In this document: positions 1 through 37,792 of the stretch, piece after piece | Numbering within the stretch: the stretch's first letter is position 1 | Layout: every line of letters starts with the position of its first letter | Position numbers and translations under genes: made by a program | The notes under the pieces: model-generated | The model's database searches: none | Told to the model about the DNA's origin: nothing | What the model saw: only the letters and a program-made list of their open reading frames with translations | Assembly (NCBI GenBank): GCA_031254575.1 | Contig: JAIRUE010000067.1 | Coordinates: 1-37,792, forward strand | Source: Oscillospiraceae bacterium | Lineage (GTDB): Bacteria; Bacillota; Clostridia; Oscillospirales; UBA929 | DNA: 37,792 bases | Direction of reading: 5' to 3'

Positions 1-29
1 AGAGGATGAGGCCCTACGCCTCATCCTCT
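1..29 (-). terminator. Hairpin terminator of the DUF1292 gene
   Basis: A perfect 12-bp inverted repeat (positions 1-12 against 18-29, loop 13-17) ends at the window edge. It contains the stop codon and the last codons of the minus-strand gene, so the acidic C-terminus is encoded by the terminator stem. The U-tract, if present, lies outside the window. Confidence 0.6.
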
Positions 30-301
30 TCTTCGTCATCGTCCTCCTTAACCCGCTCGAGGAACAGGTTGTAGACCTCCTCCAAAAGACGCTCGTCCCG
101 CACTTCCTCCAGCAGTTCCTCACCGCCGATCTTCACCGCCTGCATGATGATCACCGCCATCTCCTCCTCCTCGTCCGGTTCGGTTATGCCAAACGCCATA
201 TACGTCTCGCCGTCATACTCAAGCGTGTCCAGATGCTCCAGCTCGACCTCGTTGCCGTCCTCGTCGGTCAGGGTGATGGTATCGCCGCCGTATTCGCTCA
301 T
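14..301 (-). CDS. DUF1292 family protein
   Basis: A 95-residue, strongly acidic small protein of the DUF1292 family (YrzB-like), which is common in Firmicutes and has no established function. The N-terminal half carries the family pattern: a TLTDEDGNEVE beta segment, then YDGETYMAFGITEPD and an acidic EEEE patch before VIIMQAV. The last 15 residues are almost all Asp and Glu. The ATG is preceded by a strong AGAAGGAGGG ribosome site and by a good sigma-A promoter at 328-356. It is probably a soluble cytoplasmic protein. The family call is from sequence pattern alone; no function can be given. Confidence 0.88.
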   Translation of the reverse strand: MSEYGGDTITLTDEDGNEVELEHLDTLEYDGETYMAFGITEPDEEEEMAVIIMQAVKIGGEELLEEVRDERLLEEVYNLFLERVKEDDDEEEDEA

Positions 302-327
302 AATGGCACCCTCCTTCTCTGAGAAAC

Positions 328-356
328 ATTGTACTATATTTTCCCCCGATACGCAA
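328..356 (-). promoter_or_regulatory. Sigma-A promoter of the DUF1292 gene
   Basis: On the minus strand the -35 TTGCGT (351-356) is followed by a 17-bp spacer and the -10 TACAAT (328-333), about 27 bp before the start codon. The same TTGCGT -35 recurs at 4603 and 19764 in this window. Confidence 0.6.
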
Positions 357-423
357 GCATGTATAACCTGCCCCAGATCCCTCCATACTATCGGTATAAA
401 TGTATTCGGCCCGGAGGGAAAAT

Positions 424-792
424 ATGGACATCACGGCACTGTTTGACAATGTGGATTCAGCGGAGCACGCCCTTGTAAATTTGCAGTCACTCGGCATTTT
501 CCCCAGCCGCTATAAAATACGCGCGCTCCATATTGCGGAGGACGGGGAACACGGACTTTTCGCGGGCGGCGCGGGAGCCGCCGGCAGCATGCAAAACACG
601 CCCGGCATATCGCCTCTGAGCGCGGCGCCCGGCTTCACCGTTGCCAGTATTGCGGGCGGTGGCGCGGACTGCGGCGGGAGCGAACCGCCCAGCCGGGAGG
701 TGCAGCTGCTGCTGACCGTGGACGGCGCGGTGGCGCACAGAGCGCGGAGCGCGCTTATCTCCAATTACGCGCGAAGGGTACGGATGGTATAA
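424..792 (+). CDS. Small glycine-rich protein with YflT-like halves
   Basis: A 122-residue protein starting at the ATG directly behind a CGGAGGG ribosome site; an in-frame upstream start at 400 lacks one. The N-terminal part (ITALFDNVDSAEHALVNLQ, then LGI) resembles the first strand-helix unit of the YflT/DUF1269 general stress type, where a protein scans 'fdsrddAenAv..L...Gf'. A low-complexity Gly/Ala/Pro segment (about residues 45-82) follows, then a second short beta-alpha unit (VQLLLTVDG). No signal peptide or catalytic motif is visible. It stands alone between divergent and convergent neighbours and ends at a strong terminator. The family link is a weak inference; otherwise it is a hypothetical protein. 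Confidence 0.65.
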   Translation: MDITALFDNVDSAEHALVNLQSLGIFPSRYKIRALHIAEDGEHGLFAGGAGAAGSMQNTPGISPLSAAPGFTVASIAGGGADCGGSEPPSREVQLLLTVDGAVAHRARSALISNYARRVRMV

Positions 793-836
793 ACGGCGCT
801 TTTATCCGTGGCTTCCGTATACTTTCCGGCAATTTG

Positions 837-866
837 AACGCCGCCGTGGCAACGGCGGCGTTTTTT
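837..866 (+). terminator. Strong intrinsic terminator
   Basis: A perfect 11-bp GC-rich stem (837-847 and 852-862) with a GGCA loop runs into six T residues (861-866). It lies between two convergent genes and best terminates the plus-strand gene; the minus-strand lipoprotein gene also ends just before it. Confidence 0.88.
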
Positions 867-876
867 GCTGCTTTGT

Positions 877-1482
877 TTAGCGGACTGGCCCGCGGGTCGC
901 GGGGATACGGCTGGCGCGGGGGATGGTGCGAAGCGGCGGCGCGGCGCGGAAGCGGCGCGCTCCGCGCGGAGCCGTACGGGACGCGTTCATACCGCCGCCG
1001 GCGCCGTTGCGGGTTGTGCCGCCTCCGCTGAGAGTCCCGTCGAATCCGCCGCCGAGACCGTTGCGGTAGCCGTCCATGCCGCCGTTGACGCCGTTCTGTC
1101 CGTTGAGGCCGTTACGGTAATTGTTCATGCCGTTGCGATAGCTGTCCATACCGTTGCGGTATCCGCTCATACCATTTCGCTGGCTGTCCATACCGCTGCG
1201 ATAGCCGCCCATGCCGCCGGTCTGGTTTCCAAACCCGTTGCGTCCGGCAGACGGGGAGGACTGCTGGGCCGAGGGAGCGGGCATCGGCTGTGTGCGGGGC
1301 ATGGTGCTGCTTCTGGGTGAGGTTTGCGTTCCGGGCGCGGACGACTGCGAGCCTGTCCCCGGCGTCATGGTGGGAGCCGGGGTCACTCCTGTGCGGGAGG
1401 CCGTCCTGTTGCCGTTTGTGCAGGAACAGAGGGAAATAAGCAAAGCACTGACTGCTATAATTGCGATCCATCTTTTTTTCAT
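877..1482 (-). CDS. Lipoprotein with YRNGM heptapeptide repeats
   Basis: A 201-residue predicted lipoprotein. Residues 1-21 are a typical lipoprotein signal: MKKRW, a hydrophobic stretch, and a lipobox ending at Cys21 (SLCSC). Residues 22-80 are Thr/Ser/Pro-rich, like a cell-wall spacer. Residues 94-145 consist of near-identical seven-residue units of the form [YQ]-R-[NS]-G-[ML]-x-x. The tail from about 168 is Arg- and Pro-rich (GARRFRAAPPLR), so the protein turns strongly basic. The ATG has an excellent GAGGAGG ribosome site. No known domain is recognised; the architecture suggests a surface-anchored adhesive or wall-interacting protein, which is inference only. Confidence 0.75.
   Translation of the reverse strand: MKKRWIAIIAVSALLISLCSCTNGNRTASRTGVTPAPTMTPGTGSQSSAPGTQTSPRSSTMPRTQPMPAPSAQQSSPSAGRNGFGNQTGGMGGYRSGMDSQRNGMSGYRNGMDSYRNGMNNYRNGLNGQNGVNGGMDGYRNGLGGGFDGTLSGGGTTRNGAGGGMNASRTAPRGARRFRAAPPLRTIPRASRIPATRGPVR
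1048..1203 (-). repeat. Tandem 21-bp coding repeats in the lipoprotein gene
   Basis: Imperfect 21-bp units encode successive heptapeptides (YRSGMDS, QRNGMSG, YRNGMDS, YRNGMNN, YRNGLNG), then after a QNGVNGG interruption YRNGLGG. The array length could vary by slippage. Confidence 0.75.
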
Positions 1483-1659
1483 GTTGTTTGGAACCTCCTC
1501 GATTTTGCTCCGGTCATAGGATAACTCGAAATTCTACCGATTATGTTGGAAAAAACACGAATATGGCAGGAACATTCTGCAATAAGGCGCTGAATTGCGG
1601 CGATATGGCTGTTTTTTCATGGCCGCGTAAAAATTTATTGTTCAGGTTGAACAATGGCC

Positions 1660-1688
1660 TTGACACGGCTGGTCCGCCGTTGTACAAT
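1660..1688 (+). promoter_or_regulatory. Sigma-A promoter of nrdDG
   Basis: A consensus -35 TTGACA (1660-1665), a 17-bp spacer and a -10 TACAAT (1683-1688) place the transcript start near 1695, about 65 bp before the nrdD start codon. Confidence 0.78.
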
Positions 1689-1726
1689 ATCTATGTGACT
1701 TTTTGAAAAGCAACCTCTATATATAG
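1685..1726 (+). promoter_or_regulatory. Candidate tandem NrdR boxes
   Basis: The second site, CTATATATAG (1717-1726), is an exact palindromic match to the core of the NrdR box, and a degenerate partner CAATATCTATG (1685-1695) sits over the -10 element. Their centres are about 31-32 bp apart, the three-helical-turn spacing typical of paired NrdR boxes. Binding here would block initiation, giving dATP/ATP-responsive repression. The first box has one extra base, so the pair is a prediction. Confidence 0.6.
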
Positions 1727-1758
1727 TATCAAGCAAAAACGAAAGATGGGATTCAATT

Positions 1759-4083
1759 ATGACGGAACGGGTTACCAGCATAGGACAAATCCGCAAGCGC
1801 GACGGGCGCGTGGTGCGCTTCGACCTCGACAAGATCGCGGCGGCGGTCAATAAGGCGTTTGTCGCGTGTTACCGCAACGACCATCAGGAGGAGGCGCGCC
1901 GTCTCGCCCTGCGCGTTCTGGACGCGCTGGAGGACGAGGGACTGCCCGCCCCCGACGTCGAGCATATTCAGGACATCGTGGAACGGGTGCTGATGGAAAC
2001 GGGCCACCGGGACGCCGCCAAGAGCTATATCCTTTACCGCGCCGACCGCAGCCGCGTCCGAGAGATGAATACCCGGCTGATGAAGATATACCAGGATATT
2101 ACGTTCAGCGCGGCGGCGGAGAGCGACATCAAGCGCGAGAACGCCAACATCGACGGCGACACGGCGATGGGCACGATGCTCAAATACGGCTCGGAGGGCG
2201 CCAAACAGTTTTACGAGATGTTTATTCTCAAGCCGCAGCACTCCGAGGCTCACCGCACCGGCGACATTCACATCCACGATATGGATTTTTATACTCTGAC
2301 GACCACCTGCTGTCAGATCGACATCGTTAAACTCTTTCAAAACGGCTTTTCGACAGGCCACGGCTTTCTGCGCGAGCCGAACCATATCGCGTCCTATACC
2401 GCGCTCTGCTGCATCGCCATCCAGTCCAATCAAAACGACCAGCACGGCGGGCAGAGCGTCGTCAATTTCGACTACGGCATGGCGTTGGGCGTGGCCAAAT
2501 CCTTTACGCACCTGTACCGCGACAACATCCTGCGCGCGCTGGAACTGATATGCGGGATAGAGGCCCCCGCCTTTGACTTCCCGGAGGGGATTGTCCCCCG
2601 CATGGGCGGAAGCGCGGAATACCGCGAGGCGGAGGCGGAACTGCTGAAGGCGCTGGCCGGCGATGAAACGCTCGTTGAACGGGTGCAGGACTTTGCCCAG
2701 AAACACGCCGAACAGGAAGTGGACCACGCCACATATAAGGCGATGGTCGGGCTTGTCCACAACCTCAACACCATGAATTCCCGCGCCGGGGCTCAAACGC
2801 CGTTTTCCTCCATCAACTACGGCATGGACACCACGCCCGAGGGCCGCTGCGCCATCAAAAATGTTCTGCTGGCCACCGAAGCCGGGTTAGGGCACGGCGA
2901 GACGCCCATTTTCCCGATACAGATATTCCGCGTCAAAGAGGGCGTCAATCTCAATCCCGGCGATCCCAACTACGACCTTTTCAAGCTGGCCTGCCGCGTT
3001 TCAGCCCGGCGTATGTACCCGAATTTCTCTTTCCTTGACGCGCCGTTCAACGCGCAGTACTATCAGGGGACGGCCGAAACCGAGATCGCCTATATGGGCT
3101 GCCGCACCCGTGTCATCGGCAATGCCTACGACCTGTCGCGGCAGGTCAGCAACGGGCGCGGCAACCTGTCGTTTACCTCTATCAACCTCCCGCGGCTCGC
3201 CATTTTGGCAAACGGCGGCGTCGAGCAGTTCTTCCGTCTGCTCGACCGCAAGCTGGACCTGGTTATCGATCAGATTACCGACCGCTTTATCATCCAGTCC
3301 CGCAAGAAGGTGCGCAACTTCCCCTTCCTGATGGGACAGGGCGTCTGGCTTGGCAGCGAGGCGCTGGGCTGGGACGATGAAATCGGGGACGTGCTTAAAC
3401 ACGGTACCCTGACAGTCGGCTTTATCGGGCTGGCCGAGACCCTGACGGCGCTGACCGGCAAGCATCACGCCCAGTCGGAGGACTCCCAGCGCCTGGGTCT
3501 TGACATCATCGGCCACATGCGCCACAGGCTGGACAAGGAGAGCGCCCGGCACAGGATGAATTTTACCCTCATCGCCACGCCGGCCGAGGGGCTTTCGGGG
3601 CGTTTCGTCCAGATCGACAGGGAGCGCTTCGGCTCTTTGGAGGGTGTGACTGACAAAGAGTATTATACCAACAGTTTTCATGTGCCGGTGGGTTATCCCA
3701 TCACGGCCTTTGACAAGATCCAGCTCGAAGCCCCCTATCACGCGCTGACCAACGCGGGGCACATCTCCTTTGTCGAGATGGACGGCGATCCCCTGCAAAA
3801 TCTCGAGGCGTTTGAGCAGATCATCCGCGCCATGCAAAAGGCGGGGATCGGGTACGGCGCCATCAACCACCCGCTCGACCGCGACCCGGTCTGCGGGTAT
3901 AACGGCATTATCGGGGATGAGTGCCCGCAGTGCGGCCGCAGCGAAAGCGAAGAGGCGCGGTTTGTGCGGATCCGCCGTATCACCGGCTATCTGGGCAGTT
4001 CGCTGGAACGCGTCAACAACGCCAAGCGCGCCGAAATAAACGACCGCGTCAGGCACAACACCCTAAACGGAACGAATCAATGA
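1759..4083 (+). CDS. nrdD: Anaerobic ribonucleoside-triphosphate reductase (class III)
   Basis: The glycyl-radical enzyme that reduces ribonucleoside triphosphates to deoxyribonucleotides in the absence of oxygen. It is 774 residues long, close to the family norm. An ATP-cone allosteric domain fills the first ~95 residues (IRKRDGRVVRFDLDKI). The core shows conserved TTTCCQIDIV and HGGQSVVNFD segments. Near the C-terminus a zinc-ribbon-like set of cysteines (CGYNGI, CPQCG) precedes the radical motif RITGYLG, with the radical glycine at about residue 743. The stop codon overlaps the start of nrdG (ATGA), so the enzyme and its activase are translationally coupled. It is driven by a strong promoter with candidate NrdR boxes. 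The ribosome site (GATGGG) is only moderate. Confidence 0.98.
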   Translation: MTERVTSIGQIRKRDGRVVRFDLDKIAAAVNKAFVACYRNDHQEEARRLALRVLDALEDEGLPAPDVEHIQDIVERVLMETGHRDAAKSYILYRADRSRVREMNTRLMKIYQDITFSAAAESDIKRENANIDGDTAMGTMLKYGSEGAKQFYEMFILKPQHSEAHRTGDIHIHDMDFYTLTTTCCQIDIVKLFQNGFSTGHGFLREPNHIASYTALCCIAIQSNQNDQHGGQSVVNFDYGMALGVAKSFTHLYRDNILRALELICGIEAPAFDFPEGIVPRMGGSAEYREAEAELLKALAGDETLVERVQDFAQKHAEQEVDHATYKAMVGLVHNLNTMNSRAGAQTPFSSINYGMDTTPEGRCAIKNVLLATEAGLGHGETPIFPIQIFRVKEGVNLNPGDPNYDLFKLACRVSARRMYPNFSFLDAPFNAQYYQGTAETEIAYMGCRTRVIGNAYDLSRQVSNGRGNLSFTSINLPRLAILANGGVEQFFRLLDRKLDLVIDQITDRFIIQSRKKVRNFPFLMGQGVWLGSEALGWDDEIGDVLKHGTLTVGFIGLAETLTALTGKHHAQSEDSQRLGLDIIGHMRHRLDKESARHRMNFTLIATPAEGLSGRFVQIDRERFGSLEGVTDKEYYTNSFHVPVGYPITAFDKIQLEAPYHALTNAGHISFVEMDGDPLQNLEAFEQIIRAMQKAGIGYGAINHPLDRDPVCGYNGIIGDECPQCGRSESEEARFVRIRRITGYLGSSLERVNNAKRAEINDRVRHNTLNGTNQ

Positions 4084-4571
4084 CGCTGCGTGTGGCAAAC
4101 ATTCTCCACGACTCCGTGACGGACGGCCCGGGGCTTCGGGCCGTCGTTTTTTTGCAGGGATGCCAAAACCGCTGCGAGGGGTGTCACAACCCCGGACTGC
4201 TCGATCCCGGCGGCGGGACGGAGATGACTATTGAAGACGTCATGTCTGAAATCGCGCGCAACCCGTTGATGACGGGCGTGACCTTTTCCGGCGGCGAACC
4301 GATGGAGCAGGCGGAGGCGCTGATCCCGGTCGCAAGATTTCTGAAAGAATGCCGTTATGACCTGTGGATATACACGGGCCGCCTGTGGGAGGAACTGGAC
4401 GGGGCGGAGAGGGACCTTGCGGGGCTGGCCGACGTGGTGGTGGACGGGCCGTTTATCTTCAGCCGCCGTACGCTGTCCCTGCCGTGGCGCGGGAGCGCGA
4501 ACCAGCGGCTTATTGACGCGCAAAAAAGCCTTAACGAAGGCAAGGCTGTGGAAATGGCCGAAGACAAATGA
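4080..4571 (+). CDS. nrdG: Anaerobic ribonucleotide reductase activating protein (radical SAM)
   Basis: A 163-residue radical SAM activase that uses a [4Fe-4S] cluster and S-adenosylmethionine to create the glycyl radical on NrdD. The cluster motif CQNRCEGC (CX3CX2C) lies at about residues 26-33, preceded by the conserved DGPGLRAVVFLQGC block; a GGEP motif follows (VTFSGGEPMEQAEAL) and a DVVVDGPF stretch lies in the C-terminal half. The start chosen is the ATG that overlaps the nrdD stop codon. An in-frame start 53 codons earlier would lie inside nrdD and adds sequence foreign to the family. The length matches NrdG proteins well. Confidence 0.97.
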   Translation: MTLRVANILHDSVTDGPGLRAVVFLQGCQNRCEGCHNPGLLDPGGGTEMTIEDVMSEIARNPLMTGVTFSGGEPMEQAEALIPVARFLKECRYDLWIYTGRLWEELDGAERDLAGLADVVVDGPFIFSRRTLSLPWRGSANQRLIDAQKSLNEGKAVEMAEDK

Positions 4572-4602
4572 ACGGAGGCCCGGCGCCCGGCATTTTTTCC
4601 CC

Positions 4603-4631
4603 TTGCGTTTTTATCGGCTTTATTGTATACT
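4603..4631 (+). promoter_or_regulatory. Sigma-A promoter of the REC-Hpt/HD-GYP operon
   Basis: The -35 TTGCGT (4603-4608), 17-bp spacer and -10 TATACT (4626-4631) lie about 55 bp before the start codon at 4686. An imperfect GC-rich stem followed by TTTTTT just upstream (about 4577-4598) may end nrdDG. Confidence 0.65.
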
Positions 4632-4685
4632 GTGTTCGTTACAGGGCAATCAGTTCTCAGGCAGCCTGCCGGAAGGGGTGACGAT

Positions 4686-5750
4686 ATGCAGCGGGGGATA
4701 CTCGCGCTCGTTGTGGATGACAGCGAGATAAACCTCATCGTGGCGCAGGAGGTGCTCCGCGCCATATCGGTCGAAGCGGAACTCGCGGGAAGCGGCGCCA
4801 AAGCGGTTGAGATGTGTAAACTGCGGCGCTACGATATTGTCCTGATGGACCATCTCATGCCTGAGATGGACGGGATTGAGGCGGCGAAACTGATTCGGGC
4901 CGTCACTGACGCGCCGGTTGTCGCCCTGACCGCCAACGAAGACCCGGATGCGCAGGCGCTGTTCCTTGAGAACGGGTTTGCCGGCATGCTGCAAAAACCC
5001 ATTGACGTGGCGCAGCTGTCAGACATGCTGGCGAGGCTCCTGCCCAAAAAAAAGCCCCGTACGGACCCCATTCCCAACGCCAGGACCGGCGAGGGCCTGT
5101 ATGAGGAAGACGACGGCCAGCCGGAAGACCGCCCGGCCGGCACGCTGCCGGTGATCGCGGCGGAGGTGGGCCTTGACGTTCAGAATTCTCTGGCAAAGCT
5201 GGGCGGGAATGAAGCCGCGTATGTATCCATTTTGAAGCTGTTCGCGCAATCCGGCCCCGAAAAACTCCGGACGCTCGAGGATATGCTTGCCTCTTGGAAC
5301 TGGAAGGATTTTCTCATCGCCATTCACGGGCAGAAAAGCGCGCTGGCCAATGTGGGCGCGACCGCGCTGTCGGAAGAGGCCCGCGCCCTTGAGAAAGCCG
5401 TCAGGGACGGGAAACACGAGCTTGTGGAGGCTGTTTTCAGCGGATTCCATTCCCGCTATCTGGCGCTGTGTGAGAAACTGAACGTATTATGGCCGGAGGA
5501 ACCCGTTGCGCTCCGCGACGCTACGGAACAGGACAGTGTCCGGCTGACGGAGATATTGCGCGAAATCGTCGGTTTTTTGGACAATCTGGAACAGGAAGAA
5601 GCCCTGGAAGCGCTGGCGCCGGTAATAGGCATCCGCTATGGGGAGCCGCTTACCTCCAGTCTTGCGGCGTTACATTCGGCCATCGGCTCGTATGCGTATG
5701 ACGAGGCGGCGGCGATTATCAAGCGTTTATCGAAGGGAGTGTCCGAGTAA
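4686..5750 (+). CDS. Response regulator with C-terminal Hpt domain
   Basis: A 354-residue signalling protein. Residues ~5-120 form a receiver domain: acidic pair in LVVDDSE, phospho-acceptor Asp in DIVLMDHLMPEMDG, Thr in VALTAN and Lys in LQKPID. After a charged linker (~120-155) comes a histidine phosphotransfer domain whose active-site motif is IHGQKSALANVGA. The C-terminal ~100 residues are helical and unassigned. The design suits relay of phosphate between receivers without DNA binding. The ATG with GGAAGGGGTGA was chosen over an earlier in-frame start lying in the promoter spacer region. The stop overlaps the next start by one base, so it probably works together with the HD-GYP protein. 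No histidine kinase is adjacent. Confidence 0.88.
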   Translation: MQRGILALVVDDSEINLIVAQEVLRAISVEAELAGSGAKAVEMCKLRRYDIVLMDHLMPEMDGIEAAKLIRAVTDAPVVALTANEDPDAQALFLENGFAGMLQKPIDVAQLSDMLARLLPKKKPRTDPIPNARTGEGLYEEDDGQPEDRPAGTLPVIAAEVGLDVQNSLAKLGGNEAAYVSILKLFAQSGPEKLRTLEDMLASWNWKDFLIAIHGQKSALANVGATALSEEARALEKAVRDGKHELVEAVFSGFHSRYLALCEKLNVLWPEEPVALRDATEQDSVRLTEILREIVGFLDNLEQEEALEALAPVIGIRYGEPLTSSLAALHSAIGSYAYDEAAAIIKRLSKGVSE

Positions 5751-6847
5751 TGCGGGAAGCCGATAGGCCCACTGTGATCGTCGTGGATGACGAGGCAACG
5801 AATCTCAGTTTTCTCAAGGAAATTTTACAGGATGAGTATAACGTGCGTCTGTCTCCCTCCGGGGAACGCGCCATTGTCTTTATGGAAAAAAGCGCTCCCG
5901 ATCTGATCCTGCTTGACATTGAAATGCCCGGCATGAACGGCTACGACGTGATCCGCGCCGTCAAGAAAAACCCGCTGTGGCAGGACATTCCGATCCTCAT
6001 CCTCACAGGGCAGGACGACCGGGACGGCGAGGAAATTGCCTTTGGCCTGGGAGCGGTCGATTATATCCGCAAGCCCATCTCCGCGGGCGTCGTCAAGGCG
6101 CGCGTCCGTTTGCATATGGAACTGATCATGCATCGCAGAAATTTGGAGAGTATTGTCGTCCAGCGCACCGAACAGCTCTCAAAGCTGAAAGATTCCATCC
6201 TCAGCATCCTCGCCAATATGACCTCGTTCCGCGACAACGAGACCGGGGCGCATATCAAGCGTACAACTATTTATGTTCAGGTCCTGATTGAAAATCTGAT
6301 CAAAAAGCGCCATCCCCGCTACATCGTTGACCCCCTGTACGCCGATTCCGTCATTAAGTCGGCTAAACTGCACGACATCGGCAAGGTGGCCATCCCCGAC
6401 AGTATCCTGTTCAAACCGGCCAAATTGACGGTGGAGGAGTTTGAGGTTATCAAGAAACACACCGTATACGGTACATTTATTTTGGATTCCGCCATTGACG
6501 AACTGGGTGAGACATCCTTTTTCCTCAATGTGGCGCGAGAGATCATCATCGGCCATCATGAAAAATGGAACGGCTGCGGCTATCCATACGGCATCAAGGG
6601 CGAAAACATTCCTCTTTCGGCCCGCGTTATGGCTATCGCGGACGTCTATGACGCGCTTATCTCCGAACGCCCCTATAAAAAGCCCTTTACCCACGAGGTT
6701 TCGATGAATATCATCCTCAAGGACGCCGGAACACATTTTGATCCCACGCTTGTGGAACTGTCGCTTGACGTGATGGAAGGTTTTCAGAATATTGCGCAGA
6801 TGCACAAAGACGACCATCTTTTCTCTATGGTTGAGGGGATTTATTGA
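5750..6847 (+). CDS. REC-HD-GYP protein, probable cyclic-di-GMP phosphodiesterase
   Basis: A 365-residue response regulator with an N-terminal receiver (VVDDE; Asp in LILLDIEMPGMNGYD; Lys in IRKP) and a C-terminal HD-GYP domain. The catalytic block shows HDIGKVAIPDSIL, then KKHTVYG, GHHEKWNGCGYPYGIKGENIPL, and ARVMAIADVYDAL, so the metal ligands and the GYP signature are present. Such enzymes hydrolyse cyclic di-GMP to pGpG or GMP; activity would be controlled by phosphorylation of the receiver. It overlaps the REC-Hpt gene by one base (TAATG). Its probable role is to link a phosphorelay to c-di-GMP level, motility or surface behaviour; the exact input is unknown. Confidence 0.93.
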   Translation: MREADRPTVIVVDDEATNLSFLKEILQDEYNVRLSPSGERAIVFMEKSAPDLILLDIEMPGMNGYDVIRAVKKNPLWQDIPILILTGQDDRDGEEIAFGLGAVDYIRKPISAGVVKARVRLHMELIMHRRNLESIVVQRTEQLSKLKDSILSILANMTSFRDNETGAHIKRTTIYVQVLIENLIKKRHPRYIVDPLYADSVIKSAKLHDIGKVAIPDSILFKPAKLTVEEFEVIKKHTVYGTFILDSAIDELGETSFFLNVAREIIIGHHEKWNGCGYPYGIKGENIPLSARVMAIADVYDALISERPYKKPFTHEVSMNIILKDAGTHFDPTLVELSLDVMEGFQNIAQMHKDDHLFSMVEGIY

Positions 6848-6858
6848 TAAATCCTTTT

Positions 6859-6935
6859 GCACCCGTAGCTCAGATGGATAGAGCGTCAGACTCCGACTCT
6901 GAAGGCCGTGGGTTCGAGCCCCGCCGGGTGTACCA
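6859..6935 (+). tRNA. tRNA-Arg (anticodon CCG)
   Basis: A 77-nt cloverleaf with encoded CCA. The anticodon stem TCAGA/TCTGA encloses the loop CTCCGAC, giving anticodon CCG (6893-6895), which reads CGG. The T arm GTGGGTTCGAGCCCCGC is normal. The acceptor stem ends in a G1-U72 wobble rather than G-C. The gene starts 11 bp after the HD-GYP stop codon. It is a likely landmark for the AT-rich block that follows. Confidence 0.96.
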
Positions 6936-6939
6936 CATC

Positions 6940-6974
6940 AATCCCTTGAGCCATAACGGTTCTGGGGATTTTAC
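6940..6974 (+). terminator. Terminator after tRNA-Arg
   Basis: AATCCC (6940-6945) pairs with GGGATT (6965-6970) around a smaller inner stem (AGCC/GGTT), followed by a short T-rich run. It starts 5 nt past the tRNA. Confidence 0.55.
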
Positions 6975-7370
6975 TTATACACGCTTGTTCTATTTTTCAC
7001 TGTTCAACACCTTTTTCCACCATAAAATAGTGGAAAGAATGACGCCGGAAGAGGACAATCCTTGTTAAGGAACGATTGAACATCAATTTACCAGAGACGG
7101 AAACGGCAACCTTATGATAGACAGTCTCCGCGCGCTGTGTTATTTGGAGTATTCCGGCGATTCCGCGTTTTCCCTGCTGCCGTAAAAGCGGGGGCGGGGC
7201 TATTATTCAGTACGCCCGTCCACTCCCCTTAAAAAATGGTGACCGGGGCTTTTATACGTCTTTACCCATGCCGCCTGTGCACAGTCCGCGCATCTGGACG
7301 CGTCGGCAACGCATTAGAGCAATTTGCCGGCGAAGTATAGGAAAGTTATCGGGATGGGACGCTAAAAAAA
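6975..7370 (+). pseudogene. Degraded coding remnants in a gene-poor stretch
   Basis: There is no intact gene here. Two protein-like scraps can be read on the plus strand. One is an open segment at about 7069-7185 without a start codon (HQFTRDGNGNLMIDSLRALC, then YLEYSGD), ending in a stop. The other, about 7238-7382, includes ASGRVGNALEQFAGEV, then an in-frame stop at 7338-7340, then ESYRDGTLKKSGS. They look like the ends of decayed genes, and neither parent family is recognised. The stretch joins the GC-rich tRNA region to the AT-rich transporter block. Confidence 0.35.
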
Positions 7371-8036
7371 TCAGGCAGTTAAATTACCATCTTCAATTCT
7401 TATCTTTCTATTGCAAATATCAGCAAATTTTTCGTTATGTGTCACCAATAAAATGGTTTTACCCTGCCTGTTGATCTCTTTGAGCAATTCCATAATTTCA
7501 TCCGCTGATTTCTTGTCTAAATTACCCGTAGGTTCATCCGCCAGTAAAATAGCAGGATGGTTGATCAATGCGCGGGCAATGGCAACACGTTGTTTTTGCC
7601 CGCCGGACAACTCGGAAGGAAGGTGATCAAGCCGGTCCTTAATGCCAAGCAAATTAGCCAGTGAAAGAAGATGGCTGTCATCCACTTTGCGGGAATCCAA
7701 TAGCGCAGGCATGGCTATATTTTCCTTAGCGGTCAGAATAGGCAACAGATTATAATCCTGAAATATATGCCCTATTTTTTGCCGTCGTATCACAGGCAGC
7801 TTCTTGGCATTTTCAGTCTCTGTCACGTCAACGCCGTCTACAATAATTGTCCCGGCAGTGGGTCTGTCAATACAGCCAATTAGGTTTAACAGCGTTGTCT
7901 TTCCAGAACCTGAACTGCCTACGATTGCCACAAACTCGCCTTGCGCCACTTCCATATTGGCGTTATTCACCGCTTTGATTTCGGTTTGCCCCTGCCTGTA
8001 TCTCCTCGTAAGAGATCTTGCCGATATTATTGACAT
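7371..8036 (-). CDS. ABC transporter ATP-binding protein (LolD/MacB-type)
   Basis: A 221-residue ABC ATPase of the family that powers FtsX-like permeases. Walker A GSSGSGKT is at residues 40-47, the Q-loop is in GHIFQDYNLLP, the signature is LSGGQKQRVAIARAL, Walker B is AILLADEPTGNLD and the switch His is in LLVTHNE. The full length and motif order are normal. It overlaps the permease gene by 10 bp and its ribosome site (AAGGGGG) lies inside it, so both are made together. It would energise the FtsX-type permease for export of, or defence against, a peptide or lipophilic substrate. Codon and base use are AT-richer than the flanking genes. Confidence 0.95.
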   Translation of the reverse strand: MSIISARSLTRRYRQGQTEIKAVNNANMEVAQGEFVAIVGSSGSGKTTLLNLIGCIDRPTAGTIIVDGVDVTETENAKKLPVIRRQKIGHIFQDYNLLPILTAKENIAMPALLDSRKVDDSHLLSLANLLGIKDRLDHLPSELSGGQKQRVAIARALINHPAILLADEPTGNLDKKSADEIMELLKEINRQGKTILLVTHNEKFADICNRKIRIEDGNLTA

Positions 8037-9817
8037 AACGACTGCCCCCTTAATTCATCCAGAGTTGAGTTGATTCTCTTCTTGACCGACAAATACATTG
8101 GCAACAGATATGCCGCATAAAAGAGTACCACTGCGGATAACATAGCGACTAGTGTTTGCACGTTCAGGAATATCTCCGCTCTTTCGCCAAATGATTGTAG
8201 CGCAATAAGCGATAATATAAAAAAGATTCCGAATCCAAGGGCAAACGATAAGATTACGCCTGTTGTAGCAACGAAAAAGGCTTTATTCATAAAGGAGTCA
8301 TATATATCTGCTCCACTGGCGCCAATTAAACGTAATAAATAAATGTTCTCTGACTGCGCTTCAACATAACCTGTTACTCTAATAAAAACTACGATGAGCA
8401 AGACAATGAAAAACACGGCAAATAATATCATTATCAAATCATACAACCCTTTTTGAAAATCCATGTCTGCCTTACGTCTGGCCACATTGTCATATACGCG
8501 ATAGTTTCTGCTTGCTCCAAAACTCTTGAGCAATTCCTTATAAACAACACCCGAATTATCCGCATCATTTACCGTTATCCATAATGTGGCACTACCGCCA
8601 CGTTCGTCTATTCCGCAGTCAACAACATACGGTATATTGCGAACATATGCCGCGTCCTCATCTGAAAACCCTGGCAACTCTATTTCGTACATAATATAGT
8701 CCTCGGCTGATATGTATTCAAATTCTGTTCGGCTTGTCCATTTATCTATTTGCAAATGCCTATCCGTATCGGAGAATTCATAATATATTATATTTCCGCT
8801 AAAAGTAATAGCTGCGATCACAGCGGCTGTAAATGAAACGGAAATGGACAATGTGCCCCGTATATTCCTGGTTCGTTTAGAGAATATTGAAACCAGGACG
8901 GAAACCGGATCGCGTCCGGTTATCGCTTTTTTTATGTTTGAATGTTTAACGCTGCCTTCCACAGATGATACCAGAGATACAGATGATTGCTTCAGGGCTG
9001 CCGCGAGTGTTAATATCAAGGCAATACACTCTAAGACAAAGAAAGCCGTGATATAAACCAGGATGTTACTAAGATTAACAGTATAGACAATCCAGGTAGC
9101 TCCCACTACTGTAGCCTGAATATGGGAAATTATGAAATACATAGATAATAATGTCAGCCCAAAGGCGGCAAGCGCCGAAAGGATCGCGGCAACTATAAAC
9201 TCAGCAATAAATATGCTGTACAAATGTTTCTTTTCCGCGCCGTAAGCAACCATGGCGCCGATGTCCTGCATGAACAGTTTTATGTGATCTCTTTCCACAT
9301 AAACCAATACCCCGATTGATAACGCCAGTAGCGCAATATTGATCACAAACAGCAACTTCACATAGGGATGTGTATCTGTCGTTCCCGGATGTCCGCTCAT
9401 TAGTTCGATACGGCTGTCACCAATCCCCTCTATTGCTTCGTATAGAAATTGAGATGTTATAAATCCAGCATCCGATCCATGATCCCAAAAGATTTTTAAC
9501 TCTTCTATATCAAGTGACGTTTTATCAGGCACCGCAAAAATCTCTTCCAGGACCGTTACCCCAATAAAGTCCACACGGATGTCAAATTTCAGATTGGGAA
9601 TATGCTCAAAATATGGCAAGTGTTCAACCCCCGCGTTTAATATTTGCATATCGTATTCTTGCGGGCGGTTGTTATATAAATAGGTCCCATGCTCTATGCT
9701 GTCGCGGTAGACTGAAAGACACAGCGGTAAAAACAGCAAACATGTAAAAATTAACAGCAACCTTGCATGCCTATACAATCTGTGTTTATACGAAGCCTTT
9801 AAGTACATCCAAAACAT
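8027..9817 (-). CDS. FtsX-like ABC permease
   Basis: A 596-residue membrane protein of the FtsX/MacB permease superfamily. A first membrane segment at about residues 20-38 (LLLIFTCLLFLPLCLSV) is followed by an extracellular domain to about 150, then three or four membrane spans (for example LLFVINIALLALSIGVLVYV), a second external domain, and a C-terminal FtsX core of three spans (IMILFAVFFIVLLIVVFI; a span from FFVATTGVILSF; LVAMLSAVVLFYAAYLLP). This duplicated layout resembles permeases encoded beside bacteriocins of the lactococcin-972 type, though identity is unproven. It lies between a Cys-rich small gene upstream and its ATPase downstream. The region is AT-rich compared with its flanks, suggesting transfer. 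Confidence 0.85.
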   Translation of the reverse strand: MFWMYLKASYKHRLYRHARLLLIFTCLLFLPLCLSVYRDSIEHGTYLYNNRPQEYDMQILNAGVEHLPYFEHIPNLKFDIRVDFIGVTVLEEIFAVPDKTSLDIEELKIFWDHGSDAGFITSQFLYEAIEGIGDSRIELMSGHPGTTDTHPYVKLLFVINIALLALSIGVLVYVERDHIKLFMQDIGAMVAYGAEKKHLYSIFIAEFIVAAILSALAAFGLTLLSMYFIISHIQATVVGATWIVYTVNLSNILVYITAFFVLECIALILTLAAALKQSSVSLVSSVEGSVKHSNIKKAITGRDPVSVLVSIFSKRTRNIRGTLSISVSFTAAVIAAITFSGNIIYYEFSDTDRHLQIDKWTSRTEFEYISAEDYIMYEIELPGFSDEDAAYVRNIPYVVDCGIDERGGSATLWITVNDADNSGVVYKELLKSFGASRNYRVYDNVARRKADMDFQKGLYDLIMILFAVFFIVLLIVVFIRVTGYVEAQSENIYLLRLIGASGADIYDSFMNKAFFVATTGVILSFALGFGIFFILSLIALQSFGERAEIFLNVQTLVAMLSAVVLFYAAYLLPMYLSVKKRINSTLDELRGQSLCQ

Positions 9818-9844
9818 TATGTTTTTCCTTCATTCATTAGGGGT

Positions 9845-9889
9845 TATTCCGCAGGTCTTTGGCTGTTTAGGCAAAGGACCTGCGGAATA
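9845..9889 (-). promoter_or_regulatory. Intercistronic hairpin between the Cys-rich gene and the permease
   Basis: A perfect 13-bp stem (9845-9857 against 9877-9889), extendable by further pairs with a one-base bulge, sits in the 109-bp gap. No long U-tract follows on the minus strand, so it is more likely a partial terminator or an RNase-protecting stem. That would raise the ratio of the upstream small protein to the transporter. Confidence 0.65.
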
Positions 9890-9926
9890 CATCACAGCAA
9901 GAAGTGCAATTTCAGGCTTCCTGCTT

Positions 9927-10343
9927 TTACCAGCTGTCACCGTTTAGTACGGTACATACATGATCGCAATTGGAATGCCCCTGCTCCGTACAAGGCTTTC
10001 CATGACCCAGTTCGCGGATTCCATATTCTGTAATAGAATAGGTACACGCAACATTTGAACATTCTACTATTCTTTTTATAGTAGCACGCTGGAAACTGCA
10101 TGTATGAATCCAGAAACCTCCAAATCCATGGGTTTTAGGGGCGAAAGGGGTATCATATAATATAGAGCCTTTGAGTAAAGAATAATTGCATTTTGGGCAA
10201 TTATCTGGAGATTTCTCCTGAATTTGCATATCTCCGGATTTTGTAATCGCTAAGTCCGCGTTATCGGTCTCAGTAACGGCAAGCGCAGTCATAGATGCTA
10301 TGCCGGTCGCTGCAAGAGTTAACTCTTTAAGTATGCCGGACAC
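9927..10343 (-). CDS. Cys-rich small protein, probably exported; function unknown
   Basis: Roughly 138 residues, not recognised. From the GTG at 10343 the N-terminus has one Lys and then a hydrophobic run (LTLAATGIASMTALAV) that could be a signal or leader. The rest holds nine cysteines: CPKC, HTC, VEC, VAC, KPC, then SNCDHVC near the C-terminus, with several His, so either disulfides or a metal site is possible. The open frame continues upstream to a TTG at 10481, but that TTG is the -35 box of a good promoter, so translation must start further in; the GTG has only a weak ribosome site. It leads an operon with an FtsX permease and ATPase across a strong hairpin. A bacteriocin-like or otherwise secreted product is an inference from that context. 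Confidence 0.5.
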   Translation of the reverse strand: MSGILKELTLAATGIASMTALAVTETDNADLAITKSGDMQIQEKSPDNCPKCNYSLLKGSILYDTPFAPKTHGFGGFWIHTCSFQRATIKRIVECSNVACTYSITEYGIRELGHGKPCTEQGHSNCDHVCTVLNGDSW

Positions 10344-10451
10344 TTCGCTGTGTGACCTGCCCCGAAGCAGGGGCGTTTGTTTATGGAACAAACGCAGTCT
10401 TGGAGACAAACATGAGTTGGAATATTTTAGGTTACGAGTATCTCCAATGTA

Positions 10452-10481
10452 AGTATAGCACAACAGAATATTATTTTTCAA
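10452..10481 (-). promoter_or_regulatory. Promoter of the Cys-rich gene/transporter operon
   Basis: On the minus strand TTGAAA (10476-10481), an 18-bp spacer and TATACT (10452-10457) predict a start near 10445 and a ~100-nt leader containing a GCCCC/GGGGC hairpin (about 10358-10374). Just upstream, AGAGATT/AATCTCT (10483-10500) is a 7-bp inverted repeat that could be an operator. Confidence 0.55.
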
Positions 10482-10525
10482 TAGAGATTGAAAAATCTCT
10501 TGTCCACTCCCTGAAAAAATCGCGG

Positions 10526-10554
10526 TTGACTTTCAGGCTTGCATATGGTACGCT
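10526..10554 (+). promoter_or_regulatory. Possible promoter of the ABC-2 operon leader
   Basis: TTGACT (10526-10531), 17-bp spacer, then a poor -10 TACGCT (10549-10554). A better TATAAA (10555-10560) is present but at the wrong spacing. Weak, yet it fits the leader that follows. Confidence 0.35.
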
Positions 10555-10585
10555 TATAAAACCTTTATGAAAGGTGGTGAGAGGT

Positions 10586-10780
10586 ATGAAACCGTGGCTT
10601 GCGTCCAGGGAATTATTCCCCGGCAGCGAGGTATTGAGCAGGCGCGCGTTCAAAAATGCGGCTGTATGGGACAATTGCGCCCTTTTTACGGTTATCGGCG
10701 CCGGTTTTGGGCTGTCACAGAATAGCCGCGCCCATTCGCGCCGTATTGAATGCCTCTTGCCTCAAAGCTGTCCGGCCTGA
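10586..10780 (+). CDS. Small leader ORF ahead of the ABC-2 exporter operon
   Basis: A 64-residue open frame with a convincing AAGGTGGTGAGAGGT ribosome site before its ATG. The product (starting MKPWLASRELFPGSEVLSRR) matches no family I know and has no clear domain or signal. Its stop codon lies inside the GGCCTG stem of the first of two hairpins that lead into a terminator, 100 bp before the transporter genes. That position is typical of a leader peptide or of a small ORF whose translation affects attenuation. It could also be non-coding RNA with a chance frame, so confidence is low. Confidence 0.35.
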   Translation: MKPWLASRELFPGSEVLSRRAFKNAAVWDNCALFTVIGAGFGLSQNSRAHSRRIECLLPQSCPA

Positions 10781-10851
10781 TTGACAGGCCTGTTCATCTG
10801 TTGAGCCTCCCGGGTATTCATGCGGATACCCGGGTATTTTTATGCCCGGGG
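10774..10851 (+). promoter_or_regulatory. Putative attenuator (stem, terminator, competing arm)
   Basis: Three elements lie in series: hairpin GGCCTG/CAGGCC (10774-10779, 10785-10790); a terminator stem CCCGGGTAT/ATACCCGGG (10809-10817, 10826-10834) with a T-rich tract to 10843; and a third CCCGGGG (10845-10851). Because CCCGGG is self-complementary, the third copy can pair with the terminator's own 3' arm, giving a mutually exclusive fold. The exporter genes start only 30 bp later, so this probably controls read-through. Confidence 0.55.
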
Positions 10852-10880
10852 CCTGACATCATTACAAGGAGCATAAAGCC

Positions 10881-11648
10881 ATGAAAAAATATCTGAAAAC
10901 CGCCTGTCTGTCGGCGCTCGAAAAAACGAACGGCGGGTTTGTCTATCTGCTGCCCGACGTCCTCATCAAAATATTTACGCTCATACCGCTGATTTTCCTG
11001 TGGCGGGTCGTCATGTCCTCCGGCGCGGAGACCGGTATGACGCTTCCGCAAATGCTGACCTACACCTATCTCAGCGCGTTGCTGGCCGATATGCTGGATG
11101 TGAAAACCGCCGCATCGGGCTGGCTTTCCGAGGGGGTGCTGTTGAAGCTGTACGGACGCCCGATGCCGGTACTCGGCCAGCTTGCCGCCCAGACCGCCGG
11201 CGGCTGGGCGCCGATGCTGCTGCTGTTTTCGCTGCCGATGGCGCTTATGGCGCCGCTGTTCGGCGTGAGCCTCGTTCCCGTTTCGCCGTTATTTTTGGCG
11301 AGCCTGCCGTTGTGTATCTCGCTCGGCTTTGCCGTGGATTTTTTATTTGCCTGTCTGTCGATCAGGCTGCGGGGCATGACCTGGCTGGTCAACCGTATGC
11401 GGATGGCCATCGCGGCGGTGTTTTCCGGCATGGTCATTCCTATAAAGCTGCTGCCGTTCGGGATGGCTGAGATCATGAAGTATCAGCCGTTCGCCAGCCT
11501 CGGTGGCGCGCCGCTGTCCGTCTTTACCGGCGCGGCGGACGCGAGGGAAACCATCGCGCTGCAAGTCATCTGGAATTTGATTCTGTGGCCGGCCGCGCTG
11601 CTCGTTTGGAAAAAGTCACAGGAGGGAATGGTGAGTTATGGCGGATAG
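10881..11648 (+). CDS. ABC-2 type exporter permease subunit
   Basis: A 255-residue membrane protein of the ABC-2 permease class that partners with DrrA-like ATPases. About six hydrophobic segments are visible, for example VLIKIFTLIPLIFLW near residue 28, WAPMLLLFSLPMALMAPLF near 110, LFLASLPLCISLGFAVDFL near 135, and a C-terminal span near 230. A conserved-looking soluble turn (WLSEGVLLKLYGRPMPVL) follows the second span. The ATG has an AAGGAGC ribosome site. It overlaps the second permease gene by 11 bp, so a heterodimeric channel is likely. The substrate is unknown; related systems export drugs, lipids or peptides. Its expression is probably gated by the upstream attenuator. Confidence 0.88.
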   Translation: MKKYLKTACLSALEKTNGGFVYLLPDVLIKIFTLIPLIFLWRVVMSSGAETGMTLPQMLTYTYLSALLADMLDVKTAASGWLSEGVLLKLYGRPMPVLGQLAAQTAGGWAPMLLLFSLPMALMAPLFGVSLVPVSPLFLASLPLCISLGFAVDFLFACLSIRLRGMTWLVNRMRMAIAAVFSGMVIPIKLLPFGMAEIMKYQPFASLGGAPLSVFTGAADARETIALQVIWNLILWPAALLVWKKSQEGMVSYGG

Positions 11649-12486
11649 GATCACACTTGGACGGGTCCTGCGTTTGCTCGCAATTTCGGCAAAAATGGAC
11701 TTGCTGTGGCTCCTGCGCGATACAAGGTATGCGCTGTTGGGCATCGGCGGCGATATAGTCAGCAACGTCGCCACGGTGTCGGGCGTGTTTCTGATCGCCT
11801 CGCGCTTCGGCGGCATCGGCGGTATGAACGCCGGCGAGGTGCTGTTTATGATGGCGTACTCCACAATGGCTACCGGCCTTTTTATCCTGTTCGGCTCCGG
11901 CAACAACATCCATATCAGCCGGATCATCGGGCGCGGGCAGCTGGAGCATCTGTTCATCCAGCCGCTGCCGCTCGGCGTCCAACTGGCCACCTGTGGTTTC
12001 ATGCCGTTTACCGGCGGGGGCAATCTCATTATGGGCATCGTGCTGATGGCCGCCGCAGTCCGCAGAATGGGGCTGCAAGTCACCTTTTTGTGGTTTTTTT
12101 CCCTGCTCGCTTATCTTCTGGCCACCTTGACCGTTATCGTCGCGCGCTCCTACCTCGTATCCAGCATGGCGTTTTACGCGCCGGCCGCCGCCGAGGAAAT
12201 TTCCTCCACGGCCATTGACGGCACATGGTTTATGAGTACCTTCCCGCTCTCGGGCATGCCGGCCTTCATTCAAATCCCGCTGCTGACCGTTCTGCCGGAG
12301 GGGTTAATGGCGTGGTTTCCGTCGCTGTGCCTGCTGGGCAGGCCACCGCTGAACCTGACCGCGTATTATCCGATGGTCTTCGCGCTGATTATCTCGCTGA
12401 TCGCAAGCGCTATTTTCAGGAAAGGACTGACCCATTATGTCACCAAAGGTTCAAACAGATACCTCCCGCACGGATTCCGCCGTTAG
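11638..12486 (+). CDS. ABC-2 type exporter permease subunit
   Basis: A 282-residue second membrane subunit of the same exporter, with about six spans (for example IGGDIVSNVATVSGVFLIA near residue 38, LFMMAYSTMATGLFILFGSG near 70, VTFLWFFSLLAYLLATLTVI near 150, and a last span near 250 with MVFALIISLIASAIF). The segment ISRIIGRGQLEHLFIQPLPL matches, in position, the WLSEGVLLKLYGRP segment of the first permease, so the two are homologous halves. Its start overlaps the previous gene by 11 bp and its 3' end overlaps the ATPase gene by 50 bp, which points to tight translational coupling. Only the family, not the substrate, can be given. Confidence 0.88.
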   Translation: MADRITLGRVLRLLAISAKMDLLWLLRDTRYALLGIGGDIVSNVATVSGVFLIASRFGGIGGMNAGEVLFMMAYSTMATGLFILFGSGNNIHISRIIGRGQLEHLFIQPLPLGVQLATCGFMPFTGGGNLIMGIVLMAAAVRRMGLQVTFLWFFSLLAYLLATLTVIVARSYLVSSMAFYAPAAAEEISSTAIDGTWFMSTFPLSGMPAFIQIPLLTVLPEGLMAWFPSLCLLGRPPLNLTAYYPMVFALIISLIASAIFRKGLTHYVTKGSNRYLPHGFRR

Positions 12487-13405
12487 CATACGCGGCGTTA
12501 CGAAAACCTTTACGCAATGGCAGCGCGACAACACCGGCAGAGGGCTTCTGAAGAACTTGCTGAAGCCGGAAAAACGCGTCGTCACGGCGCTTGACAACGT
12601 ATCGTTTGAAATAAAGAAGGGCGAGTTTGTCGCCTACGCCGGGCCGAACGGCGCGGGCAAGAGCACGACGATGAAGCTGCTGTCGGGGATGCTGCTGCCG
12701 GCTTCCGGCGGCATATCGGTATTGGGGATGTCGCCGCACAGACAGCGCCGGGCCGTCATGCAAAAACTGGGCGTCCTGTTCGGCAACCGCACGGAGCTTT
12801 GGTGGGACCATCCGGTGATTCAGAGTTTTGCGTGGAAGAAGGTCGTATGGGACATCCCCGACGCGCTGTACCGGGAAAACCTGGCGATGGTGACGGAACT
12901 GCTCGACATCGGCGGCCTGCTGAAGACATTTGCCCGCGAACTGAGCCTCGGCCAGCGCATGAGGGCCGACCTCGCCATGCTGCTGCTGCACAGCCCCGCT
13001 CTTATTTTACTCGACGAGCCGACGCTGGGCCTGGACGTTGTGGCAAAGCGGCAGATGATCGGGTTTTTGAAACAGCTGAACGAACGAGCCGGCACGACGA
13101 TCGTCGTCACCAGCCACGATATGGACGACCTTGAGGAGATGGCGCGGCGGATCCTGCTCGTCTCCGGCGGGAAAATTGCCTTCGACGGAGGGTTTGCCGC
13201 GCTGCGGAACGAGCTGGGCTGTACAAAGCGGGCGGCTGTCAATTTTCACGACGGAACGCACAGGGAAATCGATTATCAGGACACGCGCAGTTTGCTCCGC
13301 GAGCTTTCCGCAATGGACGGCGTCGCCGATGTGAGTTTTACGCAGACCTCGCTGGAAGAGGGATTGGCGAATCTGTTCGCAAAGTGGAAAAATCAAAGAC
13401 CGTAA
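12437..13405 (+). CDS. ABC-2 exporter ATP-binding protein (DrrA-like)
   Basis: A 322-residue ATPase for the two ABC-2 permeases. Walker A GPNGAGKST is at residues 69-77, the Q-loop region GVLFGNRTELWWDHPV is typical of this exporter subgroup, the signature is LSLGQRMRADLA (LSLGQ in place of LSGGQ), Walker B is LILLDEPTLGLD and the switch His is in VTSHDMDDLE. An extra N-terminal insert before Walker A (FTQWQRDNTGRGLLKNLL) is also usual for the subgroup. A C-terminal ~80-residue extension may contact the permeases. The start has GGAAAGGA about 10 bp upstream, inside the preceding gene. The cluster has no visible biosynthetic genes, so resistance or lipid export cannot be decided. Confidence 0.94.
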   Translation: MSPKVQTDTSRTDSAVSIRGVTKTFTQWQRDNTGRGLLKNLLKPEKRVVTALDNVSFEIKKGEFVAYAGPNGAGKSTTMKLLSGMLLPASGGISVLGMSPHRQRRAVMQKLGVLFGNRTELWWDHPVIQSFAWKKVVWDIPDALYRENLAMVTELLDIGGLLKTFARELSLGQRMRADLAMLLLHSPALILLDEPTLGLDVVAKRQMIGFLKQLNERAGTTIVVTSHDMDDLEEMARRILLVSGGKIAFDGGFAALRNELGCTKRAAVNFHDGTHREIDYQDTRSLLRELSAMDGVADVSFTQTSLEEGLANLFAKWKNQRP

Positions 13406-13477
13406 GGGGATGAAAAAGTTTATAGCCGGGCGGCCGCCGCGCAGCCGCGTACCCGCCCCATTGGGGCAAGAATTGTT

Positions 13478-13507
13478 AAGACAAACAGACGAATGATTTG
13501 CTATAAT
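13478..13507 (+). promoter_or_regulatory. Extended -10 promoter of the AraC-type regulator
   Basis: A consensus TATAAT (13502-13507) preceded by TGC makes an extended -10; an imperfect -35 AAGACA (13478-13483) lies 18 bp upstream. A small GCCCC/GGGGC hairpin at about 13455-13467, without a U-tract, may end the exporter operon weakly. Confidence 0.6.
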
Positions 13508-13550
13508 CATCGTACAGCCGCTGTAAACTGATAAACCCGGAGGGAGGACG

Positions 13551-14405
13551 TTGGGCAATTTTGAACAGATAAAGGAAGCCCTCGAGTACATCGATAACCA
13601 CTTGGACGAGCCGATGAGCTTTGAATCGCTCGCGAAACACTTTCACTTTTCCCCGTATTATTTCCACAGGATGTTTTCCGTCATCACAGGCAAAGCCATA
13701 GCCGCCCATATCCGTGACAGGCGCCTCATGCGCGCGTGTACGCGGCTTGCGGACACAGACGGATCCATCCTCGGCATCGGCCTGGACTACGGGTATCATT
13801 CCGCGCAGTCGTTTTCAAGGGCGTTCCGGAACGCGTACGGACTGTCACCCAGCGATTATCGCAGGCAGGGCTTTGTCCCGATGACCGTAACCGTCGATGA
13901 GATGATTATGAAATTTACCAACAGACTGAAAGGAGGAGTTTATGTGAATCCCAAGATTATCAAGAGAGACGCTTTGACCATTGCGGGCATTTCCGGTGAC
14001 GGCGGCAAAACCGGAGAGATCTGGGAGGCGTTTATGAAACTGCGCGGCGAAAATCCGGTCGCAAATACGCTTTCCGGGGCCAGTTATGAAATACGCCTGT
14101 ATGACGGCGGCGCGTGTACCGTGCATGTGGGGCTTTCCGTATCGGGCGCTCCGGCCCCGGGCGGGCCGTATACCCTCTATACGCTGCCCGCCTCGGAATA
14201 CGCTTCCTTCGACGTCTATGTCGCAAACGGTTACGACAGTGAAAACAGCGCGATGGACGAATGGCTGAAAACAAACCGGCAGGGATATTCCGAGCGGCTG
14301 CTTGGAGATGTCCACTACTGCGTCGAGTATTACGACGAGCGCTTTCACGGCAGCGAAACCGGCTCCATTGTGGAGATTTGGGTCCCCATTGAAAAGAAAC
14401 CGTAA
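13551..14405 (+). CDS. AraC-family regulator with GyrI-like ligand domain
   Basis: A 284-residue transcription factor. Residues ~8-105 hold the two helix-turn-helix motifs of the AraC/XylS family (SFESLAKHFHFSPYYFHRMF; GIGLDYGYHSAQSFSRAFR, then the LSPSDYR signature). Residues ~125-284 form a GyrI-like/Rob-type effector domain (MKLRGEN, YTLYTLPASEYASFDV, and a C-terminal VEIWVPI strand). Such proteins bind bulky or amphipathic drugs and activate efflux genes. The start is TTG, supported by a very strong GGAGGGAGG ribosome site. It follows the ABC-2 exporter genes with its own promoter, so it may sense the exporter's substrate; that link is inference. Confidence 0.92.
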   Translation: MGNFEQIKEALEYIDNHLDEPMSFESLAKHFHFSPYYFHRMFSVITGKAIAAHIRDRRLMRACTRLADTDGSILGIGLDYGYHSAQSFSRAFRNAYGLSPSDYRRQGFVPMTVTVDEMIMKFTNRLKGGVYVNPKIIKRDALTIAGISGDGGKTGEIWEAFMKLRGENPVANTLSGASYEIRLYDGGACTVHVGLSVSGAPAPGGPYTLYTLPASEYASFDVYVANGYDSENSAMDEWLKTNRQGYSERLLGDVHYCVEYYDERFHGSETGSIVEIWVPIEKKP

Positions 14406-14486
14406 ACCTGTGCGCTCCCCGCTCTTAGACGTGACCGCGTGATATGCGGTCTATGCGGGGCGGGGCGCGCCGCGTCCGGTTCCGCG

Positions 14487-14517
14487 AAAACGCCGCCGGC
14501 CAGTTTGGCCGGCGGCG
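14487..14517 (-). terminator. Terminator of the chemoreceptor gene
   Basis: A perfect 11-bp GC-rich stem (14491-14501 with 14507-14517) with a 5-nt loop is followed on the minus strand by TTTT (14490-14487). It lies 20 bp past the stop of the minus-strand chemoreceptor. On the plus side another nested hairpin (CCCCGC/GCGGGG around GACCGC/GCGGTC, about 14416-14460) follows the AraC gene without a T-tract. Confidence 0.8.
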
Positions 14518-14536
14518 TAACGGGATCATATTGAGC

Positions 14537-16735
14537 CTAGTATTTCCCAAAGCCATCGCCGTCTGCCGTATACGCCGCCTTCTCCGGCATAGCGATCTGG
14601 CGGCGGCCGGCGGCCGCGGGCAATGTCGCGCGCTGCGCGGGACGGGAGATTTTTTGCTGGCCGCTGTCTTTGAGTTTGAACTGCGCGATCAGTTCCTCCA
14701 GCATGGCCGACTGTCCGCTCATCTCCTCACTGGCGGCGGCGCTTTCCTCGGCGGTCGCGCTGTTCTGCTGCACTACCTGCGCCACCTGGTCAATGCCTTT
14801 GTTGATCTGCGCGATGCCCGCCGACTGTTCGTCGGAGGATTGCGCGATCTGGGAGACAAGCTGGCTCGATTCGTTGATGCCCTGTACGATCTCCGTAAGG
14901 CTGGCCGAGGTCTCCTCCGCGATCCGGCTCCCCAGCTCCGCCTTTTCGGTGGAGTTTGCGATCAGGTTTCCGGTTTCCTTTGCCGCGTCGGCGCTCTTGC
15001 TGGCGAGGCTGCGGACTTCTTCCGCGACCACGGCAAACCCCTTGCCGTGCTGTCCCGCTCTCGCCGCTTCGACGGCGGCGTTGAGGGCGAGGATATTGGT
15101 CTGAAAGGCGATGTCGTCGATAACTTTGATGACTTTGCTGATCTGCTGGCTCGCCGCATTAATCTCCTTGACGGCGTCCATCATCTCCTCCATCTGGCGG
15201 CTGCCCTTTTCGGCGTTTTGCATGATGGTATTGCCAAGAATGGCGGCTTTCCCGGCCATTTCGGCATTCACCTTCGTTTTGTCCGCAATGTCGCTGATAG
15301 AAGCCGAAAGCTGCTCGACAGAGGCGGCCTGCTGGGTCGAGCCCTGCGCGAGAGCCTGAGAGCCGTCCGCGATCTGCTTGGAGCCGCTGGACACCTGCGC
15401 GGTGGACGTACGGATTTCATTCATGGTCTCGTTGGTGCGGTCTACCATATTGTTGATGGCTTTATTCATCACGTCCGCTTCGGAGCGCACGGGAATGGTC
15501 AGGGAATAATCGCCGTCCGCGATCTTGACCATAACATTGGCCTGTTCCTGAATGCTGTTTGAAATATCCGAAAAAGCGCGTTCCAGCAGCGCGATTTCAT
15601 TTTTGGTGGGCGCCGCGTCGGAATCCGCGCGTATACTGCCAATATCGCCCCTGGCAATCCGTTCGGCCATTTCCGTGATGACCGGCATCCTCTTTAGGCC
15701 GTTGTTAAGCAGCAAAAGGATCGCGAAACCCGCAACCACGATAATCACAAGTCCTATGATGACGACCAGCCAAACCAACCGGTTGGACGCCGCGTTTACG
15801 GTGCTTTCGGGGACGACGCCGCAGACGGCCCAATACCTGCCGGTGTCTCCGATCATAACGCCGTTCGCCAGAAATTTCATGTTGGTGTTGGTCACGTCGG
15901 AAAACGCCGTGACGTTGAAGCTGCCGCCGCCGGCCAGCAGCGCGTCAACCTGGGCCGACGAGTCTTTCATCCAGGTGGTCTTATAGCTTTGCAGCACTAA
16001 ATCAGCATTGCTGTGCGTGGCAAACAGCCCGTCGGGCGACAGCGTGAACAGGTAGCCGTCGGCAAGGATTTGCCCCGCGTTCATGACGTTTGTCAATCCT
16101 TCAAGGCTGATATCCATTCCCACGACCCCGATGGCTTTGCCGTTCTCGAGGATCGGAACAGAGATGGAATACATAACGATCGTCTTGCCGCCGACCTCGT
16201 AGGGGTACGGGTCGGTTATATACGGTTTTCCTGACTGTATCGGCGCCAGATAGCCTATCCCGGCCACGGGATCATCATAGCCTATCAGCGGCTCAATATG
16301 AATCGCGCTTCCTTCCTTGAATACGTAAGGGACAAAACGCCCGGAGCCGTCATGAACCTCATCCGCGTTCCTGTATTCATCGTCCCTGCCGTCAAGGGCG
16401 TCCGGCTCCCAGCCCGACCATATGGCCAGCGTATTGGCGCTGGAACCCAGAACATCCACTAAGGTGCTGACAATATCCCCGCGGGGCTCGTCCGAGCTCT
16501 GCCTGAGGTCGTGGACGACGGGGGCCAGCGTGCTGACCATCGCGTATCCGTCGGTGCCGATCGCCTTGAACTCATTGACATACTCGGCCACTTTCGCGTC
16601 GATGATCTCGTTGGTCAGATCATTCGTGGAAGAAGAGGATACCATGCTGATGATGACCACCATCCCGACCACGCCGACGGTCAGCAGGGACATTAAAGGA
16701 ACCAAAACCGCCATTTTAAGGCTTGCCTTTTTCAT
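14537..16735 (-). CDS. Methyl-accepting chemotaxis protein (dCache sensor)
   Basis: A 732-residue membrane chemoreceptor. TM1 spans about residues 9-32; an extracellular double-Cache domain fills ~35-310 ([13 protein letters not shown], then [20 protein letters not shown] and [12 protein letters not shown], typical of dCache_1). TM2 is about 318-342 ([19 protein letters not shown]), a HAMP domain follows to ~395, and the signalling coiled coil runs ~430-700 with the conserved tip [20 protein letters not shown]. It signals through CheA/CheW; dCache domains often bind amino acids or organic acids, but the ligand here is unknown. No C-terminal CheR-binding pentapeptide is seen. It has its own promoter at 16780-16808 and a clear terminator. 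No chemotaxis kinase genes are in the window. Confidence 0.97.
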
Positions 16736-16779
16736 TTGAATAAATCCTCCCTCTTCAAACGAAATCGATAGTGTCCATT

Positions 16780-16808
16780 ATTGTACCACTTACTTCGCTA
16801 TTTCACAA
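16780..16808 (-). promoter_or_regulatory. Promoter of the chemoreceptor gene
   Basis: On the minus strand TTGTGA (16803-16808), a 17-bp spacer and TACAAT (16780-16785) lie about 45 bp before the start codon, which has a GGGAGGA ribosome site. This is a housekeeping sigma-A pattern rather than the sigma-D motility type. Confidence 0.6.
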
Positions 16809-16924
16809 CATTTTTTTGCGCACAACTCAATAACGCCGGTCCCCGTCCCGCGCCGGGTAAAACAAATACGCAAGCGCGGCCGTCCGTTCCCGCTTTCCCT
16901 GCGGTAACGGCGCCCGCCGGGCGT

Positions 16925-17392
16925 TTAGAAAACGGTCGGAAGGCCTTTGTCCGGGATCAGCGCGTCGCCCAACGTGGAAAAATCAAAATTCAGCTTGCCT
17001 TCGATTTCAGACAGTTCCAGCGACATAGTCTCCGTTTGGTCGTTGACCATGCGGCACTGGCCGTTGATGCGGGCGCCCTCGTCCGTTTTGAGGATCTGAG
17101 TCGCTATCCCGCCCTCCACATACGCCGTCGCCGTCAGGTATACTGTGGCGTCGCAGATGACGACCCCTTTTGTTTTTCCGGCGATCTCGATTTGCTTTGC
17201 CCGGATGTTCCCTATGACGCTCCCGGTCTCGCCGATTTTCAGAAACCCGTCCAAATCGATGTCGCCCAAATATGTCCCGTTGATAATGACGGTGTCCGAC
17301 CCCGTAAATTTCGCCGCTTCCAGCTTTATGCCCTTCCCGATGACAGTCGTGGACGCAACTTCCGGCATGATCTCGACTTTTTGCTTTTTCAT
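16925..17392 (-). CDS. Bactofilin (polymer-forming cytoskeletal protein)
   Basis: A 155-residue bactofilin (DUF583). The core, about residues 14-105, is the regular beta-helix pattern of short repeats: STTVIGKGIKLEA, then VIINGTYLGDIDLDGFLKIG, GSVIGNIRAKQIEIAGKTKG and AYVEGGIATQIL, with the family's usual Gly-x-Ile spacing. Bactofilins self-assemble without nucleotides into filaments at the membrane and help set cell shape or position wall enzymes. The C-terminal ~50 residues (LSLELSEIEGKLNFDF) are a variable tail. It lies 22 bp downstream of the dehydrogenase gene on the same strand and is probably co-transcribed with it. No peptidase partner (M23 type), often found beside bactofilins, is present here. 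Confidence 0.93.
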   Translation of the reverse strand: MKKQKVEIMPEVASTTVIGKGIKLEAAKFTGSDTVIINGTYLGDIDLDGFLKIGETGSVIGNIRAKQIEIAGKTKGVVICDATVYLTATAYVEGGIATQILKTDEGARINGQCRMVNDQTETMSLELSEIEGKLNFDFSTLGDALIPDKGLPTVF

Positions 17393-17414
17393 TGCCGACT
17401 ACCCCTCTCCCGGT

Positions 17415-18143
17415 TTAATAGGACAACGGCATTCCCCTGTAATCCATATACATGGGGGACGCCAGGTCCATCAGTCTCTTATCGCCGAGCAGCCCGGCGA
17501 TTTTATAGGCCACCTCCAGCGGCTCCTCGGTGGCCTGCTCGTTCAGCTTGCCGCTCATATAGGAACGCAGCCATCCCGGATGCAGGCACAGCACCTTGAC
17601 CCCCAAATGCAGCAGGCTGTGCTGCAAAATCGCCGACTGCATATTCAGAGCCGCCTTGCTCATGCAATAGCCATACTCCCCGTTGCGCCAGTTGCCGCCG
17701 ACCGACCCCGCCTCGGAGGAGATCGTGATAATCGTCTTTCCCTCTCCCCTGACGATCAGATCGATGACCGAACGGGTCACGCGCAGCGGGCCTAACGTGT
17801 TCACGTCGTACAGCCGGTGCATCCCCTCGTAATCCGATTCGCTGAACTCGTCAAAAACCGACCCCCTGCCGGCCTTGCCGGCGATACCGGCCACATTGCA
17901 GAGCAGATCCAGCGAAGCCTCGTTTCCCGCGATAACGCCGGCGGCGGCGGCGACCTGTCCGGGATCGGAGATGTCCAGCGGCAGGAGCGTCAGGCGGCCG
18001 CCGTATTCCTCTTTCAAGGCGCTCAGCTGTTCCCACCCGGGCATATACTGCCCCGCGTAAACCCTGTACCCCTGTTCCAGCAAGACCTGTGTCAACCCGT
18101 GCCCCAGCCCGCGGTCCGCCCCGGTCACATATGCCGTTTTCAT
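17415..18143 (-). CDS. Short-chain dehydrogenase/reductase
   Basis: A 242-residue NAD(P)-dependent oxidoreductase of the classical SDR fold. The cofactor motif TGADRGLG is at residues 7-14, the structural NNAG-type motif is CNVAG, the catalytic Ser is in ITISSEAGSVGG, and the catalytic pair is in YGYCMSK (Tyr and Lys four residues apart), followed by the usual LHPGWLRS segment. The start at MKTAYVTG gives the normal short N-terminus; an earlier in-frame start adds 11 residues with no merit. The substrate is not predictable. It precedes the bactofilin gene by 22 bp. Confidence 0.93.
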   Translation of the reverse strand: MKTAYVTGADRGLGHGLTQVLLEQGYRVYAGQYMPGWEQLSALKEEYGGRLTLLPLDISDPGQVAAAAGVIAGNEASLDLLCNVAGIAGKAGRGSVFDEFSESDYEGMHRLYDVNTLGPLRVTRSVIDLIVRGEGKTIITISSEAGSVGGNWRNGEYGYCMSKAALNMQSAILQHSLLHLGVKVLCLHPGWLRSYMSGKLNEQATEEPLEVAYKIAGLLGDKRLMDLASPMYMDYRGMPLSY

Positions 18144-18315
18144 TTGATCGGTCCCCCACCCATGTAATAAACTCATAAACCGGACGTTTTCTCTAAAGTC
18201 CCACCCACAGTATACACCGCCGGAACCGGTTTTTCAAGCTCCTGACAAACCCCGGCCCGCGGTATCCGGCCGCGCGGATTGTATGTAAACGCCGCAAGCG
18301 GAAGTTTTTAGCTCC

Positions 18316-18960
18316 CTACCGCCTGACAACCGGGTGCCGGATCACTGTTTTCAGTTTATCGGGAGCGCATTTCCGAGGATCGCCCAGATAGATTTCGTGA
18401 TGCCTCCTGGTCTGAGAAATATCGGATTTATAATCCGATCCCGCGATGAATCCGTCTAAAACTTCAATTGTCGCGGGCTCGCCGTCGTAGGAGCCTATGT
18501 GCATGATCTGAGCGCACAGCCCCTCCGTAAAGGAGACAAGCCGCGCAAGCGATAAATCAAGGCCCGGTTTCTTTTTAGCCAGGACCCGCCTCGCTTCCTC
18601 AAAAACCTCCCGTGTCACAAAATCCGGCTGCCGTATCATCGAAGTCCAGTGCAGCTTATCCTTATCTATAATATTCTTCCCGTCAAAATATTCGCCCTCT
18701 CCCCACCACAAGCCTTCCAGCGGCGGGACAACATACTCAAAATAATCCTTCGGCTTCGCTCCGCCCATCTTGCTCATTTTAATGGAATAGGAAAAGCCGT
18801 ACAGCAGTTCCAGAGCCGTTTTATACGCCTGCGCGGTGTTTGGATTTCCTTTGCCGTCCACCATAATGAATGTCATCTCAGGCACGTCGATCACGCCCGG
18901 TTTTGTCTTCGGCAAATACAAATCCCTATTTTCTTTCTTAAAGTCAAACGCTCCCGCCAT
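18316..18960 (-). CDS. GyrI-like domain protein
   Basis: A 214-residue stand-alone GyrI-like/SOUL-fold small-molecule-binding protein of a type common in Firmicutes and other bacteria. Recognisable stretches are the N-terminal FDFKKENRDLYLPK and VPEMTFIMVDGKGNPN, the central PPLEGLWWGEG, and a C-terminal half with QIMHIGSYDGEPATI and HHEIYLGDPRK, all typical of this group. These proteins lack DNA-binding domains; some hydrolyse or sequester cyclopropanoid or drug-like compounds. The ATG has GGGGAGAGGAG upstream. The longer in-frame reading through the tRNA-Pro region is an artefact. It stands alone. Confidence 0.88.
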   Translation of the reverse strand: MAGAFDFKKENRDLYLPKTKPGVIDVPEMTFIMVDGKGNPNTAQAYKTALELLYGFSYSIKMSKMGGAKPKDYFEYVVPPLEGLWWGEGEYFDGKNIIDKDKLHWTSMIRQPDFVTREVFEEARRVLAKKKPGLDLSLARLVSFTEGLCAQIMHIGSYDGEPATIEVLDGFIAGSDYKSDISQTRRHHEIYLGDPRKCAPDKLKTVIRHPVVRR

Positions 18961-19067
18961 GCGGACACTCCTCTCCCCTTCGGTTTCCGCTCCGGGCGGC
19001 GGTACAGAGCCTGAACACGCCAAAACGCCGGACCCGGCGCCAAGGACCGTTGGGTCCAGCGTCACGC

Positions 19068-19144
19068 TGGTCGGGGCTACAGGATTTGAACCTGCGGCCT
19101 CCTGCTCCCAAAGCAGGCGCGCTACCAAGCTGCGCCAAGCCCCG
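19068..19144 (-). tRNA. tRNA-Pro (anticodon TGG)
   Basis: A 77-nt cloverleaf including encoded CCA. Acceptor CGGGGCT/AGCCCCG is perfect, the anticodon stem CCTGC/GCAGG holds the loop TTTGGGA, giving anticodon TGG at 19108-19110. The 3' end runs into a short CCAGCG/CGCTGG hairpin. Its own promoter is at 19158-19186. Confidence 0.97.
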
Positions 19145-19157
19145 ATACTTTTTGTTC

Positions 19158-19186
19158 AGTATACCGCATCACGCCCGCCCTGTAAA
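19158..19186 (-). promoter_or_regulatory. Promoter of tRNA-Pro
   Basis: TTTACA (19181-19186), 17-bp spacer and TATACT (19158-19163) on the minus strand, ending 13 bp before the tRNA. Confidence 0.65.
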
Positions 19187-19190
19187 GCGT

Positions 19191-19266
19191 AAAAAACAGT
19201 CCGGAGGAATTTGAAACGGCAAAAGCGGCGGCATAAACCCGCCGCCCCCGAGCCGGACTGTTTATA
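19191..19266 (-). terminator. Terminator behind the broken flavoprotein genes
   Basis: Outer arms AAACAGTCCGG and CCGGACTGTTT (19194-19204, 19253-19263) enclose an inner GGCGGC/GCCGCC hairpin, and the minus strand ends in TTTTTT. It overlaps the stop codon of the truncated gene at 19262. Confidence 0.7.
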
Positions 19267-19531
19267 AGGCGCCGACAGACGATAACGTGACCGCGGCGGC
19301 TTCCGAGCCCGCTTTCATTGCCGAAAACACATCGTTATTGATCAGATAATCGGTGCTGAAATAAATGTGCTTTATGCTTTCCCGCCGATTGACCGGCAGC
19401 ACTGTTTTTATGTTTGGAAAACCGGCTTGGTCCACCGAACCGATAAAAAAGAATTTTACTTTTTTATGCAGGCTGTCCGCTTCAGCTAAAGATGCTTTTA
19501 CAATCCCGCGCTTTCTCTGAAGCGCCGTCAA
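19262..19531 (-). pseudogene. Truncated pyridoxamine 5'-phosphate oxidase-like protein
   Basis: An 89-residue remnant. Residues ~24-62 fit the first strands of the flavin-binding split-barrel family (general stress protein 26 type): VKFFFIGSVDQAGFPNIKTV and IKHIYFSTD. The rest of the barrel, with the usual 'NTSSxRVxQIxKNPKAxVYF' region, is missing and is replaced by a short unrelated tail before the stop. The N-terminus also lacks a proper start: only a TTG without a ribosome site, directly abutting the nitroreductase scrap. It still ends in a terminator. Function is presumably lost. Confidence 0.6.
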
Positions 19532-19620
19532 AGGAAATCAGCGCCTCGTCCCACCTGTTCCGGCCTGTAACGGCGCACGCTCCTGCGTGACATGATGACC
19601 TCTATGGCGCTGTTTTGCAT
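19528..19620 (-). pseudogene. N-terminal fragment of a nitroreductase
   Basis: A 30-codon remnant beginning at an ATG with a strong GGAGGTG ribosome site. The first 23 residues (SAIEVIMSRRSVRRYRPEQV) are the classical FMN-binding N-terminus of the nitroreductase family; the Arg-rich RRSVRRY segment contacts the FMN phosphate. After that the frame runs into GRGADFL and stops. The remaining ~150 residues of a nitroreductase are absent, so a deletion joined this start to the next remnant. A good promoter remains at 19694-19722. Confidence 0.65.
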
Positions 19621-19693
19621 AGCGACACCTCCATAACGCTTTTTACCACTCGCGCCCGTCCAGACCGCCGGGCGCGGACAATATCTCGTCCCC

Positions 19694-19722
19694 ATTATAG
19701 CAGACAGCAGCCGGTAAGACAA
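19694..19722 (-). promoter_or_regulatory. Promoter upstream of the broken nitroreductase
   Basis: TTGTCT (19717-19722), 17-bp spacer and consensus TATAAT (19694-19699) on the minus strand. It still looks functional although the gene behind it is destroyed. Confidence 0.6.
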
Positions 19723-19763
19723 TACAAGCCGAAACCGTTTTCCTCTAATTTCTAAACAAATGT

Positions 19764-19792
19764 TTGCGTTTTTTCTTTCCCTGTGCTATACT
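19764..19792 (+). promoter_or_regulatory. Promoter of the radical SAM pair
   Basis: TTGCGT (19764-19769), 17-bp spacer and TATACT (19787-19792), 25 bp before the start codon at 19817. Confidence 0.65.
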
Positions 19793-19816
19793 GTTTTTAT
19801 AAAGGGGGCGCACCGG

Positions 19817-21136
19817 ATGGACCGCATGCAAAAACTCAATATTTTGGGCGACGCGGCAAAGTTTGACGCGTCCTGCGCGTCAAGCGGGAGCGGGCGCGCC
19901 GGCAAGCCGGGCCAGCTTGGAAACGCGTTTTCGGCGGGCATCTGCCACACCTGGGGCGCCGACGGGCGGTGTATCTGTTTACTGAAGGTGCTGCAGAGCA
20001 ATGTCTGCATTTATGATTGTCAATATTGCCACAACCGTTGCAGCAACGACGTTCCGCGCGCCACATTCAGGCCGGAGGAGCTTGCAGAGCTGACAGTGCA
20101 GTTTTACCGCCGCAACTATATCGAGGGGTTGTTCCTCTCGTCCGGCGTAATCCGGAACCCCGATTATACAATGGAGCAAATGATACAGACCATGCGCATC
20201 CTGCGCGATACGCACAAGTTCGGCGGCTACATCCATGTCAAGACCATTCCCGGCGCGGATATGCGGCTGGTGACCGGGGCGGGGCTGCTGGCCGACCGCG
20301 TCAGCGTCAATATCGAGCTGCCGTCGTCGGGTTCGCTGGCGCTGCTCGCGCCGGATAAAAAGCCGGAGATGATTTTCTCGCCGATGCGCGGCATTGATTC
20401 GGCGCGCCGGATGTATCTGGAAGACGGCCAAAAGCACCGCCACGCGCCCCTTTTCGCTCCCGCGGGGCAGTCCACGCAGATGATTGTCGGGGCCACCGGA
20501 GACACCGACCGCACCATCCTGCGGCTTTCCGGCGGCCTATACCGGAAGTTCCGGCTCAAACGCGTCTATTTTTCGGCTTATATCCCCGTCGGGACGCACC
20601 CGGCCCTGCCGCCGCGCGAGACCGCCCCCGTGCCGCTGCTGCGGGAGCACCGGCTTTACCAGTCCGACTGGCTGATGCGGTTCTATTCGTTCAGCCCGGA
20701 CGAGATCACCGAAAACGGCGAGCTGCTGGATATGGACGTCGACCCCAAATGCGCGTGGGCGCTGCGCCATCCCGAATTTTTCCCGGTGGAAGCCAATCGC
20801 GCCGACCGTGAGACGCTGCTGCGCGTGCCCGGCGTGGGCGTCAGATCGGCGGATAAAATCATCGAGGCGCGGCGTTACGGCCCGCTTCGCCCCGAAAACC
20901 TGCGCAAACTGGGCATCGTGATGAAGCGGGCGCGCTTTTTCCTCACGGCGGGCGGCAAATACGAGGGCGAGTCCCGCCACGACCACCCGTTCCTGCGCGA
21001 GCTGCTGACAGACCGCTTTGACAACGGGCAGACGTCGCTGTTCGCCGGTCAGGGAGTGAGCGCCCTTCCCCCCGCGCCGGAAGCGCCGGCGGCGGCGCCC
21101 GCCGCTCCGTCTTTCTTAAAAATGATCAACGCATGA
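19817..21136 (+). CDS. Radical SAM protein, putative DNA modification/repair
   Basis: A 439-residue protein of the 'putative DNA modification/repair radical SAM' family (TIGR03916 type). The cluster motif CIYDCQYC is at residues 64-71 (CX3CX2C), with further nearby cysteines (CIC at 52-54, Cys75). Radical-SAM barrel segments follow, for example YIEGLFLSSGVIRNPDYTM and GGYIHVKTIPGAD. Near residues 335-375 a helix-hairpin-helix DNA-binding motif is clear: LLRVPGVGVRSADKIIEARR. The C-terminus is Ala/Pro-rich. The start chosen follows a GGGGGCGC ribosome site; the upstream in-frame ATG lies in the promoter. It overlaps its partner gene by 4 bp. The reaction is not known for the family. Confidence 0.92.
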   Translation: MDRMQKLNILGDAAKFDASCASSGSGRAGKPGQLGNAFSAGICHTWGADGRCICLLKVLQSNVCIYDCQYCHNRCSNDVPRATFRPEELAELTVQFYRRNYIEGLFLSSGVIRNPDYTMEQMIQTMRILRDTHKFGGYIHVKTIPGADMRLVTGAGLLADRVSVNIELPSSGSLALLAPDKKPEMIFSPMRGIDSARRMYLEDGQKHRHAPLFAPAGQSTQMIVGATGDTDRTILRLSGGLYRKFRLKRVYFSAYIPVGTHPALPPRETAPVPLLREHRLYQSDWLMRFYSFSPDEITENGELLDMDVDPKCAWALRHPEFFPVEANRADRETLLRVPGVGVRSADKIIEARRYGPLRPENLRKLGIVMKRARFFLTAGGKYEGESRHDHPFLRELLTDRFDNGQTSLFAGQGVSALPPAPEAPAAAPAAPSFLKMINA

Positions 21137-21891
21137 CAAATCTGTATTATACCCCCACATGGGAGGGGTTTCTGACCGCCGTGTTCGAGGCGTTTGACCG
21201 CGGGCGGCGCGGGGAGACCGTGTCGATCCGCCACCCGCGCGAATCGGCGGAGACGAGCATGTTTGACGCCGCGCCGTGCCATCCTGACCCGGACAAAGCC
21301 GGGCGGGTGGAGCGGGGGATGGCGCGCCTCGCGCCCGGTTTGCCGGAGACGGTTTATATGGCGTGGCTTTCCGAGAGGCCCGGTGTGGAGGACGACCTGC
21401 TGGGACTGCTCGCGCTGGGGTTTGAGCGGAAACGCGACCCGCGCGGGGACATGACCCATCCTTTGGTGATGAGCGTCTCCAAGGCTGCGCGCCAGACGGG
21501 GCAGGAGCGCCAGCGTATGCTTCAGTTTGTGCGCTTTGTGCAGACGCCGGAGGGGATCTATGTCGCCGACATTGAGCCGAACAGCAACGTATTGCCGCTG
21601 ATCGCCGAGCACTTCCACGGGCGGTTCAACGACCAGCGTCTTCTCATCAGGGACCTGCGGCGTCGGCTGGTTCTGGTTTCCCGGCAGAACGGCTGGTTTA
21701 TCCGCGAGCTGGGTCCGGACGAGGAGATCCCTCCCCTCCCGGAGGACGGGCTCTTTGAAGACCTCTGGCGCGGCTACTTCCGGGCCGTATCCAACCCGGC
21801 GCGGAAAAATCTCAGGCTCCAGCAGCATTTTGTCCCTCTGCGCTACCGGGAACACCTGACGGAATTCCAGGCGGGCGCGGCGCGTTTCTAA
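21133..21891 (+). CDS. Partner of the DNA-repair radical SAM protein (TIGR03915/DUF4130-type)
   Basis: A 252-residue protein of the 'probable DNA metabolism protein' family that is nearly always encoded beside the radical SAM protein above, and in other bacteria is fused to a uracil-DNA-glycosylase-like domain. Conserved features are the N-terminal YTPTWEGFLTAVFEAF, the middle VSKAARQTGQERQRMLQFVRF, and the C-terminal LWRGYFRAVSNPARKNLRLQ and HFVPLRYREHLTEF. No glycosylase domain is attached here, so this is the short form. Start and preceding stop overlap (ATGA), indicating coupled translation. A role in DNA base handling is inferred from family association only. Confidence 0.9.
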   Translation: MTNLYYTPTWEGFLTAVFEAFDRGRRGETVSIRHPRESAETSMFDAAPCHPDPDKAGRVERGMARLAPGLPETVYMAWLSERPGVEDDLLGLLALGFERKRDPRGDMTHPLVMSVSKAARQTGQERQRMLQFVRFVQTPEGIYVADIEPNSNVLPLIAEHFHGRFNDQRLLIRDLRRRLVLVSRQNGWFIRELGPDEEIPPLPEDGLFEDLWRGYFRAVSNPARKNLRLQQHFVPLRYREHLTEFQAGAARF

Positions 21892-21900
21892 ACGGGCGGA

Positions 21901-21929
21901 TTGACAACCCCCTGGCGCTGTTATATGAT
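21901..21929 (+). promoter_or_regulatory. Promoter of the GH3 gene
   Basis: Consensus TTGACA (21901-21906), 17-bp spacer and TATGAT (21924-21929), about 30 bp before the ATG, which has GGGGAGG as ribosome site. Confidence 0.72.
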
Positions 21930-21960
21930 ACCCTCATAACCGAAACGGGGAGGATTTGCC

Positions 21961-24060
21961 ATGTTCGACCACAGAGCCGAAGCGAAAAAACTGGTTGCCC
22001 AAATGACCCTGGAGGAGAAGGTCTCGCAGATGCTGCACACCGCGCCCGCCATAGAGCGGCTCGGCATTCCGAGCTACAACTGGTGGAACGAGGCGTTGCA
22101 CGGGGTCGCCCGCGCGGGCGTCGCCACGATGTTCCCGCAGGCCATCGGGCTGGCGGCCACCTTTGACCCCGAGCTGGTCTATGAAATCGCGACCGTCATA
22201 TCCGACGAGGCGCGCGCCAAATACCACGCCTATCAGGAGGAGGGCGACCACGACATTTTCAAGGGACTCACCTTCTGGTCGCCCAATATCAATATCTTCC
22301 GCGACCCGCGCTGGGGCCGCGGCCATGAGACGTACGGCGAAGACCCCTACCTCACGGCCCGGACCGGCGTCGCGTTCATTAAAGGATTGCAGGGCCCGGA
22401 CCGCGACGCCCTGAAAGTCGCCGCCTGCGCCAAGCATTTCGCCGTCCACAGCGGCCCGGAGGGGCTGCGCCATGAATTCAACGCCGCCGCCGGCGACTAC
22501 GACCTTTGGAATACATACCTTCCCGCCTTTGAGGCCGCCGTCACCGAGGCCGGCGTCGAGATCGTCATGGGCGCGTACAACCGCACCAACGGCGAACCCT
22601 GCTGCGGCAGCAAGACGCTGCTGCTGGACATCCTGCGCGGCAAGTGGGAATTTGACGGCCATGTGACCTCCGACTGCTGGGCCGTCAAGGACTTCCACGA
22701 ACACCACAAGGTGACGGCCACGCCGGTCGAAAGCGTAGCGCTGGCCGTACGCAACGGCTGCGACCTCAACTGCGGCAACCTGTTCGGCTATTGCGTCGCG
22801 GCGGTGCGGGAGGGATTGCTGACCGAGGAGGAGATCGACCGCGCCGTGACCAACCTGATGGTCACCCGTATGCGGCTCGGTCTGCTGGGCGCGCCGGAAA
22901 ACAAGGCGTATACCTCCATCCCCTATGACGTCGTGGACTGTGAAGAACACCGCGCCTTCAACCTTGACGCCGCCCGAAAGTCTTTGGTGCTGCTGAAGAA
23001 CAACGGCGCGCTGCCGCTGAAGGCGGGCGGGATGAAGCGGATCGCCGTCGTCGGCCCCAACGCAGACAGCCGCATCGCCCTGGAGGGCAATTATCAGGGC
23101 GTGGCGTCCGATCATATCACCGTTCTGCAGGGCGTCAGGGCGCTGGCGGAGGAACAGGGCATACGCACTCTCTTTGCAGAGGGCTGCCCTATCCATAAGG
23201 TGAACGACAGCGGCCTCTCTCAATTTCCCGACGACAGGCAGGCCGAGGCGCTGATCGTCACAAAGCGCGCCGACGCGGTCATACTCGTGCTCGGGCTGGA
23301 CCGTGACCTGGAGGGCGAGGAGGGCGACACGGGCAACCAGTTCGCCTCCGGCGACAAACTGGGGCTTGTGCTTCCGGGCCATCAGCAGCAGATGGCGGAA
23401 AAGGTCATTGAAACGGCGAAAGGCAAGGGCATACCGGTCATCGCCGCCATCCTGTCGGGCAGCGCGCTTGACCTGCGCTGGGCCGACGAAAACGCCGACG
23501 CGGTTATCCAGGCTTTTTACCCCGGGTCGCAGGGCGGCCGGGCGGTCGCGGAGCTGATATTCGGCAGGTTCTCCCCCGTCGGCCGTCTGCCGCTTACCTT
23601 CTACCGCTCCGACGCCGACCTGCCCGATTTTTGCGATTACTCGATGCAAAACCGCACCTACCGTTATTTCAAAGGCGAGGCGCTCTATCCGTTCGGTTTC
23701 GGGCTGGGCTTCGAGCCGTTTGAGCTGTCCGGCGCTTCATATGAGGACGGCGCCGTGAAAGTCAGCGTCAAAAACGCGGGGAAAGCCCGCGCCGCCGAGA
23801 CGGTGCAGGTGTATATTGAAATTGAGGGGGAGAAAGAAAACCGGAGCCTCTGCGGGCTGAAGAAAGTGGAACTGGACGCGGGCATGAGCGCGAACGTGAC
23901 GATCCCTATCCCGTCCGAGGCTTTCATGCGGTACGACGGGGAGGGCGACATGCGGCTCTGTTACGGAAAGAAGGCTCTGTATGTCGGCTTCTGCCAGCCC
24001 GACCCGCGCAGTATCCTGCTGAAAGGACACACGCCGGTACGGCTTGAGGTGCAGGGCTGA
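21961..24060 (+). CDS. Glycoside hydrolase family 3 (beta-xylosidase/beta-glucosidase)
   Basis: A 699-residue intracellular GH3 enzyme (no signal peptide). The (beta/alpha)8 domain covers about 1-300, with NWWNEALHGVA near residue 40, WSPNINIFRDPRWGRGHETY near 107, KHFAVHSGPE near 158 and the nucleophile Asp238 in VTSDCWAV. The second sandwich domain (~330-580) contains the acid/base region VILVLGLDRDLEGEEGDTG. A short fibronectin-III-like domain ends the protein (about 600-690). The NWWNEALHG and AVHSGPE patterns are those of the xylosidase-like GH3 group, so it probably cleaves xylo-oligosaccharides from their non-reducing ends. The adjacent GH67/aldouronate uptake operon supports this. It has its own promoter and a bidirectional terminator. 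Confidence 0.96.
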   Translation: MFDHRAEAKKLVAQMTLEEKVSQMLHTAPAIERLGIPSYNWWNEALHGVARAGVATMFPQAIGLAATFDPELVYEIATVISDEARAKYHAYQEEGDHDIFKGLTFWSPNINIFRDPRWGRGHETYGEDPYLTARTGVAFIKGLQGPDRDALKVAACAKHFAVHSGPEGLRHEFNAAAGDYDLWNTYLPAFEAAVTEAGVEIVMGAYNRTNGEPCCGSKTLLLDILRGKWEFDGHVTSDCWAVKDFHEHHKVTATPVESVALAVRNGCDLNCGNLFGYCVAAVREGLLTEEEIDRAVTNLMVTRMRLGLLGAPENKAYTSIPYDVVDCEEHRAFNLDAARKSLVLLKNNGALPLKAGGMKRIAVVGPNADSRIALEGNYQGVASDHITVLQGVRALAEEQGIRTLFAEGCPIHKVNDSGLSQFPDDRQAEALIVTKRADAVILVLGLDRDLEGEEGDTGNQFASGDKLGLVLPGHQQQMAEKVIETAKGKGIPVIAAILSGSALDLRWADENADAVIQAFYPGSQGGRAVAELIFGRFSPVGRLPLTFYRSDADLPDFCDYSMQNRTYRYFKGEALYPFGFGLGFEPFELSGASYEDGAVKVSVKNAGKARAAETVQVYIEIEGEKENRSLCGLKKVELDAGMSANVTIPIPSEAFMRYDGEGDMRLCYGKKALYVGFCQPDPRSILLKGHTPVRLEVQG

Positions 24061-24072
24061 TATACGGTCACC

Positions 24073-24109
24073 GGCGCGGCGGGCGGATCACGGGCCCGCC
24101 GCGCCTTTT
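24073..24109 (+). terminator. Bidirectional terminator between GH3 and AraC genes
   Basis: A perfect 12-bp GC stem (24073-24084 with 24094-24105) with a 9-nt loop, then TTTT (24106-24109). It separates two convergent genes. Confidence 0.82.
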
Positions 24110-24117
24110 CGCGGCCG

Positions 24118-24897
24118 TCAGTCCTCCCTCCGCTGCCGCCGCGCCTGCGACGGAGGCACGCCCTTTATCTGCTTATACACCCGGCTGAAATAAAACAGAT
24201 CGGAAAACCCGCATTCGCGCGCGGTCTCGTTGACGTTGCGTTCACCGAAACGCAGCAGGTTTTCGGCGTGGTTGAGGCGGATCGATATGAGGGCCTGACG
24301 GAACGTCGAACCGGTGGCCTGTTTGAACAGCGCGCCGAAATACACGGGGGTCAGACCGACGGCTTCGGCGGCGGCCCGGACGGTCAGCGGCTCCGCGAAA
24401 CGGTCGGTCATGAACCGTATGGCGGTTTTGACGCGGGGGTCTGCCCGCACGGAATCATTGTTGTAAATGACAAGCTCAAAATACCGGTGCAGGATCAGCA
24501 TAAAATAAGCCCGCGCTTTCATGATGTACCCCGGCTCGCGCCGCAGCCACTCCCCGTTCAGTTCCTTATAAAGGGCGAGGATGTCGGGATGGTGCCCGAT
24601 GTGGCTGAGCAGCGGCAGCGGCATAACGGCTTCCGCGCCGTTCAGCCCGGTCAGCTGGAAGTTCGCGGCGTAAATCTCCGGCGTACCGCCGGCGGAACGC
24701 TTGCGGCCTTTGGGTATGCAAAGCAGGTCGCCCGCCGAGAGGATGATCTCCTCATCGTCGATCCGGTAGACCGCGTTCCCCCCGACGATGTAGCTCACGT
24801 CAATAAAATTGATGACGGATTCTTCGATCTTCCAATCCGGCGTACTCCCGCGGTAATTGTAATACCCGATGTCGGGAATGAGATTGTTAATATCCAT
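24118..24897 (-). CDS. AraC-family regulator with cupin sensor domain
   Basis: A 259-residue regulator. The N-terminal ~120 residues are a cupin-like arm (VSYIVGGNAVYRIDDEEIIL, then GDLLCIPKGRKRS), as in sugar-responsive AraC proteins. The C-terminal ~100 residues carry two helix-turn-helix motifs: LTVRAAAEAVGLTPVYFGAL and VNETARECGFSDLFYFSRVY, ending in the usual GVPPSQAR. It is divergent from the alpha-glucuronidase/transporter operon with a ~93-bp shared control region and convergent to GH3. The likely role is activation of xylan-oligosaccharide use in response to an aldouronate or xylo-oligosaccharide; the ligand is inferred from context only. Confidence 0.93.
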   Translation of the reverse strand: MDINNLIPDIGYYNYRGSTPDWKIEESVINFIDVSYIVGGNAVYRIDDEEIILSAGDLLCIPKGRKRSAGGTPEIYAANFQLTGLNGAEAVMPLPLLSHIGHHPDILALYKELNGEWLRREPGYIMKARAYFMLILHRYFELVIYNNDSVRADPRVKTAIRFMTDRFAEPLTVRAAAEAVGLTPVYFGALFKQATGSTFRQALISIRLNHAENLLRFGERNVNETARECGFSDLFYFSRVYKQIKGVPPSQARRQRRED

Positions 24898-24946
24898 CGC
24901 GCAGCCCCAAATCTTTAATAATCACAAATTTTCTTTAGTATATCCA

Positions 24947-24975
24947 TGTTCAAGCCGATTTGTCAATGTTATAAT
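24947..24975 (+). promoter_or_regulatory. Possible promoter of the GH67/transporter operon
   Basis: TATAAT (24970-24975) is consensus, but the -35 17 bp upstream (TGTTCA, 24947-24952) is poor, as expected for a promoter needing an AraC-type activator. The predicted start would leave a very short leader before the AAGGGG ribosome site (24981-24986), so the real start may lie elsewhere. Confidence 0.4.
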
Positions 24976-24990
24976 AAATCAAGGGGATTC

Positions 24991-26700
24991 ATGCGTTGTT
25001 TTATTCATTTTGACGATAAGGGACGTGTGGGCTTGCCAAACTCCGCATACAGCGAATACAACATGTGGTTCCAAAACGGGGACGCCGCTCCGCCCGGAAC
25101 GGTTCCCGCCGTTCCGGAACGTATCCTCAACCACTGGGACAATATGGACGGGACTATTGAACGCGGCTACAGCGGCAAGTCGCTCTTTTTCAGGGACGGG
25201 ACTATTTCCTATGACCCCGAAAGGATCAAACTTTACGCCCGCCTGCTGGCCTCCGTCGGTATCAACCGCGTCTGCTTCAACAACGTCAACGTCACGCCGC
25301 GGGCCGCGAGGCTCATCACCGGCGAAATGCTGCCCGCTTTGGGCAAACTCGCCGGTATCTTCCGGGCAGCCGGCATACGCAGCATCATTGCCGTCGATTT
25401 TAACAGCCCCGTTCTGCTGGGCGGACTGCCCACATCCGACCCGCTGGACGGGAAGGTGGCCGCATGGTGGGAGAACACGGCTGTTCTGGTATACAAAGTC
25501 ATCCCCGACCTCGCGGGCTTTCTGGTCAAGGCGGATTCCGAGTTCCGGGATGGCCCCGCCGCGCTGGGGCGCACGCAGGCCGACGGGGCAAACGTATTGG
25601 CCCGCGCGTTGAAGCCGCACGGCGGCAAGGTATACTGGCGCTGTTTTGTCTACAACTGCGAGCAGGACTGGCGGGATTTCGCAACGGACCGCCCGAAGGC
25701 CGCCTACGACCATTTCTTTCCGCTGGACGGCGCGTTTGAGGACAACGTGATCCTGCAAATAAAATACGGCCCGTCCGATTTTCAGGTGCGGGAGCCCCAT
25801 TCCCCGCTGCTGGGCGCGATGAAGCGCACCGCGCAGGCGCTTGAGCTGCAGATCACGCAGGAGTACACCGGACAGCAGATCGACCTTTACGCGCTGGCGG
25901 CGCAATGGGAGGAATTTTTCGCGTCTCCCGTCTCCGGCACGCGCCGCGCGCGCGATTTGATCGGGCGCGAGGTCACCGCCGTCGCCGCCGTCGCCAACAC
26001 CGGGGACGACCTCAACTGGACGGGGCATACGCTGGCGCAGGCCAACCTCTACGCGTTCGGGCGGATGGCCTGGGACCCGTCGCTGACGGCGCGGGAGGTG
26101 CTGTCCGACTGGATCGGGCTGACGTTCGGGGAGGGACCCGCTTTGCGGGAGCCGTTGCTGGACATGATGCTCCGCTCGCGGGACGTATATGAAAAATACA
26201 CCGCTCCCCTGGGCCTGTGCTGGATGGTCAATACAGGCGGCCACTACGGCCCCAGCCCCGAGGGATATGAGTTTTCCAAATGGGGGACCTATCACCGGGC
26301 CGACCGGGAGGCCGTCGGCGTGGACAGGACGGCCAAAGGCACCGGCTTTACGGCGCAGTACGACCCGTATTTACAGGCGCTGTATGACGACAGGGAGACC
26401 TGCCCGGAGGGATTGCTGCTGTATTTTCACCGCCTGCCGTACACATACCGGCTCAAAAGCGGCAAGACGCTCCTCCAGCATATCTACGACACCCGCTTTG
26501 AGGGGGTTGAGGGCGTTGAGGGCTTTATCCGTATCTGGGACGGCCTGAGACCCCTGCTTCCCGGGAGCGCTTACGATTCCGTGGCGGCGCGGCTGCGGCG
26601 GCAGCTTGCCAACGCCAGGGAGTGGCGCGACGTTCTCAATACATACTTTTATCGGAAAACAGGCGTCCCCGACGCAAACGGGCGGATCATTCATCCCTAA
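24991..26700 (+). CDS. Alpha-glucuronidase, family GH67 (lacks N-terminal domain)
   Basis: A 569-residue enzyme that removes (4-O-methyl-)glucuronic acid from xylo-oligosaccharides. The catalytic barrel is complete: ILNHWDNMDGTIERGYSGKS near residue 45, GINRVCFNNVNV near 90, general acid Glu184 in KADSEF, and the base pair Asp263 (GPSDFQ) and Glu291 (QITQEY), matching the residues known in GH67; the C-terminal helical domain is present to NTYFYRKTG. Family members are about 680 residues; here the ~140-residue N-terminal domain is replaced by ~40 unrelated-looking residues. No secretion signal, so it acts in the cytoplasm. The ATG at 24991 with AAGGGG was preferred to an in-frame start at 24946 inside the promoter. 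First gene of the transporter operon. Confidence 0.95.
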   Translation: MRCFIHFDDKGRVGLPNSAYSEYNMWFQNGDAAPPGTVPAVPERILNHWDNMDGTIERGYSGKSLFFRDGTISYDPERIKLYARLLASVGINRVCFNNVNVTPRAARLITGEMLPALGKLAGIFRAAGIRSIIAVDFNSPVLLGGLPTSDPLDGKVAAWWENTAVLVYKVIPDLAGFLVKADSEFRDGPAALGRTQADGANVLARALKPHGGKVYWRCFVYNCEQDWRDFATDRPKAAYDHFFPLDGAFEDNVILQIKYGPSDFQVREPHSPLLGAMKRTAQALELQITQEYTGQQIDLYALAAQWEEFFASPVSGTRRARDLIGREVTAVAAVANTGDDLNWTGHTLAQANLYAFGRMAWDPSLTAREVLSDWIGLTFGEGPALREPLLDMMLRSRDVYEKYTAPLGLCWMVNTGGHYGPSPEGYEFSKWGTYHRADREAVGVDRTAKGTGFTAQYDPYLQALYDDRETCPEGLLLYFHRLPYTYRLKSGKTLLQHIYDTRFEGVEGVEGFIRIWDGLRPLLPGSAYDSVAARLRRQLANAREWRDVLNTYFYRKTGVPDANGRIIHP

Positions 26701-26719
26701 ATCGATCGGGAGGATTTGT

Positions 26720-28681
26720 ATGGTAGAAGTGCGTGACGCGCGGCTTGGGGAGGAGGGAAACTCCTATTATGACGGCAGGTTTGTTTCCCATCTGGCTCCC
26801 CGGCTGCTGGGTTTCCTGTTCTTTCCCGCCGTGCCGGCGGGCGCGTTCGCCGCGATTATAGCGATCGGGGGATACCGCGCCCTGCTTGCCGCCGTCATTA
26901 CGGGGGCGGCGCTGTGCTTTGTATGCGGCCCCGCCGCCGCCGCGGTCAGGATTCTCCTGACGGTGAACCACACGGTCGTGGACGGCGCGCCGCTGGAGTA
27001 CACGGGCCGTTTTGCCGGCACGGCCCTCTTCCTGATAAAGCTCAGCCTGTTCAGCCTCGCCACATTGGGGCTGTATTGGCTTTCGGGGCTTTCGGCCGCC
27101 GCCGTCAACCGGTACGTTTACGAACGGACTTCCCGGAAAGGCGGCGCGCCGGGCCGGTCAGGCTTTGTCGGCAATTTTGTCCATATCATCCTGCCGCGGG
27201 TCATCATTGTCGCCGTCCCGCTGATCCTCCTGTATATGTCCGGACTGCTCCCCCTGCGCCCCCAAAACGGCGAACGCTTCCTCGACTATCTGGCGAAGCA
27301 CCCGGATCAGGAACCCTCCATGCACCTGTGGACGCTGATGAGGTATGTCGTCTACATGGGTTCTGACGCCCTCCGCAGCGGCACCTTCTACAACGAGGTC
27401 ACCACGCTGATCTGGTCGGGGATCATGCTCTTTATCGCGGCGCTTGTCCTGCTCCCGTGGTATCGCGGCAGGATGCTGAAATGGCAGATCGACAACACCG
27501 TCATCGACGGATACCGCCTCACTTACAGCGCGGTCCACAACGACTATTTCCTTCTCGTCTTTCTCAACGGCTTTCTGAGCGTCGTCACGCTGGGGTTGTT
27601 TAATATCCTGGGGCTCAGCCGGCTCAGCATGATGAAATTCCGCGCCAAACACACCCATGTGTATGTTCCGGTTTCCGGGCAGGCGTCGCAGACGTCTTAT
27701 ATGATACCGCCCGAAGCGCTGAGGGTGACGTGGCGCGGCCATATGCGCGCCGTCTTCAGCCCGGAGGCGCGGCTGAGGACAAAAAACTACGCGCGGCGCT
27801 ACTGGACGCTGTACCTCCTGCTTATCGTCCCGATGGTGTATCTGATCGTTTTCAAGTACATCCCGATGCTCTATATTCAAATGGGCTTTAAGACGAACAA
27901 CATCATGCTCCCGGTCTGGGACAACCCGTGGTCAAGCAACTACGGCTTTGAATGGTTCATCAAGGCCTTTAAGAACAAGGACTTCATCAACGCCCTCCGC
28001 AACACGCTGGTGCTCAACGGGCTCGATCTGCTGTTCGGCTTCCCGGCCCCGATCATTCTGGCCCTTCTGCTCAACGAGCTGTCGTTCAGGAAATATAAAC
28101 GCATCTCCCAGACCATCTTCTATATGCCCCACTTCCTGTCGTGGGTCATCATCGCCGCCCTGGCCCTCAAGCTGTTCAGCAGCACGGGGCTGGTCAACCT
28201 GATGCTGGAGAACGCAGGCAGAACGCCGCTCGCGCCGTTCAGCGACAACGCCCAGTGGGTGGTCATGTACGTATTGCTGGGGATTTGGCAGAGCGCCGGC
28301 TGGGGTACGATCATCTACCTTGCGGCCATCACCAATATAAACCCCGAACTCTATGAGGCCGCCGAGGTCGACGGCGCCGGCCGCCTGCGCAAGATATGGA
28401 ACATCACGCTGCCGGGGCTGCGCCCCACCATCATCGTCCTGCTGATCATGCGGATGGGAAGTATCCTGGGCAGCGATTTCGAGCGCCCCTTCGCCTTGAA
28501 AAACCCTCTGGTTTCCCCGGTCGCCGATGTGATCTCGATCTACGTCTACACGCACGGCATCCGTGGCACGCAGTTCGCGCTGTCGTCGGCGGTCGGCATC
28601 TTCCAGTCCGCCATCTGTCTGATTTTCCTGTTCGGAGCGAACTCTCTCGCCAAGAAATTCGGCGAGAGGGGTATTTGGTAA
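26720..28681 (+). CDS. LplB-type ABC permease fused to a DUF898-like membrane domain
   Basis: A 653-residue protein about twice the usual LplB length (~300). Residues ~357-653 are a standard carbohydrate (CUT1) permease: it begins RYWTLYLLLIVPMVYLIVFK as free-standing LplB proteins do, and has the EAA loop EAAEVDGAGRLRKIWNITLP that contacts the ATPase. Residues 1-320 add about six membrane spans with two repeated units: NHTVVDGAPLEYTG with SLATLGLYW, and DNTVIDGYRLTYS with SVVTLGLFN. This pattern (NTxxDGxxLxYT plus TLG-[LI]-[YF]) resembles DUF898/YjgN-like proteins. No frameshift or internal start separates the halves. It lies 19 bp after GH67 and 15 bp before the second permease, within the aldouronate uptake operon. 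The role of the extra domain is unknown. Confidence 0.9.
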   Translation: MVEVRDARLGEEGNSYYDGRFVSHLAPRLLGFLFFPAVPAGAFAAIIAIGGYRALLAAVITGAALCFVCGPAAAAVRILLTVNHTVVDGAPLEYTGRFAGTALFLIKLSLFSLATLGLYWLSGLSAAAVNRYVYERTSRKGGAPGRSGFVGNFVHIILPRVIIVAVPLILLYMSGLLPLRPQNGERFLDYLAKHPDQEPSMHLWTLMRYVVYMGSDALRSGTFYNEVTTLIWSGIMLFIAALVLLPWYRGRMLKWQIDNTVIDGYRLTYSAVHNDYFLLVFLNGFLSVVTLGLFNILGLSRLSMMKFRAKHTHVYVPVSGQASQTSYMIPPEALRVTWRGHMRAVFSPEARLRTKNYARRYWTLYLLLIVPMVYLIVFKYIPMLYIQMGFKTNNIMLPVWDNPWSSNYGFEWFIKAFKNKDFINALRNTLVLNGLDLLFGFPAPIILALLLNELSFRKYKRISQTIFYMPHFLSWVIIAALALKLFSSTGLVNLMLENAGRTPLAPFSDNAQWVVMYVLLGIWQSAGWGTIIYLAAITNINPELYEAAEVDGAGRLRKIWNITLPGLRPTIIVLLIMRMGSILGSDFERPFALKNPLVSPVADVISIYVYTHGIRGTQFALSSAVGIFQSAICLIFLFGANSLAKKFGERGIW

Positions 28682-28696
28682 GGGGGAACGGGTACC

Positions 28697-29569
28697 ATGA
28701 TCAAGTCAAAGTCCACTAAAATCGGCGACTGGATCATCGCCGTCATATGTTTCTTCATTATTCTGATCTGTATCCTCCCGCTGCTCAACGTCGCCGCCCG
28801 CTCCCTTTCGGACGCCGACTCGCTGATACGGAACAAGGTGTTCCTCTGGCCGAAGGGCTGGAATCTGGGCGCTTACCGGCGGGTGCTGAACGACTCCAAA
28901 TTTGTCCGCTCCCTGCAATGGACGGCCGTCCTGACCGTCATGGGCGTGGTGCTCTCGCTCATTGTCACCACCATCACCGCCTATCCGCTTGTATATGAAA
29001 ATCTCAAGGGACGCAAGATATTCAATACCGCCATCATCTTCACCATGTACTTCGGCGCCGGGACCGTCCCGATGTACCTGCTGCTCAAGCAGATCGGCCT
29101 GCTCAACACATGGCCGGTGCTGCTGCTCCCCTATTGCATGAGCATCTTCAACATGATCATCATGCGAAGTTTCTTCTACGGCATCCCCGACAGCTACCGC
29201 GAATCGGCCGAGATCGACGGGGCGGGGCCGATCCGTATCCTTATCAGTATCTACCTTCCCCTCTCCACCTCGGTCATCGCCACGCTCGCCCTCTTCTACG
29301 CCGTCGGGCGCTGGAACTCCTATACCGACGCCCTTTACTTCCTCAACTCCAAAGAGGAGCAGTTTTTCCCCATCCAGCTCCTGCTCTATAACCTTATCAA
29401 CAGCCTGCAGAGCTTTGACCAGGCGCAGGAGGTCGCCCCGACGGTGGGCATCTCCGAAACGCTCAAAATGGCGTCGGTCATGTTCGCCACCATTCCCATC
29501 CTGTGCGTCTACCCGTGGCTGCAGCGGTACTTTGTGGCCGGCGTGACGCTCGGCGGGGAAAAAGGCTAG
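28697..29569 (+). CDS. LplC/YtcP-type sugar ABC permease
   Basis: A 290-residue carbohydrate permease of the CUT1 class, partner of the LplB-type protein before it. About six membrane spans are visible, starting with WIIAVICFFIILICILPLLN. The EAA loop ESAEIDGAGPIRILISIYLP lies near residue 180 and ends in the IYLPLS turn. The C-terminus YFVAGVTLGGEKG is typical of LplC. The ATG has an AAGGGGG ribosome site. With the neighbouring lipoprotein it fits the putative aldouronate transport system. Like most such operons there is no ATPase gene, so a shared MsmX-like ATPase is expected elsewhere. Confidence 0.95.
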   Translation: MIKSKSTKIGDWIIAVICFFIILICILPLLNVAARSLSDADSLIRNKVFLWPKGWNLGAYRRVLNDSKFVRSLQWTAVLTVMGVVLSLIVTTITAYPLVYENLKGRKIFNTAIIFTMYFGAGTVPMYLLLKQIGLLNTWPVLLLPYCMSIFNMIIMRSFFYGIPDSYRESAEIDGAGPIRILISIYLPLSTSVIATLALFYAVGRWNSYTDALYFLNSKEEQFFPIQLLLYNLINSLQSFDQAQEVAPTVGISETLKMASVMFATIPILCVYPWLQRYFVAGVTLGGEKG

Positions 29570-29635
29570 GCGGCGGGGCAGTCTTTTTGTGTTCCCCCGG
29601 TACGGACGTGCCGAAAAAAATATAGGAGGTTTATC

Positions 29636-31351
29636 ATGAAAAAAGCACTTTCCCTTCTGCTGGCCGGCCTGATGCTGCTTGCGATGCTGGCCGCCTGCTC
29701 CCCTGAAGACGAACCCCTTCCCGACATCGCGTCGCCCAGCGCGGGGGGCGGCGACGCCGGCCCGCAGCCGTCCCCCTCTCCCGACAACACGCAGGAAGTG
29801 GAGGACGACTCCGAGCTTGACGGCGTGCGCTTCAAGGAGACCCGTCACATCACGGTCGAGATGTACCGGCGCGATGCCGCCCTGACCGAGACCGACAACA
29901 ATGTGTACACGCAGTACATCGCCGAAAAACTCCTGGAGACCCACAACATCGTCGTGGACGAGTACATGCTTGTCGGCCGTTTTGACGAGGAAGCGACCCT
30001 TGTCAACTGGCTGGCGGGCGGCGACGCCCCGGACATCTGCCTCACCTACAACCGGGGAGCCGTTACCGAGTATGAGGACATGGGCGGCCTGGTTGACCTC
30101 GAACCCTTTATCCACGGCTACCAGAGCCTTCTCCCCCATATGTGGGACGTCATCGGCGAATACGGCATGTACAACCGCCGCAAGGCCACCGGCGAGATCT
30201 ACGCCATCGAGAGCGTGCGCAAAGAGGCCGAGCTGACCAACACCTTCGTGCGCGAAGACTGGCTGAAGGCCCTCAGCATCAAAGAACCCAACACCCGTCA
30301 GGAATTTGAGGACATGCTTGTCGCGTTCCGTGACAACGCCGATACCCTGCTCGGCGAGGACGCCGCTTCGATGATCCCGATGATGATGAGCCGCGACGTG
30401 GGTTGGCAGGCCCAGAACATGATGATGTCGTTCGTTCCCAGCAATATGACCGACCGAGACCGCTATGTCTACGGCTTCGACGACAGGCAGGTCCTGTGGC
30501 CCGGCATCAAGGACGCCATCAAGCTGCTCAACAAGTGGTACAATGACGGCCTGCTCTGGAAAGCCTTCTCCGAATATCCCATCACCGACCCCACCGGCAC
30601 AGACCTCATGAAAGCCGGCTATGTGGGCTCCTATATCGGCAACTGGGACTACGTATTCCGCCAGGACATCGGTATCCAGACGGAGCTGAACAAAATCGGC
30701 GCCAACTTTGTCCCGGTAGACCCGTTTGAAAACGACGCCGGCAAAAAATTCAAGCGTCTCTACGGCGTCGGCGGCGACCGCTGCATCATCTTCCCCGACA
30801 CCAACAAAGAGCCGCTGGCCTCCCTGTTCTACCTTGACATGCTCTGCCGCCCGGAGATACTGGAGTTTGTACAGCTCGGCAAAGAGGGCGTCAACTACGA
30901 CATCGTTGACGGCGCCCCGATACCGATCGCCTATGAGGAAGGCACGCCCGGGTATGACGCGTGGGTGCCCTATTCCCTCAACTCCACCAAGAACATCGAC
31001 ATGACCCCGCTGATCAACGGCTACTATCCCGCCGGCCTGACGCAGCTGGCCCGCGCTTCCAGCCCCGACTTCGCCGGCGTGGAATCCAGGCTGATTGCCA
31101 AGGCCGTCGCGTGCGCCCAGAACGACGCCTACGCTTCGCCCGAGGTTTCCGGCTTAACGATCGCCGCCGAGGCCGGGCTGGCCGAAGTCCTCAAGGAAAA
31201 ACGCGACAACCTCTTCAATCTGGCCGTGAACGCCGCGCCCGCCGACTTTGACAGCGTCTGGGATAACGGCATGAACGATTACCTCGCTTCCGGCGGCCAG
31301 GCCATCATCGATGAACGCGCCGAAAAATACGACGCCGCGTACGGAGGATAG
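29636..31351 (+). CDS. LplA-type extracellular solute-binding lipoprotein
   Basis: A 571-residue substrate-binding lipoprotein. The signal MKKALSLLLAGLMLLAML ends in the lipobox LAAC with Cys21; an acidic, Pro/Ser-rich spacer follows to ~60. The mature part is a family 1-like extracellular binding protein of the large LplA/YtcQ type (YIAEKLLETHNIVVDEYML, then WLAGGDAPDICLTYNRGAVT, and GVNYDIVDGAPIPIAYEEG near the C-terminal third). It captures oligosaccharides outside the cell and delivers them to the two permeases. With GH67 in the operon, aldouronates are the expected ligand. A strong TAGGAGG ribosome site precedes it. A small hairpin followed by AAAAAAA just upstream (about 29599-29623) may tune its level. 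Confidence 0.95.
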   Translation: MKKALSLLLAGLMLLAMLAACSPEDEPLPDIASPSAGGGDAGPQPSPSPDNTQEVEDDSELDGVRFKETRHITVEMYRRDAALTETDNNVYTQYIAEKLLETHNIVVDEYMLVGRFDEEATLVNWLAGGDAPDICLTYNRGAVTEYEDMGGLVDLEPFIHGYQSLLPHMWDVIGEYGMYNRRKATGEIYAIESVRKEAELTNTFVREDWLKALSIKEPNTRQEFEDMLVAFRDNADTLLGEDAASMIPMMMSRDVGWQAQNMMMSFVPSNMTDRDRYVYGFDDRQVLWPGIKDAIKLLNKWYNDGLLWKAFSEYPITDPTGTDLMKAGYVGSYIGNWDYVFRQDIGIQTELNKIGANFVPVDPFENDAGKKFKRLYGVGGDRCIIFPDTNKEPLASLFYLDMLCRPEILEFVQLGKEGVNYDIVDGAPIPIAYEEGTPGYDAWVPYSLNSTKNIDMTPLINGYYPAGLTQLARASSPDFAGVESRLIAKAVACAQNDAYASPEVSGLTIAAEAGLAEVLKEKRDNLFNLAVNAAPADFDSVWDNGMNDYLASGGQAIIDERAEKYDAAYGG

Positions 31352-31371
31352 AATAAGCTAAAACGGAACGG

Positions 31372-31399
31372 AAAAGGACCCGCCCATCCGGGCGGGTCC
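31372..31399. terminator. Bidirectional terminator
   Basis: A perfect 10-bp stem (31376-31385 with 31390-31399) and ATCC loop between convergent genes. On the minus strand it is followed by TTTT (31375-31372); on the plus strand by the weaker TCTCTT. Confidence 0.82.
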
Positions 31400-31418
31400 T
31401 CTCTTGCAGGTTATTTTT

Positions 31419-34400
31419 CTATTTCCCCTTCGCGGGTTTTGTCGTGACCTCGACGGTAACTGTCTGTGTTTTCCCGCCGGCCCCCGTGATGATGACCCTG
31501 GCTGTGCCTTCCTTTTTCGCGGTTATCTTGGCCTTTTTGGTGTCCAGCGATATAACATCCGTGCCAGCGGGATCAAGCGTATACGTCAGCGCCTTGTTGA
31601 CGTTCTTGCCGGTCACCTTGGCCTTGACGCTGGTTGACTTGCCCGTGTACAGCGTCAGGGAGTCCTTCTTGGGCTTGATCTGGTCCTGGGAGGGGAAATA
31701 AAGGACCTTGACGGAGAGGTTGACTTTTTTGTTGCCGTTGTAGTTGAGGGCGGTCAGTTTGGCGGAACCGGCAATCAGCCCTTTAATGGTCACCGTACCC
31801 GGGCTTGCGGAGTCCGCCTCAAGCATCGGATATGTTATTGTCTTGTCGCTTTTATCCTTGATCTGTTTGGGGATCCACTCGAAATCAAGAAGGGTGGCGT
31901 CCGAAGGCTTTACCACTTTCACGCTGAGGGTGGCGGTTTCGGCGGAAATCGACCCGTCCTCGCTGATACAAAGCGTCAGCTTCTTGACCAGATTGCCGTT
32001 TGCGTCTCTGAACTCCATCTTGGAAATGGCCACCACAGGCTCAAGCCTCCAGGTCTGCTCGCGGATGACAACTTCCTTGATTACGTTGCCGTCCACGTCA
32101 TACTGCTTGGCCTTCACCGTGCCCTTCAGCATTTTGTCTACGGCGGGGTCGGGCTTTTTGGCGGTGACTTTGCATTTTGCCGTGCCGGAATTGGCAATGG
32201 TGAGGTAGTCGTTGTTTTTGACGACGCTGTCGGAAATCAGGTCTTCGTTGAACCGCCACTCCACCGTGGCGTTTGACGCCGCGCCCAGGACGGAATAGGT
32301 GGCGCTCTTGCTCTTTTTAATGGTGGCGGAGGGGCCGGCGCTGACGGTCAGGACGCATGTGGCCGTGAAAGCGCTGTCGGCGACGCTTGTGACGGTGATC
32401 GTAGTCACGCCCGGTTTTTTCGCCGTGATGATGCCGGAATTCTCGTCAACCTCCGCGACATCGGCATCCGACGAACTCCATTTGACGCGCTTGTCGGACG
32501 CGCCGGCGGGCTTGACGGTCGCCGTCAGGGTGAGTTTACCCGGCGTGCTCGCCGTCCCCATAGACATCGTCATCTTTTTCTTGTTGATCGTGACGCCGGT
32601 CGCGGCGGCGCCGGTGATGGCGATCTGGCAGGCGTCGGACTGGACTGTGCCGGCCTCGGCGTAAACCCAGCAGGTGCCCTCGCGCAATGCCGTGACCTTC
32701 CCCTTGTCGTCCACAAAGGCGACGGGGCCGTTATACGGGTCGCTGGGGTCGTATGCCGTAAATCCGGCTTTGTTTCCGGTTTCGTTGTCCAGAACATACC
32801 ATTTGAGGGTGAGCCCCGACGCGAGATTGCCCTCGCTGTTATATTGTTTAGCCGTCAAGGTCGTGGTCCCGCCCGCTTTCAGCGAGGCGGAGGTTTTGCT
32901 TAGCTTGACAACGGCGGGAAGCGTCGCTTTGATCCCGACATAGTTGACGGCGCTTGTTACCGGAACCGCAGGATCATACATTAAGAGCCCATTATCCTTA
33001 AACTTGCCGTCGCTGTCCCTCTCTCCTTTGTGGACCGTAACCCGGAAACCGGCCGTTTGAATGCCCGAAGAAGCCGGAGTGTAATACTTCTCATTTTTGG
33101 AGAATACGGCGTCCGCCGTTCCGTCTTTCTTCACGGTGATCTTTGTCACCATTTGCTCCACATAATTGCTGACGGTCACGATGTTCCAACCGCCGCTGCC
33201 GTCCGATACCCGCGCCTGGTCGGCTTTCCATGCGGGGGTGGTGGTCGTCGGCTTAGAAGACGGGAGATCCCCATCACGGGCAAATATCCCAAACGTGCTG
33301 TTCCAAATCAGCCAATCAGCCGGCTGGGAAACCGCTTCATAATCTCCGGAAATTGGGTCTTTTGTCACGACCGATTCGTCGATATATCCCTCGCTGTCGC
33401 GTTCATAATATGTCATTTCGACTTCCCATTTGACCATGTCCGTAACCGGATAAACGCCTATCACTGATTCATTTGGGATCACATCGCTGGCGTTAAAAGG
33501 TATATAAAGCGGTTTGAGAGTTATCATGCCGCCCGGGGCGACGGTCAGATCGTCTACCTTGTTGTCCGTGTCCGCGACCTCCACGCCGGTCAAACCGACG
33601 TCAACGTCATTCTCGGCGAGCGCTTTGATACAGACCGCCTGGCCGCTGAGTTTGTTCCATTTTGCCCCGTCGAAATAATAGCTGTTGCTTCCGGACGCGG
33701 ACTTCTGAAGCGGGACGGAGGGGTCAACCCCCGAAAGCGTCGTGCTCACCTTGACGACAACGGCGAACTGCTTGCCCTCGAGGACCACGGGGTCAATGGG
33801 GAAAGTGTAATAACCCGGGAGAGGTTTGGTCGTCGTAACGCCCGGTTTTATAGTAACCGCATCCAGCGGATCGCCGGTATAGGCGCTCAGCAGGGTTTCG
33901 AAGTCCTTGTCCTTCTTATAGTCTTGGATGATGTAAATATCCTCAACCGTGCTGTTCTCGACCGGGAGGAAGACCGACACGCCCTGGATGACCGAGGCGG
34001 TCCCGGCGACGGAAAACACGTTGGCATACAGCGCCGTGGACTGGCCGGTCTCTCTCACGCCGGATATGCCGTTGGTATCATATTGATAGGTATGATTGAT
34101 GGGGAATTTTGTGTACTCATAAGGGGCCTCTTTGTTCCGGCGGGGCGTGTGGGGCTTAAAATCAGCGGAAACCGACGGGTCTTTCGTCGCGCTGTAATAC
34201 CCCTCAATGTAATACGCGCCGGTGAGCAACGTGTTGTAGCTGACCCAATAGGTAAAGCCCGGGTTGTTGCTGTCGTAGACCAAAAACGCGCCGCCATCGG
34301 GAAACGCGGGAGTGAGGGCGGGCCTGGTTTCGAATTGCTGAACGCCGTCCTTATCGCCGATGTAATGCGAGATTGTCTTGGTGTCGTCCCAGCCGACAAC

Positions 34401-34988
34401 GACGACGGTGTGGTTCGCGCTCGTGTTCCTGCTGTTGTCATAAACATCGTCGTGACCGTTATGCTCATCAAAACGCATTTTGGGGTCGTAGTAAAAGGAG
34501 AGGGCCACCGCTCTGTTAGCGCTGACGGCGTCTTTGATGTGCTTGATGTAGGCTTTCTTAGACGTCGTATTGTTGATTTCCGGGTCGGGGATGTAGACGA
34601 CGCCGCTGACCGGCGCTTCGGGCTTCGGGCCGCCGTCGCGCAGCAGGTACGACGCGAGAATGGAGCGGTTGCTTTGGGCGGGGCCTTTTATCTCCTCAGG
34701 CTCGTAACTATCACTTAGTCCGGTGACGCGGGCGTTCAGCACGGCCGCCGCCGCGTACGCCCAGGAGGGCGTCGAAGACGGGACGGAACCCGGATTGAAA
34801 GATGAAGTAAACGGGCTACTCCCGTAAGCAGCATTAACGCTGCTCAGTTTGCCCGCCCATGCCTCCGGCGTGTAGTCCGTGCCGCCGTAGTTAGCGCCGG
34901 ATAAAGCCGCCGCCTCGCCCACAAACAAGTACGGGACGGCCAGCGTAAGTACCAGCGCGAGTGAGGTCAGCCTTTTGAAAAATTTCAT
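31419..34988 (-). CDS. Secreted papain-like (Cys-to-Ser) protein with lectin-like and Ig-like domains
   Basis: A 1189-residue exported protein. Residues 1-29 are a signal peptide (TSLALVLTLAVPYLFVGEAA). About 40-260 fold like peptidase C1: the position of the catalytic Cys is Ser75 in PSWAYAAAAVL, where active members have CWAFA; the His motif NHTVVVVGWDD (His193) remains, and the Asn motif is altered to YDSNNPG. About 290-460 match the lectin-like domain that accompanies clostridial C1 proteins (SYYFDGAKWNKLSG). From ~690 come several bacterial Ig-like (Big_2) units, such as VKWSSSDADVAEVDENSG and KITAKKEGTARVIITG. No sortase or S-layer anchor is visible. ATG at 34988 has AAGGAGTGGAG. Probably a surface binding protein, not a protease. 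Confidence 0.85.
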   Translation of the reverse strand: MKFFKRLTSLALVLTLAVPYLFVGEAAALSGANYGGTDYTPEAWAGKLSSVNAAYGSSPFTSSFNPGSVPSSTPSWAYAAAAVLNARVTGLSDSYEPEEIKGPAQSNRSILASYLLRDGGPKPEAPVSGVVYIPDPEINNTTSKKAYIKHIKDAVSANRAVALSFYYDPKMRFDEHNGHDDVYDNSRNTSANHTVVVVGWDDTKTISHYIGDKDGVQQFETRPALTPAFPDGGAFLVYDSNNPGFTYWVSYNTLLTGAYYIEGYYSATKDPSVSADFKPHTPRRNKEAPYEYTKFPINHTYQYDTNGISGVRETGQSTALYANVFSVAGTASVIQGVSVFLPVENSTVEDIYIIQDYKKDKDFETLLSAYTGDPLDAVTIKPGVTTTKPLPGYYTFPIDPVVLEGKQFAVVVKVSTTLSGVDPSVPLQKSASGSNSYYFDGAKWNKLSGQAVCIKALAENDVDVGLTGVEVADTDNKVDDLTVAPGGMITLKPLYIPFNASDVIPNESVIGVYPVTDMVKWEVEMTYYERDSEGYIDESVVTKDPISGDYEAVSQPADWLIWNSTFGIFARDGDLPSSKPTTTTPAWKADQARVSDGSGGWNIVTVSNYVEQMVTKITVKKDGTADAVFSKNEKYYTPASSGIQTAGFRVTVHKGERDSDGKFKDNGLLMYDPAVPVTSAVNYVGIKATLPAVVKLSKTSASLKAGGTTTLTAKQYNSEGNLASGLTLKWYVLDNETGNKAGFTAYDPSDPYNGPVAFVDDKGKVTALREGTCWVYAEAGTVQSDACQIAITGAAATGVTINKKKMTMSMGTASTPGKLTLTATVKPAGASDKRVKWSSSDADVAEVDENSGIITAKKPGVTTITVTSVADSAFTATCVLTVSAGPSATIKKSKSATYSVLGAASNATVEWRFNEDLISDSVVKNNDYLTIANSGTAKCKVTAKKPDPAVDKMLKGTVKAKQYDVDGNVIKEVVIREQTWRLEPVVAISKMEFRDANGNLVKKLTLCISEDGSISAETATLSVKVVKPSDATLLDFEWIPKQIKDKSDKTITYPMLEADSASPGTVTIKGLIAGSAKLTALNYNGNKKVNLSVKVLYFPSQDQIKPKKDSLTLYTGKSTSVKAKVTGKNVNKALTYTLDPAGTDVISLDTKKAKITAKKEGTARVIITGAGGKTQTVTVEVTTKPAKGK

Positions 34989-35084
34989 TATCTCCACTCC
35001 TTGATAAGATGATTCAGGCCGTTTTGGAACTTCCAGACAATATATCGTATTCGAACCGCCGGGACTAAAGCCCCAGCCACGTTT

Positions 35085-35113
35085 ATTCTACCGTACAGAC
35101 CCCTTTCTGTCAA
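35085..35113 (-). promoter_or_regulatory. Promoter of the large secreted protein
   Basis: Minus-strand TTGACA (35108-35113), 17-bp spacer and TAGAAT (35085-35090), giving a leader of about 90 nt. Confidence 0.72.
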
Positions 35114-35177
35114 GCGTTCCGGACATTTCTCACACATTTTTCACACCGGCGGGCGGGGAACCGCCCGCGCCCGCCCG

Positions 35178-35870
35178 TCATTGCCTCTCCCCGATCATCC
35201 CGTGCAGCGCCCCCAGCGCGTCGGAGAGCGTGCCCAGGCGGTCGATCAGGCCCATTTCCACGGCTTCCGCGCCGTGGATAACGCTGCCCATGTCGCCGGC
35301 CAGCTCGTCGGTGCGGTGCATCAGCCCGAGATAGGCCTCCTCGCTCACGCGGCTGTTCTGCGCCACAAAGCGCACGATCCGCTCCTGTATTTTCCGCAGG
35401 TAGGTGAAGGTCTGCGGCACGCCCAGGACCGTGCCGTTCATGCGCACGGGGTGTATCGTCATCGCCGCCGACGGCGCGATCATCGACAGCCGGGCCGCCA
35501 CCGCCATCGGCACGCCGATCGAGTGCCCGCCGCCCAGCACCAGCGACACCGCCGGGGTGGACAGCCCGCGGATCAGTTCGGCAATGGCCAGCCCCGCCTC
35601 GATGTCGCCGCCGACGGTATTGAGCAGGATCAGCAGGCCGTCGATTTCCGGCGACTCCTCTATGGCCGCGAGCTGCGGCAGGACATGCTCGTATTTGGTC
35701 GTCTTGACGTTCTGCGGCAGGAGCTGGTGCCCTTCCACCTGGCCGACGATCGTCAGGCAGTGGATCGTCGCCTTCTCCCCGCGCACCGTCGCCGCGCCCA
35801 GTTCCTGTATGGCTTGCCGCTCCTGCTCTGAAAAACCGGGTTCGTCCCCCGTGGCAAACGCTTCGTCCAT
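35178..35870 (-). CDS. TepA-like ClpP-fold serine protease
   Basis: About 230 residues of the ClpP/crotonase fold, close to the translocation-enhancing protein TepA of Firmicutes. Recognisable parts are HCLTIVGQVEGHQLLPQNVK, the substrate-site LLNTVGGDIEAGLAIAELI, the nucleophile region LGGGHSIGVPMAVAA (Ser117) and the His motif MTIHPVRMNG (His140), ending in AVEMGLIDRLG. The ATG at 35870 was chosen; an upstream GTG frame adds 31 Pro/Arg-rich residues without a ribosome site, so the true N-terminus is uncertain. TepA-type proteins are cytoplasmic and linked to protein export or spore processes. It lies upstream of the secreted papain-like protein on the same strand, which has its own promoter. 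Confidence 0.88.
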   Translation of the reverse strand: MDEAFATGDEPGFSEQERQAIQELGAATVRGEKATIHCLTIVGQVEGHQLLPQNVKTTKYEHVLPQLAAIEESPEIDGLLILLNTVGGDIEAGLAIAELIRGLSTPAVSLVLGGGHSIGVPMAVAARLSMIAPSAAMTIHPVRMNGTVLGVPQTFTYLRKIQERIVRFVAQNSRVSEEAYLGLMHRTDELAGDMGSVIHGAEAVEMGLIDRLGTLSDALGALHGMIGERQ

Positions 35871-36074
35871 AGATGGCGCACCGTCCCTTCCGGCCTTAGC
35901 TTGCCCGCGGACGGAACGGTTTATTTCAAAAGCCGGGGCCGGAGGTGACGGGCGCTGCCGCACGACCCGGCTGCCGTTTGTTAGGGTGAATTTTAAGGCC
36001 CTCCCGGCCTTCTCATTTCTGTGGAGGCCGGGAGAGGCCGGTTTCGCCGTCTGCTGTACCTCCAGTAGAAAAGT

Positions 36075-36878
36075 TTACGAAGTCATTCTCGCAAGCAGTC
36101 CAATAAAATATTCCCCGAGTTCATCCGGGACATCAACTGCAACCAATTCCTCATATTCACCGTGGCTATAGTCATAAAAAAATACGAGTAAAAGGTTGCC
36201 ATCCATGATATGAAATTTACTGCCTTTATATGAAGTGAAAAAACCATCGTTGCTCTCGCAATAAAAAACAAGCTCTGGAGATTCGTCCCTGTCCGGAATA
36301 GGAAGGTGCCGTGTTTTAGCATTTTTGTTTGAACCGAAAGGGTTATAGCTATTTTTATCTGCGAAATCCAAAAGCTGATTGAATTTCTGAAAATCAATAT
36401 CAGCAATAATTTCAATGACGGGATCTCTGTCATTATATTGTGCTCCGATTTTACAATAAAACACGAAATTATCACTGTTCGAATAATAGCCGCGTGCTTG
36501 TTCCCATTGATTTTCAGCACAGTATAGCACTCCGCTGGCAGTGTCTCCAATCGCACTGTGTACCCAATCAAATTTATCACAATCTACACGGCGAAATTTC
36601 CAAACCTTTACTTCATATAAATCATCTTGATATGTAAGATTATTAGGCCATAAATTACCATAAAAACCATCGCGATACTTTACACCATCAATTGTGACCG
36701 TTTTTGGTACGATTGCGTTAGAATCAATAACACAAGAATTTAGCGTTAACAATAAAGCACATAAAACAGTCGAAAAAAGTATTTTCACGGAATATATCGG
36801 ACCTCTTTGGAAAATATTTTTCACAAACTTTTTAATAATATGACTGTCCGGCTCGATAAATCGCACCTTATTGACCAA
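36075..36878 (-). CDS. AT-rich putative lipoprotein, function unknown
   Basis: A 267-residue hypothetical protein. A hydrophobic stretch and lipobox (ILFSTVLCALLLTLNSC, then VIDSN) mark it as a lipoprotein, but they start about 30 residues in. The TTG at 36878 has a very strong GGGAGGTG ribosome site, whereas an internal GTG at 36788 would give a textbook short signal but has a weak site; the start is undecided. The mature part has no recognised domain; it contains paired aromatic and acidic residues (LPIPDRDESPELVFYCES, then NDGFFTSYKG). Base composition is clearly AT-richer than the neighbouring protease gene, suggesting transfer together with the recombinase next to it. Confidence 0.72.
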   Translation of the reverse strand: MVNKVRFIEPDSHIIKKFVKNIFQRGPIYSVKILFSTVLCALLLTLNSCVIDSNAIVPKTVTIDGVKYRDGFYGNLWPNNLTYQDDLYEVKVWKFRRVDCDKFDWVHSAIGDTASGVLYCAENQWEQARGYYSNSDNFVFYCKIGAQYNDRDPVIEIIADIDFQKFNQLLDFADKNSYNPFGSNKNAKTRHLPIPDRDESPELVFYCESNDGFFTSYKGSKFHIMDGNLLLVFFYDYSHGEYEELVAVDVPDELGEYFIGLLARMTS

Positions 36879-37120
36879 GATAACACCTCCCTATTTTTAT
36901 AGTTCCATTTGTTTTAATCCGGCGGCAACATCAATGATAGAAATTCCGAATATCGGATATTCTGTTTTCAAACGTTTTCCTCGTGCAATTCATTCTGCGC
37001 GCGTCTACTTCATCCTCATGAGAAATACCCGCGCAATACATCTTTGAGAAAATGACGGGTTGGTCACACCTGAATCCGCAACATGGACAAATTTCAGACG
37101 ACACTTTTCGCCAATCTATT

Positions 37121-37792
37121 TTAGTAAAGGAAAAACAAATGCGAACACCTAAAATCGTTGATTTGCAGGACTTTTCCAGCTTCGACTGCATCATCGTCGT
37201 TGCCGTTATTTTCGGAAGCGGCTTCCAATTCTGCCAGCGTCACGGTTTTACTGCCGTCTTTCCAGTTGAACGTGATGACCAATTTGTCGTCATATAGGAA
37301 AATTGAGTTGACAAAAATATCCACAAGGTTACGGCGATATTCGGGATTTTCGATGTCCCCGCCCTTGAAACGGCTTATCCAGAACACGATTTGTTCTTTT
37401 GTGAGCGGGGTCTTTTCGATTTTCTCACGGGCGAGGGCAATTTCAAGGTCAGCCTTTTTCGTTTCCAGTTCGTCAAGCCGCTGTTTGACCGAGGCGTTGG
37501 CGATACCTTCCTCAATGGAATTGATTATATTCCCGATTCTTTTTTCAACATCACCAAGCTATTTCTGCAAAAACGATATGGTTGTGTTCTCGCGCTTCTG
37601 AAACTCTACAACCGCGTCCGCGAGCCGGACGATAATTTCATCACGGAGAACGTAATCTCGCGTCAGAGCGACAATATGACGCTCTATCCAGTCTTTTTGG
37701 ACGGTTTTCTTGTCACAGGATTTCTTGTAAATGGCGTTGCCGCATTTGTAGTAGTGATGAACCTTTCCAGTCTTGCTCGTGCCGCCAACGCC
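37121..37792 (-). pseudogene. Large serine recombinase, interrupted by an in-frame TAG (partial)
   Basis: The C-terminal part of a phage/transposon-type large serine recombinase that continues beyond the window. Reading from the edge: a zinc-ribbon-like segment (KVHHYYKCGNAIYKKSCDK), helices DWIERHIVALTRDYVL and FQKRENTTISFLQK, then a TAG stop (37559-37561), after which the same frame resumes LGDVEKRIGNIINSIEEGI, RLDELETKKADLEIAL, KTPLTKEQIVFWISRF and VNSIFLYDDKLVITFNW to a stop at 37121. Family members read LQKQL at this junction, so a CAG-to-TAG change is the simplest explanation. The Ser catalytic domain lies outside the window. The gene is probably dead unless the stop is suppressed. Confidence 0.82.

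Follow-up and report, generated by a model that had tools for sequence, protein, structure and literature searches.

Does the long frame at positions 26720 to 28681 of an Oscillospiraceae contig (JAIRUE010000067.1) really encode an ABC transporter permease joined to a second membrane domain, and what could such a domain do for the transporter? A preliminary description of the window (the whole stretch of DNA analyzed, 37,792 nucleotides) had read the frame as an LplB-type sugar permease carrying a DUF898-like domain at its N terminus. We found the frame to be uninterrupted over all 653 codons, as described there, and we divide it as follows.

26720..28681, + strand: DUF898-LplB fusion permease, 653 aa, ATG at 26720, stop at 28681, single open frame
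26708..26713, + strand: likely ribosome-binding site gggagg, 6 bp 5' of the fusion ATG
26720..27679, + strand: N-terminal DUF898 domain, residues 1-320, two DUF898 repeats (Pfam, profile of stand-alone DUF898 proteins, alignment)
27680..27784, + strand: weakly conserved linker, residues 321-355 (identity comparison; no internal start codon conserved)
27785..28678, + strand: complete LplB/AlgM1-type type I importer permease, residues 356-653 (alignment to AlgM1 [4tqu_M], Pfam)

The N-terminal part belongs to the DUF898/YjgN family (PF05987), which it matched over residues 43 to 316 with E values of 1.8e-9 for the full protein and 1.4e-10 for residues 1 to 350. The corresponding scores (37.6 and 41.3 bits) exceed the curated Pfam cutoff of 28 bits, as do those of the two orthologues presented below (30.7 and 28.4 bits). 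A profile built from the stand-alone DUF898 proteins found in related genomes detected both repeats, at residues 54 to 120 and 226 to 314, and the repeated [KN][HN]Tx[IV]xG motif followed by a TLG helix was found in the two of them. The motif reads NHTVVDGAPLEYTG in the first repeat (residues 83 to 96) and NTVIDGYRLTY in the second (residues 259 to 269). The second repeat could be aligned with 32 stand-alone proteins, and a multiple alignment placed SYYDG, near the N terminus of the fusion, opposite the SYFDG start of the stand-alone proteins. The assignment to DUF898 therefore stands, with the difference that family members in related genomes are mostly stand-alone proteins of 100 to 120 residues, whereas the fusion carries a longer domain, attached to a permease. 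Hydropathy analysis suggested six membrane-spanning candidates in the extension.

The C-terminal part is a complete LplB, akin to the permeases of the AlgM1-AlgM2 (4tqu) and LplABC/YtcP importers. Residues 359 to 652 cover essentially all of AlgM1 (residues 9 to 300 of 301; E = 1.9e-68), residues 440 to 646 match BPD_transp_1 (PF00528; E = 1.9e-17), and the type I importer core includes its EAA-type loop (EAAEVDGAGRLRKIWNITLP). Since the alignment opens at residue 359 of the fusion and at residue 9 of AlgM1, the junction lies where an ordinary permease starts, close to the residue 350 given in the preliminary description, and AlgM1 has no counterpart of the ∼355-residue extension. One small correction is that the DUF898 part stops near residue 320, residues ∼321 to 355 being a linker. 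MalF, a permease of the same superfamily, also has extra N-terminal sequence, and the match to it begins at MalF residue 275. A PDB sequence search with residues 1 to 357 gave no match to MalF or to any other chain, and Pfam gave no permease match for them either; neither search placed these residues in the ordinary permease fold. In the window's own genome, we found no second DUF898 match and a dozen other permease matches, none of which extended into the extension.

We then asked whether the fusion occurs elsewhere. A survey of 18 genomes of the family turned up two additional carriers, G013 (contig C15, 669 codons) and G009 (contig C4, 780 codons), both stop-free and respectively 60% and 57% identical to the window protein. 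The extension holds six membrane-spanning candidates in G013 and seven in G009, where it contains a 54-residue hydrophobic insertion. Both genomes are metagenome-assembled (MAGs), one from the genus of the window and one from another genus of the family, and they are publicly listed as Oscillospiraceae bacterium Glo450_bin9 and Nt197P3bin64. Termite gut is given as the source of a further MAG of the Nt197P3 series (PMC9386147), and the carriers, a few closely related bacteria, probably live in that habitat.

These orthologues bear directly on whether the frame arose artificially from two genes, through an error in sequencing or assembly. The orthologues being MAGs, and the fragmented genome of the window probably being one too, single-base errors could arise in principle. 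However, the same in-frame junction recurs in three separately assembled genomes, at 57 to 60% protein identity and with no internal stop, which refutes this explanation and leaves it a negligible probability. The frame is kept across the junction in all three genomes. The fusion is thus real and inherited.

It could also be asked whether the permease part is additionally translated by itself, with initiation inside the frame near residue 342. The window sequence does have ATG codons at residues 328 and 342, but neither is preceded by a clear ribosome-binding site; in place of the second one, G013 has GTG, and G009 lacks it. No conserved start codon, conserved ribosome-binding site, or promoter-like site was found at the junction, the one weak promoter match, at 27849, lying inside the permease part. 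We therefore consider separate production of the permease very unlikely.

Comparison of the fused proteins revealed that the extension evolves faster than the permease, with identities of 33 to 52% in the DUF898 part against 69 to 73% in the permease part and 29 to 43% in the linker. Between the window and G013 proteins, identity is 73% in the permease, 48 to 52% in the repeats, and 43% in the linker. The first-repeat motif is degraded in the orthologues (MRVNG, TYVDG), while the second-repeat motif is retained. At codon positions 1, 2, and 3, the window and G013 genes differ by 41, 31, and 57% in the first repeat and by 36, 25, and 54% in the second. Position 2 thus differs least (0.25 to 0.31) and position 3 most (0.54 to 0.57), which indicates coding constraint over the DUF898 part.

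When 16 permease sequences were placed on a tree, the fused LplBs of the three genomes grouped in a single clade (support, 100/99). Their nearest unfused relatives (58 to 61% identity) belong mostly to the same family and lie in lplB-ytcP-lplA operons, beside which no GH67 gene was found. A single gain of the fusion within the family is the simplest reading of these sequences. Similar GH67 genes occur elsewhere in the family: the contig of G006 ends at the position of the fusion, and those of G010 and G011 continue with other genes, so that losses and further carriers are not exactly countable.

To place the fusion in a wider context, we ran a profile of the extension against genome samples at three levels (order, 394 genomes; class, 391; phylum, 398), which overlap slightly and amount to roughly 1,100 genomes. 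No fourth fusion was seen in these samples, where all other matches spanned only profile positions ∼200 to 320 and mostly lay in short frames of ∼100 to 180 codons, i.e., stand-alone DUF898 proteins. The preliminary description had suggested looking for separate DUF898 genes beside lplB; within ∼1.5 kb on either side of the DUF898 genes at 72 sampled loci, neither lplB nor ytcP was present, except in the fusions. When the permease part was searched against 375 genomes of the order, the same three frames were the only long ones among the matches below 1e-75. Contig protein scans, which rely on short peptide patterns and may miss distant fusions, gave no match with the window's own domain and only the two known orthologues with a three-row alignment. 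A scan of viral contigs with the fused N-terminal domain and a tblastn search of plasmids found no further case.

Two long proteins were considered as further fusions and rejected. A 1016-residue frame of G198 resembled an FtsX-like permease by eye and scored below the cutoff. A 740-residue DUF898 protein of G151 (L079:5212-7434, - strand) has several DUF898-type repeats and a different C-terminal part, with a Sel1-like region (by eye) and a soluble C terminus; in this protein, DUF898 is a module joined to other parts. Among transporters of this known kind, the DUF898-LplB fusion is thus a new domain architecture, restricted to one lineage and unreported as far as our searches reach.

The surrounding genes point to the kind of substrate that the transporter may carry. 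The following features flank the fusion.

21961..24060, + strand: GH3 glycosidase, probable beta-xylosidase from context
24118..24897, - strand: AraC-type regulator, divergent (HTH_18, 4.2e-19)
24946..26700, + strand: GH67 alpha-glucuronidase (PF07488, 5.2e-122; PF07477, 4.7e-89)
28697..29569, + strand: YtcP/LplC partner permease, AlgM2-like, without extension (AlgM2 match, 9.4e-49)
29636..31351, + strand: LplA-like lipoprotein, solute-binding protein, AlgQ2-like (AlgQ2 match, 1.1e-12)

The fusion ATG lies 19 bp past the stop codon of the GH67 gene, and the AlgM2-like and AlgQ2-like genes follow directly 3' of the fusion, as expected of an importer operon. The order GH67, fusion, YtcP/AlgM2-like permease, and LplA/AlgQ2-like binding protein is common to all three fused genomes. 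The AraC-type regulator also adjoins GH67 in G013 and G006, and the GH3 gene is present in the G013 locus too. Among solved structures, the three transporter genes match AlgM1, AlgM2, and AlgQ2 best, and these proteins are parts of an alginate importer; alginate is likewise a uronic acid polymer. GH67 enzymes remove methylglucuronic acid from xylo-oligosaccharides. The gene after lplA is on the opposite strand, so the operon has no ATPase gene of its own, which fits the use of shared MsmX-type ATPases by such systems. An excerpt on the aldouronate cluster of Paenibacillus sp. JDR-2 describes the pairing of a GH67 alpha-glucuronidase with ABC transporter genes, together with GH10 and GH43, and makes no mention of a DUF898 fusion (PMC4765114). 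Because GH67 adjoins the transporter in all three loci and because of the JDR-2 precedent, the putative substrate is most likely aldouronates from glucuronoxylan, as judged from neighboring genes only.

Two features of these neighbors were noted in addition. The GH67 frame of the window (24946-26700) begins only ∼50 residues before the middle domain and has no match to the Pfam GH67 N-terminal domain; the GH67 proteins of G009, G011, and G013 also lack this match, with a longer stretch before the middle domain in G013. The YtcP of G009 (L081:9539-10624) has ∼70 extra, largely hydrophobic N-terminal residues (MNMDWFYIIAAGIAAAIQIPW...) that are absent from the YtcP of the window.

We then looked into the structure of the extension. 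AlphaFold gave a moderate model for residues 1 to 330 (35 rows; pLDDT, 68; pTM, 0.44), which consists of long helices, with short beta strands where the two NTxxDG motifs lie and an interruption at the TLG of the second repeat. The full-length model (three rows; pLDDT, 34) was not used. A Foldseek search of PDB and BFVD with the moderate model gave no match at E ≤ 0.001, and second-look fold alignments reached at best a Z score of 6.5, to helical bundles, which is chance level for helical models.

The literature offered little guidance on function. The domain of the urate oxidase PuuD is, we assume, DUF989 (PF06181) and not DUF898. The naming of DUF898 in PuuD is therefore probably a slip in the number, and that report was not used (PMC4562309). 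No DUF898 member of known activity was found in the literature searched. The one DUF898 phenotype in it comes from Enterococcus faecalis, where a transposon insertion in a DUF898 protein of 101 residues was a low-biofilm hit (PMC6753144).

We propose that the fusion is the LplB/AlgM1-type half of an importer of sugar acid oligosaccharides and bears DUF898 as an accessory or regulatory membrane domain, a proposal that we hold with about equal belief and doubt. Aldouronates would be imported and then cleaved intracellularly by GH67; the permease half would work like AlgM1, with a shared MsmX-type ATPase. The DUF898 part may pack beside the six-helix permease core, where it would tune, stabilize, or localize the transporter, perhaps via the NTxxDG hairpins near the membrane surface. 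Its attachment to one permease half would fix it at one copy per transporter. Three features lead us to favor this role: where the domain sits, its presence as a single copy on one permease half, and its conservation. The label "accessory or regulatory" is a reading by default, and of the roles suggested in the preliminary description (regulator, substrate gate, or sensor), none is favored over the others by our results.

The faster evolution of the DUF898 part would also fit a dispensable passenger, i.e., a neutral or nearly neutral fusion that was fixed once and tolerated without disturbing the permease. Its restriction to three genomes of one family and the tolerance of the hydrophobic insertion in G009 agree with this view. 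Yet a useless extension of 350 codons would be expected to be lost or broken, and the frame has instead been kept in two genera despite the divergence of the DUF898 part, with constraint on codon positions and with the second-repeat motif retained, which makes a passenger rather unlikely. We find it similarly improbable that the DUF898 part has an activity of its own, such as binding or moving a lipid, an ion, or a sugar intermediate, coupled to the importer. The existence of DUF898 as short separate proteins in many Bacillota genomes, and its combination with other parts in G151, are what would be expected of an independent unit; however, neither the PDB sequence search, the fold comparisons, nor the literature searched supplied a significant match or a characterized member.

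Within the accessory or regulatory role that we favor, DUF898 might be a transport-regulating membrane module that gives an importer with a shared ATPase its own control, for example by sensing the state of the membrane or the substrate and altering the docking of the ATPase. This specific version is distinctly unlikely at present; if it holds, the fusion would be the earliest hint of what a widespread family does, one with members throughout Bacillota and in E. coli (YjgN). The fusion demonstrates that an LplB core can accommodate a large membrane domain at its N terminus. Its inheritance together with a permease of predictable substrate ties DUF898 to membrane transport and offers a concrete test system. 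The fusion is confined to a handful of uncultured bacteria. It is a useful lead on DUF898 and by itself answers no open question.

Other genes of the window were also inspected. The - strand frame at 31419-34997 encodes a 1192-residue surface-type protein with Lectin_like and Big_2 domains, a signal-peptide-like start, and an N-terminal part that resembles papain-type cysteine peptidases by eye. A ClpP-like peptidase may be encoded at 35178-35963 (- strand), where the matches to ClpP-related models are weak and all below cutoffs. At 19760-21891, a radical SAM protein with a helix-hairpin-helix is followed by a DUF4130 protein, and the two frames overlap by a few bases.
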